DNA of 64,000 bases from Agromyces italicus DSM 16388. GTDB taxonomy: Bacteria > Actinomycetota > Actinomycetes > Actinomycetales > Microbacteriaceae. This document shows, one piece after another, positions 1-64,000 of the stretch. The notes beneath the pieces are model-generated. The model was not told where the DNA came from. It searched no databases and saw only the letters and a list, made by a program, of their open reading frames with translations. A program made the translations under genes and the position numbers. Where the stretch lies: contig NZ_ATXF01000007.1 of the NCBI RefSeq assembly GCF_000421545.1, positions 248,001 to 312,000 of the forward strand. The letters run 5' to 3'. The first letter of the stretch is position 1, and the number at the start of each line of letters is the position of its first letter.

Positions 1-2
1 CG

Positions 3-863
3 GAGTGGTGGTGGAACTCCACCACGAAGACCTTCCTCTCGGGCGACTCCGACCAGGCGATCACGGCGAAGGCCGAGTACATCGCCGACAACGGCATCGG
101 CGGCGCGATGATCTGGGAGCTCGCGGGCGACTACGAGTACGACGCGCAGAAGGGCCAGTACGAGATGGGCTCGACGCTCGTGTCGATCCTGCACGACCGG
201 TTCGCGGCATCCCAGCCGTACGATGCGGTGAAGGCGAACGTGCCGATGCCGACGAAGGCGATCGACCTGCAGGTGTCGTTCGGCGATTTCGCGCTCGGTG
301 ACAACAACTACCCGATCAACCCGAAGGTCACCTTCACCAACCGGTCGAAGACCGCGATCCCCGCGGGGGCGACGATCACCTTCGACACCGCGACGAGCGA
401 CACCGGCGCCCTCGGGGAGCAGAACGGCTGGGGCATCACCAAGGTGTCGAGCGATCACACCGGATCGAACGTGGGGGGTCTGAAGGGCGACTTCCACACC
501 TACACGATCACGGTGCCCTCGGGCGGCATCCCCGCAGGCGGCAGCGTCTTCACGAAACTCTCGTGGCGCCTGCCGATGACCGAGATCTCGAACCTGCGGG
601 TGAAGATCGGCTCCGAGACCTTCGCGACGCTCGACGACCTGCCGCGCGGCGTGACCGTCGTCGAACCCACTGCGGGATCGGGCGGCGGCTCGGGCGGCGG
701 TGGAGGCACCGGCACGTGCGACGCGGCGGCCTGGAGCGCGACCGCGGTCTACACCGGCGGCCAGCAGGTCTCGTACAACGGCTCCGAGTACACCGCGAAG
801 TGGTGGACGCAGGGCAACACCCCCGGCACGAACGACGTCTGGGGTCAGCCGGTCGGCTGCTGA
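3..863 (+). CDS. GH18 chitinase, C-terminal part (5' end outside window)
   Basis: The reading frame is open from the first bases, so the N-terminus and catalytic DxDxE motif lie upstream of the window. The visible part begins with the last strand of a GH18 barrel (GGAMIWELAGDY near base 95). Next comes a beta-rich region of about 150 residues resembling the accessory domain of secreted chitinases (YPINPKVTF, WRLP). A Gly/Ser linker follows, then a C-terminal CBM5/12-type chitin-binding module with the AxWWTQGxxPG signature. It is a secreted chitin-degrading enzyme in tandem with the complete chitinase downstream. Family assignment is secure; substrate preference is inferred. A perfect hairpin follows the stop. 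Confidence 0.9.
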   Translation, partial: EWWWNSTTKTFLSGDSDQAITAKAEYIADNGIGGAMIWELAGDYEYDAQKGQYEMGSTLVSILHDRFAASQPYDAVKANVPMPTKAIDLQVSFGDFALGDNNYPINPKVTFTNRSKTAIPAGATITFDTATSDTGALGEQNGWGITKVSSDHTGSNVGGLKGDFHTYTITVPSGGIPAGGSVFTKLSWRLPMTEISNLRVKIGSETFATLDDLPRGVTVVEPTAGSGGGSGGGGGTGTCDAAAWSATAVYTGGQQVSYNGSEYTAKWWTQGNTPGTNDVWGQPVGC

Positions 864-868
864 GTCGG

Positions 869-902
869 GTGCGGGCGTACGTAGTTCTACGTACGCCCGC
901 AC
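869..902. terminator. Perfect 15-bp inverted repeat after first chitinase
   Basis: Arms 869-883 and 888-902 are perfectly complementary with a GTTC loop, starting six bases after the stop codon. No T-tract follows, so it may act as an intrinsic-like terminator or as an mRNA 3'-end stabiliser between the two chitinase genes. Confidence 0.65.
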
Positions 903-1015
903 GCGCTCTCCGGATCGTGTGGATCGTGCGGACGCCGAGCTGCGGCCGCTCTCCATAACGTGAGCATGTCCAAGGGCGCACGCGCCCGTTCAGTTCCCCT
1001 TCACCGAAGGACGCC

Positions 1016-2821
<1,806 letters not shown>

Positions 2822-2897
2822 CCGTCGCGGCGGTCGTGTAGCGTCGCGCGGTCGCGTCTCGAGGACACGACCGCGAGACCACGACCCCGAGATCGGG

Positions 2898-2929
2898 GAT
2901 GCCACGGAGCGAGGTCGCTCCGTGGCATC
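2898..2929. terminator. Bidirectional terminator hairpin, chitinase / pstB
   Basis: Perfect 14-bp stem (2898-2911 with 2916-2929) and an AGGT loop between two convergent genes. It is placed to end both the chitinase transcript and the pst operon transcript. Confidence 0.7.
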
Positions 2930-2947
2930 CGCGGTTCGTGGTTCAGA

Positions 2948-3727
2948 TCACCCGAAGCGCCCCGACACGTAGTCCTCGGTCGCCTGCACGGAGGGGTTCG
3001 AGAAGATCGTCGTCGTGTCGGCGTACTCGATGAGCTTGCCCGGCTTGCCGGTGCCCGCGATGTTGAAGAACGCGGTGCGGTCGCTGACGCGCGACGCCTG
3101 CTGCATGTTGTGGGTCACGATCACGATCGTGTACTGCTGCTTGAGCTCCTCGATGAGGTCCTCGATCGCGAGCGTCGAGATCGGGTCGAGGGCCGAGCAG
3201 GGCTCGTCCATCAGGATCACCTCGGGGGAGACCGCGATGGCGCGCGCGATGCAGAGACGCTGCTGCTGGCCGCCCGAGAGGCCCGATCCGGGGCGGTCGA
3301 GGCGGTCCTTCACCTCGTTCCAGAGGTTCGCGCCGCGCAGCGAGCGCTCGACGAGATCGTCGGCGTCGGACTTCGAGATGCGCTTGTTGTTGAGCTTCAC
3401 GCCCGCGAGCACGTTCTCCTTGATCGACATCGTCGGGAAGGGGTTCGGCCGCTGGAACACCATGCCGACCTGACGGCGCACGAGCACCGGGTCGACCGCG
3501 GGGTCGTAGAGATTGTTGCCGTCGATGAGCACCTCGCCCTCGACGCGTGCGCCGGGGATGACCTCGTGCATGCGGTTCAGGGTGCGGAGGAAGGTCGACT
3601 TGCCGCAGCCCGACGGTCCGATGAACGCGGTGACGCTGCGGGGTTCGATCTCGAGGGTGACGCCCTCGACGGCGAGGAACTTGCTGTAGTAGACGTTGAG
3701 GTCGCGGACTTCGATGCGCTTGGACAC
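2948..3727 (-). CDS. pstB: Phosphate ABC transporter ATP-binding protein PstB
   Basis: Cytoplasmic ATPase of the high-affinity phosphate importer PstSCAB. At 259 residues it has the family's normal length. Walker A is GPSGCGKST (about residues 37-45), the ABC signature LSGGQQQR is in mid-protein, and Walker B is [13 protein letters not shown], followed by the His switch region VTHNMQQA. It starts at GTG 3727, preceded by AAGGAA. It is the last gene of the pstS-pstC-pstA-pstB operon, 31 bases after pstA, and ends at a bidirectional hairpin. Expression should follow the PHO box ahead of pstS. Confidence 0.97.
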
Positions 3728-3758
3728 GAGGTTTCCTTCTTGCTTTCGGTCGACGGGC

Positions 3759-4856
3759 TCAGCGGCCGAGCTTCGGCGCGAACAGACGGGCGACGAGCCT
3801 CGCGATGAGGTTCAGCGCCATGACGATGAGGATGAGGGTGAGGGCGGCGGCCCAGGCGCGGTCGAGGAACGCCTCGGCCGGATTGCCCTGGTTCGCGTAC
3901 TGCGTGTAGACGAACACCGGCAGCGACTGCATGCGCCCGTCGAAGAGGTTGTAGTTCATGCTCGCGGTGAATCCCGCGGCGATGAGGAGCGGGGCCGTCT
4001 CGCCGATGACCCGGGCGATCGAGAGCATGATGCCGGTGGTGATGCCCGCGATCGAGGTGGGCAGCACGACCTTCACGATCGTCAGCCACTTCGGCACGCC
4101 GAGTGCGTAGGCCGCTTCGCGGAGCTCGTTCGGCACGAGTCGCAGCATCTCCTCGCTCGAGCGGACCACGACCGGGATCATGAGGAGCGAGAGCGCGACG
4201 GCGCCGGCGATGCCGGTGCGGGTGCCCGGGCCCCAGAAGATCGCGAAGAGCGAGTAGGCGAAGAGCCCGGCCACGATCGACGGGATGCCGGTCATGACGT
4301 CGACGAGGAAGGTCACCCCGCGCGCGAGCTTGCCGCGGCCGTACTCCACGAGGTAGATCGAGGTCATCAGCCCGATCGGGATCGAGATGATCGCCGCGGC
4401 ACCCGTCATCAGCAGGGTGCCGACGATGGCGTGCAGCGCGCCACCGCCCTCGCCGGTGACGTTGCGCATCGACATCGAGAAGAAGTCGGCGTCGAAGCGC
4501 GCGAGGCCGAAGGTCACGACGGTGATCGTCAGCGAGACGAGCGGGATCATCGCGAGGAGGAACGCACCCGTCACGAGCGCCGTCACGAGACGGTCGGTCG
4601 CACGGCGGGCGCCCTCGACGAGGCGCGAGAAGAGCCAGATCGAGGGGATGTAGAGCAGGGCGCCCACGACGAGTGCACCGCCCCAGTCGAAGCCCGAGCC
4701 CGAGCCGATCGCGACCACGCCGAAGACGGCGGCCGCGACCGCGACCGCGGTACCGAGGATGACCCAGGGTGCGGATGAGGGCAGACGGCCGGCCGTGAGC
4801 GAGTTCGCGATCGGGGTGCCCGTCTCGGGCGAGGGGTTCATGGTCTGCAAGGTCAT
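3759..4856 (-). CDS. pstA: Phosphate ABC transporter permease PstA
   Basis: One of the two membrane subunits of the phosphate importer. The 365-residue protein is longer than many PstA proteins because of extra N-terminal hydrophobic segments (about residues 27-85) before the usual permease core. The EAA loop typical of ABC importers is visible as [17 protein letters not shown], followed by a conserved GETAPLL segment. The ATG at 4856 overlaps the pstC stop by one base (TGATG), indicating translational coupling. Partner of PstC, PstB and PstS. Confidence 0.96.
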
Positions 4857-5794
4857 CAGTTCGCTCCCGAGAATTCCTTGCGGCGACTGATGATCCAGCG
4901 CGCGAAGGCGTTGACCGCGAAGGTCACGACGAAGAGGATGAGGCCGGTCGCGATGAGCACGTTCACGTTGAGGGCGTAGGCCTCGGGGAAGCTCAGCGCG
5001 ATGTTCGCGGCGATGGTCGTGGGGTTGACCGAGGTGAGCAGGTCGAAGGTCACTACGTGCGCGGCCGAGAGCACCATCGCGACGGCCATCGTCTCGCCGA
5101 GCGCGCGGCCGAGGCCGAGCACCGAGGCCGAGATGATGCCCGAGCGGCCGAACGGCAGCACGGCGACCCGGATCATCTCCCAGCGGGTCGCGCCGAGCGC
5201 GAGCGCCGCCTCCTCGTGGAGGACCGGCGTCTGGAGGAACACCTCGCGGCAGATCGCGGTCATGATCGGGAGGACCATGACGGCGAGGACGAGTGCTGCG
5301 GTGAGGATGGTGCGGCCGGTGGCCGAGACGGTGCCGCTGAAAAGCGGGATCCAGCCGAGGTGCTCATTGAGCCAGGTGTAGACCGGCACGACGGCCGGCG
5401 CGAGCACCCCGATGCCCCAGAGGCCGAAGACGACGGAGGGCACGGCGGCGAGCAGGTCGACCACGTAGCCGAGCACGGAGGCGAGTCGGCGCGGCGCGTA
5501 GTGCGAGATGAAGAGCGCGATGCCGATCGAGACCGGCAGGGCGATGACGAGGGCGAGCGCCGCCGCCCAGACGGTGCCGAAGACGAGCGGCCCGACGTAC
5601 GCCCAGAAGTTCGTGTCGAGGATCGACGCGTCGTCCTTCGTGGCGGAGAGCGCGGGGATGGACTGGACGATCAGGAAGACCGCGACGGCGGCGAGCGTCA
5701 CGAGGATCATCGAGCCGGCGAAGACCGCCGAACGCGAGAAGACGAGGTCGCCGACGCGGAGCTTCGCCTTGATCGGGGCTGGTGCGGAGGTCAT
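4856..5794 (-). CDS. pstC: Phosphate ABC transporter permease PstC
   Basis: Second membrane subunit of the phosphate importer, about 312 residues with six predicted membrane segments. The EAA-loop motif EEAALALGATRWEMI and the GRALGETMAVAMV segment are characteristic. The ATG at 5794 is preferred because it gives the usual short N-terminus (MTSAPAPIKAK) with AGGA about a dozen bases upstream; an in-frame ATG at 5839 would add 15 atypical residues. It lies 120 bases downstream of pstS and is coupled to pstA. Confidence 0.94.
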   Translation of the reverse strand: MTSAPAPIKAKLRVGDLVFSRSAVFAGSMILVTLAAVAVFLIVQSIPALSATKDDASILDTNFWAYVGPLVFGTVWAAALALVIALPVSIGIALFISHYAPRRLASVLGYVVDLLAAVPSVVFGLWGIGVLAPAVVPVYTWLNEHLGWIPLFSGTVSATGRTILTAALVLAVMVLPIMTAICREVFLQTPVLHEEAALALGATRWEMIRVAVLPFGRSGIISASVLGLGRALGETMAVAMVLSAAHVVTFDLLTSVNPTTIAANIALSFPEAYALNVNVLIATGLILFVVTFAVNAFARWIISRRKEFSGAN

Positions 5795-5914
5795 CTGGTG
5801 CGATCCTGGGGGTCGGGTTGCGGTTCTTCGGTACGTCACCCGGACGAACCGGAGGACGCGGCTGTGCCCGACCCCGTCGCTCCTCGCGGAATTCGGGGGT
5901 CGGGCACGAAGCTA

Positions 5915-7006
5915 CTACTTGATCGAGTCGATCGCAGCGGTGACCTTCTCGCGGAGCGAGTCGGAGATCGGCGCCGAGCCGGCGTCGGTGGCCGCCGTCT
6001 CCTGGCCCTCGACGCTCGCGAGGTACGAGAGATACGACTTCACGAGCTCGACGTGGTCGGTCTCGGCGTACTCGCCGCAGGCGATCAGGTAGCTGACGAG
6101 GACGATCGGGTAGACCCCCGCCTCCTCCGAGGTGCGGTCGATCTCGATCGCGAGGTCGCCGTCGGCCCGGCCCTCGGCGAACGGCGAGGCGTCGACGATC
6201 GCGGCGGCGGCCTCGGGCGAGTACGGCACGAACTCGTCGCCGACCTTGATCGCCACGGTGCCGAGGTCGCCGGCGCGCGAGGCGTCGGCGTAGCCGATGG
6301 TGCCGTTGCCGTTGGTCACGGCGTCGACGAGGCCCGAGGTGCCCTGTGCGGCTTCGCCGCCGTCGAACGGCCACACGCCGTCGGCCTCCCACGACCAGAC
6401 GCCGCCCGAGGCCGCACCGAGGTATTCGGTGAAGTTCTCGGTCGTGCCCGAGTCGTCGGAGCGGTGCACCGGGGTGATGGCGAGGTCGGGCAGCTCGACG
6501 CCCTCGTTCGTCGCGGCGATCGCCGGGTCGTTCCACTTGGTGATCGTGCCGGCGAAGATGCCGGCGACGGTCGCCGCGTCGAGGTCGAGCGAGTCGACGC
6601 CCTCGAGGTTGAAGATGACCGCGATCGGCGAGATGTAGAGGGGGAGCTCGACGATGGTCGAGTCGGGTGCGCACTTCTGGAAGCCGCCCGCGGCGAGCTC
6701 CTCGTCCTTGAACGCGCGGTCGGAACCGGCGAAGTCGCTCGCGCCCGAGAGGAAGGTCTCGCGGCCGGCGCCCGAACCCGAGGGGTCGTAGTCGATCGTG
6801 ACGTCGGGGTTCGCGGTCTGGAAACCGGCGATCCACGACTGCTGGGCCGCGTCCTGCGACGAGGCGCCCGCGCCGACCAGGTTGCCCGCGAGGGTCGAGG
6901 CCGACTCCTCGGGGGCGGCGCCGCCTTCGTTCGAAGCACAGGAGCTGAGCGCGAGCGCCGCGGTGACGGCGACGGCTGCTGGCACGCCGAAACGCTTGAG
7001 GTTCAC
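5915..7006 (-). CDS. pstS: Phosphate-binding lipoprotein PstS
   Basis: Extracytoplasmic phosphate receptor that delivers phosphate to PstCA. The GTG at 7006 is chosen because it follows a strong AAGGGA and yields a lipoprotein signal: basic start, hydrophobic core, lipobox LSSC with the lipidated Cys at residue 23. An ATG further upstream would bury the signal peptide. Phosphate-contact motifs are visible: a Gly/Ser-rich loop (DPSGSGAGRE) near residue 85 and SDDSGTTENF in mid-protein. First gene of pstSCAB; a PHO box lies about 95-115 bases upstream, so induction by phosphate starvation through SenX3/RegX3 (also in this window) is expected. Confidence 0.96.
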   Translation of the reverse strand: MNLKRFGVPAAVAVTAALALSSCASNEGGAAPEESASTLAGNLVGAGASSQDAAQQSWIAGFQTANPDVTIDYDPSGSGAGRETFLSGASDFAGSDRAFKDEELAAGGFQKCAPDSTIVELPLYISPIAVIFNLEGVDSLDLDAATVAGIFAGTITKWNDPAIAATNEGVELPDLAITPVHRSDDSGTTENFTEYLGAASGGVWSWEADGVWPFDGGEAAQGTSGLVDAVTNGNGTIGYADASRAGDLGTVAIKVGDEFVPYSPEAAAAIVDASPFAEGRADGDLAIEIDRTSEEAGVYPIVLVSYLIACGEYAETDHVELVKSYLSYLASVEGQETAATDAGSAPISDSLREKVTAAIDSIK

Positions 7007-7098
7007 GTGATTTCCCTTCCGGGGATCGTTTGCAGGAGTTGTGGGCCGGTGCCGACCCGCCTGCGACGCTAACGAGCGCGCCTTACGAGCATCCGCCA

Positions 7099-7120
7099 CC
7101 TCGGTAAACGGGAGGTGAAC
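7099..7120 (-). promoter_or_regulatory. PHO box upstream of pstS
   Basis: On the minus strand the sequence reads GTTCACC-TCCC-GTTTACC-GAGG, two 11-base direct-repeat units matching the actinobacterial PhoP/RegX3 PHO-box pattern (GTTCACC plus four variable bases). A TAGCGT hexamer at 7066-7071 is a plausible -10. The matching regulator pair is at 18.5-20.4 kb. Confidence 0.8.
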
Positions 7121-7130
7121 GGATCTTGGC

Positions 7131-7218
7131 GGGTTGAGGAGGAGCGAAGCGACGTCTCGAAACCCTTGATGCACCCTGGCGTGGTTTCGAGACGGTCGCT
7201 TCGCTCCCTCCTCGACCC
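7131..7218. repeat. Long imperfect inverted repeat between mutT1-like gene and pstS
   Basis: Arms 7131-7164 and 7183-7218 (about 34-36 bp, only a few mismatches) flank an 18-base spacer. The arm contains GAGCGAAGCGAC and GTCTCGAAACC. It starts 10 bases from the PHO box and just after the stop of the Nudix gene. It looks like a dispersed intergenic palindrome and may also terminate the ppk-mutT1 transcript. Confidence 0.85.
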
Positions 7219-7228
7219 GCTGTGCCGG

Positions 7229-8164
7229 TCAGGCGCGCGGCGGGTGCGTCTCGATCGAGATGATGCCCGAACCCTGGTTCGTCGCCGAGAGATGCACGAC
7301 GCTGAACGCGCCCGGCTCGAGTTCGGCGGCGTCGCCGACGTAGGTGCCGAGCGGGGTGGCCGTCGCGAGCGCCAACTCCGTGAGGAGGTCGGGCAGCAGC
7401 GGTCCGTGGCTGCAGATCACGGCCGACCGGCCCGAGCGCACGCGCTTGCCGACGACCCGGCGCACCTCGCCGTCGCCGGCCCGCCACGCATCCTCGCTGA
7501 TTCCGGCGTCGCGCTTGATCTCGATCCCGGTCGCGGCGGCGAGCGGCGTCACGGTCGTGATGCACCGCACCGCGGGGCTCGACACGATGCGCTTCGGCCC
7601 CCAGGCGGTGAGCGTGCCGACGAGCCCCGCCGCCTGGTCGACGCCGCGGGCCGAGAGCGGGCGCGAGGCATCCGGCCCGTCGAACCCGCTGCGGCCGACG
7701 GCCTTGCCGTGGCGGAGCACGGTGAGGCTGAACGTGCGGGTGACGCCCTGCTCGACGAGCGCCATGAAGTTGTCGAGGATCTCGACGTCGGGCTGGTAGC
7801 TGAGGTACCCGCGGGCGCGCTTGGGCGTCACCCACTCGAGCGCCGCGACCTCGGCGTTCGGCTTGAACGTCGAGCGCTGCACCGCCTTGTCGCTCACCTC
7901 GGCCGCCCAGTAGTGCACGATCTTCTCGCGCCCGCTCGGCAGCGGATAGCGTGAGACGCCGAGCGGCACGCCGAGGGCGACCTCGAGCCCCGTCTCCTCG
8001 GCGATCTCACGCACCGCGGTCTGCGGCAGCGACTCGCCGGGGTCGACCTTGCCCTTCGGGATCGTGACGTCACCGTAGACCGTGCGGTGGATGACGAGCA
8101 CGTGCAGTCTGCCGTCGATGTTGCGCCAGCACACGGCGCCGGCGGCGTAGACGGCCGTCGTCAC
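7229..8164 (-). CDS. mutT1: Nudix hydrolase fused to histidine phosphatase (MutT1-like)
   Basis: Two-domain protein of 311 residues. The N-terminal Nudix domain (about 1-145) has the full box GKVDPGES...REIAEETG. The C-terminal half (about 155-305) is a SixA/phosphoglycerate-mutase-type histidine phosphatase with the LRHGKA motif and a second catalytic His in CSHGPL. This architecture matches mycobacterial MutT1, which cleans oxidised guanine nucleotides and hydrolyses diadenosine polyphosphates; that role is inferred here. The GTG at 8164 overlaps the ppk stop by four bases (GTGA), so the two genes are translationally coupled. The pairing suggests linked polyphosphate and nucleotide metabolism. 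Confidence 0.9.
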
Positions 8165-10368
8165 CGGCGTTGCCCCGTTCGCGGACGCTGGGCCGATCTC
8201 GTGCGCCGGGCGACCTCGGCCATGAGCTGGTTCTGCAGGTCGGAGAGCGGCTGCCCCGAATCGTCGGTCGAACGGCGGGTCCAGACACCCTCGCCGTCGA
8301 GGTGCCACGAGCTCGTCGACTCGTCCATCGCCCGGTCGAAGAGCCCCTGCACCTCGGCGAGGTGCATCGGGTCGGTGAGGCGCACGAGCGCCTCCACGCG
8401 GCGGTCGAGGTTGCGGTGCATCATGTCGGCCGAGCCGATGAAGACCTGCGGATCGCCGTCGTTCTCGAAGCAGAAGAGCCGCGAGTGCTCGAGGTAGCGT
8501 CCGAGGATCGAGCGCACCCGGATGTTCTCGCTGAGCCCGGGGATGCCGGGCCGCAGGCTGCAGATGCCGCGCACCCACACCTCGACGGGCACCCCCGCGT
8601 TCGAGGCGCGGTAGAGCGCGTCGATGATGGCCTCGTCGACCATCGAGTTCACCTTGATGCGGATGCCGCTGGGCCGACCTTCCTCCGCGTTGCGGATCTC
8701 GGTCGCGATGAGCTTCAGGAGCCCCTTGCGCAGGTGCAGCGGTGCGACGAGGAGCCGCTTGAACTTCTTCTCGATCGCGTAGCCCGACAGTTCGTTGAAG
8801 AGGCGGGTCAGGTCTTTGCCGACCTGGTCGTCGGCGGTGAGGAGGCCCAGGTCTTCGTAGATGCGGCTGGTCTTCGGGTTGTAGTTGCCCGTGCCGATGT
8901 GGCTGTAGTGGCGCAGCACGCCCTTCTCCTGGCGGATCACGAGCGCGAGCTTGCAGTGCGTCTTCAGACCGACGAGGCCGTAGACGACGTGCACACCCGC
9001 CTTCTCGAGCTTGCGCGCCCACGTGATGTTCGCCTGCTCGTCGAAGCGGGCCTTGATCTCGACGAGGGCGAGCACCTGCTTGCCCGACTCGGCCGCGTCG
9101 ATGAGCGCCTCGACGATGGGGCTGTCGCCCGAGGTGCGGTACAGGGTCTGCTTGATGGCGAGGACGTCGGGGTCGGCCGCCGCCTGCTCGAGGAACGCCT
9201 GCACGCTCGTCGCGAACGACTCGTACGGGTGGTGCAGCAGCACGTCCTGGCGGGAGATCGCCTTGAAGACGTCGGCCCGCAGGTTCGACTCGGTCGGCTG
9301 CAGCTGCACGGCCGTCGTCGGCACGTGCGTCGGGTAGTGCAGTTCTGGCCGGTCGAGGCGCGAGAGGTCGAAGAGGCCGCCGAGGTCGAGCGGCGCGGGC
9401 AGGCGGTACACCTCCTGGTCCGTGACATCCAGTTCGCGGACGAGGAGGCCGAGCGTCACCTCGTCCATGTCGTCGGTGACCTCGAGGCGGATGGGCGGTC
9501 CGAATCGGCGCCGCAGCAGCTCCTTCTCGAGCGCTTTGATGAGGTTCTCGGTCTCGTCCTCCTCGATCTCGACGTCCTCGTTGCGGGTGACGCGGAAGAC
9601 GTGATGCTCCACGATCTCCATGCCGGGGAAGAGGTCGCCGAGGTGGTTCGCGATGAGCTCCTCGAGGGTGAGGTACCTGGCGCGCTCGATCGATTCGCCG
9701 GGGTCGACGCGCACGAAGCGCGGCAGCATCTGCGGCACCTTCACGCGCGCGAACTCCTGCCGGCCGGTGCGGCTGTTGCGCACGCGCACCGAGAGGTTCA
9801 ACGAGAGGCCGGAGATGTACGGGAACGGATGCGCCGGGTCGACGGCGAGCGGCATGAGCACCGGGAAGATCTGCTTCGAGAAGACGTCGTGCAGATGGGC
9901 GCGCTCCTCGTCGCCGAGCTCGGCCCACGAGGCGATGCGGATTCCGGCCGCGGCGAGGGCGGGCTTCACGAGGGACTGGTACGCGGCCGCATGCCGCTCC
10001 TGCAGCTCGTGCGCCTGCTTCGAGATGTCGCTCAGCACGTCGGCGGGAGCCCGGCCGATGTTGGTCGGCACCGCGAGCCCCGTGACGATGCGGCGCTTGA
10101 GGCCCGCCACCCGCACCATGAAGAACTCGTCGAGGTTCGACGCGAAGATCGCGAGGAAGTTGGCCCGCTCGAGCACCGGCAGGGTCTCGTCCTCGGCGAG
10201 TTCGAGTACCCGCTGATTGAACGCGAGCCAGCTGAGCTCGCGGTCGAGGTAGCGCTCGGCCGGCAGCTCGGGGGCGCCTTCGATGTCGAAGGGCTCGAAG
10301 TCGTCGTCGAAGTCGCTCGCCGTCCGGTCGGAGGTGCGGTCGTCCTCGAGGATGCTGTCGGGGCTCAT
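8161..10368 (-). CDS. ppk: Polyphosphate kinase 1
   Basis: Membrane-associated enzyme that reversibly makes polyphosphate from ATP. Its 735 residues fit PPK1. The N-terminal domain begins after an acidic leader ([17 protein letters not shown] at about residue 35). The catalytic region shows [13 protein letters not shown] and [11 protein letters not shown], where H471 is the expected autophosphorylated histidine, followed by [11 protein letters not shown]. The ATG at 10368 is preferred over upstream in-frame starts because the family's N-terminus begins here. The coupled mutT1-like gene follows. A PHO-box-like direct repeat lies 45-62 bases upstream, so it may be phosphate regulated like Streptomyces ppk. 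Confidence 0.96.
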
Positions 10369-10387
10369 CTTGACATCATGGCATGCA

Positions 10388-10445
10388 GGCCGAAACGGGC
10401 CGATGAGGGCACGGTGAACGGGCGGTGACGGGGCTGCGCCCGCGC
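10388..10445. repeat. Copy A of glnR 3'-end duplication (left flank of ABC cassette)
   Basis: This 58-base segment aligns with 12762-12821 with only about seven substitutions and two single-base gaps. Copy B includes the real 3' end of glnR. Copy A carries the same codons but with a one-base deletion and altered stop, so it is a decayed fragment. The two copies bracket the 10.5-12.7 kb ABC genes. Confidence 0.8.
10413..10430 (-). promoter_or_regulatory. PHO-box-like direct repeat upstream of ppk
   Basis: On the minus strand CGTCACC (10424-10430) and GTTCACC (10413-10419) are exactly 11 bases apart, the spacing of actinobacterial PHO boxes. The site lies inside duplication copy A; the matching bases in copy B are changed (CGTCGCC and GCTGACC), so only the ppk-proximal copy carries the box. 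Confidence 0.55.
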
Positions 10446-10555
10446 TCTGCGGAATTCGGCGCTCCGAAGGGCAGGCACGAGGCCTCGGCACGCCACCGAT
10501 GGGTCGGGCGCGAGTTCGAGCCCGGCGCGATTCCACGACCTGCGAGGATGGTCGG

Positions 10556-11182
10556 ATGATCGAGGTGGACGAGGTGGCTGTGATCGCGGGCGACGTGACG
10601 CTGCTGGCCCCGATCTCGACAATGGTGCAGCGCGGCGAGGTACTGATCGTGCGCGGTCGGAACGGGACGGGCAAGTCGACGTTGCTGCGCGTGCTGGCCG
10701 GTGCCCGGAAGCCGTCGAGCGGGACGGTGCGGATCGGCGGCGCCGGCGCGGTCGAGCGTGACCGTGGTTTCCGGCGACGGGTCGCCGCGATGATCGGCCT
10801 GCCGCCGATGGCCTCTGACCTCACGGTGTTCGATCACGTCCTGTTGGTCGCAACGACGTGGACGGATGACCAGGCCGCGGCCGCGGAGCTCGCGCGTGGC
10901 GTGCTTTCGGAATTGGGGCTGGATGCGCTGCACGGACGGTTCCCCCACGAACTGTCCTCCGGGCAGATGCAATTGTTCGGTCTCGCCCTGGTGCTGGCCC
11001 GTCCGTTCGAGGTGTTGATCCTCGATGAACCGGAACAGCGGCTGGACCCGGAGCACGTCGAGTCGGTGATCCGTGTGTTGCGTGCGCGGCGCGATGGCGG
11101 CGCGACGCTCGTGGTCGCCACGCACAGTCCGCTGCTCGCGGACCGGTTGGCTGATCACACGCTCCGGTTGGATGCTGCGTGA
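10556..11182 (+). CDS. ABC transporter ATP-binding protein (CcmA-like)
   Basis: Cytoplasmic ATPase subunit of about 208 residues. Walker [10 protein letters not shown] lies near residue 33. The signature loop appears as LSSGQMQ, unusual in having SS rather than SG and M before Q. Walker B is [13 protein letters not shown] and the His switch is ATHSPLL. The ATG at 10556 follows AGGA and removes a non-homologous N-terminal extension. Its stop overlaps the permease start by four bases, so the two form one exporter. Substrate is unknown; small single-domain ATPases with a large partner of this type often export peptides or lipids. Leucine codon use (more CTG and TTG) looks different from its neighbours, in line with acquisition. 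Confidence 0.85.
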
Positions 11183-12681
11183 GCACCGCCTCTGGTGCGG
11201 CGATCGGGATCTGGCGTGCGCGCAACGTCCGCACGGTCGGTGACCGCTGGTTCCTGGTCTACCTGGTTCACATGGTCGCCTTGGTCACCGTGGCACCCCT
11301 CGCTCGCGCGGTGTGGCTGAGCGCGACCAGCGCGGAAGGTCTCGCCCTGTTGGCATCGCCTGCTGCCCCGGAGGTGACGATGCTCGTCGTCGCGGGCCTG
11401 TGGGCGGGTGGCCTGGTGCTGGGCCGTGACCGTGGCCCGGCACTGCATCCACCGTTCCTGACCCACGCCCTCGCCGCCAGCGATCTGCCCCGTTCGGACA
11501 CGTTCCGCGGCCCCTTGCTGCGCGCCGGCGTGCGGGTGACCGCGACGACCACACTCGTCGCCGGCCTGGTCGCCGGCAGCCTGATGAGCCATGGCCTGGC
11601 GGACCCGTTCAGTGCCGCGAGCTTCACGGCGGTCGGTGCCCTCGTCGGAGTTCTCGCGACCGTGACGTGGCTGGCCGGGCAGGCGTTCCCACGCGCCGCG
11701 GTGCCGGTGGCGGTCGGTGTCCTGGGGCTGGGGGCGACCATCGCCGCCATCCCTGCCGCGCAGCCATTCACCCCCTGGGGCTGGGTCGGCCTCGCGTACC
11801 CCGCGAGCAGTGCGTCGCACACCCCGGTCGCGCTGGTCGCGCTGGCCGCTCTGACGGCTTCGCTCGTGGCTGCGGTGCCGATGCTGATGAACCGGCTTGG
11901 CCTCACCGCGTTGGCAGCGCAGGCCGCGCGCTGGGACTCGGCGACCGCTCTGGCAATGGGCATGGACTTCGACACGGCAGCCGCTCTTTATCGAGGGCGC
12001 GCGCATACCGGTCGCCGCGCCCTCGCGGTCCGCCCGAGGAATCGCCTGGCGTGGACGTTCTTGATCCGTGACGCGATCGGCGCAACCCGCACACCGGGCC
12101 GTCTCATCGTCGGCGTCGTCGCCCTCGCCGCAAGCGGGGTGCTGATCACGCTCGCGTTCGCGCCAGCCGCACCCGGCTGGCTGCTCGGAGCCGCCGCAGG
12201 GCTGATGGTCTTCGCAGGCATCGGCCCGCTCACCGACGGCATACGGCACGCCGCGAGCGTTGCCGGGGACTTCCCCCTCTATGGGATCAGCGACGAACGA
12301 CTGCTCGCCAACCACGCACTCTTCCCGCTCGCCGCCGTCGTGCTCGTGTTGCTCGCGGCGGTCATGGTGTGCTCGATCCTGACCGGCACCGCGGCCGCCG
12401 CGCCGCTGGTCAGCGCGTTCGTGCTCGGGTTGCTCGCCCTTTTCGCACGTGTCGACAACGCACTCAAAGGTCCGCTCCCGCCCGCGCTGCTCACCCCGAT
12501 TCCCACGCCGATGGGTGACCTCGGCGCGGCTGCACGGATAGCCTGGGCGCTGGATGGCATACTCCTCGCGGCGTTGGCCGGCGCATCGGCGGCCCTCGCC
12601 TTCGAAGCTCCTCTCCTGCTCCTCGGCGTCGCCGTCACGTTCATCGCCGTCGGGATCAACCGATGGCGCCACCGAGGGTGA
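11179..12681 (+). CDS. Polytopic membrane protein, partner of ABC ATPase
   Basis: A 500-residue integral membrane protein with roughly 10-12 hydrophobic segments throughout and no recognised catalytic motif. I do not recognise a named family. Its four-base GTGA overlap with the ATPase gene marks it as the permease of that exporter. A soluble stretch at about residues 250-295 (charged, ARWDSATALAMG...RPRNRLAW) could be the ATPase-coupling region. The two genes lie between duplicated glnR-end sequences, suggesting insertion as a unit. No precursor peptide, immunity gene or regulator is visible beside it, so a bacteriocin link cannot be claimed. Confidence 0.75.
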   Translation: MSTASGAAIGIWRARNVRTVGDRWFLVYLVHMVALVTVAPLARAVWLSATSAEGLALLASPAAPEVTMLVVAGLWAGGLVLGRDRGPALHPPFLTHALAASDLPRSDTFRGPLLRAGVRVTATTTLVAGLVAGSLMSHGLADPFSAASFTAVGALVGVLATVTWLAGQAFPRAAVPVAVGVLGLGATIAAIPAAQPFTPWGWVGLAYPASSASHTPVALVALAALTASLVAAVPMLMNRLGLTALAAQAARWDSATALAMGMDFDTAAALYRGRAHTGRRALAVRPRNRLAWTFLIRDAIGATRTPGRLIVGVVALAASGVLITLAFAPAAPGWLLGAAAGLMVFAGIGPLTDGIRHAASVAGDFPLYGISDERLLANHALFPLAAVVLVLLAAVMVCSILTGTAAAAPLVSAFVLGLLALFARVDNALKGPLPPALLTPIPTPMGDLGAAARIAWALDGILLAALAGASAALAFEAPLLLLGVAVTFIAVGINRWRHRG

Positions 12682-12761
12682 CCTCAGCGCTCGCGACGCA
12701 CGCCGATCGAGATCGCCGCCACAGAACGCCGAACTCCACACCCACGCTCATCACGTCTCGC

Positions 12762-12821
12762 GGCCCGAAGCGGGCCGATGAGGGCCCGGTCAGCGGGCGG
12801 CGACGGGGGCTGCGCCCGCGC
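12762..12821. repeat. Copy B of glnR 3'-end duplication (right flank of ABC cassette)
   Basis: Contains the last ten codons and stop of glnR plus about 28 downstream bases. It is repeated imperfectly at 10388-10445, 2.4 kb away and in the same orientation. Confidence 0.8.
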
Positions 12822-13485
12822 CTTCGTCGTCTTCGTGGACGTTGAAGCGGTAGCCGACGTTGCGCACGGTGCCGATGAGCGACTCGAGGTCGCCGAGCTT
12901 CGCACGCAGCCGTCGCACGTGCACGTCGACCGTGCGGGTGCCGCCGAAGTAGTCGTAACCCCACACTTCGCTGAGCAGCTGCTCGCGGGTGAAGACGCGA
13001 GACGGATGCGCCGCGAGGAAGCGCAGCAGCTCGAACTCCTTGTAGGTGAGGTCGAGGGGCTTGCCGTGCACCTTGGCCGAGTAGCTCGCCTCGTCGATGA
13101 CGACCCCGGAGGTCTGGATGCGTTCGCTCGGTTGCGAGCTCTGCGCGCGCCCGATCGCGAGGCGGATGCGGGCGTCGATCTCGGCGGGACCGGCTCCGTC
13201 GAGCACGACGTCGTCGACGCCCCAGTCGGGCGTGACGGCCGCGAGGCCGCCCTCCGTGACGACGAGCAGGAGCGGGGCCGAGAGCCCCGTGGTCTTCAGG
13301 ATCTGGGCGAGCGCCTTGGTGCCCGCGAGGTTGGTGCGCGCGTCGAGCAGCACGAGGTCGGCGTCGGGTGCCCGCACGAGTTGCTCGGGCGACGCCGGGA
13401 TCACCCTGACCCGATGGGTCAGCAGTGCGAGCGCCGGGAGAACGTCGTCGTTGGCCGTCGGCGTCAAGATCAGCAGCTGCGCCAC
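12790..13485 (-). CDS. glnR: OmpR-type nitrogen regulator GlnR
   Basis: Global nitrogen transcription regulator. The 231-residue protein has a receiver-like domain (1-120) and a winged-helix DNA-binding domain (about 128-222). Motifs [18 protein letters not shown] and [16 protein letters not shown] are diagnostic of actinobacterial GlnR. D48 corresponds to the phosphorylation site, but the N-terminal acidic pair is not obvious ([10 protein letters not shown]), typical of orphan GlnR that works without a kinase. The GTG at 13485 has GGAGGG upstream. No partner kinase is adjacent. Its 3' end is duplicated next to ppk, suggesting glnR and ppk were neighbours before the ABC cassette arrived. Confidence 0.93.
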
Positions 13486-13561
13486 GCCACACCCTCCAGT
13501 AGTAAGGTGCGGTCAATACTACGGGACGGCCGACGCCGACCCGCGACACGAACGGGGAGAC

Positions 13562-13876
13562 ATGGTCGAGCAGTCCGAGACGCGCTTCGGGTGGGCGAGC
13601 GTCGTGCTCATCTGGGTGGTCGCGATCGCGGGGTGCGCGATCGTCGGCGGCCTCGCCCTCTCCGGGCAGGATGCCTGGTTCGGGGATGACTCGTGGCTCG
13701 GTCTCTACGGGGCGCTCGGCGTCGTCCTCGCCGCCGCGGTGATCGGCACGCTCGTGGTGCAGCTGGCCACACGGCGACCCGAGGGCTTCGTCGGGCGGGT
13801 CTCCGCGTCGATCGGCGGGGCCGTGGTCGTGGTCGCGCTCGCAGCCGTGCTGCTCGCGCCGCTCGCGACGGCCTGA
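13562..13876 (+). CDS. Small membrane protein, three TM segments
   Basis: Hypothetical 104-residue protein with hydrophobic segments at about 12-33, 44-68 and 80-103 and an acidic loop between the first two. The start at 13562 is supported by GGGGAGA directly upstream. Divergent from glnR; the 76-base gap contains GTAGTA (13499-13504) and TACTAC (13517-13522) as an inverted repeat. I do not recognise a family or function. Confidence 0.75.
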   Translation: MVEQSETRFGWASVVLIWVVAIAGCAIVGGLALSGQDAWFGDDSWLGLYGALGVVLAAAVIGTLVVQLATRRPEGFVGRVSASIGGAVVVVALAAVLLAPLATA

Positions 13877-13916
13877 TGCGGGCCCGCGCCACGTGACCAC
13901 CGGATAGACTCCCAGT

Positions 13917-14033
13917 ATGTCTGAGCTGCTCGCCCTCGAACTCCTCTTCATCGGCCTGCTCGGCCTCGCGAGCCTCGCGATCGCGTGGGTCAGCGGGGTC
14001 GTCGTCTACAAGCTCTTCAAGGGTCAGCGCTAG
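13917..14033 (+). CDS. 38-residue single-pass membrane peptide
   Basis: The frame runs from ATG 13917 to TAG 14031-14033. It is acidic at the N-terminus (MSELLALE), then one long hydrophobic helix, then a basic tail (YKLFKGQR), a classic type I single-span peptide. TAGACT at 13905-13910 sits exactly six bases before the ATG with no Shine-Dalgarno, predicting a leaderless transcript. It lies directly ahead of the nitrobindin-like gene and could be cotranscribed. Function unknown; conservation would settle whether it is real. Confidence 0.7.
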   Translation: MSELLALELLFIGLLGLASLAIAWVSGVVVYKLFKGQR

Positions 14034-14053
14034 GCGCCGGTGACGTCGTGGCG

Positions 14054-14662
14054 ATGATCGAGCTGCCCGTCGACCTCCCGGCCGAGCTCGTCCCGCTCTC
14101 CTGGCTCCTCGGAGTCTGGGAGGGTTCGGGGGTGATCGACTACGCCGTCGGCGACGATTCGGTGACGCGCGAGTTCGGCCAGCGGGTGAGCTTCAGCCAT
14201 GACGGGCTGCCTCACCTGAACTACACGTCCTACACCTGGCTCTTCCCCGACGAAGAGGGGGGCGAACCCACGCCGCTCGCAACCGAGACGGGCTACTGGC
14301 GCCTCGTCCGAGAGCAGGGCGAGGGCGACCCCGGGCCGGCACTGCTGCCCGCGGTCGGCGAACCGCGCTTCCCCGATGCCGAGGCGGTCGAAGCGCTGCG
14401 CAACGATGACGGCGGGTTCGACCTCGAGGTGTCGATCGTGCACCCCGGAGGTGTCAGCGAGTTGTATCTCGGCCAGGTGAAGGGGCCCCGCATCGACCTC
14501 GCGACCGACGCGGTCATGCGTGCCGCCGGCGCGAAGCCGTACTCGGCCGCCACCCGGCTCTACGGCCTCGTCGAGGGCCACCTGCTCTGGGCATGGGACA
14601 TCGCCGCGCTCGGCCAAGATCTGCGCACCCACGCCTCGGCGCGTCTCGGCAAGGTCGACTGA
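14054..14662 (+). CDS. FABP/nitrobindin-like heme-binding beta-barrel protein
   Basis: About 202 residues of the DUF1794/nitrobindin group, ten-stranded barrels that can bind ferric heme and are linked to reactive nitrogen detoxification. The N-terminal signature LLGVWEGSG and the C-terminal THASARL, carrying the expected heme-ligand His, are visible. An insertion rich in acidic residues at about 60-100 is longer than in minimal nitrobindins. The start could be GTG 14048 or ATG 14054; the ATG is favoured because GGTGA is better spaced. Its stop overlaps the ygfZ start (TGATG). Confidence 0.82.
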   Translation: MIELPVDLPAELVPLSWLLGVWEGSGVIDYAVGDDSVTREFGQRVSFSHDGLPHLNYTSYTWLFPDEEGGEPTPLATETGYWRLVREQGEGDPGPALLPAVGEPRFPDAEAVEALRNDDGGFDLEVSIVHPGGVSELYLGQVKGPRIDLATDAVMRAAGAKPYSAATRLYGLVEGHLLWAWDIAALGQDLRTHASARLGKVD

Positions 14663-15819
14663 TGACCGCTTCGCCGTTCCTCACGCTCCCCGGTGCCGTG
14701 CCGTCGGAGTCGTCGGCCGCCGTCGCGGGCCACTACGGCAACCCCATGGTCGAGCAGCGTCGCCTCGAGCGGGGCGAGGCGATCGTCGACCTCTCCGACC
14801 GCGGCGTCGTCAGCGTGACCGGCCCCGACCGGCTGAGCTGGCTGCACTCGATGGCGAGCCAGTCCTTCGACCGGCTCGCACCGGGCGAGGGCATCGAGGC
14901 GCTGCTCCTCGACGCGGCCGGGCACATCGAGCATGCCGTGCACGCCGTCGACGACGGCGAGAGCGTCTGGCTCGTCGTCGAGGGCGACGAGGCCGCGCCG
15001 CTCGCGGCCTGGCTCGACCGCATGCGATTCATGCTGCGGGTCGAGGTGGCCGACCGCAGCGCCGAGACGGCGGTGCTCGCCGCGATGTCGCAGTCCGCGC
15101 TCGACGACGCCGCCGCCGCGTACGCGCCCGCCGGTGTCGCGCTCGACTGGGTCGACCCGTGGGCCGCACCCCGGCCCGGTGGGCACCAGTACGCCGCCCT
15201 GGCCGGCCACCCGGCATCCGACTGGCGCCTCGTCGAACGCATCGTGCCGCGCTCGGCGCTCGCCGAAGCCGCGGCCGCCGTCGCGGCCGGGCGCGTCGCG
15301 GCGGCAGGGGCGCTCGCGCTCGATGCGCTGCGCATCGCCGCATGGCGACCGCGGCTCGCGAGCGAGGTCGACGAGAAGACGATCCCGCACGAGCTCGACT
15401 GGCTGCGCAGCGCCGTCGACCTCGGCAAGGGCTGCTACAAAGGCCAGGAGACGGTGGCGAAGGTGCTGAACCTCGGCCGTCCGCCGAGGCGGCTCGTGCT
15501 GCTGCACCTCGACGGCAGCGACACCGTGCTGCCCGCCCCCGGTGACGAGGTCGTCGGCGAGAAGGTGCGCCCCGAGCCGGTCGAGGGTGAAGCGCCCGAG
15601 CGCAAGGTCGTCGGCCGCATCACGTCGAGCGCCATGCATCACGAGCTCGGGCCCATCGCGCTCGCCGTGGTGAAGCGCGCCGTGCCCGCCGAGCTCCCCC
15701 TCATCGTGCCGAGCCACGGCATCGACATCGCCGCAGCCCAGGTCGAGATCGTGCCCGCGGGCGCCGGGGCCGCCGTCGAGGTGCCACGCCTGCCACGCCT
15801 CGGGGTGCGCAAGCCCTGA
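14662..15819 (+). CDS. ygfZ: Folate-binding YgfZ / GcvT-like protein
   Basis: Tetrahydrofolate-binding protein related to the glycine-cleavage T-protein that supports iron-sulfur cluster assembly and repair. The 385-residue length is normal for the actinobacterial form. The diagnostic motif KGCYKGQE is at residues 256-263 with the conserved Cys at 258. The start overlaps the upstream stop by one base, implying cotranslation with the nitrobindin-like gene; together they may serve oxidative or nitrosative protection of Fe-S and heme proteins (inference). Convergent with the next gene, 19 bases apart. Confidence 0.92.
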
Positions 15820-15838
15820 CCGTTGCCCAGCGTGCGAC

Positions 15839-16696
15839 TCAGTCGAGCGGAGCGACCGCCGACCACGGCACAGTGAGCTCGCCGAGCCGCGCGCGTCGCG
15901 GCCCGCCGATGATCGGCCAGCCCTCGTGGCGCAGCGTCGTGACGGCCGCGATCCAACGCTGAGACGGGCCGTAGACGGCCATCGCCGCGTGGGTCCGCCA
16001 CGCCAGGTCGAGGTCGACGAGCAGGCGGTGGATCCGCTCGCCGGGCACATTGCGGTGGATGAGCGCCTTCGGCAGGCGCTCGGCGACGATCGAGGGCAGT
16101 TCGAGACCCGAACGGCGAAGGCTCACGGTGAAGGTCCGCGGTCCGGATGCCGCGAGCCCGACCCAGCTCGACACCCGGCCGAGTTCGTCGGAGGTGCCCT
16201 CGACGAGCAGCCCGCCGGGCGCGAGCCGCGATCGCATCAGGCCCCACGCGGCGGCGACCTCGCCCTCGTCGTACTGGCGCAGCACGTTGAAGGCGCGGAT
16301 GACCGAGGGGCGGCGACCGCCCGGCGCCGGCACCTCGAAGCCGCCGATCGCGAAGTCGACCGCGAGCGAGGCGCTGAAGTGCGCTTCGCCCGTCCGCACC
16401 GCCGCGAGCTGCTCGCGCGCGACGCGCACCCGCTCGGGTTCGATCTCGAGGCCGAGCACGTCGACGTCGGGGCGCACGTGAGCGAGGCGCGACGCGAGTT
16501 CGAGCGTCGTGACCCCGCTCGCGCCGTAGCCGAGGTCGACCACGAAGGGGTCGGGTGCGTGCAGCAGCGCGGGCTGCGCGGCGATCCACCGGTCGACGCG
16601 GCGCAACCGGTTGGTGTTCGTGGTGCCGCGGGTGACGGTGCCGACGCGCTGCCCGGGCCGGAGGCGCCGGGGGTGGGGCGAGGCGTCCGGGGGCAT
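15839..16696 (-). CDS. Class I SAM-dependent methyltransferase
   Basis: About 285 residues with a Rossmann-type SAM motif I ([10 protein letters not shown]) at about residue 52 and an acidic motif II ([11 protein letters not shown]). The N-terminal [20 protein letters not shown] segment is typical of an uncharacterised actinobacterial family; the substrate is unknown. The ATG at 16696 is preferred over an in-frame ATG at 16747 because CAGACT sits exactly six bases ahead, fitting the leaderless pattern seen elsewhere here. Divergent from gpmA. Confidence 0.85.
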
Positions 16697-16798
16697 GCTG
16701 CAAGTCTGACAGCCCGGCGGTCGCGTTCGCGGCGGCCGGGCGGTCATCGGACTTCACGCGGGCAGGGCCGAGGATGCCTCGCCGCTAGGCTTGGGGGC

Positions 16799-17545
16799 AT
16801 GCCTCACACCCTCGTGCTGCTCCGTCACGGCAACAGCGAATGGAACCAGAAGAACCTGTTCACCGGTTGGGTCGACGTCCGGCTCTCCGAGCTCGGCACG
16901 GCCGAGGCGGCCCGCGCCGGCGAACTGCTCGCCGAGTCGGGGCTCCTGCCCGACGTGCTGCACACCTCGGTGCTGACCCGCGCGATCCAGACGGCGAACA
17001 TCGCGCTCGACGTCGCCGACCGCGCGTGGATCGACGTGCGTCGCAGCTGGCGCCTGAACGAGCGCCACTACGGCGCGCTGCAGGGGCTCGACAAGGCCGA
17101 GACCCTCGAGAAGTACGGCCCCGAGCAGTTCCAGCTGTGGCGCCGCTCGTTCGACGTGCCGCCGCCCGTGCTGGCCGACGACGCCGAGTGGTCGCAGGTC
17201 GGCGACCCGCGCTACGCCGGCCTCGCCGATGATGAGCTGCCCCGCACCGAGTGCCTGAAAGACGTGATCGCGCGCATGCTGCCGTACTGGCAGTCCGACA
17301 TCGTGCCCGACCTCGCCGCCGGCAAGACCGTGCTCGTCACCGCGCACGGCAACTCGCTGCGGGCGCTCGTGAAGCACCTCGACGGCATCGGCGACGACGA
17401 CATCGCCGAACTCAACATCCCGACCGGCATCCCGCTCGTCTACGAGCTCGACGACGAGTTCCGCCCGACGAAGCCGGGCGAGTACCTCGACCCCGAGGCG
17501 GCGGCGGCCGGTGCTGCGGCGGTGGCGGCGCAGGGCAAGAAGTAA
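16799..17545 (+). CDS. gpmA: 2,3-BPG-dependent phosphoglycerate mutase
   Basis: Glycolytic interconversion of 3- and 2-phosphoglycerate. The 248-residue protein has LRHGNSEWN with catalytic H10, the NLFTGWVDV segment, [14 protein letters not shown], and the second His in [10 protein letters not shown]. An Ala-rich tail of about 15 residues ends the protein. TAGGCT lies seven bases before the ATG and no good Shine-Dalgarno precedes it, suggesting a leaderless or near-leaderless message. In mycobacteria gpm1 also sits beside senX3-regX3, so this neighbourhood is ancestral. Confidence 0.96.
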
Positions 17546-17557
17546 CCGAACGCACGA

Positions 17558-17589
17558 GAAGGGCGGATGCCGGTCGGCATCCGCCCTTC
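17558..17589. terminator. Bidirectional terminator, gpmA / phoU
   Basis: A 14-bp perfect stem (17558-17571 with 17576-17589) with a GGTC loop between two convergent genes. Confidence 0.8.
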
Positions 17590-17619
17590 GTCATGTCAGC
17601 GCCGGTCGCGGCCGTGCGC

Positions 17620-18279
17620 TCAGAGCGCGGACTTCTCCGGGTCCCAGTCGCCGGTCGCGAGGTACTGCACCTTCTTCGCGATCGACACCGCGTGGTCGGC
17701 GAAACGCTCGTGGTACCGGCTCGCGAGGGTCGCGTCGACCGTGTCGACGGCCTCGCCCTTCCACTTCTCGCCGAGCACCTTGTCGAACACCGAGAGGTGC
17801 AGCGCGTCGACCTTGTCGTCTTCGTTCCGGATCTCCTCGGCGAGGTGCACGTCTTCGGTGCGGAGGAGTTCGACGAGCTTGCGGGCGATCTCGACGTCGA
17901 GCCGGCCCATCTCGGCGAAGGTCGGGCGCAGCGACTTCGGCACGACCTTGTCGGGGAAGCGGTAGCGGGCGAGCTGCGAGATGTGGGTCGACATGTCGCC
18001 CATCCGCTCGAGCGAGGCGCTGATGCGCAGCGCACTGACGACGATGCGGAGGTCGCGCGCGACCGGCTGCTGCTTGGCGAGGATCGTGATCGCGAGCTCG
18101 TCGAGTTCGACGGCCGCCTGATCGATCTTGTCGTCGTCGGCGATCACCTCTTCAGCGAGGCTCACATCGGATTCGTTGAACGCCCGAGTCGCCTTGTCGA
18201 TCGAAACGGCGACGAGGTCGGCGATCTCGACGAGTCGCTCCTGCACCTCGGCCAGCTCCTGCTGGAACACCTCACGCAT
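17620..18279 (-). CDS. phoU: Phosphate signalling protein PhoU
   Basis: Two-repeat helical protein (219 residues) linking the Pst transporter to the sensor kinase and repressing the Pho response when phosphate is ample. Both PhoU repeats are seen: LERMGDMSTHISQLARY in the first and RYHERFADHAVSIAKK in the second, with their metal-binding E/D-H patterns. The ATG at 18279 follows AAGGAA; an in-frame upstream start would add a non-homologous extension. It is not in the pst operon but divergent from senX3-regX3, as in several actinobacteria. Confidence 0.95.
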   Translation of the reverse strand: MREVFQQELAEVQERLVEIADLVAVSIDKATRAFNESDVSLAEEVIADDDKIDQAAVELDELAITILAKQQPVARDLRIVVSALRISASLERMGDMSTHISQLARYRFPDKVVPKSLRPTFAEMGRLDVEIARKLVELLRTEDVHLAEEIRNEDDKVDALHLSVFDKVLGEKWKGEAVDTVDATLASRYHERFADHAVSIAKKVQYLATGDWDPEKSAL

Positions 18280-18464
18280 GCTCGAATTCCTTACCTCGTC
18301 ATCGCTCGCGCGCACAGCACGAACCCTCCGGGACGACCCGGCTCCGGGACATCCTCCCGGCCGGAGATGAACAACAGGTGCCGGGATGCTGAACACTCCC
18401 TAACGTAGCGCCGCACAGTGGGAAGACGGCCCTCCCGCGCGTACCGCCTCGTTAGTCTGGTGCC

Positions 18465-19688
18465 ATGGACTCCACCTGGGCAGTGCTCACCGCGCTGGCC
18501 TTCGGCATCTTCCTCGGCGCCGCATTCATGGTCATGCTGCACGTCGCCGAGCGCCGCGGCTCGAGCGCGGCACGAGTCGTCGCGCCGACGATCCCCGACG
18601 GCGTCGACCAGGTGCTCGAGGTGCTCGAGTCGGCGGGCGTCGTGCTCGACCCGTCGAACAACGTGCTCCGCGCCTCGCCAGGTGCGCTCGCGATGGGGCT
18701 CGTGCGCCAGCAGTCGCTCGTCCACCCCGAACTCCTCGAACTCGTCGCCGCCGTCCGGCGCTCCGGTGACCCCGTCGCCGATGAACTCACGGTGGCTCGA
18801 TCGCCCCACGGCGACTCGCCGCTGCGCCTGCGGGTGCGCGTGGCCCGTCTCGGCACCCGGTTCGTGCTCCTCCTCGCGGAGGACCGCACCGAGTCGTTCC
18901 GTCTCGACGAAGTGCGTCGCGACTTCGTCGCGAACATCAGCCATGAGCTGAAGACGCCGATCGCGAGCGTCAGCCTCCTCGCCGAGGCCCTCGACCAGGC
19001 GGCCGACGAACCCGACCAGGTGCGCCGTTTCGCGGGCCGGCTGTCGGTCGAGGCGAGCCGGCTCGCACACATCACGAGCGAGGTGATCGAGCTGTCTCGG
19101 CTTCAGGCGCGAGACGCGTTGCGGCCAGATGTGCTCGTCGACGTCGACGAGATCGTCGCCGCGGCGGTCGATCAGAACCGAGTAGTCGCCGGCGGCAAGC
19201 GCGTCGACGTGGCCGTCAAGGCCGGCACGCGAGCCCGGGTCTACGGCGATCGTGCCCTCATGATCGTCGCGGTGCACAACCTCGTCGCGAATGCGATCGC
19301 GTACTCGAACGAGGGCGGCCGGGTCGGCGTCGGCGTGAAGATCGAGGGTGACGAGGTCGAGATCGCCGTCACCGACCAGGGCATCGGCATCGAGAGCGAC
19401 GACCTCGAGCGCGTCTTCGAGCGCTTCTACCGGGTCGATCAGGCCCGCTCGCGCAATACCGGCGGCTCGGGGCTCGGGCTCAGCATCGTGAAGCACACGG
19501 TGCAGAACCACGGCGGCGACGTTCGGGTGTGGTCGCAGCCTGGTCGCGGTTCGACGTTCATGATCACGCTGCCGCTCGCCGAGACCTCGGTCGGCGCGGG
19601 CGCGGAGCCCGACGGGGCCGAAGCGGCCCCGGCCGATGTCAGACCCGCCGTGAAGCGCGCGGCGACTCAGCAAGGAGAACGTACGTGA
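18465..19688 (+). CDS. senX3: Phosphate sensor histidine kinase (SenX3-type)
   Basis: Membrane kinase that phosphorylates RegX3 under phosphate limitation. 407 residues: one N-terminal membrane helix (about 7-27), a PAS-like region (about 45-140), HisKA with FVANISHELKTP (H160), and HATPase_c with N-box HNLVANAIAYS, DQGIGIE and GGSGLGLSIVKHTV. TAGTCT at 18453-18458 is exactly six bases before the ATG, predicting a leaderless mRNA. The stop overlaps the regX3 start by four bases. The only visible inputs of the phosphate circuit, pstSCAB, phoU and ppk, are all in this window. Confidence 0.95.
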   Translation: MDSTWAVLTALAFGIFLGAAFMVMLHVAERRGSSAARVVAPTIPDGVDQVLEVLESAGVVLDPSNNVLRASPGALAMGLVRQQSLVHPELLELVAAVRRSGDPVADELTVARSPHGDSPLRLRVRVARLGTRFVLLLAEDRTESFRLDEVRRDFVANISHELKTPIASVSLLAEALDQAADEPDQVRRFAGRLSVEASRLAHITSEVIELSRLQARDALRPDVLVDVDEIVAAAVDQNRVVAGGKRVDVAVKAGTRARVYGDRALMIVAVHNLVANAIAYSNEGGRVGVGVKIEGDEVEIAVTDQGIGIESDDLERVFERFYRVDQARSRNTGGSGLGLSIVKHTVQNHGGDVRVWSQPGRGSTFMITLPLAETSVGAGAEPDGAEAAPADVRPAVKRAATQQGERT

Positions 19689-20365
19689 CCCGCATCCTGC
19701 TCGTCGAAGACGAGATCGCCCTCTCCGATCCGTTGAGCTTCCTGCTCGAGCGCGAGGGCTACGAGATCGAGGTCGCCGCCGACGGCCCCTCGGCGATCGC
19801 CGCCTTCGACCGCGACGGAGCAGACCTGGTGCTGCTCGATCTCATGCTGCCGGGTCTGCCCGGCACCGAGGTCTGCCGCGAGATCCGCACCCGCTCGACG
19901 GTGCCGATCATCATGCTCACGGCCAAGGACTCCGAGATCGACATCGTCGTCGGCCTCGAGCTCGGAGCCGACGACTACGTGACGAAGCCGTACAAGACGC
20001 GCGAGCTGCTGGCCCGCATCCGGGCGGTGCTGCGCCGCCGCACCGAGATCGAGGACTTCGACGAGGGCGTGCTCGAGGGAGGGCGCGTCAAGATGGACGT
20101 CGATCGGCACACGGTCGAGGTCGACGGAGAACCCGTGCCCATGCCGTTGAAGGAATTCGAGCTGCTCGAACTGCTCATGCGCAACCCCGGGCGGGTGCTC
20201 ACGCGCGGCCAGCTGATCGACCGGGTCTGGGGCTCCGACTACTTCGGTGACACGAAGACGCTCGACGTGCACATCAAGCGGATCCGCTCGAAGATCGAGG
20301 TCGCACCCTCCGAGCCGGTGCAGCTCGTCACTGTGCGAGGGCTCGGGTACCGCTTCGAGGGGTGA
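19685..20365 (+). CDS. regX3: Response regulator RegX3/PhoP
   Basis: OmpR-family DNA-binding regulator of 226 residues. The receiver has acidic residues VEDE (8-10), phosphoacceptor D52 in VLLDLMLPG, and K in VTKPYKTREL. The winged helix shows VWGSDYFGDTKTLDVHIKRIR. GTG at 19685 overlaps the kinase stop (GTGA) and follows AAGGAGAA, so translation is coupled. Expected to bind the PHO boxes upstream of pstS and probably ppk. Confidence 0.96.
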   Translation: MTRILLVEDEIALSDPLSFLLEREGYEIEVAADGPSAIAAFDRDGADLVLLDLMLPGLPGTEVCREIRTRSTVPIIMLTAKDSEIDIVVGLELGADDYVTKPYKTRELLARIRAVLRRRTEIEDFDEGVLEGGRVKMDVDRHTVEVDGEPVPMPLKEFELLELLMRNPGRVLTRGQLIDRVWGSDYFGDTKTLDVHIKRIRSKIEVAPSEPVQLVTVRGLGYRFEG

Positions 20366-20462
20366 GTCGCCGCCGGGGCCCCGGAGCGCCGGTTGCGCGG
20401 CGTCGCGCGAATCGTGGCATGCCGGCTTGCGTCCCATGAGTCGTCCTTGCGACGATCGAGAC

Positions 20463-20861
20463 ATGGACTCGAACGCTGCGGCAGGATGGTACGACGACGG
20501 CGCGGGAACGCGCCGCTACTGGGACGGCACGCGATGGACCGAGCCGGCGGTGCAGGAGGGTGGGGCGGCCGAAGCCGCATCCGCCGGGGCCGCGAGACCC
20601 CAGAACGTGCTCGGCTATCTCGGGCTGGGTCTCGCCGTGCTCGCGTTGATCGGCGTGAGCCTGCCCACGATGCTGCTCGAAGCCATCGGCGGGGTGCTGC
20701 TGCTCGCCGCGTTCGTACTGTCGATCGTCGCCCTGTCCCGCCCGGGGGCGAGATGGCCGGCGATCGTCGGAATCGGGATCTGCTTCGTGGCCGTCGTGGC
20801 CGCCGCGGTGTTCTTCGTGGTCGGGTTCATGAACGGCTACGCCGGTGCCGTCTCAGGGTAG
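20463..20861 (+). CDS. DUF2510-domain membrane protein
   Basis: 132 residues. The N-terminus has the DUF2510 signature AAGWYDDGAGTRRYWDGTRW, a short Trp/Tyr-rich module common in actinobacterial membrane proteins. Three hydrophobic segments follow (about 48-64, 67-88, 97-122). The start follows only a weak GAG. No biochemical role is known. It is not clearly in an operon with regX3 (97-base gap). Confidence 0.85.
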   Translation: MDSNAAAGWYDDGAGTRRYWDGTRWTEPAVQEGGAAEAASAGAARPQNVLGYLGLGLAVLALIGVSLPTMLLEAIGGVLLLAAFVLSIVALSRPGARWPAIVGIGICFVAVVAAAVFFVVGFMNGYAGAVSG

Positions 20862-20915
20862 GCGGGCGACGCCGGGAGCGTCATCCGCTCGGCATCGCGC
20901 GCTGGGAGCCCCGGC

Positions 20916-21392
20916 TCAGGGAACGAGCGACTCGTACTCGGGCAGACGCCCGTCGAGCACCGGCACCTGCTTCTCGACGCCTTCGGCCGAGCCGTACTGG
21001 AAGTAGATCGGCAGGAGCGAACCGGGCTCGACGCCGATGCCCTCGAGGACGATCGGCTCGACCGCGTCGATGCCCTCGGCTGCATCGACGCCGAAGGCGA
21101 CCGTCTCGCCCGCGTCGACCGGGATGGTGACGGTGTCGCCGCCGTCGACCTGCACGTCGAGGTCGACGTCGTCGGCGCCGGTGTTCACGATCGTGAGCAC
21201 GAGCGTGCCGTCGACGCCGTCGTCGCTGACGACGAGGATGTTGCGGAGGTCGAGCTCGCCGACGTTCGCGGAGACGCCGTCGCTCGCGTCGTAGTGCTCG
21301 GTCGTCGCCTGGTAGGTGAGCATCGAGCACCCGCTTGCGCCGAGCGCGACGCCGAGGGCCAGAGCAGCGGATGCGGCGAGACGCGCCTTCAC
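20916..21392 (-). CDS. lpqE: LpqE-like lipoprotein
   Basis: 158-residue lipoprotein: basic start, Ala/Leu-rich core and lipobox GASGC with lipidated C22. The body is an acidic beta-sandwich-like domain (LDLRNILVVSDD, LTIVNTGADDVDL) of the type found in mycobacterial LpqE, whose gene is also divergent from carD. The GTG at 21392 is set by a perfect GGAGG upstream. Function is unknown; the name rests on domain pattern and synteny. Confidence 0.8.
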   Translation of the reverse strand: MKARLAASAALALGVALGASGCSMLTYQATTEHYDASDGVSANVGELDLRNILVVSDDGVDGTLVLTIVNTGADDVDLDVQVDGGDTVTIPVDAGETVAFGVDAAEGIDAVEPIVLEGIGVEPGSLLPIYFQYGSAEGVEKQVPVLDGRLPEYESLVP

Positions 21393-21511
21393 AGAACCTC
21401 CAAGTGCGAAACTGCGCGCACGAACCAGTCGGCGCGTGCGATCGAATCCGAGCATATCGTACCCGGGGCCGCCTGCCAGAAGGGGAGGCGAACCTTAGCA
21501 TGATCGCGAAT

Positions 21512-21521
21512 GTGATATCCT
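21512..21521 (+). promoter_or_regulatory. Extended -10 promoter of carD
   Basis: GTGATATCCT provides a TATCCT hexamer with an upstream TGTG, at the right distance for a roughly 20-base leader containing AAAGGA before the carD start. No convincing -35 is seen. Confidence 0.45.
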
Positions 21522-21547
21522 GAGAGTTGCCGAAAGGACTACCATTC

Positions 21548-22030
21548 ATGCTTTTTGAGGTTGGCGAAACCGTCGTTTACCCCCACCACGGTGCCGCAAC
21601 GATCACCGAGGTCAAGAAACGCATCATCAAGGGTGAAGAGAAGCTCTACCTCAAGCTGAACGTCACGCAGGGCGACCTCGTCATCGAGGTGCCCGCCGAG
21701 AACGTCGATCTCGTCGGCGTCCGCGACGTCATCGGCAAAGAGGGCCTCGACAAGGTCTTCGAGGTGCTGCGCGCGCCCTTCACCGAGGAGCCGACCAACT
21801 GGTCGCGCCGGTACAAGGCGAACCTCGAGAAGCTCGCGTCCGGTGATGTCATCAAGGTCTCAGAGGTCGTGCGCGACCTGTGGCGCCGCGATCAGGACCG
21901 CGGTCTCTCCGCGGGCGAGAAGCGCATGCTCGCGAAGGCACGTCAGATCCTGATCTCCGAGCTCGCGCTCGCCGAGAAGACCGACGAAGAGGCGGCGTCG
22001 ACCGTGCTCGACGAGGTGCTCGCTTCGTAG
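21548..22030 (+). CDS. carD: CarD family transcription factor
   Basis: RNA polymerase-binding factor that stabilises open complexes, especially at rRNA promoters; essential in mycobacteria. 160 residues: the N-terminal Tudor-like RNAP-interaction domain starts with [13 protein letters not shown], and the C-terminal helical DNA-binding half holds [12 protein letters not shown] with the conserved Trp. The ATG at 21548 follows AAAGGA; an in-frame ATG 21 bases upstream lacks homology. A strong terminator ends the transcript. Confidence 0.97.
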
Positions 22031-22047
22031 CGGGCGATCGATCCTTC

Positions 22048-22083
22048 GACGAACGGCGGGTGCGTGCGCACCCGCCGTTCGTC
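22048..22083. terminator. Terminator hairpin after carD
   Basis: A 16-bp perfect stem (22048-22063 with 22068-22083) and a GTGC loop, 18 bases after the carD stop. Confidence 0.8.
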
Positions 22084-22159
22084 GTCTCCGGCGCGGCACG
22101 TCTCCTGGGCGGGCCACCACCGCCGCGCGGCGACGATCGCACGGGGCTACGCTCGAGCT

Positions 22160-23389
22160 GTGAGTTCTGCGATCGCCGTCATCGTCGTCGCCGCGGGCAG
22201 CGGCAGCCGTCTCGGTCACGCTGAGCCGAAGGCCTTCGTGCCGCTCGGCCCCGACACGGTGATCGCCACGGCGGTTTCCGGCGTGCTCGCCATGCGCGAG
22301 GCACCGCACCTCGTGCTCGTTGTGCCGGGGGAGCGTGTCGAGACCACGCGCGAGCGATTCTCGGCCGATGCCGCCGCCGCGGGGGCGACGCTCGACGTCG
22401 TCGCCGGGGGAGCGAGTCGGCAGGAGTCGGTCGCCGCCGGCCTCGCGGTGCTCCCCGCCGCGGTCGAGACCGTGCTCGTGCACGACGCCGCACGTGCGCT
22501 CGCGCCCGCCCTGCTCTTCGACGAGGTCGCCGCGGCCGTCCGCGCGCGCAGACACGGCATCGTGCCCGCCCTCGACATCGTCGACACCGTGAAGCGGGTC
22601 GGCGGTGACGGCCAGGTGCAGGAGACCGTCGATCGCTCGACCCTGCGGGCCGTGCAGACGCCGCAGGGTTTCCCCCGGTCGTCGCTCGACCACGCCTACG
22701 CCACGGCGCGCGGCGACGTCACCGACGATGCCGCGCTCGCCGCCGCCGCCGGTCTCGTCGTCGAGATCGTTCCCGGCGATGTCCGCGCGTTCAAGATCAC
22801 CGTGCCCGCCGACCTCCGCCGGGCCGAGCAGCTGCTCGCAGGCCGGCACGACGCCGAGCAGCACACTGCAGGCCGGTCGCCGGCCGCCGGTGCGCACGAC
22901 GACGCCCCGCGCCCCGCGGCGCCGCGAATCGGCACCGGTACCGATGTGCACGCATTCGCCGCCGACGACTCCCCGCTCTGGCTCGCCGGCCTGCACTGGC
23001 CGGGCGAGCGAGGCCTCTCGGGGCATTCCGACGGCGACGCCGCCGCGCACGCCGTGTGCGACGCGCTCCTGGCGGCGGCCGGACTCGGCGACGTCGGCCA
23101 GATCTTCGGCACTGCCGACGCGCGGTTCGCCGGCGCCCATGGCGAGGTGTTCCTCGCCGAGACGAGGCGTCTCGTCGAGGCATCCGGCTACCTCATCGGC
23201 AACGTCACCGTGCAGATCGTGGGCAACCGGCCGAAGCTCGCGCCCCGTCGTGGCGAGGCCGAGGCGTTGCTGTCGCGAGTGCTCGGCGCCCCGGTCAGCG
23301 TCGCCGCGACGACGAGCGACGCGCTCGGGTTCACTGGTCGCGGCGAGGGGGTCGCGGCCATCGCGACCGCGCTCATCGTGCCCGCCTGA
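22160..23389 (+). CDS. ispDF: Bifunctional IspD-IspF (MEP isoprenoid pathway)
   Basis: Single 409-residue polypeptide with two non-consecutive MEP-pathway activities. The N-terminal half (about 1-235) is 2-C-methyl-D-erythritol 4-phosphate cytidylyltransferase: [11 protein letters not shown] nucleotide loop, [16 protein letters not shown] linker of about 20 residues rich in His/Ala leads to the C-terminal half (about 255-409), MECDP synthase, with [19 protein letters not shown] metal site and [14 protein letters not shown]. The GTG at 22160 has TACGCT exactly six bases upstream and no Shine-Dalgarno, hence probably leaderless. In mycobacteria the same two enzymes are separate adjacent genes, so this is a fusion at a conserved locus. 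Confidence 0.95.
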
Positions 23390-23455
23390 GGTTCGGCGCG
23401 GTCGACGGGGCCGCACGACGCGGGCGCCGCGGAGTCGCGCCGGTAGGCTTGGCGG

Positions 23456-24880
23456 GTGACCGTGCGACTCTACGACTCGAAGGCCCAGGCGCTGCGCGAC
23501 TTCGTGCCCCTCCGGGAGGGGCGCGTCGGCATGTACGTCTGCGGGCCGACGGTGCAGTCGAGCCCGCACATCGGCCACCTCCGCAGCGCCCTCGTCTACG
23601 ACATCATGCGGCGCTGGTTCGCCTACCGCGGCAACGAGGTCGTCTTCGTGCGCAATGTCACCGACATCGACGACAAGATCCTCCAGGCCGCCGCCGACGA
23701 GGGCGCGAGCGACACGTGGTGGGCGCTCGCCTACCGGGTCGAGCTCGAGTTCACCTCCGCCTACAACTCCCTCGGCATCCTCGCGCCGAGCTATGAACCC
23801 CGCGCGACGGCGAGCGTGCAGCAGATGCAAGAGCTGATCACGCGCCTCATCGAGCGCGGCCACGCGTACCCGGCGCTCGACGGATCGGGCGACGTCTACT
23901 TCGACACCGCGAGCTGGCCCGCCTACGGCGAGCTCACCCGGCAGTCGCGCGACAAGATGGAGGCGGCGGCCGACGCCGACCCCCGCGGCAAACGCGACCC
24001 CCGCGACTTCGCCCTCTGGAAGGGCCGCAAGCCGAACGAGCCCACCTCGGCGAGCTGGCGCTCGCCCTGGGGCGACGGCCGCCCGGGATGGCACATCGAG
24101 TGCTCGGCGATGGCCGGGCGCTACCTCGGCCCCGAGTTCGACCTGCACGGCGGCGGACTCGACCTCCGCTTCCCGCACCACGAGAACGAGCTGGCGCAGA
24201 CGAGTGCGGCCGGCGACGGCTTCGCCCGCTACTGGGTGCACAACGGACTCGTCAACATCGGCGGCCAGAAGATGTCGAAGTCGCTCGGCAACTCGGTCTA
24301 CGCCGCCGAGCTCTTCGCCCTGGCGAGCCCCCTGGCCGTGCGATACCTGCTCGGCCAGGCGCACTATCGATCGACCCTCGACTACGCGCCCGGCTCCCTC
24401 CTCGAAGCCGAGGCCGCCGTCGACCGCATCCGGGTGTTCCTCGAGCGCGTCGAGCGGCGGCTCGCGGGCACCCGCTTCATCGGCGTCGGCGCCCCCGTCG
24501 TGCCCGAGGCGTTCGAATCGGCGATGGACGACGACCTCGGCGTGCCGCAGGCGCTCGCGGTGCTGCACGACACGGTGCGGTCCGGCAACCAGGCACTCGA
24601 CACCGAAGAACTGAACGCCGCCGCGATCGCCCACGGGCAGGTCGGTGCCATGGTGCAGGTGCTCGGCATCGACCCCCGCGACCCCCACTGGTCGGCGGCC
24701 GAGCAGGGGCCCGCCGCGGCGGCGCTCGACACGCTCGTCCGTCGCCTCATCGACGACCGGCGGGCCGCGCGCGAGTCGAAGGACTACACCGCAGCCGACC
24801 GGATCCGCGCCGAACTCACGGCCGCGGGCATCACCATCGAAGACAGTCAGACCGGCACGCATTGGAGTTTGGGATCATGA
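23456..24880 (+). CDS. cysS: Cysteinyl-tRNA synthetase
   Basis: Class I aminoacyl-tRNA synthetase charging tRNA-Cys. 474 residues with zinc ligand C29 (MYVCGPTV), the HIGH-type signature PHIGHLRSA, zinc site residues in WHIECSAM and FPHHENE, and KMSKS at 272-276. The GTG at 23456 has TAGGCT exactly six bases upstream and no ribosome-binding site, predicting leaderless translation. Its stop overlaps the rlmB start (ATGA). Confidence 0.97.
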
Positions 24881-25908
24881 AGGGCAGCAGCGGCAAGTCG
24901 CGCGCCGGAGCCGTGCGGAAGGCGAAGAACAAGCAGGTCGGCTCGGGCGGCCAGGGCCGCCAGGCCCTCGAGGGCAAGGGGCCGACGCCGAAGGCCGAGG
25001 ATCGCGCCTGGCACCCCGCCGGCAAGCGGAAGGCGGCGCAGGAACGCTACGCCGCCTCGGGCGGCAAGGGCAAGCCGGGCGGCAAGGTGGCGGGCCAGTC
25101 CCGCGGCTCGAGTGCGCCCCGAGGTGCCTCCGGTGCCGCGCGACGCTCGAAGTCGGGCGACGAGTCCGAGATCGTGACGGGCCGGAACTCGGTGCTCGAG
25201 GCGCTGCGCACCCGCATCCCCGCGACGACCCTCTACCTCGCCGCGCGCATCGAGATGGACGACCGGGTGAAGGAGGCGGTGAAGATCGCCACCAACCGGG
25301 GCATTCCGATCCTCGAGGTCATGAAGCCCGAGCTCGACCGCCTCGCCGGCGAGGGCGGCGTGCACCAGGGCCTGGCGCTCAAGGTGCCGCCGTACGAGTA
25401 CGCCCACCCGATCGAGCTCCTCGACGAGATCATCGCGAGCGACGAGACGCCGCTGCTCGTCGCCCTCGACGGCATCACCGACCCGCGCAACCTCGGCGCG
25501 ATCCTGCGCTCGACGGGCGCGTTCGGCGGTCAGGGCGTCATCGTGCCCCAGCGCCGCTCGGTCGGGGTCAACTCGGCCGCCTGGAAGACCTCGGCCGGCG
25601 CCGCGGCACGCGTGCCCGTCGCGATGGCCGCGAACCTCACGCAGACGCTGAAGACACTCAAAGAACGCGGCGTGTTCGTGCTCGGCCTCGACGGCGACGG
25701 CGACGTGTCGTTGCCCGGCCTCAGCTGGGCGGACCGCCCGATCGTGATCGTCGTCGGCAGTGAGGGTAAGGGCCTCTCGCGCCTCGTCGCGGAGACCTGC
25801 GACGCGATCGTGTCGATCCCGATCAGCGCGACGACCGAGTCGCTGAACGCGGGCATCGCCGCTTCGGTCACGCTCTACGAGATCTCGAAGCTGCGGGCCG
25901 AGGGCTGA
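24877..25908 (+). CDS. rlmB: 23S rRNA 2'-O-methyltransferase, TrmH/RlmB family
   Basis: SPOUT methyltransferase of 343 residues, predicted to methylate a 23S rRNA guanosine. The first about 95 residues are a basic, Gly/Lys-rich disordered extension typical of actinobacteria. The substrate-binding domain starts at VTGRNSVLEALR; the SPOUT core has LDGITDPRNLGAILRS, VVGSEGKGLSRL and PISATTESLNAG. Coupled to cysS by a four-base overlap, as in M. tuberculosis. Exact target base is inferred from the family. Confidence 0.93.
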   Translation: MKGSSGKSRAGAVRKAKNKQVGSGGQGRQALEGKGPTPKAEDRAWHPAGKRKAAQERYAASGGKGKPGGKVAGQSRGSSAPRGASGAARRSKSGDESEIVTGRNSVLEALRTRIPATTLYLAARIEMDDRVKEAVKIATNRGIPILEVMKPELDRLAGEGGVHQGLALKVPPYEYAHPIELLDEIIASDETPLLVALDGITDPRNLGAILRSTGAFGGQGVIVPQRRSVGVNSAAWKTSAGAAARVPVAMAANLTQTLKTLKERGVFVLGLDGDGDVSLPGLSWADRPIVIVVGSEGKGLSRLVAETCDAIVSIPISATTESLNAGIAASVTLYEISKLRAEG

Positions 25909-25928
25909 CCCCGACATCCGCGAAATCA

Positions 25929-26019
25929 CGTTTCTCAGGAGCGTGATCTCGAAACCGTGCCGTGCTCAGGAGAAATCACCCTCGAACGGCACGATGCCCG
26001 GGAAAACTCCTGAGAAACG
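25929..26019. repeat. Nested inverted repeat, GTTTCTCAGGAG family (copy 1)
   Basis: Outer arms CGTTTCTCAGGAG (25929-25941) and its exact complement (26007-26019) enclose inner arms CGTGCCGT (25956-25963) and ACGGCACG (25986-25993). A partial third copy, CTCAGGAG, is at 25965-25972. It sits between convergent rlmB and the DUF4032 gene. A second family member is at 44686-44808. Confidence 0.85.
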
Positions 26020-26034
26020 CGATGTGGAGCAGGT

Positions 26035-27354
26035 TCAGACCTTCAGACGCCAGTCGTCCTCGTCGTCGGGGTCGATCGCGCTGATCGCCGCAGTCTCGGT
26101 CGGCACGACCTCGATCGCCGCGGTCAGCGAGCCGGTCGGCGGGTCGATCATGGTCGCCTCGTCGCGGCGGTGGCGGAGCACGGTGTTGATGTACGAGGAC
26201 ACGGCCTCGGCGAGCGGGATGTCGTGGCCGGCCTGCTGCGCCATGAACCAGCGGTGGTCGAGCAGCTGGTGGAACACCTCGGCCGGCTCGAGCTTGCCCC
26301 GCAGCTCGCGAGGGATCGCGCGCACCACCGGCTCGAACACGCGCATGAGCCACTCGTGCGCGACCATCTCCTCGTCGAGCTCGCCCTTGCCGTACGCGGC
26401 GCGGTACGAGTCGAGGTCGTTGAGCAAGCGCCGGGCCTGGTTCTCGCCGGCGTCGAGGCCGGTGAGCCGCAGGAGCCGGCGCTGGTGGTGGCCGGCATCG
26501 ACGACCTTCGGCTGGATCCGCACGGTCGTGCCCGAGGCATCCGTCTTGATCGCGAGCTCTTCGATGTCGAAGCCGAGTTCGTTGAGCCGGTTGACGCGCT
26601 CGTTGATGCGCCAGCGCTCGGCCGAGGAGAACGACTCGGAGCCGGTGAGCTCGGTCCAGAGGCTGCGGTACGCCTCGACGATGCCGTTCGAGATGCGCAC
26701 CGGGTCGAGCTCGTCGGCCACCTTGCCGCCGGCCTCCAGATCGAGGAGTTCGCCGGCGATGTTCACCCGCGCGATCTCGAGGTCGTTCTCGCGCTGCCCG
26801 TTCGAGAGCCCGCCCTCGTAGAGCTTGCCGGTCTCGGCGTCGACGAGGTATGCGGCGAAGGCGCCCGCGTCGCGGCGGAACAGCGTGTTCGAGAGCGACA
26901 CGTCACCCCAGAAGAAGCCGACGATGTGCAGGCGCACGAGCAGCACCGCGAGCGCGTCGACGAGGCGGGTCGCGGTGTCGGGTCGCAACGTCTGGGAGAA
27001 CAGCGCGCGGTAGGGGAGCGAGAACCGCAGGTGACGCGTCACGAGCACGGGCTTCAGCTCTTCGCCCTCGTCGTCGCTGCGGTTCGTGATGACGGCGACC
27101 GGCTCGACGCAGGGGATCTCGAGGCGCTGGAGCGTGCGCAGCATCTCGTACTCGCCCTTCGCCATCTCGGCGGTCGTCTCCTTGATGGCGACGACGTGAC
27201 CGCCGAGGTGGGCGAAGCGCACGAGGTGGCGGGAGATGCCCTTCGGGAGCGCGGCGATCGCGTCGCTCGGCCACGACTCGAGCGGGAGGTGCCACGGCAG
27301 GTCGAGGAGGGCCGGGTCGGCCATGGCCGAGGTGATCGAGAGGGAACCGCTCAT
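26035..27354 (-). CDS. DUF4032 protein with kinase-like N-terminal half
   Basis: 439 residues. The first about 210 residues resemble small-molecule or lipopolysaccharide kinases: VVAIKET (putative ATP-binding Lys) and GFFWGDVSLSNTLF...YLVDAETG, which mimics HGD..N..D catalytic and metal-binding residues. The C-terminal half is the DUF4032 domain with WRINERVNRLNELGFD and a His-rich stretch near GHHQRRLLRL. No reaction has been assigned to this family. The ATG follows GGAAGGAT. It lies downstream of, and codirectional with, the sugar ABC ATPase; a hairpin separates them. Confidence 0.85.
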   Translation of the reverse strand: MSGSLSITSAMADPALLDLPWHLPLESWPSDAIAALPKGISRHLVRFAHLGGHVVAIKETTAEMAKGEYEMLRTLQRLEIPCVEPVAVITNRSDDEGEELKPVLVTRHLRFSLPYRALFSQTLRPDTATRLVDALAVLLVRLHIVGFFWGDVSLSNTLFRRDAGAFAAYLVDAETGKLYEGGLSNGQRENDLEIARVNIAGELLDLEAGGKVADELDPVRISNGIVEAYRSLWTELTGSESFSSAERWRINERVNRLNELGFDIEELAIKTDASGTTVRIQPKVVDAGHHQRRLLRLTGLDAGENQARRLLNDLDSYRAAYGKGELDEEMVAHEWLMRVFEPVVRAIPRELRGKLEPAEVFHQLLDHRWFMAQQAGHDIPLAEAVSSYINTVLRHRRDEATMIDPPTGSLTAAIEVVPTETAAISAIDPDDEDDWRLKV

Positions 27355-27410
27355 GGGTCGATCCTTCCAGAAGAGGTGCGGATGCCACGGGGCCGCCCCC
27401 GGAAGACGGC

Positions 27411-27443
27411 GATGCCGGCCGGGCGAACCGCCCGACCGGCATC
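27411..27443. terminator. Terminator hairpin after sugar ABC ATPase
   Basis: A 15-bp stem with one mismatch (27411-27425 with 27429-27443) and an AAC loop, just beyond the msiK-like stop in the minus direction. Confidence 0.7.
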
Positions 27444-27463
27444 GATCGTCATGAGGCGCGAGG

Positions 27464-28564
<1,101 letters not shown>

Positions 28565-28847
28565 GGTTCTTTCTCTCCTTCACCGGCAGGTACGTGCCGG
28601 ACGATCCGTAGTGAATGGAAGCGCGTCGACGTCGACGCCTCATCAGTATCGCACGCGCGGGCAGGGCTCCCGACCACGGTGCGGATGCCACGGCCCCGGC
28701 CCCGGGGCATCCTCTCGCTGCCGTGGCGTGAACCGGCGGAGAGCGCATTCAGCGCCCGTTTGGGTGATTCCCAGCCATCGTCCCTACTATCGTCATTGCG
28801 TGCGCCTGCACTCGCGCGCGCCCACACAGCGACCGGAGTGACCATCG
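28565..28847. promoter_or_regulatory. Divergent promoter region, ugpC-like / DsbA-like genes
   Basis: 283 bases without a gene. TACTAT at 28785-28790 is a good -10 for the rightward DsbA-like gene with a leader of about 50 bases. GGATGCC (28683) and GGCATCC (28706) form an inverted repeat flanking a CCGGCC-rich core. No clear operator for the sugar ATPase was found. Confidence 0.45.
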
Positions 28848-29774
28848 ATGAGCAACGGCGGATCGAACCAGCCACGCCCCACCCGTAACGAGCAGCGCGA
28901 AGCCGCGCGCGAGAAGGCCAGGGAGCTGCGCGTCGCGCAGAAGAAGCGGGAGCGTCGCAACAAGTTCCTGCTCGTCGGCGGCGTCACCGTCGCCGTGGTG
29001 CTCGTGATCGGCCTCGTCATCGGCGTCGTGGTGCAGAACATGAAGCCCGCCGGGCCGGGCCCCGCCAACATGGCGAGCAACGGAATCCTCCTCACCGGAG
29101 TGGACGGCGCGATGACGCCCGTCGAGACGAAGTCGCTCGACGCCGACGCCGACCCGATCCCGACCGAGCAGGACGACAGCGGCACGGTCGCGAACATCGT
29201 GGTCTACGTCGACTACCTCTGCCCCTTCTGCGGCCAGTTCGAGACGACGAACGGCGAGGCGATCCGCACGATGGTCGAGCAGGGCGCGGCCACCCTCGAG
29301 ACCCACCCCCTCGCCATCCTCACGAACAAGTCGGCGGGCACCCAGTACTCGCTCCGCGCGGCGAACGCCGCGGCCTGCGTGGCCGACACCTCGCCCGAGT
29401 CGTTCTTCGACTTCAACGCGCTGCTCTTCGCGAACCAGCCGGAGGAGGGCTCGACCGGTCTCACGAACGACGAGATCAAGGGCTTCGTGACGGAGGCCGG
29501 TGCCTCCTCGGTCGGCACCATCGAGAACTGCATCGACTCGAAGGAGTTCTACGGCTGGGTGAACAACGCGACCGAGCGGGCGCTGACCCAGCCGGTGCCG
29601 AACTCCGACCTCCCGTCGATCAAGGGCACCCCGACGGTGCTTGTGAACGGCAAGCAGTACGTCGGATCGCTCACCGACCCGGCCGAGTTCCAGTCGTTCG
29701 TGCTGCAGGCGACCGGTGAGGCGTTCTCGGAGTCGACCTCGACCCCGACGCCCACCCCGACGCCCGCGTCGTAG
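28848..29774 (+). CDS. Membrane-anchored DsbA-family thioredoxin-fold protein
   Basis: 308 residues. A basic cytoplasmic tail (1-38) precedes one membrane helix (about 40-63), then an extracytoplasmic thioredoxin fold. The active-site motif is CPFC at 125-128 and the cis-Pro loop is GTPTVLVNG. A second Cys pair (AACVAD and ENCIDS) could form a structural disulfide. The C-terminus is a short PTPTPTP tail, possibly wall-associated. Likely a disulfide oxidoreductase for exported proteins. A terminator hairpin and tRNA-Thr follow. Confidence 0.9.
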   Translation: MSNGGSNQPRPTRNEQREAAREKARELRVAQKKRERRNKFLLVGGVTVAVVLVIGLVIGVVVQNMKPAGPGPANMASNGILLTGVDGAMTPVETKSLDADADPIPTEQDDSGTVANIVVYVDYLCPFCGQFETTNGEAIRTMVEQGAATLETHPLAILTNKSAGTQYSLRAANAAACVADTSPESFFDFNALLFANQPEEGSTGLTNDEIKGFVTEAGASSVGTIENCIDSKEFYGWVNNATERALTQPVPNSDLPSIKGTPTVLVNGKQYVGSLTDPAEFQSFVLQATGEAFSESTSTPTPTPTPAS

Positions 29775-29784
29775 CCGAGGCATC

Positions 29785-29820
29785 CGAGGAGGGCCGGGCG
29801 TCCGCGCCGGGCCCTCCTCG
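29785..29820 (+). terminator. Terminator hairpin after DsbA-like gene
   Basis: A 16-bp stem with one mismatch (29785-29800 with 29805-29820), TCCG loop, 11 bases after the stop codon. Confidence 0.75.
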
Positions 29821-29866
29821 TCGGTGCAGCCCCGGGTAGGATGACCCAGCGGGGCATCCGCCCTCT

Positions 29867-29939
29867 GCCGGCTTGGCGCAATTGGTAGCGCACCGCTCTT
29901 GTAAAGCGGGGGTTACGGGTTCGAGTCCCGTAGCCGGCT
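29867..29939 (+). tRNA. tRNA-Thr (anticodon UGU)
   Basis: A 73-base cloverleaf: acceptor GCCGGCT pairs with AGCCGGC, followed by discriminator T at 29939. D-loop AATTGGTAG, anticodon TGT at 29900-29902, and T-loop GGTTCGAGTCC are in place. No CCA is encoded. Confidence 0.97.
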
Positions 29940-30036
29940 CTTGACCGAAGAACCCACCGGCGCACCGTCGAACGCCGAATCGCAGCGCCCCGACCGTCGC
30001 CACGCCCACACCCACCAGCATGCCGAGCGCACGCGG

Positions 30037-31014
30037 ATGCCGCTCTGGATCGCGGTCGCGCTCGCGACCGTGTTCGGCGCCTTCACCGCGCTCCAGTCGC
30101 GCATCAACGGGCAGCTCGCGGCCGAACTCGACGACCCGTACACGGCGGCGGCGATCTCGTTCGGCTCGGGGCTCGTCATCCTCGTGGTCTCACTCGGGGG
30201 GTGGCGGCCGGGGCGGGCAGGCGTCGGGCGGGTCGTCGCGGGCCTTCGCGCCGGGCGCCTCGCGTGGTGGATGGTGCTCGGCGGGCTCGCCGGCGCCTGG
30301 TTCGTCGTCACCCAGGGGCTCTCGGCCGGAGTGCTCGGCGTCGCCATGTTCACGGTCGCGATCGTCGCGGGTCAGACCATCGGCGGCATCGTCTTCGACC
30401 TGATCGGGCTCGGCCCCGGCGGACGCCGGCCGCTCACCCCGATGCGCCTGCTCGGTGCACTGCTCGCGCTCCTCGCGATCGGCTGGGCGGTGTCGGCGCA
30501 GCTCGCGCACGACGTGCCGCTTCCCGTCATGCTGTTCCCGTTCGTCGCCGGACTCGGCGTCGGATGGCAGCAGGCCGTCAACGGGCGGGTGAAGGCCGAG
30601 GCGGGAAGCGCGCTGACCGCGGCATTCGGCAACTTCCTCGTCGGCACGGTCGCGCTCGTGATCGTCATGCTCGGGCACGCCGCGATCACGGGGTGGCCCG
30701 ATCGGCTGCCGACGGAGCCGTGGCTCTACCTCGGCGGCGCGATCGGCTGCATCTTCATCGCCGGCCAGGCGCTCGTCGTCCGCTCCATCGGCGTGCTGCT
30801 GCTCGCGCTCTGCGGCGTCGCCGGCCAGCTCGCGGGGGCGCTCGCCCTCGACCTGCTGCTGCCCACCGGCCGCCCAGTCGACGGCGCCACGATCGGCGGC
30901 ACCGTGCTCGCCGTCGTCGCGGTCGCCGTCGCGTCGATCCGCTGGTCGCGCCACCGGCACCGAGCCGCCGGGCCGGGCGACGGCGTCGCGGTCGCCGTCA
31001 GTCGATCGAGCTGA
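30037..31014 (+). CDS. DMT/YdcZ (DUF606) family transporter
   Basis: About 325 residues with some ten membrane segments in two similar five-helix halves, matching double-repeat DUF606 transporters (ALQSRINGQLAAEL in repeat 1, GWQQAVNGRVKAEAGS in repeat 2). The substrate is unknown. The ATG at 30037 begins the homologous region. An in-frame TTG at 29941, two bases after tRNA-Thr, would add 32 His-rich residues; neither start has a convincing Shine-Dalgarno. Its 3' end overlaps the convergent nitroreductase gene by 17 bases. Confidence 0.85.
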   Translation: MPLWIAVALATVFGAFTALQSRINGQLAAELDDPYTAAAISFGSGLVILVVSLGGWRPGRAGVGRVVAGLRAGRLAWWMVLGGLAGAWFVVTQGLSAGVLGVAMFTVAIVAGQTIGGIVFDLIGLGPGGRRPLTPMRLLGALLALLAIGWAVSAQLAHDVPLPVMLFPFVAGLGVGWQQAVNGRVKAEAGSALTAAFGNFLVGTVALVIVMLGHAAITGWPDRLPTEPWLYLGGAIGCIFIAGQALVVRSIGVLLLALCGVAGQLAGALALDLLLPTGRPVDGATIGGTVLAVVAVAVASIRWSRHRHRAAGPGDGVAVAVSRSS

Positions 31015-31546
31015 ATCGCGGCGCCGGCCGTTCCGCCGGCCGCCCCGGGCGTCCGCCGTCGGGTCGCCCGCCGACGTAGAGCCACCCGAGCAGCTGCTCG
31101 CCGGGGGCGAGCCCGTGCATCTCGGCGACGGCCGGATGCCTCGTGAACGGCCCGGTGCGCCACATGACTCCCCAGCCGGCCTCGTCCAGGAGCAGGCTCA
31201 AGAGGTGGCCGACGCCGGCGGCGGCGACGAGCTGCTCCCACTCGGGCGCCTTCGGGTGGAACCGCGGTGAGAGCACGAGGGCGAGCACGAGCGGTGCCCG
31301 CAGGGGCTTGGCGGCGAGCTTCGCGGCCGAGTCGCCCTCGAAGCCCGACGCGGCCACGAGGGCCGCGCCGAGTCGCTCGCGTGCCCCGCCCCGCAGCGCG
31401 ATCGTGCGCCACGGGCGAAGGGCGGCGTGGTCGGCGACCCGCTCGGCGACGCCGAGCAGCTCGAGGAGTGCGGCGTCGTCGGGCGAGGCATCCGTCACCT
31501 TCGCTGCCGAACGCCGGGCGAGCGCCGCTTCGCGAACGGATGCCAC
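30998..31546 (-). CDS. Nitroreductase-family FMN oxidoreductase
   Basis: 182 residues. N-terminal [15 protein letters not shown] is the FMN-phosphate-binding pattern of nitroreductases; later [24 protein letters not shown] and LLGWLYVGG are typical. Likely an NAD(P)H-dependent reductase of unknown substrate. It starts at GTG 31546, one base after the msrB stop (TGAAGTG), so it is cotranslated with msrB; together they suggest a redox-repair unit. The last 17 bases overlap the convergent transporter gene. Confidence 0.85.
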
Positions 31547-31547
31547 T

Positions 31548-31949
31548 TCAGGACTCGGGGGTGAAGCCGAGGGCGATCGAGTTCATGCAGTAGCGGTCGC
31601 CCGTCGGCGTGCCGAATCCGTCGGGGAACACGTGCCCGAGGTGCGAACCGCAGTTCGCGCAGCGGACCTCGGTGCGGACCATGCCGAGCGTGCGGTCCTC
31701 GATGAGCTCGACCGCTTCGGGCCGCACCGACTCGTAGAAGCTCGGCCAGCCGCAGCCCGAGTCGAACTTCGTGCCGCTCTTGAAGAGCTCGGCATCGCAG
31801 GCCGCGCAGTGGTAGACCCCGGAGCGCTCCTCGTCGAGCAGTTCGCCCGTCCATGGTCGCTCGGTCGCGGCCTCGCGGAGCACCGAGTACTGCTCCTCGC
31901 CCAGCTCGGCTCGCCACTCGGCATCGCTCTTGTGCACGGGGTAGGACAT
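31548..31949 (-). CDS. msrB: Peptide-methionine (R)-S-oxide reductase MsrB
   Basis: 133-residue repair enzyme for oxidised methionine. Zinc ligands appear as two CxxC pairs (YHCAACDAE and VRCANCGSH), the substrate site as GCGWPSF, and the catalytic Cys in [10 protein letters not shown]-terminal region is normal for the family. First gene of a two-gene minus-strand unit with the nitroreductase. Confidence 0.96.
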
Positions 31950-32154
31950 GGGGTGCTCCTCTCGGGATCGCGGTCGACGGGTTCCATCGTCTCAGCTCGA
32001 ACGCCGGACGGGGCGGCCGCAACGGATGCAACGCCGCGGAGCGGCCGTCTGTTCCAGTCGGCGGCACACGCCGCGACCGCTCGGCGCACTCTCGGCGGGC
32101 GTTCCCTAGGATGTGCTGCAGGTGGTGCGTCGACCGCCGGGAGCGGAGGAACGG

Positions 32155-32451
32155 ATGAGCGCGGAGCGCATGCCGGACCGGCCAGACGCCGTCGATCTCG
32201 ACGATCGCCAGCTCCGGGTGCTCGCCTTCGAGGCGCGCGCCTGGCAGCAGCCCGCCCGCAAGGCCGAGGCGATCCGCGACGAGTTCGACATCTCGGCGGC
32301 CCGCTACTATCGGATTCTTGGCGAGCTCATCGACTCGCCGGCGGCGCTCCGCCACGATCCGATGCTCGTCAAGCGGCTTCAGCGGATGCGTTCGGCGCGC
32401 CGGGCGGCGCGCTCCAGCCGTTCGATTCCCCTCGGCCGACCGCTCGCCTGA
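32155..32451 (+). CDS. DUF3263 protein
   Basis: 98 residues with the DUF3263 pattern: ILAFE-like [22 protein letters not shown] and a [18 protein letters not shown] segment that resembles a helix-turn-helix, ending in a basic tail. Small DNA-binding role is likely but unproven. ATG 32155 follows a strong GGAGGA. TAGGAT at 32107-32112 is a plausible -10. Followed 27 bases later by the LytR_C gene, as commonly seen in actinobacteria. Confidence 0.88.
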
Positions 32452-32478
32452 GCCCGGCCCCGACCCGATCTGGATCAC

Positions 32479-33024
32479 ATGGCGCAGAAGTTCCCCCGCG
32501 ATCGCTTCGACACGATCCCGCACGGCATCGACCGCGTCGGCGCCCACCGCGCGCCCGCCCGTCGAGGAGCGCGATGGATCAGGTTCGGCTGGGCCGCGCT
32601 CGCGACCGTCGTGCTCGCCGGAGTCGGCATCGCGGGGGTCATGGTCTTCAACGAACGTCTGAACGCCGCGAACGGTCCCGATCCGGTTGCCACGCCGGCG
32701 CCGACGCAGACCGCGGAGCCGACCATCTCGGCCGAGGTGAAGGTGACCGTGCTGAACGGCACCGGCACCGCCGGACTCGCGGCCAAGGCCGCCGAGACGC
32801 TCACGGCCGGAGGGGTCCCGGTGGACGCCACCACCAACGCGAGCGAGAACGACCTCACCGAGACGGTGGTCTACTACGCCACACCCGATCTCGAGGGTGC
32901 CGCGCGCGGCGTCGCGACCTTGCTGCCCGAGGCCGACGTACGCCTCTCCGAGACCTTCGCCGAGACGGGCACGCCGCTCGTGCTCGTGCTCGGTTCCGAC
33001 TACGCGGAGGCCACCGCCGGCTGA
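32479..33024 (+). CDS. LytR_C-domain membrane protein
   Basis: 181 residues: basic cytoplasmic tail, one membrane helix (about 38-58), Pro/Thr linker, and an extracellular LytR C-terminal domain beginning at [15 protein letters not shown]. The domain accompanies cell-wall glycopolymer ligases but here stands alone, without the catalytic LCP domain. Function is probably cell-envelope related. Confidence 0.88.
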
Positions 33025-33072
33025 CCCGGTCGAATCGTTGCCATTCTGCGACCATTCGTGACGTGCACCCCC

Positions 33073-33227
33073 TTGCGTCCGGACGGCGCGGTGTGACTAT
33101 CTGGAGTTGGTCGCCCGAGCCCGTGTGCACGTCCGGCACCTCAGGTGCCTCGTTCGCCCGTGTCGAGGCGACCCGGTACAGGCGACAGGCAGGTGCTGAT
33201 CCACACACCGCAACATGGGAGCAACGA
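33073..33227 (+). promoter_or_regulatory. cspA promoter and long 5' leader
   Basis: TTGCGT (33073-33078) and GACTAT (33095-33100) form a -35/-10 pair with 16-base spacing. Transcription from there gives a leader of about 120 bases before the cspA ATG, with GGGAG at 33217-33221 as ribosome-binding site. Long leaders of cold-shock genes often act as temperature-responsive RNA. Confidence 0.5.
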
Positions 33228-33431
33228 ATGGCGAACGGAACCGTCAAGTGGTTCAACGCTGAAAAGGGATACGGGTTCATCACCGTCGACGGGGACGGCC
33301 AAGACGTCTTCGTCCACTACTCCGCCATCGACATGGCCGGGTACAAGGTGCTCGAAGAGGGACAGCAGGTCGTCTTCGAGGTCGGCACGGGGTCGAAGGG
33401 ACCGCAGGCCGAAGCCGTTCGTCCCGCCTGA
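33228..33431 (+). CDS. cspA: Cold-shock protein CspA
   Basis: 67-residue single cold-shock domain, an RNA/ssDNA-binding chaperone. RNP1 KGYGFITV and RNP2 VFVHYSAI are intact with the aromatic patch. The sequence [17 protein letters not shown] is canonical for actinobacteria. A strong terminator follows the stop. Confidence 0.97.
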
Positions 33432-33445
33432 GCACACGCGAATTC

Positions 33446-33479
33446 CGAACGCGCCGTCGTCCCTCCGACGGCGCGTTCG
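33446..33479 (+). terminator. Terminator hairpin after cspA
   Basis: A 14-bp perfect stem (33446-33459 with 33466-33479), TCCCTC loop, 14 bases beyond the stop. Confidence 0.8.
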
Positions 33480-33533
33480 GCGTGTCCGAATCGATCGTCG
33501 TCGAAGCCGCCCGTACGTCACTAGCATGTGGCT

Positions 33534-34577
33534 ATGGTCACCGGGGTCCGAGCGACCTGGCGACCGCGGGGGGCCGCCTTCGTCGCCATCGCTGCTGCGG
33601 CGCTGCTCGTCGCCGGCTGCGGGCAGGCCCCGCCCGAACCGACGCCGAGCGCCGAGCGCCGAGCGGTCGGCACCTCGCAACCGCTCGCCGTGGCGTTCTC
33701 CCCGCTCAGAGGCACGCCGACGGACCCGACCGCCCCGGAGCATCCCTCGCTCGCCGCCAAGATCGACAACCACGAGGACGCGCGGCCGCAGATCGCGCTG
33801 AATCGCACCGACCTCGTGTTCGAAGAACTCGTGGAGGGCGGCCTCACCCGCTACCTCGCGGTCTGGCACTCCGACATTCCGCCCGAGGTCGGACCTGTGC
33901 GGTCCATCCGTCCGATGGACCCCGACATCGCCTCGCCGCTCGGGGGAGTGATCGCCTACTCGGGTGGGCAGGATCAGTTCGTCGCGATGATGATGGCGAC
34001 CCCGCTCGTCAACGTCGTCTTCGACCTCGACGAGACCGGCCTCTTCTCCCGCGCCGACGAGCGACCGGGCCCGCACGACGTGATCCTCGACGCCCGCGAG
34101 ACCATGGCGCGCAATGCCGGGGTCTCGCCGCCGCCCGTGCAGTTCGAGTACGGCACCGCCGATCCGCTCTCCGACCCCGCGCTCGCCGCGGCGCCGACCT
34201 CGCGCATCGCACTGGTCTTCGCTGAGGGGCGTTCGCCGAGCTGGGACTGGGATGCGGGTTCCTCGTCTTGGCTGCGCTCGCAGGAGGGGGTTGCGGACGT
34301 CGAGGAGGGCAGCGCGCGAGTGCGGGCGACGAACGTGGTGACGCTCGAGGTCGGGATCGACTGGCGGTACGGCGAGGTGCCGAAGACCGTGCTCATCGGT
34401 TCGGGGAAGGCCTGGGTGTCGGCCGGTGGGCGCACCGCGCGCGGCACGTGGACGAAGGACGCGGCGAGCTCGCCGATCGTTCTCACGGCTGACGACGGTT
34501 CGTCGCTCCGGCTCGCACCCGGCAGCACCTGGATCGAACTCGTGCCCCAGAGCGGCACGGCGACGTTCGCCCCCTGA
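33534..34577 (+). CDS. DUF3048 lipoprotein
   Basis: 347 residues with a lipoprotein signal (lipobox VAGC, C29). Two DUF3048 domains follow, with PSLAAKIDNHEDARPQ, VFEELVEGGLTRY and VGPVRSIRPMDPDIA near the start. Related to B. subtilis YerB; function unknown. TAGCAT (33522-33527) is exactly six bases before ATG 33534 and there is no Shine-Dalgarno, so the ATG is taken as a leaderless start over the GTG six bases upstream. Confidence 0.9.
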   Translation: MVTGVRATWRPRGAAFVAIAAAALLVAGCGQAPPEPTPSAERRAVGTSQPLAVAFSPLRGTPTDPTAPEHPSLAAKIDNHEDARPQIALNRTDLVFEELVEGGLTRYLAVWHSDIPPEVGPVRSIRPMDPDIASPLGGVIAYSGGQDQFVAMMMATPLVNVVFDLDETGLFSRADERPGPHDVILDARETMARNAGVSPPPVQFEYGTADPLSDPALAAAPTSRIALVFAEGRSPSWDWDAGSSSWLRSQEGVADVEEGSARVRATNVVTLEVGIDWRYGEVPKTVLIGSGKAWVSAGGRTARGTWTKDAASSPIVLTADDGSSLRLAPGSTWIELVPQSGTATFAP

Positions 34578-34626
34578 CGGGGGCGGCGATGTTCGCGCTC
34601 GGCGTGCGCCGGGGCCGTCGCGCTCG

Positions 34627-34656
34627 CTTGCACTCGTGGCGGTCGAGTGCCAGAAT
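34627..34656 (+). promoter_or_regulatory. groEL promoter with overlapping second CIRCE-like element
   Basis: TTGCAC (34628-34633), 17-base spacer and CAGAAT (34651-34656) form the promoter. The same bases contain CTTGCACTC-N9-GAGTGCCAG (34627-34653), a CIRCE with two mismatches per arm, directly over the promoter. Confidence 0.65.
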
Positions 34657-34660
34657 CGTT

Positions 34661-36350
<1,690 letters not shown>

Positions 36351-36375
36351 GCAGGTCCGCGACACACGAATCGCG

Positions 36376-36407
36376 CGAAGGGCGCCTCCTCCGGGAGGCG
36401 CCCTTCG
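36376..36407 (+). terminator. Terminator hairpin after groEL
   Basis: A 14-bp perfect stem (36376-36389 with 36394-36407) and a TCCG loop. Confidence 0.85.
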
Positions 36408-36486
36408 TCGTCCGGAGCAGCTGCACCTCGTGCGGCGCGCCACCCGCCCCGTCGCTCGAAGCCCGCTGCACGAGCGCCCCGCGGTG

Positions 36487-36998
36487 CTAGACAGTATGTA
36501 GTGGCCCTCTTCTGGTGAGAGGGTCGCGGGACGGGGCCTCGCTCACACATGCTCGTGGGTTACCGGGCAGAGGATGGTCTGCCCGGCCTATCCGACAGTT
36601 TGAACCGGCCGGGGACCGCTCGACGCGATCACGGCCGATGTCATGCCCGGCCCGACGAGCAGCCTTCCAGAGCTTGCGGCGCCCGTGGAGGCGCCGGTTC
36701 GCGACCCACACGTCGAACAACACATTCGCCGTGTACGCGTCCTCGAGGTCGCGTACGGTCGGCCCGAACCCGCGGCGGGCATACGCGTAGTACGTCGATG
36801 GGGCGATCCCGTGGCCGTGCTCGTTCAGCACGGCCAGGATCGGCTCGACCCCGAACTCGTCCGCGTGCTGGCAGACGAAATCAATCACTGTCCGAGTTTG
36901 CGGTCGAGCTCCGCTGCCGCGTAAAACGCTGACGCGGTCTTCAGGATCTCGTTCGCGCGCCGCAGCCGGGCGACCTCACGACCCTCCGAGAAACCCAG
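36487..36998 (-). pseudogene. IS3-family transposase remnant (orfA tail and orfB head)
   Basis: Minus strand. About 36885-36998 encodes the end of orfA ([20 protein letters not shown]...AELDRKL) overlapping by GTGA the start of orfB at 36888. OrfB matches IS3 transposases through FGVEPILAVLNEHGHGIAPSTYYAYARR, LHGRRKLWKAARRAGHDIGRDRVER. After that it diverges into non-homologous sequence, so the DDE catalytic core is absent. The orfA 5' half is missing as well. No paired terminal inverted repeats were found. It cannot be active. Confidence 0.85.
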
Positions 36999-37061
36999 GC
37001 CGGTTCAGACTGACCGCGCGTCGCAACGACACGCTCACCAACCAGTCAGAACGCGAAGCAA

Positions 37062-37096
37062 GAGGCGCCGCCCGGGCTATTCCCGGACGGCGCCTC
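37062..37096. terminator. Terminator hairpin downstream of WXG100 gene
   Basis: A 15-bp stem with one mismatch (37062-37076 with 37082-37096) and a CTATT loop. The 37097-37283 stretch between it and the WXG100 stop holds no gene I can support and is slightly less GC-rich than its surroundings. Confidence 0.65.
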
Positions 37097-37283
37097 GCCA
37101 TGCCCTCTTGACAAGAAGGCACTCAATATCAGGTGACGAGCGCGAGCACCTCGTCTTCGCAACTGCTCATCGCAGCCTCCTCGCCGGGCACCGCCCAGAG
37201 CAGGCAGCACAGCAGCAATCGGTTTCACCGGTCATCGGCCCAGTCTCTCGCAGCGCGAGCCTCGCCGGTGTGCGTCCGACGGC

Positions 37284-37574
37284 TCAGCGCAGGAACAGTC
37301 GCGCGTTCGCCTGCTCGGCGTCGGCGTACTGCGCCGCGGCCGTGCCGAGCGCGCGGCTGAGCCCGATGAGGCTCTGCTCGACCTGAAGCTGCGTGGCACG
37401 CCAGTCGGAGACCGCCCCCTGGAACGCGCTCGAGGCCTGGCCCGACCAGGACGACTGCAACCCGGTGAGCTGCGAGAGCAGCGCCTGGACGTCGGACTGG
37501 ATCCGCCCGATCGTGCCCTGCGCGGTCTGGGTGGCTGCGGCGACCTGTTCGGCGTCGACGTGGAAGCTGGTCAT
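37284..37574 (-). CDS. WXG100 (ESAT-6-like) protein
   Basis: 96-residue helical-hairpin protein with the turn motif SSWSGQASSAF (WSG at 43-45) typical of type VII secretion substrates. ATG 37574 follows AAGGGA; an upstream in-frame ATG would add ten residues. No EccC-type ATPase, partner WXG100 gene or LXG toxin is visible nearby, so it is an orphan that would need a secretion system encoded elsewhere. It lies beside an IS remnant, a site prone to rearrangement. Confidence 0.92.
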   Translation of the reverse strand: MTSFHVDAEQVAAATQTAQGTIGRIQSDVQALLSQLTGLQSSWSGQASSAFQGAVSDWRATQLQVEQSLIGLSRALGTAAAQYADAEQANARLFLR

Positions 37575-37698
37575 CGAGAATCCCTTCGTTCGGTGTGTCC
37601 ACACGCTATTCGGCGTTCAGGCGCCGCAGCCCGCAGCACGGTCCGCACCGCACCGCAGCGGGCGCAGCGGTGCTGGGGAGGAGGGATCGAGCAGGCCC

Positions 37699-39555
37699 TC
37701 AGCCCTCGGCGATCGGCTGCGGCGCCGCCGACGACCCGGCGAGCGGCAGCATGACCCGGAAGGTCGCCCCGCCACCCGGCGTCTCGATGACGTCGACCGC
37801 GCCGTTGTGCGCCGCGACGATCGAGGAGACGATCGCGAGCCCGAGGCCGGAGCCGCCCGTCTCGCGCGTGCGCGAGGTATCGGCCCGCCAGAAGCGCTGG
37901 AAGATCTTCTCGCGGATCTGCGGCGGAATGCCCTCGCCGTGATCGACGACCTCGATCACGGCGCGCTCGGCGACATCGTCGATCGACACGCGGATCTCGA
38001 GCGGGCTGCCGTCGTTCGTGAAGCGGATCGCGTTGCCCATCAGGTTCGTGATGACCTGACGGATCTTGTTCTCCTCGGCGAGCACCACCGCGCGCCGAAC
38101 GGGTTTCGGCGTCGAATCGGCGGCATGCGCGGCAGCCTGCGCTGCGGTGGCGGCCGTGCGTTCGGCGGCCTTCGCCGCGGCATCGGCACGCGCAGCCTGC
38201 GCCGCGCTCTGGCGGCCCGCGCGCTTCGCAGCCTGCGCAGCCGCGGTCGCCGCACGACGGGCGGCCTGAGCCTCCTTGCGTGCGACCGCCGCGGCCGAGG
38301 GCTCGCTGCGGGGCTGCCGGCCGCGCAGTCGCGCCAGTGTGGCGCCGGCGAACGAGATCGGGCCGGTCGCCGCCGCGCGCGCCGAGGGGTCGAGTTCGAC
38401 CTCGAGCTCGGGTGCGGCGTCGGCCGCGGCATCCGCAGCGCCCAACTCTTCGGGCGCGATCACGGTGACCGTGCGCCCAGGGTGCGCCGCCATGGTGTCG
38501 AGGGCGGCGTCGCGGGCGAGCGGCACGAGGTCGACCTCGGCGAGCTCGAGCGGCTTCGCCTCGTCGAGGCGGGCGAGGGCGAGCAGGTCTTCGACGAGGC
38601 CGCCCATGCGGATGGCCTCCTTCTCGATCCGGTCCATCGCCTGCGCCACTTCGTCGGGCGACTGCAGCGCGCCCATCCGGTAGAGCTCGGCGTAGCCGCG
38701 CACCGAGACGAGCGGGGTGCGCAGCTCGTGCGAGGCGTCGCCGACGAAACGGCGCATCTGGTCGATCGTGCGGGCACGGTCGCGGAAGGCCCGGTCGATG
38801 CGGTTGAGCATCGTGTTGAGCGAACGGTTGAGGCGGCCGACCTCGGTGTTCGGCGTCGCTCCGCCGAGCCGCTGGCTGAAGTCGCCGTCGGCGATCGCCG
38901 CCGCGGTGCGTTCGACCTCGCGAAGGGGGCCGAAGGTGCTCGTCACGAGCATGCGGGTGAGGAGAGCACCCACGAGCACGACGCCGAAGCCGAAGCCGAA
39001 GAAGATCGTGAGGTAGACGGCGAGCAGGCGCTCGGTGTCCTGCGTCGAGACGGCGATCACGATCGGCACGAGCGTGCCGTGCGAGTCTGCGGTCATCAGC
39101 GCCGCGACGGCGCGGAAGGTGGGGTCGCCGTTCGCGTCGTCGAGCGTGAACGTCTGGTAGTGCCCGCTGTTCATGGCGGTGACCTGCGCCTGGGTCATCG
39201 TCGACGGGAAGACCGGCCACTGCTCCTCGGGAACGCTCTCCCAGTTGTTGCGCTTGTACTCGCCGCTCGCGGTGTAGATCGCGACGAACACGTCGTCCTT
39301 CGACGAGAAGTCGAGCTGGTTGAGATTCGTCTGCACCCGGGGCTTGTCGCTGTCGATCTCGAAGTACTGCTTCATCGATCCCGACGCGATCGCCTCGAGC
39401 TTCGACCCCATCTGGTCCTCGACGTAGGAGCGCAGCATCGCGGCCGTGCCGATGCCCGAGACGAGCAGCCCGAGCGTCAGCATCAGCACCGTCACCCCGG
39501 TGATCTTGGTGCGGAGCGAGATGCGGTTCCACCGCTCGAACAACGTCTGATTCAT
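37699..39555 (-). CDS. Sensor histidine kinase with Ala-rich insertion (TcrY/TrcS-like)
   Basis: 618-residue membrane kinase. Two membrane helices (about 22-42 and 178-200) bracket an extracellular sensor; HAMP spans about 205-257; HisKA has VGDASHELRTP with H276. The HATPase domain begins near residue 355, but between its first strand (TVTVIAPEE) and the N-box (KIRQVITNLMGNAIRF) lies an insertion at about 371-486, rich in Ala/Arg and predicted helical. After it, DHGEGIPP and GGSGLGLAIVSSIV are intact, so the kinase is probably functional. It is cotranscribed with the downstream-facing response regulator gene (31-base gap). Typical family members are about 480-500 residues. Confidence 0.92.
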   Translation of the reverse strand: MNQTLFERWNRISLRTKITGVTVLMLTLGLLVSGIGTAAMLRSYVEDQMGSKLEAIASGSMKQYFEIDSDKPRVQTNLNQLDFSSKDDVFVAIYTASGEYKRNNWESVPEEQWPVFPSTMTQAQVTAMNSGHYQTFTLDDANGDPTFRAVAALMTADSHGTLVPIVIAVSTQDTERLLAVYLTIFFGFGFGVVLVGALLTRMLVTSTFGPLREVERTAAAIADGDFSQRLGGATPNTEVGRLNRSLNTMLNRIDRAFRDRARTIDQMRRFVGDASHELRTPLVSVRGYAELYRMGALQSPDEVAQAMDRIEKEAIRMGGLVEDLLALARLDEAKPLELAEVDLVPLARDAALDTMAAHPGRTVTVIAPEELGAADAAADAAPELEVELDPSARAAATGPISFAGATLARLRGRQPRSEPSAAAVARKEAQAARRAATAAAQAAKRAGRQSAAQAARADAAAKAAERTAATAAQAAAHAADSTPKPVRRAVVLAEENKIRQVITNLMGNAIRFTNDGSPLEIRVSIDDVAERAVIEVVDHGEGIPPQIREKIFQRFWRADTSRTRETGGSGLGLAIVSSIVAAHNGAVDVIETPGGGATFRVMLPLAGSSAAPQPIAEG

Positions 39556-39586
39556 GGCGGGCCGAGTCTAGGCGGCGGAACCTGAG

Positions 39587-40282
39587 TCAGGGCTTGGAGG
39601 AGGACTTGAGCATGTACCCGAACCCCCGCTTGGTCTGGATCAGCGGTTCGGCGGAGTGCTGGTCGAGCTTGCGGCGCAAGTACGAGATGTAGCTCTCGAC
39701 GATGCCGGCATCGCCGTTGAAGTCGTACTCCCACACGTGGTCGAGGATCTGGGCCTTCGACAGCACGCGATTCGGGTTCAGCATGAGGTAGCGCAGCAGC
39801 TTGAACTCGGTGGGGGAGAGCTCGACGGGCACGTCGCCGACGAGCACCTCGTGGGTGTCCTGGTCCATCGTGAGTTCGCCGGTGCGGATCACCGCGTCTT
39901 CTTCGGCGTGCATGGTACGGCGCAGGATCGCCTTGATGCGGGCGACGATCTCGTCGAGCGAGAAGGGTTTGGTGACGTAGTCGTCGCCGCCGACCGTGAG
40001 GCCGGTGATCTTGTCCTCCGTGTCGTCCTTCGCGGTGAGGAAGAGGATGGGCGCAGTGTAGCCCGCCGAACGCAGCCGCTTGGTGACGCCGAAGCCGTTC
40101 ATGTCGGGCAGCATCACGTCGAGGATGATCAGGTCGGGCTCCTCCTCGAGCACGGCCGAGATGGTCTGCGCGCCGTTGCCGACGGCGCGCACCGCGAAGC
40201 CGGCGAAGCGCAGGCTGGTGGTGAGAAGGTCGCGGATGTTGGGCTCGTCGTCGACGATGAGAATGCGAGGTCCGTCGCTCAT
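39587..40282 (-). CDS. OmpR-family response regulator (TcrA/TrcR-like)
   Basis: 231-residue partner of the kinase that follows it. Receiver: VDDEPNIRDLL, phosphoacceptor D55 in LIILDVMLPDMNG, and VTKPFSLDEIVARI. Winged helix: LSPTEFKLLRYLMLNPNRVLSKAQILDHVWEYDFNGDAGIVESYISYLRRK pattern (key residues W, Y, D, G, V) typical of TcrA/TrcR/PrrA. ATG 40282 was chosen because the receiver begins directly after it. Target genes are unknown. Confidence 0.93.
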   Translation of the reverse strand: MSDGPRILIVDDEPNIRDLLTTSLRFAGFAVRAVGNGAQTISAVLEEEPDLIILDVMLPDMNGFGVTKRLRSAGYTAPILFLTAKDDTEDKITGLTVGGDDYVTKPFSLDEIVARIKAILRRTMHAEEDAVIRTGELTMDQDTHEVLVGDVPVELSPTEFKLLRYLMLNPNRVLSKAQILDHVWEYDFNGDAGIVESYISYLRRKLDQHSAEPLIQTKRGFGYMLKSSSKP

Positions 40283-40337
40283 GTCTCGATTCTCTTGACG
40301 TTCGCTGAATCTTGGCTGTGAGTCGTGTGGACGACGG

Positions 40338-41009
40338 TCAATTCGGTGCGGCGACGACCCGGATGCAGCAACTGCCGGCGCCGGGGTCGAGGAGCACTCG
40401 GGCGGGGTCGGCGCCGGTGGAGCGCGCCATGCCGCAGACGAGGGCATGGTTGAGATCGCAGACGACGGCGGGGTTCTCGAGGGCGAGCCGGTGAAAGGGG
40501 CAGGTGCCGAGCGTGACGCCCGATTCGCCGTCGTCGTGCGGTTCGAACCCGGCCGCGTCGAGCGCGGTGCCGAGATCGTCGGATGCCCCGGCGAGCCCTC
40601 GACCCGCCCGCTCGGCGGCCTCGTGCAGCGCTTCACGCACCGGCACGCCCTCGGCGGCCCGTGCGATCGCCTCGGCCATGACCCGGCCGCCGAGCTCGTA
40701 GAGCCGCGACGGAAGGCTCAGGCCGACCTCGTGCTCGGCCCGGCGGTAGAGTTTCGCGGGCCGCCCGGCGCCCGGGCCGGTGCGACCGGTGAGCCGACGG
40801 GACTCGGTCGTGAGCAGGCCCGCCTCGACGAGGCGGTCGAGGTGGAAGGCCGCGGTGCTCCGCGGGAGTTCGAGGGCTTCGGCGACGTGGTCGCGACCGA
40901 CGGCATCACGACTGGTCGAGACGACGCGGTAGACACGGCGTCGCGCCGGGTCGGCGAGCGCGCCGAGCGCGCTGATCGCGTCGGGGTGGCCCTTCGCTGG
41001 GGTGCCCAT
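40338..41009 (-). CDS. Winged-helix regulator with SufR-like cysteine pattern
   Basis: 223 residues. An ArsR/MarR-like winged helix (about 10-85: LADPARRRVYRVVS, LELPRSTAAFHLDRLVEAGLL) is followed by a C-terminal sensor with Cys at 170, 184, 192, 214 and 215. C170-X13-C184-X29-C214 is close to the [4Fe-4S]-binding pattern of SufR, so it may sense iron, oxidants or nitric oxide (inference). TAGGAT lies exactly six bases before ATG 41009 with no Shine-Dalgarno, predicting a leaderless mRNA. Divergent from the folE operon with 84 bases between, hence its probable regulator. Confidence 0.85.
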   Translation of the reverse strand: MGTPAKGHPDAISALGALADPARRRVYRVVSTSRDAVGRDHVAEALELPRSTAAFHLDRLVEAGLLTTESRRLTGRTGPGAGRPAKLYRRAEHEVGLSLPSRLYELGGRVMAEAIARAAEGVPVREALHEAAERAGRGLAGASDDLGTALDAAGFEPHDDGESGVTLGTCPFHRLALENPAVVCDLNHALVCGMARSTGADPARVLLDPGAGSCCIRVVAAPN

Positions 41010-41015
41010 GATCGG

Positions 41016-41069
41016 ATCCTATCTCTAAATGCAGCAAACATTGACAAAAGAATTCCGCGGGCCTAGCCT
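41016..41069. promoter_or_regulatory. Divergent promoters and candidate operator, regulator / folE operon
   Basis: Rightward: TTGACA (41041-41046), 17 bases, TAGCCT (41064-41069), a near-ideal promoter. Leftward: TAGGAT (41021-41016 on the minus strand). Between them AATG (41028-41031) and CATT (41039-41042) form a small inverted repeat that touches the -35 and could bind the divergent regulator. Confidence 0.65.
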
Positions 41070-41093
41070 CGGCAGCAGGGGCCGGAGGGAAGC

Positions 41094-41756
41094 ATGACGT
41101 CGAGCGAATTCGCAGCCGAGGTACCGAGGCTCCACGCCGTCACCGCCGACGAGGCGGAGCACGCGATCGAGGTGGAGCACGCCGACGGGGAGCACGCCGT
41201 CGATCGCGAGGCGGCGGCCGAGGCGGTGCGCGCCCTGCTCGTCGCGCTCGGCCGCGATGTCGAGAGCGAGCACCTCGCCGACACGCCGCGACGGGTCGCC
41301 GAGGCGTACATCGAGATGCTGACACCCCGCCGCTTCACGCCGACCACCTTTCCTGGCGAGGGCTACGGCGAACTCGTCGTCGTCCGCGACATCCCCTTCG
41401 ACTCGCTCTGCGAGCACCATCTGCTGCCGTTCCGCGGCGTCGCCCATCTCGGCTACGTCCCCGGCGGCAGGATCATCGGGCTCTCGAAGCTCGCACGGGT
41501 GGTCGAGCAGTACGCCCGCGACCTGCAGGTGCAGGAGCGGATGACCGGGCAGATCGCCGAGCGGCTCGTCGAGGTGCTCGACCCCGAGGGTGTCGGCGTG
41601 ATCGTCGAGGCCGAGCATCTCTGCATGTCGCTCCGCGGTGTGCAGGTGCCGGGCACCCGCACGATCACGAGTTCGCTCGTGGGCGTCGTGCGCGATGACG
41701 CTCGGACGCGGCGCGAGTTCCTCGAGCGCTGCGGCATCGGCAGAACGGAGCAGTGA
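41094..41756 (+). CDS. folE: GTP cyclohydrolase I
   Basis: Converts GTP to 7,8-dihydroneopterin triphosphate. 220 residues with zinc ligands C106 and H109 (LCEHHLLPF) and C177 (EHLCMSLRG), and TITSSLVG near the end. The first about 35 residues are an acidic, His-containing extension unlike typical FolE. ATG follows GGAGGGA. It heads a four-gene operon with one-base or overlapping junctions. Usual FolE partners (folB, folK, ftsH) are absent, suggesting a specialised second copy rather than the housekeeping enzyme. Confidence 0.95.
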   Translation: MTSSEFAAEVPRLHAVTADEAEHAIEVEHADGEHAVDREAAAEAVRALLVALGRDVESEHLADTPRRVAEAYIEMLTPRRFTPTTFPGEGYGELVVVRDIPFDSLCEHHLLPFRGVAHLGYVPGGRIIGLSKLARVVEQYARDLQVQERMTGQIAERLVEVLDPEGVGVIVEAEHLCMSLRGVQVPGTRTITSSLVGVVRDDARTRREFLERCGIGRTEQ

Positions 41757-41757
41757 G

Positions 41758-43002
41758 ATGAGCGCGCAACCACTCGTGATCGTCGGCGGCGGGCTCGCGG
41801 GAGCACGGGCCGCGGAGGGGGCGAGGCAGGCGGGCCACACCGGCCCGATCACGATCGTCGCCGCCGAGGACGCGATGCCGTACATCCGGCCGCCGCTGTC
41901 GAAGGAGTTCCTGACCGGTGCCGCAGAACGAGATGTCGTCGACGTGCACCCGGCCGAGTGGTACGCCGACGAGCACGTCGAGGTGTTGCGCGGGGTGCGG
42001 GCGACCGCGCTCGATCCGGGCGGTCATCGGCTCCGGCTCGCCGACGATCGCACCCTCGCGTACGCCCGGCTCCTCATCGCGACGGGGGCGAACGCGCGGC
42101 GCTGGCCGGCGCCCGAGGGCGAGCTCGCCGGGGTGCACGTCCTCCGTACCTTCGCCGACTCCGTCGCCCTCCGCGACGCGCTCTCGGGAGGCGGACGACG
42201 CATGGTCGCGATCGGAGCCGGATGGATCGGCCTCGAGGCGACCGCCGCCGCGCGCGCCTACGGCGACGAGGTCACGGTGGTCGCCCCCGAGGCGGTGCCG
42301 CTGGCCGCGGCCGTCGGCAGTGCCGTGGGCGAGGTGTTCGCCGAGCTCCACCGGACCAACGGGGTCGACCTCCGGATGTCGACGGGCGTCGCCGCTCTCC
42401 GCAGCACTGAGGGGCGGGTGACCGGGGTCGAGCTCGACACCGGCGAGACCGTACCGGCCGACCTCGTGCTCGTCGGCATCGGCGCGGTCCCCGCGACCGG
42501 CCTCGCCGACGCAGCCGGCCTCGAGGTGCAGAACGGCATCGTCGCGGATGCCTCGTTCCGCACCAGTGCCGACGATGTGTACGCCGTCGGCGACGTGGCG
42601 AGCGTCTACCACCCCGTGCTCGAGGCGCACCTGCGGACCGAGCACTGGGCCAACGCCGAGAACGCGGGCCGGGCCGCCGGCCGGGTGCTCGCGGGCGAGT
42701 CGCTCGAGTACGCCGAGATCCCCTACTTCTACACCGACCAGTACGATCTCGGCATGGAGTACTCGGGGTATGGAACCCTCGCCGACGGCGTCGACCCGGT
42801 GTTCCGCGGCGACCCGGGCGCCCGCGAATTCATCGCCTTCTGGCAGCGCGACGGGCGGGTCGTCGCCGGCATGAACGTCAACGTGTGGGACGTGAGCGAC
42901 GGGGTGCAGCGGCTCATCCGCTCGGGCGCCCGGATCGATCCGGCGCGCCTGGCCGACCCGGCGGTGTCCTTCGACGAACTCGTCGCCGAGGCATCCGCGT
43001 GA
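41758..43002 (+). CDS. FAD-dependent NAD(P)H oxidoreductase (ferredoxin-reductase type)
   Basis: 414 residues. FAD-binding VIVGGGLAGARAA at the N-terminus, RPPLSKEFL motif of rubredoxin/rhodocoxin reductases, NAD-binding AIGAGWIGLEATAAARAYG in the middle, and DDVYAVGDVA before a C-terminal Reductase_C domain (YFYTDQYDLGMEYSGYG). It begins one base after folE and overlaps the next gene by four bases. No ferredoxin or P450 is adjacent. It could feed electrons to a pterin reduction or hydroxylation step (inference). Confidence 0.92.
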   Translation: MSAQPLVIVGGGLAGARAAEGARQAGHTGPITIVAAEDAMPYIRPPLSKEFLTGAAERDVVDVHPAEWYADEHVEVLRGVRATALDPGGHRLRLADDRTLAYARLLIATGANARRWPAPEGELAGVHVLRTFADSVALRDALSGGGRRMVAIGAGWIGLEATAAARAYGDEVTVVAPEAVPLAAAVGSAVGEVFAELHRTNGVDLRMSTGVAALRSTEGRVTGVELDTGETVPADLVLVGIGAVPATGLADAAGLEVQNGIVADASFRTSADDVYAVGDVASVYHPVLEAHLRTEHWANAENAGRAAGRVLAGESLEYAEIPYFYTDQYDLGMEYSGYGTLADGVDPVFRGDPGAREFIAFWQRDGRVVAGMNVNVWDVSDGVQRLIRSGARIDPARLADPAVSFDELVAEASA

Positions 43003-43925
43003 CCGCAGCGCCACCGCCCGGCTGGGCCGACCCGAACCTCGCTGAGCCGGTGCGCCGTATCGCCGGGCGCGAGGTCGACTTCCGGCGTTCCATCGCGATC
43101 ATGGCGGTCGTGAACCGCACGCCCGACTCGTTCTACGACCGAGGAGCGACCTTCGGCCTCGACGCGGCCGTCGACGCGGCGCGCCGCGCGATCGACGCAG
43201 GGGCTGCGTGGGTCGACATCGGGGGCGCGAAGTTCGGGCCGGGCCCGGCGATCCCCGTCGTCGAGGAGATCGACCGGGTCGTGCCCGTCGTCGCCGCGCT
43301 CGCAGGCTCGGGCGCCACGCTCTCGGTCGACACCTTCCATGCCGAGGTGGCCGCCGCGGCGATCGCCGCGGGCGCCCACGTCGTCAACGACACGACCGGC
43401 GTGCACGACCCCGCGCTCGCCGACGTCGTCGCCGAATCCGAGGCGACGCTCGTCATCACGCACAGCCGGGCGGAGCCGCGCCAGTGGTTTCCGAGGCCCC
43501 GGTACGACGACGTGGTCGACGAGATCGCGGCGTTCCTGGAGGAGCGCGTCGAGCTCGCGGTCTCGCGCGGCGTGCCCGAATCCCGCATCGTGCTCGACCC
43601 GGGGCACGACCTCAACAAGAACACCCTGCAGTCGCTCGAGCTGACCCGGCGGTTCGCCGAGTTCACGCGGCTCGGCTTCCCCCTCCTCGCCGCCGTCTCG
43701 AACAAGGACTTCATCGGCGAGAGCCTCGACCGGCCCCGCGGCGAACGTCTCTCGGGCTCGATCGCGGCGGCCGTCTTCTGCGTGATCCAGGGCGCGCGCA
43801 TCCTGCGCATGCACAACGTCGCCGAGTCGGTCGACGCGGCGCGCATGGTCGAGGCGATCATGGGATGGCGCGAGCCCGCCTATCTCAAGCACAACATGAT
43901 CGACGGCCCGAACGAGGAGCCGTGA
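42999..43925 (+). CDS. Dihydropteroate synthase homologue, FolP2-type
   Basis: 308-residue TIM barrel starting at a GTG inside the upstream stop (GTGA). MAVVNRTPDSFYDRGATF resembles mycobacterial FolP2 rather than FolP1. In true DHPS the second loop is GG-STRPG; here it reads GGAKFGPG (75-82), losing the Thr/Arg that contact the pterin and p-aminobenzoate. The Lys of SNKDFIGE and the RxH pair in RMHNV remain. It probably binds a pterin diphosphate or related ligand but may not make dihydropteroate; FolP2 of mycobacteria lacks that activity (recollection). Part of the folE operon. Confidence 0.85.
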   Translation: MTAAPPPGWADPNLAEPVRRIAGREVDFRRSIAIMAVVNRTPDSFYDRGATFGLDAAVDAARRAIDAGAAWVDIGGAKFGPGPAIPVVEEIDRVVPVVAALAGSGATLSVDTFHAEVAAAAIAAGAHVVNDTTGVHDPALADVVAESEATLVITHSRAEPRQWFPRPRYDDVVDEIAAFLEERVELAVSRGVPESRIVLDPGHDLNKNTLQSLELTRRFAEFTRLGFPLLAAVSNKDFIGESLDRPRGERLSGSIAAAVFCVIQGARILRMHNVAESVDAARMVEAIMGWREPAYLKHNMIDGPNEEP

Positions 43926-44674
43926 CCGGGGCCGAGGGCGGGTCGACCGTCGCCGAACCGGCCGGCCACATCGACCGGGCCCGACTGCTGGCCGCGTACG
44001 CCCTGCCCGACCGAGTGACGTCCCGCGTCCGCATGAACTTCGTGATGAGCCTCGATGGCGCTGTGACCCTCGACGGCCGCAGCGGCGGCCTCGGCGACGA
44101 CGCCGACCGGCTGGCGATGGGGGTGCTGCGCACCCTCGCCGATGTCGTGCTCGTCGGCGCAGGGACGGTACGCGCCGAAGGCTACGGCGGCCTGCGCCTG
44201 CGCGGCGAGAACGTCGCCTGGCGGCGCGAGCACGGCCTCGCCGATCAGCCCCGCCTCGCGGTCGTCTCCTCGGCGCTCGAGCTCGAACCCGCGCACCCCT
44301 TCTTCGCCGACGCGGTCACCCGCCCGATCGTCGTCACCCACGCGGCATCCGACCCGCTTCGTCGGGCGGAGCTCGCCGAGGTGGCCGACGTGCTCGTCTG
44401 CGGCGACGCGGTCGTCGACCCGCTCGCGATGCGCGAAGCGCTCGCGGCGGAGGGGCTCGCCCAGATCCTCTGCGAGGGCGGCCCGCACCTGTTCGCCGCG
44501 CTCATCGAGGTCGACGCCGTCGACGAGCTGTGCCTGAGCCTCAGCCCGCTGCTCGTCTCGGGCGACGCCGGCCGCATCACCGCGGGCGGACACGAGCACG
44601 CGCGCCGCCTGCGGCTCGTGCACGCGATCCCCGTGGGCGACCTGCTGCTCCTCCGCTACGCTCGCGCGCGCTGA
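43922..44674 (+). CDS. RibD-C / DHFR-like reductase
   Basis: 250 residues of the RibD C-terminal reductase fold, without the deaminase domain. MNFVMSLDGAVTLDGRSG and VLVGAGTVRAEGYGG form the NADPH and substrate sites; ILCEGGPHLFAALIE is the second signature. The M. tuberculosis homologue Rv2671 can act as an alternative dihydrofolate reductase (recollection). A GTG start overlaps the FolP2 stop by four bases. As the last operon gene it may reduce the pterin product. Confidence 0.88.
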   Translation: MTGAEGGSTVAEPAGHIDRARLLAAYALPDRVTSRVRMNFVMSLDGAVTLDGRSGGLGDDADRLAMGVLRTLADVVLVGAGTVRAEGYGGLRLRGENVAWRREHGLADQPRLAVVSSALELEPAHPFFADAVTRPIVVTHAASDPLRRAELAEVADVLVCGDAVVDPLAMREALAAEGLAQILCEGGPHLFAALIEVDAVDELCLSLSPLLVSGDAGRITAGGHEHARRLRLVHAIPVGDLLLLRYARAR

Positions 44675-44685
44675 CCCCTCTTCTT

Positions 44686-44808
44686 GTTTCTCAGGAGCCG
44701 GGGCCGCTCAGACGCTGTTTCTCAGGACGCACTGGCCGAGTCGACCGCGGAGACCGGCGGATTCCCGCAGGAGTGCGGCCGATGGCGGTCTCGGCGCTCC
44801 TGAGAAAC
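44686..44808. repeat. Inverted repeat, GTTTCTCAGGAG family (copy 2)
   Basis: Outer arms GTTTCTCAGGAG (44686-44697) and exact complement (44797-44808) enclose 99 bases; a direct partial copy TGTTTCTCAGGA is at 44716-44727. Same outer-arm sequence and architecture as 25929-26019, again between convergent genes. Confidence 0.85.
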
Positions 44809-44822
44809 CGCTCGGCGGCGAG

Positions 44823-46469
44823 TCAGGCCGCGGGGTCGAGGGTGTGCGCGTCGAGGATCGTGTACGAGTACCCCTGCTCGGCGAGGAACCGCTGCCGGTT
44901 CTGCGCGAAATCCTGATCGACGGTGTCGCGCGAGACGAGCGTGTAGAAGTTGGCGCTGAGTCCCGACTCCTTCGGGCGCAGCAGCCGGCCGAGGCGCTGG
45001 GCCTCCTCCTGCCGCGAGCCGAACGAGCCCGACACCTGGATGGCGACCGTCGCCTCGGGCAGGTCGACCGAGAAGTTCGCGACCTTCGACACCACGAGCA
45101 CCGGCGTCGTGCCCTCGCGGAACTCCTGGAAGAGTCGCTCGCGCTCGTCGACGGGCGTCGAGCCGGTGAGCTTCGGGGCGTCGAGCGATTCGGCGAGCTC
45201 GTCGATCTGGTCGAGGTACTGGCCGATCACGAGGATGCGCTCGCCCGCGTGGCGGGCGACGAGCTCGCGCACGACGCCGAGCTTCGTCGGCGCGGTCGCC
45301 GCCAGCCGGTAGCGCTCGTCGTCGGCGGATGCCGCGTACGCGAGCCGCTCGGACTGCGGCAGGTCGATGCGCACCTCGAAGCATGCCGCCGGCGAGATGA
45401 ACCCCTGCGCCTCGATCTCCTTCCACGGGGCGTCGAAGCGCTTGGGGCCGATGAGCGAGAATACATCGCCCTCGCGGCCGTCCTCTCGCACGAGGGTCGC
45501 GGTGAGGCCGAGCCTCCGGCGGGCCTGCAACTCGGCCGTGAGCTTGAACACCGGAGCCGGCAGCAGATGCACCTCGTCGTAGACCACGAGCCCCCAGTCG
45601 AGGGCGTCGAGCAGGGCGAGGTGGGCGTACTCGCCCTTCCGCTTCGCGGTGAGGATCTGGTAGGTCGCGATCGTGACGGGCTTGACCTCCTTCACCTGCC
45701 CCGAGTACTCGCCGATCTCGTCGGCGGAAAGGCTCGTGCGCTTCAACAACTCGTCGCGCCACTGCCGGGCGCTCACGGTGTTCGTGACGAGGATGAGGGT
45801 CGTCGTCTTCGCGGTGGCCATCGCGCCCGCGCCGACGAGGGTCTTGCCCGCGCCGCAGGGCAGCACGACGACTCCCGAGCCGCCTTCGAAGAAGTTGTCG
45901 ACCGCCTTCTGCTGGTAGTCGCGCAGGTGCCAGCCCGTTTCGTCGAGCTCGATCTCGTGCGGAGTGCCCGGCGTGTAGCCGGCGAGATCCTCGGCAGGCC
46001 AGCCCAGCTTCACGAGCTCCTGCTTGAGCTGCCCCCGCGCCCACGGCTCGACGAGGAAGCTCGTGTCGCCCACGCGTTCGCCGATGAGCGGCGCGATCCT
46101 CCGGGCGCCCACGACCTCGGTGAGCACGGCCACGTCGTCGCCGTGCAGGCGGAGCTCGCCGTCGTCGGTGCGATCGATCACGAGGCGGCCGTAGCGCCCG
46201 ACGGTCTCGCGCATGTCGACGGCGACTGTCTGCGGTACCGGGAATCTCGCATAGCGTTCGAGGGTGCCGAGCATGTCCTCAGCGTCGTGGCCCGCCGCGC
46301 GGGCGTTCCAGAGGCCGAGCCTCGTGATCCGATAGGTGTGCACGTGTTCGGGGGCGCGTTCGAGCTCGGCGAACACCGCGAGGTCGTGCCTGGCGTCTTC
46401 GGCGAGTGGGTGCGCGACCTCGAGCAGCACGGTTCGGTCGCTCTGCACGATGAGGGGGCCGTCTGACAT
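44823..46469 (-). CDS. XPB/Ssl2-type DNA helicase
   Basis: 548-residue SF2 helicase related to eukaryotic repair helicase XPB. After an N-terminal damage-recognition-like region (1-165), the motor has the Q-like RDYQQKAVDNFF, Walker A LPCGAGKTLVG, DEVH box VVYDEVHLLPAP, GLTATLVRED with a RED motif, and helicase motif VI EEAQRLGRLLRP. TAGACT lies eight bases before ATG 46469 with no Shine-Dalgarno. Next to it is the family's usual partner gene, 44 bases upstream. Role in DNA repair is inferred. Confidence 0.95.
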   Translation of the reverse strand: MSDGPLIVQSDRTVLLEVAHPLAEDARHDLAVFAELERAPEHVHTYRITRLGLWNARAAGHDAEDMLGTLERYARFPVPQTVAVDMRETVGRYGRLVIDRTDDGELRLHGDDVAVLTEVVGARRIAPLIGERVGDTSFLVEPWARGQLKQELVKLGWPAEDLAGYTPGTPHEIELDETGWHLRDYQQKAVDNFFEGGSGVVVLPCGAGKTLVGAGAMATAKTTTLILVTNTVSARQWRDELLKRTSLSADEIGEYSGQVKEVKPVTIATYQILTAKRKGEYAHLALLDALDWGLVVYDEVHLLPAPVFKLTAELQARRRLGLTATLVREDGREGDVFSLIGPKRFDAPWKEIEAQGFISPAACFEVRIDLPQSERLAYAASADDERYRLAATAPTKLGVVRELVARHAGERILVIGQYLDQIDELAESLDAPKLTGSTPVDERERLFQEFREGTTPVLVVSKVANFSVDLPEATVAIQVSGSFGSRQEEAQRLGRLLRPKESGLSANFYTLVSRDTVDQDFAQNRQRFLAEQGYSYTILDAHTLDPAA

Positions 46470-46513
46470 AACCGTCGAGTCTACGCCCGCTTCGTGAGAG
46501 GGCGGCCGTGCGC

Positions 46514-48382
46514 TCAGGCGTCGGCGGGGGCTGGTGAGACGGCCGCGATGGCCGAGAGCGGCAGGGTGCGCTCGATGTCGGCCCTGCGATCGCGCGCGCG
46601 GAGCCGACCGTTCGCGACGCTCGCGGGGGCGAGGAGGTACTCGGCGGTATCGCCCCCCGGCATCCGCACCGTCACCGTGAGCGTCTCCTTCGAGCGGGCG
46701 GCGGCCTCGAGCTGGCGGGCGAGCCACGCCTGCTCGGCGTCGCCGCCGACGCTTTGCTCCTCGGCCATGCGGTCGAGCAGCGCCGCGATCGGATCGGGGG
46801 CCGGGGCGATGACCGGAGCGGGCGCCAGCCGGTGCCGCTGAAGTCGCACGATCTCGCCCGCCGCATCCTCGGCGGCGACGGGGTATTTCGCGTCGGAGAG
46901 CGCCCAGAACACCACATCGGGCCCGAACCGGGAGAGGAGCCGGTGGGTGCCGGTCTGGCGAAGGGCGAGCGAGGAGATCGACTGGTCGACGGCGAGCGTG
47001 CGGATGAGCTGCTCGTCGTCGGAGCGGATCGAGGCCCGTGCCGGCGCATCGGAGTCGGCGGCGCTCGACACGCGCACCGCCCCGAACCGCTCAGCGGCCT
47101 CGGCGACGAGATACGCGAGCGGCTGCGGGATTCCGGTGAGCGAGATCCCGCCGAGGAAGTCGAGGATGGATTCGGCCGTCTCGCCGGCGGCGAGCCCGCG
47201 ATTCACCGATGCCGCGCTCACGCGATACGTCGAGGCGAGGTCGCGGGCCTCGACGTCGGCGACGCCGCGGAGCCGAGCGTCGAGGGCCGGCTCGAGCGGC
47301 CCGGGCGCGACGATCGAGAGGTCGTGCTGCAGGTACACGCGGTCGACCTGGGCCGGGAAGTGGGCGGCGATGAGGTCTGCCGCGCGCTCGAGCTCGCCCC
47401 CGAGCACGAGACGACCCGCCTCGACCGGCTCGCCCGCGACCGCGAGCCCGAGCGCCTCCGCCTCGCCGAAGAGCCGGTCGAGGCCGTCGTCGAGCCACGC
47501 CCCGCCCGCCGGGTACAGCCACCGCACGTCGTCGCGCAGGGCGGTCGCGGTCAGGGGATCGTTGCGGCGGGCCACGAGGCGGCGCAGCGCCTCGGGAATG
47601 CGATCGCGCCAGCACTCGGCGAGCCGGAGCCATCGGCCGCGGGCGGGCTCGAGCGACCAGCTCGCGCCGCGGTCGGATTCGAGCCAGAAGGCGCCGTCGC
47701 GCACGACGAGTCCGGCCTCGTCGGCGCGATGGAAGAGGCGGGGCAGCGCGTCGAGCTCGGTGCCGCTCGCCTCGGCGAGCCGCTTCGAGTCGGGCAGGGC
47801 GAGCCCGCCCTTCGCCAGTTCGCGGGCGGGTTGGGATCCGAGCGCGGCGAGCAGTTCGGACGTCGCCGTCACCGTCGCGTACGCCGCCTCGGAGGAGCTC
47901 CGTGCGAGCAGGCTCCGATCGACGGAGTCGCTCGGCACGAGCACCGGGGGTGCAGGCGCCGCGAGGTCGCCCGGGGCCGGCAGATCGTCACCGAGCCGGG
48001 GCACGAGCCGCGCGGCGACGGCGACGGGCACGTGCACCCGACTGTCTCGGCGCACCACGAGGAGGGATCGGGACAGCTCGTCGATCAGTTCGCCGGTGGC
48101 ATCCGCGCGCGTGCTGGTGGCGCCGAGCGCGGCGAGCTCGCCCTGCACCGCCTCGACGGTGCTGGCGCCGGTGCCGTCGGCGAGGGTGGCCGCGACGGCG
48201 AGCACCGCGAGGCGCGGCCGGTCGAGGCGACCGATCGCCTGGTCGAGCGAGTCGGGCGCGAGGAGCGCCTCGGCGAGATCGAAGAGGTCGTGGACGCCCG
48301 CGGTCTCGAACTCGCGCGTCCGCAGTGCTGCGGCGAGGTCATCTCGCGTCAGCTCGCGGAGTCGTGCGGCGAGTTCGAGCAT
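46514..48382 (-). CDS. XPB partner, helicase-associated domain protein
   Basis: 622 residues. N-terminal helical repeats (LAARLRELTRDDLAAALRTR...) with winged-helix-like segments, and a C-terminal Helicase_C_3/XPB-associated domain (about 420-600: LAYLVAEAAERFGAVRVSS, LRQTGTHRLLSRFGPDVVFW). The same gene pair is found in mycobacteria (Rv0861c/Rv0862c). It has no ATPase motifs and probably forms a complex with, or loads, XPB. Nine bases separate it from the small membrane gene upstream. Confidence 0.88.
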   Translation of the reverse strand: MLELAARLRELTRDDLAAALRTREFETAGVHDLFDLAEALLAPDSLDQAIGRLDRPRLAVLAVAATLADGTGASTVEAVQGELAALGATSTRADATGELIDELSRSLLVVRRDSRVHVPVAVAARLVPRLGDDLPAPGDLAAPAPPVLVPSDSVDRSLLARSSSEAAYATVTATSELLAALGSQPARELAKGGLALPDSKRLAEASGTELDALPRLFHRADEAGLVVRDGAFWLESDRGASWSLEPARGRWLRLAECWRDRIPEALRRLVARRNDPLTATALRDDVRWLYPAGGAWLDDGLDRLFGEAEALGLAVAGEPVEAGRLVLGGELERAADLIAAHFPAQVDRVYLQHDLSIVAPGPLEPALDARLRGVADVEARDLASTYRVSAASVNRGLAAGETAESILDFLGGISLTGIPQPLAYLVAEAAERFGAVRVSSAADSDAPARASIRSDDEQLIRTLAVDQSISSLALRQTGTHRLLSRFGPDVVFWALSDAKYPVAAEDAAGEIVRLQRHRLAPAPVIAPAPDPIAALLDRMAEEQSVGGDAEQAWLARQLEAAARSKETLTVTVRMPGGDTAEYLLAPASVANGRLRARDRRADIERTLPLSAIAAVSPAPADA

Positions 48383-48391
48383 CGTCTCCGC

Positions 48392-48667
48392 TCAGCTCGA
48401 TCCGGCTCGGGCTTCGCGGGAACGTCGCACGCTGTTGACGATGAGCAGCACGATCAGGAGCAGGAACGCGATCGGCAGGCCGAACCAGGGGAGCATGATG
48501 ATGAACGGCCAGGCGCCGTGGCTGAAGCCGTCGTCGGCGGCGGCGCCGCTCGCGGTGCCGATCATGACCACGAAGAAGGCGACGATCGACAGCCCGACGA
48601 TCGTCGCGAACATGACCGCGAGGATGCGCTCGGCGCGATGTTCGGTGATAGGGCCGGAATCGCTCAC
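48392..48667 (-). CDS. Small membrane protein, two TM segments
   Basis: 91 residues with membrane helices at about 16-40 and 52-77, a short acidic loop and a basic tail. The GTG at 48667 is preceded by TATTCT exactly six bases upstream and no Shine-Dalgarno, another leaderless candidate. It leads the transcript into the XPB partner gene. No function recognised. Confidence 0.82.
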   Translation of the reverse strand: MSDSGPITEHRAERILAVMFATIVGLSIVAFFVVMIGTASGAAADDGFSHGAWPFIIMLPWFGLPIAFLLLIVLLIVNSVRRSREARAGSS

Positions 48668-48778
48668 CTGTCAAGAATAGGGCAGGAGGCCTCGTTGCGG
48701 GGCACGTGACTCTAGACTGGAGGGAGAACGGCGCGTTGCTTTCGGCGCGCCGTGAGACGTATAAGCGAGGTTTCCACG

Positions 48779-49159
48779 ATGCCCACCGGCAAGGTCAAGT
48801 TCTACGACGAGGACAAGGGCTTCGGCTTCATCAGCGGCGATGACGGCCAGGAGGTCTTCCTCCATGCATCCGCCCTGCCCGCCGGCGCGACCGTGCGTGC
48901 GGGCAGCAGGCTCGAATTCGGCATCGCCGAGGGCAAGCGCGGTGCGCAGGCGCTCTCGGTGCGGGTGATCGACACGCCCGTGAGCCTCACCAAGATCAAC
49001 CGCAAGCCGGCCGACGACATGGCGATCATCGTCGAGGACGTCGTGAAGGTGCTCGACGGCATCGGCGCCGACCTCCGACGGGGGCGCTACCCCGAGAAGT
49101 CCAAGGCGCGCACCGTCGCTGCGGTGCTGCGCAAGGTGGCTGACGATCTGGATGCCTGA
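48779..49159 (+). CDS. Cold-shock domain protein with C-terminal extension
   Basis: 126 residues: an N-terminal cold-shock domain (GKVKFYDEDKGFGFIS, VFLHASAL) followed by an extension of about 60 residues with VSLTKINRKPADDMAIIVEDVVKVLDGIG, as in mycobacterial CspB. ATG 48779 follows GAGG, with a TATAAG -10-like hexamer at 48760-48765. Its 3' end overlaps the DUF3027 gene by eight bases, so the two are cotranslated. Confidence 0.92.
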   Translation: MPTGKVKFYDEDKGFGFISGDDGQEVFLHASALPAGATVRAGSRLEFGIAEGKRGAQALSVRVIDTPVSLTKINRKPADDMAIIVEDVVKVLDGIGADLRRGRYPEKSKARTVAAVLRKVADDLDA

Positions 49160-49838
49160 GACCCCTGAAACCCAGCAGCCGGCCGACGAGGTATCCCCGA
49201 CGGCCGCTGAGATCTCGCCGGATGACTCGGCCGACGCTCGCCGCGAGACGGCGCCGCCCGTGGCCGACGAGGTGCTGCTCGCCTCGGTCGATCTCGCGCG
49301 GCGGGCGCTGCTCGAGGTGACCGCACCGGAGACGGTGGGTTCCGTCATCGGGCACATCGTGGAGGGCGAGCACGTCGTGAGCCTGCTCTTCGCCGCCGAT
49401 CTGGCCGGGTACCCCGGCTGGCGGTGGAGTGTGACGATCGCCCGCGTCGACGACGCGGCCGCCACTGTGCTCGAGACCGAACTGATGCCGGGTGACCAGG
49501 CGCTGCTCGCGCCCGAGTGGGTGCCGTGGTCCGAGCGGCTCGCCGAATACCGGGCGGCGCAGCAGGCGGCCGCCGAACTCGCGGCCGCGTCCGACGGCGA
49601 CGAGGCCGAGGCGAGCGGGATCGACGACGAGCACGATGACGACGATGACCTCGCGGACGAGGACGAGGACGATGACCTCGATGATGAGGACGAAGACTCC
49701 GACGATGACGACGACGATGACGGGCTCGAGCGCGACGATGACTTCGACGGGATCGACATCGATGCGCTCGACCTCGACGCGACGCGGGACGCCGACGACG
49801 GCGCGCGCGACGACGAAGAGGCCGCGCCCGCGCCGTGA
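49152..49838 (+). CDS. DUF3027 protein with acidic tail
   Basis: 228 residues. The central DUF3027 core (about 35-148) has VGSVIGHIVEGEHVVS, DLAGYPGWRWSVTIARV and LLAPEWVPWSERL. Residues about 150-228 form an extreme Asp/Glu tail with almost no hydrophobic residues, likely disordered. ATG overlaps the cold-shock gene by eight bases. The acidic tail could mimic nucleic acid or bind the cold-shock protein (speculative). Function of DUF3027 is unknown. Confidence 0.9.
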   Translation: MPETPETQQPADEVSPTAAEISPDDSADARRETAPPVADEVLLASVDLARRALLEVTAPETVGSVIGHIVEGEHVVSLLFAADLAGYPGWRWSVTIARVDDAAATVLETELMPGDQALLAPEWVPWSERLAEYRAAQQAAAELAAASDGDEAEASGIDDEHDDDDDLADEDEDDDLDDEDEDSDDDDDDDGLERDDDFDGIDIDALDLDATRDADDGARDDEEAAPAP

Positions 49839-49845
49839 TGCCTGA

Positions 49846-50121
49846 TCAGGCGGAGACGCCCGATCCGTCGTCGCCCGGTCGACCAGCGCGACGACGGATC
49901 GCCTGAACGACGACGATCCCGGCGACCCCGAGCGCCACACCGACGAGCGCGGCCACCAGATACCACCCGAGGCCTGCGGCCTCGAGCGGTTCGCGGAACA
50001 CGAGGCAGCCGGCGGCGACGACGAGCCATCCGATCGTGCCGGCGACGAGCGCCTTGCGCGCGTCGGCCCGAGCGGGCGCCGGATCGGGCCGGCGCTCCTC
50101 CTCGCTGAGCCAGAGGCGCAC
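49846..50121 (-). CDS. DUF2530 membrane protein
   Basis: 91 residues beginning RLWLSEEERRPDPAPARAD, the DUF2530 signature, followed by two membrane helices (about 30-48 and 54-78) and a basic tail. The GTG at 50121 lies four bases after the serC stop, implying cotranscription with serC. Convergent with the DUF3027 gene. Function unknown. Confidence 0.8.
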   Translation of the reverse strand: MRLWLSEEERRPDPAPARADARKALVAGTIGWLVVAAGCLVFREPLEAAGLGWYLVAALVGVALGVAGIVVVQAIRRRAGRPGDDGSGVSA

Positions 50122-50125
50122 CGGG

Positions 50126-51250
<1,125 letters not shown>

Positions 51251-51313
51251 CTAGCGAGACGGTGGTGGCCGCTAGGCTTGATGACGGGCTGCGACGCAAC
51301 GGGAGGATACCGC

Positions 51314-52006
51314 GTGACCGATCTGATCGATACGACCGAGATGTACCTGCGCACGATCCTCGACCTCGAAGAGGAGAACATCGTGCCGCTGCGCGCGCGC
51401 ATCTCCGAGCGTCTCGGCCACTCGGGTCCGACGGTCTCGCAGACCGTCGCCCGCATGGAGCGCGACGGGCTCGTCGTCGTCTCCGGCGACCGCCACCTCG
51501 AACTCACCGCAGAAGGCCGCAGCAAGGCCGTGCACGTCATGCGCAAGCACCGTCTCGCCGAGCGCCTCCTCGCCGACGTGATCGGACTCGAATGGGAGTA
51601 CGTGCACGACGAAGCCTGTCGATGGGAGCACGTCATGAGCGAGCAGGTCGAGCGTCGCCTCATCGAGATCCTCGGCGGTCCGAAGGAGTCGCCGTACGGC
51701 AACCCCATCCCGGGGCTCGAAGAGCTCGGGCTTGCGCCGGCCGACCCGTTCATGACGGGTGTGGTGAACCTCGTCGACGCGGTCAGCGACCGCGATGAGC
51801 CCGTGCGCGCCACCGTCCGCCGGCTCGGCGAACCCGTGCAGTTCGATCCGGAGCTCCTCGGTCAGCTGAAGCAGGCCGGGGTGATGCCCGGCGCGCTCGC
51901 GAGCTTCAGCCGTGCCGGCGGGTACGTGCTCGTCGAGGTCGACGGAGCAGACGGCGGCATCGAGCTGCCCACCGAAGTCGCCGGACACCTCTTCATCAGC
52001 ATCTGA
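51314..52006 (+). CDS. DtxR/IdeR-family metalloregulator
   Basis: 230 residues, the full three-domain length: winged helix (1-73: DTTEMYLRTILDLEEENI, GPTVSQTVARMERDGLV), dimerisation and metal-binding domain (CRWEHVMSEQVE with the C-x-x-E-H ligands), and an SH3-like C-terminal domain. Iron (IdeR) rather than manganese sensing is favoured by the Cys ligand and length. GTG 51314 follows GGGAGGA; TAGGCT at 51273-51278 is a plausible -10. Confidence 0.93.
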   Translation: MTDLIDTTEMYLRTILDLEEENIVPLRARISERLGHSGPTVSQTVARMERDGLVVVSGDRHLELTAEGRSKAVHVMRKHRLAERLLADVIGLEWEYVHDEACRWEHVMSEQVERRLIEILGGPKESPYGNPIPGLEELGLAPADPFMTGVVNLVDAVSDRDEPVRATVRRLGEPVQFDPELLGQLKQAGVMPGALASFSRAGGYVLVEVDGADGGIELPTEVAGHLFISI

Positions 52007-52062
52007 ATCCGAGCGGCGCTGCGACCTCTTTCGGACGATTTCGGCCGCGCCGTGATCGAAAT

Positions 52063-52237
52063 GTGACATTCGGGCTCGGCTCGCGTACTCTCGTACGAGT
52101 CCACCGGCACGAAGCCAGCCGGAGGGCCAGGGTCGAGACGCTCCCAGCGCTCACCGCTCGACCCGGTACCCGTGAGGCGCCGCGCGCGCATCAGGTGAGA
52201 CGGCATCCAGGTGACGTGGAGCGACGGAGGTTACATC
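52063..52237 (+). promoter_or_regulatory. Promoter and structured leader of NlpC/P60 gene
   Basis: GTGACA (52063-52068), 17 bases, TACTCT (52086-52091) form the promoter. The leader of about 140 bases folds strongly: GGGTCGAG (52130-52137) pairs with CTCGACCC (52157-52164). Position and gene type fit a c-di-AMP (ydaO-type) riboswitch, but I could not match its consensus with confidence. GGAGG at 52226-52230 is the ribosome-binding site. Confidence 0.5.
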
Positions 52238-53101
52238 TTGGCTCGACTCTCCCGGCGCCGTCCCCCGAGGACCCGCGCTCGCGGGGCCGCCACGAAGGCG
52301 ATCATCGCCTCGAAGGCCCCCAGTTCCCCCACGACCCCCCAGACGCAGGACCTCGCGAAGGCCGTCGCCGCACCGGCATTGCCGTCGACCAGGCGACTTC
52401 GTCGCGGGGGTCTCGCGAACATCCTCGTGATGACGGCGGCGGCGGGCATCGTCGGCACGCTCGCGATTCCGGCCTACGCCATCGCTCCAGGCAGCGTCGG
52501 CCCCCAGTTCGGCGAGACCGACGCGACCCGCCTGTCGAAGGCGCAGGCGCAGACCGTCGAGGTCACCGACGACGTCATCGCAGCGCCCGTCACCGCCGAC
52601 GGCTACGCGACGGTCTCCGGCGAGGAGATCCGAGCGGCGGCCGAGGCCGCCGAGGCGGCGGAGGCGGCCCGCATCGCGGCCGAGAACGCGATGACGTCGT
52701 ACGCGGCGTCGTACGACGGCCCCTCGGTCGGCGATTTCCTCGCGAACCCGCCCTACCCGAGCTTCGACCTCGCGAGCGTGTACGACGTCGCGACCCAGTA
52801 CATCGGCACGCCGTACGTCTACGGCGGCGCGACGCCGGCGGGCTTCGACTGCTCGGGCTTCATCATGTACGTGTACGCGCAGTTCGGCGTCAGCATGCCC
52901 CACTCGTCGGCAGGCCAGGGTGCGATGGGCACGGTCATCTCCGAGGCCGACGCGCAGCCGGGTGACCTCGTGATCATGGACGGTCACGACGGCTTCTATG
53001 CCGGCGACGGAATGATCCTGCACGCTCCCTACGAGGGGGCATCGGTGCGCGTCCAGCCCATCTGGACGAGCGACTACTCGATCGTGCGCATCGGCATCTG
53101 A
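52238..53101 (+). CDS. Secreted NlpC/P60 peptidoglycan endopeptidase (C40)
   Basis: 287 residues. A long basic N-tail precedes a signal/membrane helix (about 60-80, ending IPAYA). A spacer module with helical Ala/Glu repeats (about 95-150) leads to the NlpC/P60 domain with catalytic C205 (FDCSGF), H250 and H262. TTG 52238 is chosen because GGAGG lies seven bases upstream. It cleaves cell-wall stem peptides. The N-terminal module is shared with the CHAP protein 1 kb downstream. Confidence 0.92.
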   Translation: MARLSRRRPPRTRARGAATKAIIASKAPSSPTTPQTQDLAKAVAAPALPSTRRLRRGGLANILVMTAAAGIVGTLAIPAYAIAPGSVGPQFGETDATRLSKAQAQTVEVTDDVIAAPVTADGYATVSGEEIRAAAEAAEAAEAARIAAENAMTSYAASYDGPSVGDFLANPPYPSFDLASVYDVATQYIGTPYVYGGATPAGFDCSGFIMYVYAQFGVSMPHSSAGQGAMGTVISEADAQPGDLVIMDGHDGFYAGDGMILHAPYEGASVRVQPIWTSDYSIVRIGI

Positions 53102-53130
53102 CGGTGAACACCGCGTGGCCTGCACGCGAA

Positions 53131-53164
53131 GAACGGCGCGCCGGGAGTTCCCGGGGCGCCGTTC
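53131..53164 (+). terminator. Terminator hairpin after NlpC/P60 gene
   Basis: A 15-bp stem with one mismatch (53131-53145 with 53150-53164) and an AGTT loop. Confidence 0.75.
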
Positions 53165-53465
53165 GTGCCTTAGCCTGAGACCCTGACGATCCGAGATACC
53201 GGGCAGGTGAAGCCGATGGTGAAGGCGCACAGCATCCATTCCGCGGGTGCGCGCGCGCAGTTCCACCAACGGCGCAGTAGTCAGCCGAGTACCATTCGCG
53301 CGAACGCGCCGACGGGCACTGTCTTCATGACGGTGCCCGTTTCGCGTTCTCGGGGTCGGTGCGGCGAAGCCTCCGCCCAGAGATCCTCGTCCCTCGGGGG
53401 CACCCTCGGACCGTCGAGTCCTGCACGCGGCTGGAAGCCATCCAGCCCCGATCGGAAGGCCCCCC
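53165..53465 (+). other. Non-coding stretch with terminator-like hairpin ahead of HNH gene
   Basis: About 300 bases with no supported gene. At 53312-53340 a 12-bp stem (one G-U pair) with TTCAT loop is followed by TTT, 125 bases before the HNH start. It could be an attenuator or the 3' end of a small RNA. A GGAAGG at about 53454 serves the HNH gene. Confidence 0.5.
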
Positions 53466-53963
53466 ATGCGCACACTCGTGCTCAACGCCGGATATGAACC
53501 ACTCGCGGTCGTCTCGTTCAAACGCGCGCTCCTGCTCGTGATGAATCAGAAGGCGACCGTCATCCTCCGCGAGGAGGGCAATCCGGTGTGCGCGGCGAGC
53601 GGCAACTGGGACAGGCCGAGCGTCATCCTCCTGACGCGGTACGTTCGGGCGCCCCGATCGCACCACGTGCCGGTGAGTCGCAGAGGGGTGCTGCGTCGCG
53701 ACGACCATCGCTGTGCGTACTGCGGGCGATCCGCCGCGACGATCGATCACGTGCTGCCGCGGTCGCGCGGTGGGCGCGACACGTGGGAGAACCTTGTCGC
53801 GTGCTGCCTCCGCTGCAACAACACGAAGAGCGATCGCACGCCCGCCGAGATGGGCTGGGAACTGCGCTTCACGCCGAAGATGCCGAACGGTCGCAGCTGG
53901 GCGGTCCGCGGTGTCGAGCGTCCGCTGCCGCAGTGGAGCGAGTACCTCGCGACCGCCGCGTGA
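53466..53963 (+). CDS. HNH endonuclease family protein
   Basis: 165 residues. N-terminal MRTLVLNAGYEPLAVVSFKRA is typical of a widespread actinobacterial HNH family. The HNH core has zinc-like CAYCG, IDHVLPRSRGG with the catalytic His, and CCLRCNNTKSDR. No restriction methylase or toxin partner is adjacent, so it is probably a housekeeping or repair nuclease rather than a defence gene. It sits between two cell-wall hydrolase genes. Confidence 0.92.
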   Translation: MRTLVLNAGYEPLAVVSFKRALLLVMNQKATVILREEGNPVCAASGNWDRPSVILLTRYVRAPRSHHVPVSRRGVLRRDDHRCAYCGRSAATIDHVLPRSRGGRDTWENLVACCLRCNNTKSDRTPAEMGWELRFTPKMPNGRSWAVRGVERPLPQWSEYLATAA

Positions 53964-53977
53964 GCCGCGCGCCCGCC

Positions 53978-54007
53978 GTGACAAACCTCGCGGCGGTGCC
54001 CTATGGT
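53978..54007 (+). promoter_or_regulatory. Promoter of CHAP gene
   Basis: GTGACA (53978-53983), 18 bases, TATGGT (54002-54007), closely resembling the NlpC/P60 promoter. Transcription starting about seven bases on would begin at GTG 54015, giving a leaderless message. Confidence 0.6.
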
Positions 54008-54014
54008 AGGTCGG

Positions 54015-54824
54015 GTGCGGACCGCCCCCCGAGATCCTGAGCATGGTCGTCGACGACGCCCTGAGTCGGCTGTTCCGACCCCGCGCGCACCGCGGCGCAA
54101 CGGCCCGATGCGGGTGCTCGCCACGGTGCTCGTCGTCCCGGCGATCGTCGGCACCGTCGCCCTTCCGGCCTACGCCGTCATTCCGGGCGGCAGCGAGTTC
54201 GCGACATCCGGCGATTTCAGTCTGAGCATCGCGGAGGCCCAGGACGTCTCGGTCGGCGCCCTCGCGAGCGGCGCTCCCATCGTCTCCGACGGCTACGCGG
54301 TGACCACGAAGGCGTCGATCGAAGAGGCCCGTCTCGCAGCGGAGGAGGCCGAGCGCGCCGAGCGGGCTTCGGAGCTCGCCTCGCGCGGCGGCGGCAGCTA
54401 CGCCCTGTACACGGTCCGCGCCGAGGGCGACGACTACCCCTGGTGGGATCAACTGCCCGACGACTACGGCGGCGGGCTCTCGCCCCTGCGGTATTACTAC
54501 CGCGAGTGCGTCGACTTCGTCGCCTGGCGGCTCAACCGCGACGCCGGCGTGACGAGCGCCCCGTGGAAGTGGGACTGGTCGAACCTCGCATCGGGCAGCG
54601 CCTACGCCTGGGCGGACGAATGGGCGAGCCGCGGCTGGCCCACCTCGAGCACCCCGGTCGTCGGAGCGGTGGCCTGGTTCCCGTACAACCACGTCGCGTA
54701 CGTGCAGTCGATCAACAGCGACGGCTCGGTGAACATCGAAGAGTACAACCAGAACTCCGACCACTCGTACCATCAGCGCACGATCCCCGCAGGCGAGGCG
54801 CTGTACCTGTACCCGCCGGTCTGA
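54015..54824 (+). CDS. Secreted CHAP-domain amidase
   Basis: 269 residues from the GTG placed at the predicted transcription start; ATG 54003 and ATG 54108 are alternatives. Basic N-tail, signal helix (about 35-55, ending LPAYA), helical Ala/Glu spacer (about 72-120), then CHAP domain with catalytic C165 (RECVDFVAWRL), H226 (YNHVAYV) and E242. Predicted peptidoglycan amidase or endopeptidase. The N-terminal 120 residues align with those of the NlpC/P60 protein although the catalytic domains differ. Confidence 0.88.
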   Translation: MRTAPRDPEHGRRRRPESAVPTPRAPRRNGPMRVLATVLVVPAIVGTVALPAYAVIPGGSEFATSGDFSLSIAEAQDVSVGALASGAPIVSDGYAVTTKASIEEARLAAEEAERAERASELASRGGGSYALYTVRAEGDDYPWWDQLPDDYGGGLSPLRYYYRECVDFVAWRLNRDAGVTSAPWKWDWSNLASGSAYAWADEWASRGWPTSSTPVVGAVAWFPYNHVAYVQSINSDGSVNIEEYNQNSDHSYHQRTIPAGEALYLYPPV

Positions 54825-54943
54825 TTGCCACGCGGTGAGTGCGGCGCCCGACCGACCCGGGCGCGCGGGAGTTCCGCGTCGTCGAGATGTATGAGTTCTC
54901 TCGCCTTCAGTGGTCGTAGGCGGTGGGGGATCGCTAGCTCGTC

Positions 54944-55009
54944 TCGGGGGTGCTTTCCCGCAACTTCGGCACGGAATCGCGGCACGATCTTGCGGATATG
55001 CACCCCCGA
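54944..55009. repeat. Nested inverted repeat downstream of CHAP gene
   Basis: TCGGGGGTGC (54944-54953) pairs with GCACCCCCGA (55000-55009), and inside it CCGCAA (54958-54963) pairs with TTGCGG (54991-54996). The 309-base gap 54825-55133 contains no gene. Confidence 0.75.
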
Positions 55010-55021
55010 AACGGTGTGGTG

Positions 55022-55069
55022 GTGCGGGAGTGCGGGAGTGCGGGAGTGCGGGAGCGCGGGAGTGCGGGA
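55022..55069. repeat. Six tandem copies of an 8-base unit
   Basis: GTGCGGGA is repeated six times without gaps; only the fifth unit differs (GCGCGGGA). A final GTGC follows. Short tandem repeat likely to vary in copy number. Confidence 0.95.
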
Positions 55070-55133
55070 GTGCTAGCACCCTTCGCCAACGATGAACGGC
55101 GTCCACGCCGCCCCGCCGAACGGACTCGTTCGT

Positions 55134-56174
55134 CTACGAGACCCGGGCGAGGCACGCCGGGGCGGGCGTTGCCACCGTGTCGACGAGCCCGAGCGGCACG
55201 CCCTCCCCATCGAGCGCGACGATCGCGATCGAGTCGGAGCCCTGGTCGGCGACCAGGGCGAAGCGCTCGTCACGGCTGAGTTCGAGGTCACGCGGGTGCC
55301 GCCCGCCGGTTGCGACGGTGGCGACGAGTTCGAGGGTGCGCGCTTCGACGTCGAGACGAAGGCCGCGCAGCGCATCGGCGTCGCGGTCGCCGATGAGCAC
55401 GATGCCGCCGCGGGTGAGCCTGATCGCCGAGCAGCCGAGGCCGCGCGTCTCGGTGTCGGGCCCGATCGGGAACCAGGCGAGCTCGCGGCCCTCGACGAGA
55501 TCGATGACGCTGGCCGTGCGATCGAGTTCGTTCGCCGTGACCGCGAGTCCGCCCGAGACGACGAGGTGGCGCGGGCCCGCGCCCGGGTGGATCACGATGT
55601 CGGCGTGCTCGTCGTGCTCGAGCGCCTCGGGCAGCATGCCGAGGCCGACGATGCGGATGCGGTCGGCGCCGAGATCGGGCACGAGTAGACGATCGCGCTC
55701 GTGGTCGAGCACCACCTGGTGCGGGTGCGATCCGGTCTGACGATCGAGGTTCGGACCGGTGCCCGAGAACTCGGCTTCGAGCACGGAGTCGGCCGAGGCG
55801 TCGGGGGCGAGCGGATGCACGGTGACCCGGTGCCCCGAGTAGTTGGCGGCGAAGGCGAGCTCGCCCGACTCGGTGAACGCGAGGTGGCACGGATCGCCGC
55901 TCGCGACCCCGACACGGCTGAACGGGGAGAGGCCGTCGCCCTCGAAGGTCCAGCTCGAGATCCGGCCCTCGGCCAGCTCGTGCACGATGCCGAGCACGCC
56001 CGCCGCGCCCGAGACCGCGAGGAACATGGGGTTCGGGCCCACGTCGATCGGATCGCCGAGCGCCCAGCGGCCGTCGGCGTCGAGATCGAGCGATCGGATG
56101 CCACGCGCCGGGGAGCCGAGCGCCCCGACCGTCGACGCACCGACCCAGAACCTCGTCGTGCCCGCCTCGGCCAT
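55134..56174 (-). CDS. Lactonase-family seven-bladed beta-propeller protein
   Basis: 346 residues of the 6-phosphogluconolactonase (YbhE) type. Motifs include FWVGASTVG, NPMFLAVSG, GDPCHLAFTESG, HPHQVVLDHERDRLLVPDLGADRI, GPRHLVV and GGRHPRDLELSRDERFALVADQ. Such proteins hydrolyse sugar lactones, but many members are untested. ATG 56174 follows GGAG; an in-frame ATG at 56216 is less likely. No pentose-phosphate genes are adjacent. Confidence 0.88.
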   Translation of the reverse strand: MAEAGTTRFWVGASTVGALGSPARGIRSLDLDADGRWALGDPIDVGPNPMFLAVSGAAGVLGIVHELAEGRISSWTFEGDGLSPFSRVGVASGDPCHLAFTESGELAFAANYSGHRVTVHPLAPDASADSVLEAEFSGTGPNLDRQTGSHPHQVVLDHERDRLLVPDLGADRIRIVGLGMLPEALEHDEHADIVIHPGAGPRHLVVSGGLAVTANELDRTASVIDLVEGRELAWFPIGPDTETRGLGCSAIRLTRGGIVLIGDRDADALRGLRLDVEARTLELVATVATGGRHPRDLELSRDERFALVADQGSDSIAIVALDGEGVPLGLVDTVATPAPACLARVS

Positions 56175-56266
56175 GCCGTCTCCGTTCTCGCGGCCGGGCC
56201 GCGCGTCCACGCGCACTCCGTGCGCCGCCGCTCACGCTACCGGAGTGCCATAGACTCGTACGACCG

Positions 56267-56338
56267 GCCTCTGTAGCTCAATGGAAGAGCAACTCCGTCC
56301 TAAGGAGCAGGTTGGGGGTTCGAGTCCCTCCAGGGGCA
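56267..56338 (+). tRNA. tRNA-Arg (anticodon CCU)
   Basis: A 72-base cloverleaf: GCCTCTG pairs with CAGGGGC (one T-G pair), discriminator A, and CCA is encoded at 56339-56341. Anticodon CCT at 56299-56301 in loop GTCCTAA; T-loop GGTTCGAGTCC. Decodes the rare AGG codon. Confidence 0.96.
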
Positions 56339-56341
56339 CCA

Positions 56342-56710
56342 TTCGGTGCGCACCCCGGGCATCGCGCCGGCGACGTCCTCTGAATCGATTCGGGACGTTC
56401 GGCACGTGCCCACCCCCGAACGGGGGGTGTTGCGGTGGTACGCTCGAACCACTTCGCAGCGACGGCGGCGACGATGTTTCGGGTACATCGCCTCCTCTCT
56501 ACCGTCACCGCGGAGAGCGACGGGGAGGGATCCGGGGGGGCAATGATCTCTTCCTCGCCTTGCGACGCGTGTGCCATCGGGCGTACGCCATCGCCGGGTT
56601 CGCGACCTACCCGCGTGGTCCGGTGATGGCCGGGCCGGCGATTCCCCGTCGCCGGCCCGGCGGCCCGTCCGATCCGGGGCGGCCGATGCGAGGCGATGGG
56701 CGGCGCAGAT
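56342..56710. other. Intergenic region between tRNA-Arg and SNF2 gene
   Basis: 369 bases without a supported gene. A CACCCCC...GGGGGGTG hairpin at 56411-56429 may end the tRNA transcript. CGATGT/ACATCG (56472-56490) forms a second small hairpin. A perfect 13-bp stem (56629-56641 with 56649-56661) probably terminates the minus-strand helicase gene. Confidence 0.6.
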
Positions 56711-59700
56711 TCACCCGCCGATGAGGCCGCGCAGGTCGTCTGCGGTGAGCGTCTCGCTGAACAGCTCGTCGTCGTCCATGAGCGACGACACGAGCGCGGC
56801 CTTCTTCGCCTTGAGCGCCATCACCTTCTCCTCGATCGTGCCCTCGGCGACCATGCGGTAGACCATGACGGTCTTCGACTGGCCGATGCGGTGCGCGCGG
56901 TCGACGGCCTGCGCCTCGCTCGCGGGGTTCCACCACGGGTCGAGGAGGAACACGTAGTCGGCCTCGGTGAGGTTGAGCCCGAATCCGCCCGCCTTGAGGC
57001 TGATGAGGAACACCGGCGCGTCGCCCGTGCGGAAGCGGTCGATGACGTCGCTGCGGCGCCGGGTCGAGCCGTCGAGGTAGGCGTACGGCACACCCGCCGC
57101 ATCGAGCCGCGCCGCCGCCAGCTCGAGGAACGAGGTGAACTGGCTGAACACGAGCGCCCGGTGCCCCTCGGCGATGACCTCGTCGAGCTGGTCGAAGAGG
57201 GCGTCGAGCTTCGCCGAGGGCACGTCGGCATACTGCTCGGAGTCGATGAGGGCGGCGTGCAGGCTCAGCATGCGCAGGAGCGTGAGCGATCGGAACACGG
57301 TGAATCGGTTGCGATCGAGATCGTCGATGAGGCCGAGCAGCTTCTGGCGCTCGCGTTGCAGGAAGGTGTCGTAGATGCGCCGGTGCGTCGGGTCGAGCGC
57401 GACCTGGAGCACCTGCTCCTGCTTCTCGGGCAGTTCTGGAGCGACGAGCTCCTTCGTGCGGCGCAGCACGAGCGGCCGGATGCGACGGCGGAGCGTCGCC
57501 AGCCGTTCGCCGTTGTGGTCGATCTCGATGGGCCGTCGGTAGCGTTCGGCGAAGGCCCGGCCGGAGGGGAAGAGACCTGGGGCGACGATCCGCAGCAGCG
57601 CCCACAGCTCCATGAGATTGTTCTCGACGGGGGTGCCGCTGACGGCGAGCCTGAACGGCGCGCGGATGTCGCGAGCGGCCTGATTCGCCTTCGAGTTGCC
57701 GTTCTTCACGAACTGGGCTTCGTCGAGCACGAGTCCCGACCAGTCGAGTTCGGCGAAGGCCGGGGCGTCGAGGCGAAGGATCGCGTAGCTCGTGACGACG
57801 AGGTCGGCGCCGGCGATCACGTCCGCGAGGCGTCGGCGACTCGCCGCCTGCGTGGCCGTCACCGTCGCGACTCGCAGCCCAGGGGTGAATCGGGCCGCTT
57901 CGCGCTCCCAGTTCGACACCACCGAGGTCGGTGCCACGACGAGGAAGGGCGACGCCGGGGCATCCGCTCGCCCCTGCGCATGCGCGACGAGCGCGAGGGT
58001 CTGCGCCGTCTTGCCGAGCCCCATGTCGTCGGCGAGGATGCCGCCGAGGCCGTGCCGGTGGAGGAAGGCGAGCCATCGGAACCCCTCGAGCTGGTACGGG
58101 CGCAGCTCGATCGCGAAGCCCTCGGGCTGGGGGATGGGGTCGATGCCCTCGGGGGCGTTGAGGCCCGCCACGGTCTCGCGCCACGAGACGGCGGCGGCCG
58201 ACTCGTCGGCGAGATCCTCGAACTCGGCCCAGAGACTCGTCTGCGTGCGGTGGATCGGCAGTTCGCCGCCCTCCCACTCGTCGAGCGTGCCGGCCTCCTC
58301 GAGGAGCTCTCGGAGCGGCGCGAACACCGGCTGGTCGAGCGAGAGATAGCTGCCGTCGACGAGGAGGAGCTTCTTCCGCCCGTGCGAGAGCGCGCTGAAC
58401 AACGGGCCGAACGGCACCTTCTTGCCCTCGACCGTGACGACCACGCCGAGGTCGAACCAATCGGTGCGCTCGCTCTCGACCGTGGTCACGGTGAGCTTCG
58501 GCGCCTCGGTGAGTTCACGGTACTCGGGCGCCTCACCCACGACGTCGACCCGCGCGTGCGCGAGCTCCTGCAGCCGTGGCAGCAGGCGGGTCGAGAACTC
58601 GGCGGCCTCGACGCCGCGCAGCACGACCTGCGGTCTGAGGCTCGCGGATGCCACGGGGCCGGCCTCGCGCCGATCGCGGGAGCCGGTCGTGGGGACCGTC
58701 CGGAGGAGCATCGCAGCCGTCGGCTCGCCGGCGGCGAGCTCGGCGGCGAGCTCGGCCGGGCGGCGCTCGCGAGCGGGGTCGTGGAACTCGGCATCGGGCG
58801 CGTCGAGTGGGAGGCGGCGGCCGCCGTCGGTCTCCCATTCCCATTCGAGACGCAGCAGGTGGCCCGGCTCATGGGTCGCGGTCGCGACGAGTGTCGCGGG
58901 TGGAAGCGGGGGCAGTTCGACCGCGGGATCGTCGCTCGCGATGCGCACCGTGCGTGCCAGACGGGGGTATTCATGGCGGGCGAACTCCTCGACTTCAGAC
59001 GCCGGCACCACGATCGGCTCGATGCGGCGGACGACCGCGCGGGTGGCCGGAGTCGAGACGACCGCGAGCGGTGCGAGGGTGATGCGGCCGCGTGCGAAGT
59101 CGAAGGCGTATGCGCCGTGGTCGCCGATGAGGCGCGCGCGAGCGCTCGGGTGCGCCTCTCCGTCGATCGAGACGGTGGGCACGAGCTGCAGGCCCGCGGG
59201 CGCCGTCGCGGTGTCGGTGTCGAGCGCCCGGGCGGCCAGGCTGATCTCGGCAGCGTCGCCGATCACCACCTCGGTCTGCGTCGCCCGGCCGACGAGGGCG
59301 ATGCCCAGCGAGGCCGCCTGCCCGAGGAGCGCCCACAGCGTCGAACTCTCGTATTCGTCGAGCGAGATCCAGGCCGAGCCGTACTCGGCGAAGGCTGAAT
59401 GGCGCGCACCCTTCAGCACGGAGAATTCGCCGAACCACCGCGCCTGCCGAGGGTCGAAGCCGCCGGCCCCACCCTGGAATCCGACGTTCTGCCAGCTCAG
59501 GTTCGCCTTGATCCAGCCACCCCGCGCGCCGCGGGTCACCGGGCGCACCGCGAGCCGGTCGACGGAGGCCTCGGTCGTCGCCGGCTCGTCGCGCGCGGTC
59601 TGCCTGGGGCCCGCGCCGCCGCGTCGCGCGACGCGTTCGCGCAACTCGAACTGCAGGGCGAGCGGCTGCCGGGGCATCACCTCGCCGGTGCCCCGGCCGG

Positions 59701-60094
59701 CCGCCGCCGTCAGCGCCTCGAGCTCGGCGCGCCAGCCGCGACCGGCGGCATCCGCGACCAGGTCCGCCGGCGCAGCGGCCGCCTGCCTGTGGCGCTCCGT
59801 CGAGGCGAGCAGCACAGCGGCGACGTGCTTGCAATTGCGCCCGACCGGGCAACTGCATGTGCCTGAGAGGATCGTCGTCCGGCCGGGGATGGCGAGGTCG
59901 AGTCGGACGTCGACCCGGTACGACTCCGCTGAACTGCCGCGCACCACGGCGCGGAGCCGGAACCCGGCGGCCTCCCAGACGAGCTCCTCTACGGCTCCCG
60001 AACGCTCGACGGTGCGTCCGCGGCTGAGGCTCAGCGGGCCCACGAGGCGGGCGACGACGAGTTCCTCGACGGAGGGGAATGAGTCGAAGGGCAT
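56711..60094 (-). CDS. SWIM-SNF2 helicase-like ATPase
   Basis: 1127 residues. An N-terminal SWIM zinc finger (CSCPVGRNCKH, ligands C80, C82, C88, H90) is followed by a long helical region, then an SNF2 motor: Walker A DDMGLGKT (about 689-696), DEAQ box (about 790), VSGTPVENNLMELWALL, and the C-terminal lobe with ALVFSQFTSFLELA and TEADYVFLLDPWWNPASEAQAVDRAHRIGQ-type motif VI. Probable DNA translocase remodelling protein-DNA or polymerase complexes; the specific role is unknown. Stand-alone gene, no restriction genes nearby. Confidence 0.95.
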   Translation of the reverse strand: MPFDSFPSVEELVVARLVGPLSLSRGRTVERSGAVEELVWEAAGFRLRAVVRGSSAESYRVDVRLDLAIPGRTTILSGTCSCPVGRNCKHVAAVLLASTERHRQAAAAPADLVADAAGRGWRAELEALTAAAGRGTGEVMPRQPLALQFELRERVARRGGAGPRQTARDEPATTEASVDRLAVRPVTRGARGGWIKANLSWQNVGFQGGAGGFDPRQARWFGEFSVLKGARHSAFAEYGSAWISLDEYESSTLWALLGQAASLGIALVGRATQTEVVIGDAAEISLAARALDTDTATAPAGLQLVPTVSIDGEAHPSARARLIGDHGAYAFDFARGRITLAPLAVVSTPATRAVVRRIEPIVVPASEVEEFARHEYPRLARTVRIASDDPAVELPPLPPATLVATATHEPGHLLRLEWEWETDGGRRLPLDAPDAEFHDPARERRPAELAAELAAGEPTAAMLLRTVPTTGSRDRREAGPVASASLRPQVVLRGVEAAEFSTRLLPRLQELAHARVDVVGEAPEYRELTEAPKLTVTTVESERTDWFDLGVVVTVEGKKVPFGPLFSALSHGRKKLLLVDGSYLSLDQPVFAPLRELLEEAGTLDEWEGGELPIHRTQTSLWAEFEDLADESAAAVSWRETVAGLNAPEGIDPIPQPEGFAIELRPYQLEGFRWLAFLHRHGLGGILADDMGLGKTAQTLALVAHAQGRADAPASPFLVVAPTSVVSNWEREAARFTPGLRVATVTATQAASRRRLADVIAGADLVVTSYAILRLDAPAFAELDWSGLVLDEAQFVKNGNSKANQAARDIRAPFRLAVSGTPVENNLMELWALLRIVAPGLFPSGRAFAERYRRPIEIDHNGERLATLRRRIRPLVLRRTKELVAPELPEKQEQVLQVALDPTHRRIYDTFLQRERQKLLGLIDDLDRNRFTVFRSLTLLRMLSLHAALIDSEQYADVPSAKLDALFDQLDEVIAEGHRALVFSQFTSFLELAAARLDAAGVPYAYLDGSTRRRSDVIDRFRTGDAPVFLISLKAGGFGLNLTEADYVFLLDPWWNPASEAQAVDRAHRIGQSKTVMVYRMVAEGTIEEKVMALKAKKAALVSSLMDDDELFSETLTADDLRGLIGG

Positions 60095-60151
60095 CCCTCT
60101 ATCGTCGCATCCGCCGACGCCTTCGCGGCGCGCCGCGAGTGGTGCCGCCGC

Positions 60152-60415
60152 TCAGCTCCAGTCGACGGCGTGCACCCAGCCGGCGATGTACGCGCGCTCG
60201 TTCTCGTCGAGGTGGACGGGGGTTCGCGGCACCACTGCGTCGGCCTCGCAGAGTTCGAGGATGCGCGCCACCACGACCGTGCGGAGCGGGGCGTCGAGGT
60301 TCTCGAGGATCTCCTGGCGCAGCGGCCCCTCGAGCATCGGCCACCAGATGCCGATCGGCGGGAGCGTCGTGCTGAGGTTCCGCGCGCGCCGGGGACGATC
60401 GATGGTCGAACTCAT
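60152..60415 (-). CDS. Conserved-looking 87-residue protein
   Basis: Soluble protein: basic N-terminus, PPIGIWWPMLEGPLRQEILENLD, then VVVARILELCEAD and DENERAYIAGWVHAVDWS. Start fixed by GGAGG six bases before ATG 60415. I do not recognise the family. It sits between the SNF2 helicase and a divergent DNA ligase gene. Confidence 0.75.
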   Translation of the reverse strand: MSSTIDRPRRARNLSTTLPPIGIWWPMLEGPLRQEILENLDAPLRTVVVARILELCEADAVVPRTPVHLDENERAYIAGWVHAVDWS

Positions 60416-60609
60416 GGGACCTCCGCCTCGGAGATCCTGCCGGTCTCGGGGTCTTCGGATCGTGCGTCGCCCATGGGATGCTCCTCGCGCCGTGGGCCGG
60501 TCGGCTCCGGCGGCTTCGACGCTACGCCGGCGCCGAGCTCGGCGCGAGGGATTGACCGGATCGCCCGGCGGTGCTACCGCAGCCGGGGGCGGAGGTGCAG
60601 GATGGTCGA

Positions 60610-61677
60610 ATGGACCTCCCGGTGATGCCGCCAGTGCCGCCCATGCTCGCCAAGTCGGTCAAGGAGATCCCCGACACCGGCCACGTCGAGCCGAAGTGGG
60701 ACGGCTTCCGCACGATCGTCTTCAAGGACGGCGACGAGATCGAGCTCGGCAGCCGCAACGAGCGGCCGATGACCCGGTACTTCCCCGAGCTCATCGCCTC
60801 GCTCCGCGAGAACCTGCCGCCGCGGTGCGTCGTCGACGGCGAGATCATCATCGCGACCGACGGGCGACTCGACTTCGAGGCCCTGCAGCAGCGGATCCAC
60901 CCCGCCGAGAGTCGCGTGCGGATGCTCGCGGAACGTACCCCGGCCGCATTCGTCGGTTTCGACCTCCTGGCTTCGGGCTCGCACGACCTCATGTCCCGAC
61001 CGTTCTCCGAGCGGCGCGCGCGTCTCGTCGAGGCGCTCGCCGAGGCATCCGACCCGATCTTCACGACCCCCGCGACCGACGACCCCGCCGTCGCGCGCGA
61101 CTGGTTCACCCGCTTCGAGGGGGCCGGCCTCGACGGCGTCGTTGCGAAGCCGCTCGACGGGGCGTACCTGCCCGACAAGCGTGCGATGTTCAAGATCAAG
61201 CACGAACGCACCGCCGACTGCGTCGTCGCGGGGTACCGGTGGCACAAGTCGGGCGAGGTCGTGGGCTCGCTGCTGCTCGGGCTCTACGGCGACGGCGGCC
61301 GCTTGCAGCACGTGGGCGTCGTGGCCGCGTTCCCGATGGCCAGGCGGGCGAGCCTCGTCGCCGAACTCGAACCGCTCATCGCCGTCGATCTCGCCGCGCA
61401 CCCGTGGGGCGGGTGGGCCGAGGAATCGGCGCAGCAGGGCAGTCGCATGCCGGGCGCGGTGAGCAGGTGGAATGCCGGCAAGAACCTCTCGTTCGTGCCG
61501 CTCCGCCCCGAACTCGTCGTCGAGGTCGCATACGACCACATGGAGGGCGACCGGTTCCGCCACACGGCGCAGTTCCGCCGGTGGCGGCCCGATCGCGCGC
61601 CCGAGAGCTGCACCTACGAACAGCTCGAGACGCCCGACGGGCTCGATCTCGGTGAGATCCTGCCGCTGCGCGGCTGA
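60610..61677 (+). CDS. ligC: ATP-dependent DNA ligase (LigC type)
   Basis: 355 residues comprising only the nucleotidyltransferase and OB domains. Motif I EPKWDGFR gives adenylated K29; motif III FVGFDLLA, motif IV LDGVVAKPLDG and motif V FKIKHERTADCVV are intact. LigC-type ligases act in short-patch base excision repair in mycobacteria (recollection). ATG 60610 starts at the family N-terminus. Its Ku/LigD partners are not in the window. Confidence 0.93.
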   Translation: MDLPVMPPVPPMLAKSVKEIPDTGHVEPKWDGFRTIVFKDGDEIELGSRNERPMTRYFPELIASLRENLPPRCVVDGEIIIATDGRLDFEALQQRIHPAESRVRMLAERTPAAFVGFDLLASGSHDLMSRPFSERRARLVEALAEASDPIFTTPATDDPAVARDWFTRFEGAGLDGVVAKPLDGAYLPDKRAMFKIKHERTADCVVAGYRWHKSGEVVGSLLLGLYGDGGRLQHVGVVAAFPMARRASLVAELEPLIAVDLAAHPWGGWAEESAQQGSRMPGAVSRWNAGKNLSFVPLRPELVVEVAYDHMEGDRFRHTAQFRRWRPDRAPESCTYEQLETPDGLDLGEILPLRG

Positions 61678-61692
61678 GCCCCGCGCACGTCG

Positions 61693-61753
61693 CCACAGAT
61701 TCGGCGATCGCCGCGGATTCGGTCGAGAGACCCCCATCCATCCGAATCTGTGG
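61693..61753. repeat. Inverted repeat between ligC and asnC-type gene
   Basis: CCACAGATTCGG (61693-61704) and exact complement CCGAATCTGTGG (61742-61753). A partial direct copy, GCGGATTCGG, lies at 61713-61722, and GGCGATCGCC (61703-61712) is itself palindromic. Located between convergent genes. Confidence 0.85.
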
Positions 61754-61784
61754 TGATCTCCGAAGATGTGGCGCGGATCTCGGC

Positions 61785-62300
61785 TCAGAGCACGGTGCGG
61801 AGCCCTGCGGACATCGCCGTGTGGTGCTCGAACACCAGATTCGTCTCGGTGAGGGCGACCGCCGGATTCGCCGAGAGGTTCTTCAGCACGAACTGTCGCA
61901 CGTGATCGCTGTCGCGCACGCGCACGTGGATGAGGAAGTCCTCGGAGCCGCCGAGGAAGAAGAGCTGCGCGACCTCGGGCTGGGTGCGCAACTCGTCGGA
62001 GATCTGCTCCATCAGGTGACGGGCGCCCGGCCGGATGCGCACGCTGACGAGCGCCTGCAGGTGGTAGCCGAGCGCGGCAGGCGAGATCTCGGCCGTGTAG
62101 CGCACGATGACGCCGCGATCGCGGAGCGACCGGACCCGGGCGAGGCAGGTCGAGGGCGAGACGCCGACCGCGCGTGCGAGATCGACGTTGGGGATGCGCG
62201 CGTTCTCGTGCAGGATCGCGATGATCTGCCGGTCGACGGCATCGAGCGCCACGGGAGCGGGCTCGACGCCCGGAGCGCTGATCTGCGGTGCATCCGCCAT
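61785..62300 (-). CDS. Lrp/AsnC-family regulator (AldR-like)
   Basis: 171 residues: N-terminal helix-turn-helix (LDAVDRQIIAILHENARIPNVDLARAVGVSP, key residues D, I, N, A, V) and a C-terminal RAM ligand-binding domain. A roughly 15-residue leader precedes the domain. ATG follows AAGG. Divergent from ald, so it is the probable alanine-responsive activator of that gene, as AldR is in mycobacteria. Confidence 0.92.
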   Translation of the reverse strand: MADAPQISAPGVEPAPVALDAVDRQIIAILHENARIPNVDLARAVGVSPSTCLARVRSLRDRGVIVRYTAEISPAALGYHLQALVSVRIRPGARHLMEQISDELRTQPEVAQLFFLGGSEDFLIHVRVRDSDHVRQFVLKNLSANPAVALTETNLVFEHHTAMSAGLRTVL

Positions 62301-62349
62301 CGGAACCTTCGCTTTCGCATGAATGAATCGGATGCGACGAGTCTACCGA

Positions 62350-62397
62350 ATCATCCACGGATGATCTTTGACAGAGGCGAACAAGCAGCGATGATAT
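62350..62397 (+). promoter_or_regulatory. ald promoter with upstream operator
   Basis: TTGACA (62368-62373), 18 bases, TGATAT (62392-62397). Two bases ahead of the -35 is a perfect 7-bp inverted repeat ATCATCC-AC-GGATGAT (62350-62365), a good candidate for the AsnC-type regulator. Confidence 0.7.
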
Positions 62398-62461
62398 TCG
62401 CATCCATCCACATTCCATTCGGCCCGACTGTGCTGTCGGCCGAGAGCTGTTCGGAGCAATC

Positions 62462-63559
62462 ATGCGTATCGGCGTGCCCGCTGAGATCAAGAACAACGAA
62501 TTCCGTGTCGCGATGAACCCCGCCGGAGTGCACGCGCTGACGCAGCGCGGCCACTCGGTCGTCATCGAGGCGGGCGCCGGCCTCGGCGCCGGCTACGCCG
62601 ACGCCGAGTACGTCGACGCGGGCGCCCGCATCGTCGCCACCGCCGCCGAGGCGTGGGCGGCCGAACTCGTGCTGAAGGTCAAGGAGCCCATCGCGAGCGA
62701 GTACGGCTTCCTCCGCGACGACCTCACCCTCTTCACGTACCTGCACCTCGCCGCCGACCTGCCGCTCACGCAGGCCATCCTCGACTCGGGCGTCACCGCG
62801 ATCGCCTACGAGACCGTGCAGCTCGCCGACCGCTCGCTGCCGCTGCTCACGCCGATGAGCGAGGTCGCCGGCCGGCTCGCCCCGCAGGTGGGCGCAGCCG
62901 AACTGCATGCCTCCAAGGGCGGCCGCGGCGTGCTGCTCGCCGGTGTTCCCGGCACCGCCCCCGCCAGCGTCGTCGTCATCGGCGGCGGCGTCGCCGGCGA
63001 GCAGGCCGCGGCGACCGCGCTCGGCCTCGGCGCCGACGTCACCGTCTTCGACATCTCGCTGCCGAAGCTCCGCGAGATCGACGGCCGGTACGACCACCGG
63101 ATCCACACGATGGCCTCCTCCTCGTACGAGATCGCCCGCGCGCTGAAGACCGCCGACCTCGTCATCGGCGCCGTCCTGATCCCCGGTGCCGCCGCCCCGA
63201 AGGTCGTGACCGACGAGATGGTCGCCGCGATGAAGCCGGGCGCCGTCCTCGTCGACATCGCGATCGACCAGGGCGGATGCTTCGAGGGCTCGCGCCCGAC
63301 GACGCACGCAGACCCGACCTTCAAGGTGCACGACGCGATCTACTACTGCGTCGCGAACATGCCCGGCGCGGTGCCCGCGACGTCGGCGCCGGCGCTCATC
63401 AACGCCACGCTCCCGTACGCGCTGAAGATCGCCGACCTCGGCTGGGAGGCCGCACTCGCCGCCGACCCGGCGCTCGCCAAGGGCCTCAACGCGACGGCCG
63501 GCAAGCTCAGCTACGAGCCCGTCGCCGCGGCGCACGGCCTGGAGTACACGGCTCGCTGA
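62462..63559 (+). CDS. ald: Alanine dehydrogenase
   Basis: NAD-dependent interconversion of L-alanine and pyruvate plus ammonia. 365 residues with R15, K74 (LKVKEP) and H95 (TYLHLA) of the pyruvate site, and the NAD fold VVIGGGVAGEQAAATALGLGA. MRIGVPAEIKNNEFRVA is canonical. Divergent from its probable AsnC-type regulator and ended by a 12-bp terminator. Confidence 0.97.
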   Translation: MRIGVPAEIKNNEFRVAMNPAGVHALTQRGHSVVIEAGAGLGAGYADAEYVDAGARIVATAAEAWAAELVLKVKEPIASEYGFLRDDLTLFTYLHLAADLPLTQAILDSGVTAIAYETVQLADRSLPLLTPMSEVAGRLAPQVGAAELHASKGGRGVLLAGVPGTAPASVVVIGGGVAGEQAAATALGLGADVTVFDISLPKLREIDGRYDHRIHTMASSSYEIARALKTADLVIGAVLIPGAAAPKVVTDEMVAAMKPGAVLVDIAIDQGGCFEGSRPTTHADPTFKVHDAIYYCVANMPGAVPATSAPALINATLPYALKIADLGWEAALAADPALAKGLNATAGKLSYEPVAAAHGLEYTAR

Positions 63560-63687
63560 GCCGGCGCGGGGCGCAGATCGCTCCGCTGAGCTTCACTCCT
63601 CGCAGCCGATCGACCGCCACTGCACAGGCGGTCGCGAGGGGTGAGGAACCGTCGCGCGGGGCGTGCTCCCGCTGCTCCGCGCGACCG

Positions 63688-63715
63688 GATGCCCCGCCCT
63701 CATGGGCGGGGCATC
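63688..63715. terminator. Terminator hairpin after ald
   Basis: A 12-bp perfect stem (63688-63699 with 63704-63715) and TCAT loop, between convergent ald and the CsoR-type gene. Confidence 0.8.
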
Positions 63716-63723
63716 GTCAATCT

Positions 63724-63805
63724 GCGCCGGGGCCGGGCCGGGAATGCACCGGGACCGCGCCGGGGCCGGGGCGGGAATGCACCTTGACTGCGCCGGGGAC
63801 CGGGG
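63724..63805. repeat. 33-base tandem repeat, about 2.5 copies
   Basis: The unit starts GCGCCGGGG at 63724, 63757 and 63790, exactly 33 bases apart, and includes GGGAATGCACC in the first two units. It lies between the ald terminator and the end of the CsoR-type gene. Confidence 0.85.
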
Positions 63806-63811
63806 CGCCGG

Positions 63812-64000
63812 TCAGGCGAGGCTGAGGAACAGTCGCTCGAGCTCTTCGACGTCGGGCTTCGCCGCGACGCCGTGCTCGCCGCGTGCGCCGGGCCTGCCGC
63901 CTGCCGACTCCTGTTGGTCGGCGAGGCATTCGCGCATCGCGGAGGAGATGATCGCGAAGCCGGCCCGGTCGAGGGCGCTCGAGACGGTCGCGAGACGGGT
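63812..64000 (-). CDS. CsoR/DUF156-type metal-sensing repressor, C-terminal part
   Basis: The frame is open to the window edge, so the N-terminus is missing. The visible 62 residues contain TRLATVSSALDRAGFAIISSAMRECLAD, matching the helical core of CsoR-family repressors including a Cys ligand position, then a Gly/Ala-rich stretch and an EELERLFLSLA tail. The inserted Gly-rich segment of about 20 residues before the tail is unusual. Copper or other thiophilic metal sensing is inferred from the family. Too short to fix the subfamily. Confidence 0.7.
   Translation of the reverse strand, partial: TRLATVSSALDRAGFAIISSAMRECLADQQESAGGRPGARGEHGVAAKPDVEELERLFLSLA

What the first reader, a model, noticed from the sequence alone, without database searches (positions are those of the whole stretch)
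40338..44674. Non-canonical pterin operon (FolE, FAD reductase, FolP2-type, RibD-C) with a SufR-like regulator
Four genes run with one-base or four-base overlaps behind a strong TTGACA-17-TAGCCT promoter. They encode GTP cyclohydrolase I, an NAD(P)H/FAD reductase, a DHPS homologue whose pterin/pABA loop has changed from STRPG to KFGPG, and a DHFR-like RibD-C reductase. Housekeeping partners folB and folK are absent. The divergent regulator has C170-X13-C184-X29-C214, close to the [4Fe-4S] SufR pattern. I infer a dedicated pathway making a modified pterin cofactor, perhaps reduced by the flavoprotein and controlled by iron or oxidants. The motifs are seen; the pathway is inference.
Basis: partly seen in the sequence, partly recalled or inferred. 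Interest (0 to 1): 0.75.

Follow-up and report, generated by a model that had tools for sequence, protein, structure and literature searches.

The report
Second pterin-making operon in soil actinobacteria
A soil bacterium carries, beside its normal folic-acid genes, a second small set of genes that probably makes a different reduced pterin, a folate-like helper molecule, and its two core enzymes resemble two poorly understood proteins of the tuberculosis bacterium that the papers searched do not link.

Summary
A divergent regulator faces folE, a ferredoxin-reductase-like flavoprotein, a DHPS paralogue and an Rv2671-like RibD-C reductase. The genome also has a complete ftsH-folE-folP-folB-folK locus, a DHFR and a full-length RibD, so this is not the housekeeping folate or riboflavin set.

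The conserved unit is the last two genes. In 199 Microbacteriaceae genomes both are present in 106, both absent in 91, and they disagree in 2; 103 of 106 pairs are adjacent. Regulator, folE and flavoprotein are add-ons (15, 19 and 33 of 80 named loci).

The paralogue keeps the pterin pocket but none of 95 rows keeps the Ser-Thr-Arg loop. The reductase matches Rv2671 structures titled as pteridine complexes. A sister paralogue group that includes Rv1207 also lies beside the reductase in 10 of 40 hand-picked loci, three families. The regulator's cysteine spacing equals ArnR, not SufR.

Best reading: a dedicated pterin branch in which the paralogue makes a dihydropterin conjugate and the reductase brings it to the tetrahydro form. 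Acceptor, product and user are unknown. Main rival: an inducible, antifolate-tolerant second folate branch.

The parts
40338..41009 (-). Regulator: winged-helix (HTH_20) protein with C-terminal C-X13-C-X29-C-C; spacing as in ArnR
   Evidence: spacing compared with paper passages seen
41041..41069 (+). Promoter of the operon, TTGACA-17-TAGCCT; the element TTGACAAAAGAATT at 41041-41054 occurs once in the whole genome at up to 2 mismatches
   Evidence: sequence; pattern in 16 of 16 stretches; single genome hit
41094..41756 (+). GTP cyclohydrolase I (folE, second copy) with Zn-ligand motifs CEHH and EHLCM; in a clade separate from housekeeping FolE
41758..43002 (+). FAD-dependent ferredoxin-reductase-like protein (Pyr_redox_2 + Reductase_C)
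42999..43925 (+). DHPS paralogue (sister group of FolP2/Rv1207), pterin pocket kept, loop 2 changed
43230..43244 (+). Codons for KFGPG, the altered loop 2 (STRPG in housekeeping DHPS)
   Evidence: sequence; column table
43922..44674 (+). RibD-C reductase of the Rv2671 type

Best explanation
A dedicated, inducible pterin branch beside folate synthesis. The second FolE makes dihydroneopterin triphosphate; housekeeping FolB and FolK presumably carry it to 6-hydroxymethyl-dihydropterin pyrophosphate; the DHPS paralogue joins the pterin to an acceptor other than p-aminobenzoate (or to pABA in an unusual way); the Rv2671-like reductase then reduces the 7,8-dihydropterin ring to the tetrahydro form with NADPH. 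The regulator probably represses folE until its iron-sulphur cluster is disturbed by oxygen, NO or iron shortage; the flavoprotein probably feeds electrons to an unidentified user or partner. Shown: gene set, linkage, phylogeny, active-site columns, conserved promoter, fold matches. Inferred: every reaction step, the acceptor, the signal and the use.
For: Co-occurrence in 199 Microbacteriaceae genomes: 106 both, 1 paralogue only (G062), 1 reductase only (G183, a draft), 91 neither; 103 of 106 adjacent on one strand. Presence of the paralogue varies inside 12 genera that I picked from the tables. The pair sits in different neighbourhoods and once has the reverse order. FolE joined it by at least two routes: a separate FolE clade in regulator-bearing loci (15 rows, support 100; 13 of the 15 named regulator loci gave a FolE long enough for the tree), and in genomes G004 and G150 the genome's only FolE lies beside the pair while housekeeping folP is elsewhere. 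A distant genome (G436) has regulator // DUF2231 - FolE - small gene - SDR - reductase - Rv1207-type FolP2. Pocket columns N22, D56, N115, D185, K221, R255, H257 are invariant in 16 housekeeping, 21 Rv1207-type and 95 rows of this type (D96 is E in 5 of 95), while the S61-T62-R63 triplet is in 16, 0 and 0 of these. RibD-C model: the three best matches are Rv2671, one titled with the dihydropteridine ring of dihydropteroic acid (4xt4), one with the tetrahydropteridine ring of THF (4xt6). Paralogue model: DHPS fold, including 3tyd with PPi and DHP+. A full RibD and a DHFR are elsewhere in the genome. Rv1207-type FolP2 has the reductase on its strand within 2.5 kb in 10 of 40 hand-picked loci.
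Against: No reaction was tested. Loop-2 change alone does not exclude use of pABA: Thr62 in loop 2 was the commonest site of change in sulfa-resistant E. coli DHPS (15 of 20 isolates; passage of PMC10328974). No folB, folK or acceptor-making gene is in the operon. Two known tetrahydropterin users were not found: NO synthase 0 of 199 and aromatic amino acid hydroxylase 0 of 199 genomes. FolE is near the pair in only 19 of 80 named loci, the flavoprotein in 33. In 6 of 80 loci (Arthrobacter agilis UMCV2 and five Actinoplanes-type) no reductase was found beside the paralogue, and in 5 Thermomonosporaceae loci it is on the other strand. In 8 of 8 loci of this paralogue type taken from other genomes of the order or class (L150 to L156, L191) no reductase was seen in the fetched stretch, though several of those genomes have one elsewhere. 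Some genomes have Rv1207-type FolP2 and no clear reductase by this query: G208, G232, G250, G222, G372. Three of the 107 reductase hits (G190, G183, G177) are partial and score close to ordinary RibD hits.
Confidence: 0.5

Rival explanations
1. Inducible, antifolate-tolerant second folate branch: FolE raises pterin supply, the paralogue is a sulfonamide-insensitive DHPS and the RibD-C protein a DHFR substitute, so the product is ordinary dihydropteroate and tetrahydrofolate.
For: The three enzymes are steps of folate synthesis; position 62, the commonest site of change in sulfa-resistant E. coli DHPS, is Phe in 95 of 95 rows; Rv2671 is reported to act as a DHFR (Cheng and Sacchettini 2016, seen only as cited in passages of PMC12855090, and PMC10530724); TIGR01496 DHPS scores above its cut-off.
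Against: M. leprae FolP2, of the sister group, does not complement an E. coli folP mutant (passage of PMC1971073); Sul1 to Sul4 models are far below their cut-offs; the loop change is fixed across the sampled families; housekeeping folP and folA are present with open frames.
Confidence: 0.25
2. The paralogue no longer condenses anything: it binds a pterin as carrier, sensor or hydrolase, and the reductase acts on that same free pterin (for example making a tetrahydropterin as antioxidant or redox carrier with the flavoprotein).
For: Loss of S61-T62-R63 with the pterin pocket kept; loops 1 and 2 are described as binding pyrophosphate and forming the pABA site; redox or membrane genes nearby vary (flavoprotein, SDR, DoxX-like by eye, DUF2231).
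Against: D56, D185, K221 and R255 are kept and a new Arg23 in loop 1 is invariant in both paralogue groups, which suggests retained catalysis (inference).
Confidence: 0.15
3. The module makes a pterin chromophore or UV screen for a photolyase or cryptochrome.
For: A photolyase FAD-domain protein (PF03441) lies directly upstream of the pair in L049 and L050.
Against: In the 213 sequences compared (many short) the only other matches are L017 of the same lineage and a 29%-identity hit about 5 kb away in L078.
Confidence: 0.05
4. The RibD-C gene is a riboflavin enzyme and the cluster an accident of gene order.
For: RibD_C domain.
Against: RibD (TIGR00326) over its cut-off in 18 of 18 genomes searched, own genome included; linkage and co-occurrence; fold match to Rv2671 with pteridine.
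Confidence: 0.02

Closest known systems
FolP2 / Rv1207 (2vp8), the second DHPS of mycobacteria and other actinobacteria
   Same: Best solved relative by sequence; both groups have Arg23, Asp189 and Asp222 in all rows and His188 and Asn220 in nearly all, and lack S61-T62-R63; joint clade with support 100 against housekeeping FolP
   Different: Outside the Rv1207-type clade (21 rows, support 100); has Phe62, Leu190, Ala217 where that group has Ala62, Phe190, Ser or Ala217; no gpgS found beside it in the 8 stretches; genome G407 carries housekeeping, Rv1207-type and this type together (my assignment from scores)
Rv2671 (4xrb, 4xt4, 4xt6), RibD-like DHFR analogue
   Same: Best sequence match and best fold match, TM about 0.9
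   Different: About 35% identical; linked rows form their own branch (support 90) and Rv2671 lies outside it; in mycobacteria it is not beside folP2 (recalled)
ArnR, NO-sensitive [4Fe-4S] regulator of Corynebacterium
   Same: Cysteine spacing X13 and X29 identical; winged helix at the N-terminus; CPFH at the first Cys in 14 of 14 rows
   Different: No sequence comparison with ArnR was made; it faces folE, not nar or hmp genes
SufR / Rv1460
   Same: Winged helix plus C-terminal cysteines
   Different: Spacing X12 and X27 against X13 and X29; no suf genes in the operon
Methanopterin synthesis (DHPS-like condensation with another arylamine, then a DHFR-like reductase)
   Same: Would work like it in the proposed order of steps (recalled)
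   Different: No other methanopterin gene was searched for

Membership tests
Dihydropteroate synthase (FolP) | TIM-barrel fold and pterin pocket | tested here: met
   Pterin_bind 215 bits; AlphaFold model pLDDT 90.8 matches DHPS complexes; pocket columns kept
Dihydropteroate synthase (FolP) | Loop 2 Ser-Thr-Arg | tested here: not met
   Triplet in 0 of 95 rows of this group, 16 of 16 housekeeping rows (15 Microbacteriaceae, 1 Klebsiella)
Dihydropteroate synthase (FolP) | Makes dihydropteroate from DHPPP and pABA | not testable with these tools
   Needs an enzyme assay
FolP2 / Rv1207 group | Inside the clade holding Rv1207 | tested here: not met
   Rv1207-type rows form one clade, support 100, without it (quick tree with long-branch warnings)
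Sulfonamide-insensitive DHPS (Sul1 to Sul4) | NCBIfam exception models above cut-off | tested here: not met
   101.5 to 151.2 bits against cut-offs of 475 to 600
Rv2671-type reductase | Fold and sequence nearest to Rv2671 rather than RibD or Rib7 | tested here: met
   the NCBIfam equivalog NF010663 is just missed, 182.7 bits against 184
Rv2671-type reductase | Reduces dihydropterins with NADPH | not testable with these tools
   Only by analogy with the solved complexes named
GTP cyclohydrolase I | Family score and Zn-ligand motifs | tested here: met
   TIGR00063 196.1 bits, cut-off 181.6; CEHH and EHLCM
SufR | Cysteine spacing X12, X27 of Rv1460 | tested here: not met
   X13, X29 in the window
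ArnR-like [4Fe-4S] regulator | Cysteine spacing X13, X29 | tested here: met
   Identical spacing; cysteines kept in 14 of 14 rows
ArnR-like [4Fe-4S] regulator | Binds a cluster and responds to NO | not testable with these tools
   -
Housekeeping folate operon | Only folate locus of the genome, with folB and folK | tested here: not met
   Complete ftsH-folE-folP-folB-folK locus at G000:C5
Biopterin-type cofactor for AAH or NOS | An AAH or NOS in the same genomes | tested here: not met
   PF00351 and PF02898: 0 of 199 each; controls found in 1 and 2 of 14 named genomes

The most novel reading that the evidence does not exclude
FolP2-type DHPS paralogues and Rv2671-type reductases are two steps of one unrecognised pathway spread over the actinobacteria, making a non-folate tetrahydropterin conjugate. 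In this Agromyces-like genome it has gained its own GTP cyclohydrolase, flavoprotein and iron-sulphur regulator; in mycobacteria the counterparts Rv1207 and Rv2671 lie apart but would serve the same pathway.
Probability: 0.3. Interest if true: 0.85.

Novelty: new variant of a known kind. Interest (0 to 1): 0.62.

Why it matters
A second DHPS of unknown function has been noted in high-GC Gram-positives since at least 2007 (passage of PMC1971073), and Rv2671 is read as a back-up DHFR. The linkage found here suggests what each is for in relation to the other: maker and reducer of one product. It gives a testable reaction pair in harmless soil bacteria, with a conserved promoter and regulator to work with, and could reveal a new reduced pterin cofactor. 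If the rival is right instead, it describes an intrinsic antifolate by-pass of soil actinobacteria.

Tried and rejected
Rejected: (a) housekeeping folate operon. (b) riboflavin gene. (c) biopterin-type cofactor for NO synthase or aromatic amino acid hydroxylase. (d) SufR membership. (e) a wider regulon sharing the promoter element: TTGACAAAAGAATT occurs once in the genome at up to 2 mismatches; other operator designs were not searched. (f) photolyase partner as a general rule.

The FolP tree is a quick one with long-branch warnings, so whether the window's group is a clade or paraphyletic to the Rv1207 group is open. The 40 Rv1207-type loci were chosen by hand, partly because their relatives already showed the linkage, so 10 of 40 is not a rate.


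Full report
What is there. The window belongs to an unnamed 3.73-Mb genome (G000; the window is C7:248001-312000); the nearest named relatives found for the DHPS paralogue are Agromyces (best 87% identity). Five genes sit at 40338-44674 as described. The three junctions inside the operon are a 1-base gap and two 4-base overlaps. A complete ftsH-folE-folP-folB-folK locus lies on another contig, a DHFR on a third and a full-length RibD on a fourth.

The conserved unit. A search of 199 Microbacteriaceae genomes with the DHPS paralogue and with the RibD-C protein gives 107 positives each under limits that I set. For the paralogue the weakest accepted hit is 9.3e-74 and the next is 7.5e-46 (housekeeping type). 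For the reductase 104 hits reach 4.5e-46 or better; I also accepted three partial ones (G190, G183, G177, 6.7e-36 to 1.6e-25), while the next, RibD-like, hit is 7.6e-22. 106 genomes have both, G062 only the paralogue, G183 (a draft) only the reductase, 91 neither. 103 of 106 pairs are adjacent on one strand (gap under 600 bases), 102 with the reductase downstream and 1 upstream; two of the other three are on split contigs and one is 1.1 kb apart. The genomes are related, so the Fisher test in that call overstates significance, but presence varies inside 12 genera that I picked from the tables. Among 80 named loci (the best 80 of at least 571, so biased to close relatives) the reductase is on the same strand within 2.5 kb in 69, on the other strand in 5 Thermomonosporaceae loci and not seen in 6; the flavoprotein is present in 33, FolE in 19, the regulator in 15. 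The pair sits in different neighbourhoods in Rathayibacter, Plantibacter, Herbiconiux, Frondihabitans, Lacisediminihabitans and Arthrobacter. Against a universal pair: in 8 of 8 loci of this paralogue type from other genomes of the order or class (L150 to L156, L191) no reductase was seen in the stretch fetched.

FolE and regulator. In 15 of 15 named loci with the regulator FolE follows. FolE from 13 of these, from G436 and from the window forms one clade (support 100) apart from housekeeping FolE. In genomes G004 and G150 (G004 has a contig of the same length as Frondihabitans sp. Leaf304, L066; G150 is of its genus) the only FolE lies beside the pair, while housekeeping folP is elsewhere; the incomplete draft G176 looks the same for FolE. 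So folE joined the pair by at least two routes, which is the best evidence that the pair works on a pterin made from GTP. A distant genome (G436, L158) has regulator // DUF2231 - FolE - small gene - SDR - reductase - Rv1207-type FolP2.

The DHPS paralogue. On 132 distinct rows (16 housekeeping, of which 15 Microbacteriaceae and 1 Klebsiella; 21 Rv1207-type; 95 of this type; gene calls of 240 aa or less and identical rows dropped) the pocket columns N22, D56, N115, D185, K221, R255 and H257 are invariant, and D96 is E in 5 of the 95. The S61-T62-R63 triplet is kept in 16, 0 and 0 rows. Both paralogue groups have Arg23, Asp189 and Asp222 in all rows; this group alone has Phe62 and Leu190, in 95 of 95 (numbering from the 5umg chain, residue roles in part recalled). 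The tree separates housekeeping rows from both paralogue groups with support 100 and makes the Rv1207 type one clade; the window's type is its sister or paraphyletic to it. G407 appears to have one of each of the three types. The AlphaFold model (pLDDT 90.8) matches DHPS structures, including 3tyd with PPi and DHP+.

The reductase. The best solved relative is Rv2671 by sequence and by fold, the latter including 4xt4, titled as a complex with the dihydropteridine ring of dihydropteroic acid, and 4xt6 with the tetrahydropteridine ring of THF. Only titles were seen. Linked reductases form one branch (72 rows, support 90); Rv2671 lies outside it. The protein narrowly misses the NCBIfam cut-off of its nearest equivalog.

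Outside the family. In 296 genomes of the class, DHPS paralogues at about 45% identity are common and so are Rv2671-like reductases; I did not compute a class-wide statistic because the score lists have no clean gap. Among 40 hand-picked Rv1207-type loci, 10 have the reductase on the same strand within 2.5 kb, in three families (f33, f23, f26); 7 of the 10 read GpgS - FolP2 - small gene - reductase. Genomes with Rv1207-type FolP2 and no clear reductase by the window's query exist (G208, G232, G250, G222, G372), though a weak score need not mean absence: G290 scores only 1.5e-12 but has a divergent reductase beside FolP2.

Regulation. Cysteines 170, 184, 214 and 215 are kept in 14 of 14 aligned rows, window included, one a fragment. 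The spacing X13/X29 equals ArnR (passages of PMC12343034) and differs from SufR Rv1460 (passages of PMC6034842). A promoter TTGAC-N16-18-TANNNT is in 16 of 16 stretches (expected 0.02), the longer TTGACA[AG]AAGAA in 9 of 16. TTGACAAAAGAATT occurs once in the genome, so no wider regulon is seen with it. That the regulator binds there, and that it senses NO or oxygen, is inference.

How it most likely works. FolE supplies the pterin, housekeeping FolB and FolK activate it, the paralogue makes a dihydropterin conjugate, the reductase makes the tetrahydro form; the flavoprotein probably serves the user. Each reaction is inferred from family and pocket. The chief rival is an antifolate-tolerant second folate branch: Thr62, the commonest site of change in sulfa-resistant E. 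coli DHPS (passage of PMC10328974), is Phe here, and Rv2671 is said to act as a DHFR (passages of PMC12855090, and PMC10530724). Against it, M. leprae FolP2 does not complement E. coli folP (passage of PMC1971073). Neither an AAH nor a NOS was found in the 199 genomes.

Novelty. No paper in the held library has both folP2 and Rv2671, and the listings of the searches for the genes (titles and starts of abstracts seen) show none that describes this operon. Subscription journals are mostly not held, so this is not proof of absence.

Noticed in passing
genomes G004, G150 (L066 is the Frondihabitans locus matching G004): The only folE of the genome lies at the DHPS-paralogue/RibD-C pair, away from housekeeping folP; L088 (another Frondihabitans) has the same gene order but its genome was not checked.
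   Followed up: partly
L152, L155 (family f5): The DHPS paralogue lies next to proteins that read like phenylacetate degradation genes (paaABCDE by eye, no family scan), in L155 on the same strand with a 14-base gap.
   Followed up: no
L049, L050 6044-7168: A photolyase FAD-domain protein of 374 aa lies directly upstream of RibD-C and the DHPS paralogue.
   Followed up: partly
L169, L170, L173, L214 to L217, L221, L222; also L175, L218, L219: A small protein without accepted family match (LigB at E 0.046 in one member) sits between Rv1207-type FolP2 and the RibD-C reductase; in L175, L218 and L219 it follows FolP2 with no reductase seen.
   Followed up: partly
L044 5406-5834, L051 6768-7214: A DoxX-like membrane protein (my reading, no family scan) lies between regulator and folE in two loci; a DUF2231 membrane protein takes that place in L158.
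   Followed up: partly
L079, L082, L084, L055, L051 regulator/folE stretches: Inverted repeat TCTAAAG-N13-CTTTAGA overlapping the -10 region, a candidate operator.
   Followed up: partly
window 37699-40336 and 44823-48382: The operon sits between a two-component system and a helicase-like gene (both by eye); in L036 (Agromyces mediolanus) only the two-gene pair occupies that place, so regulator, folE and flavoprotein look like a gain or loss.
   Followed up: partly
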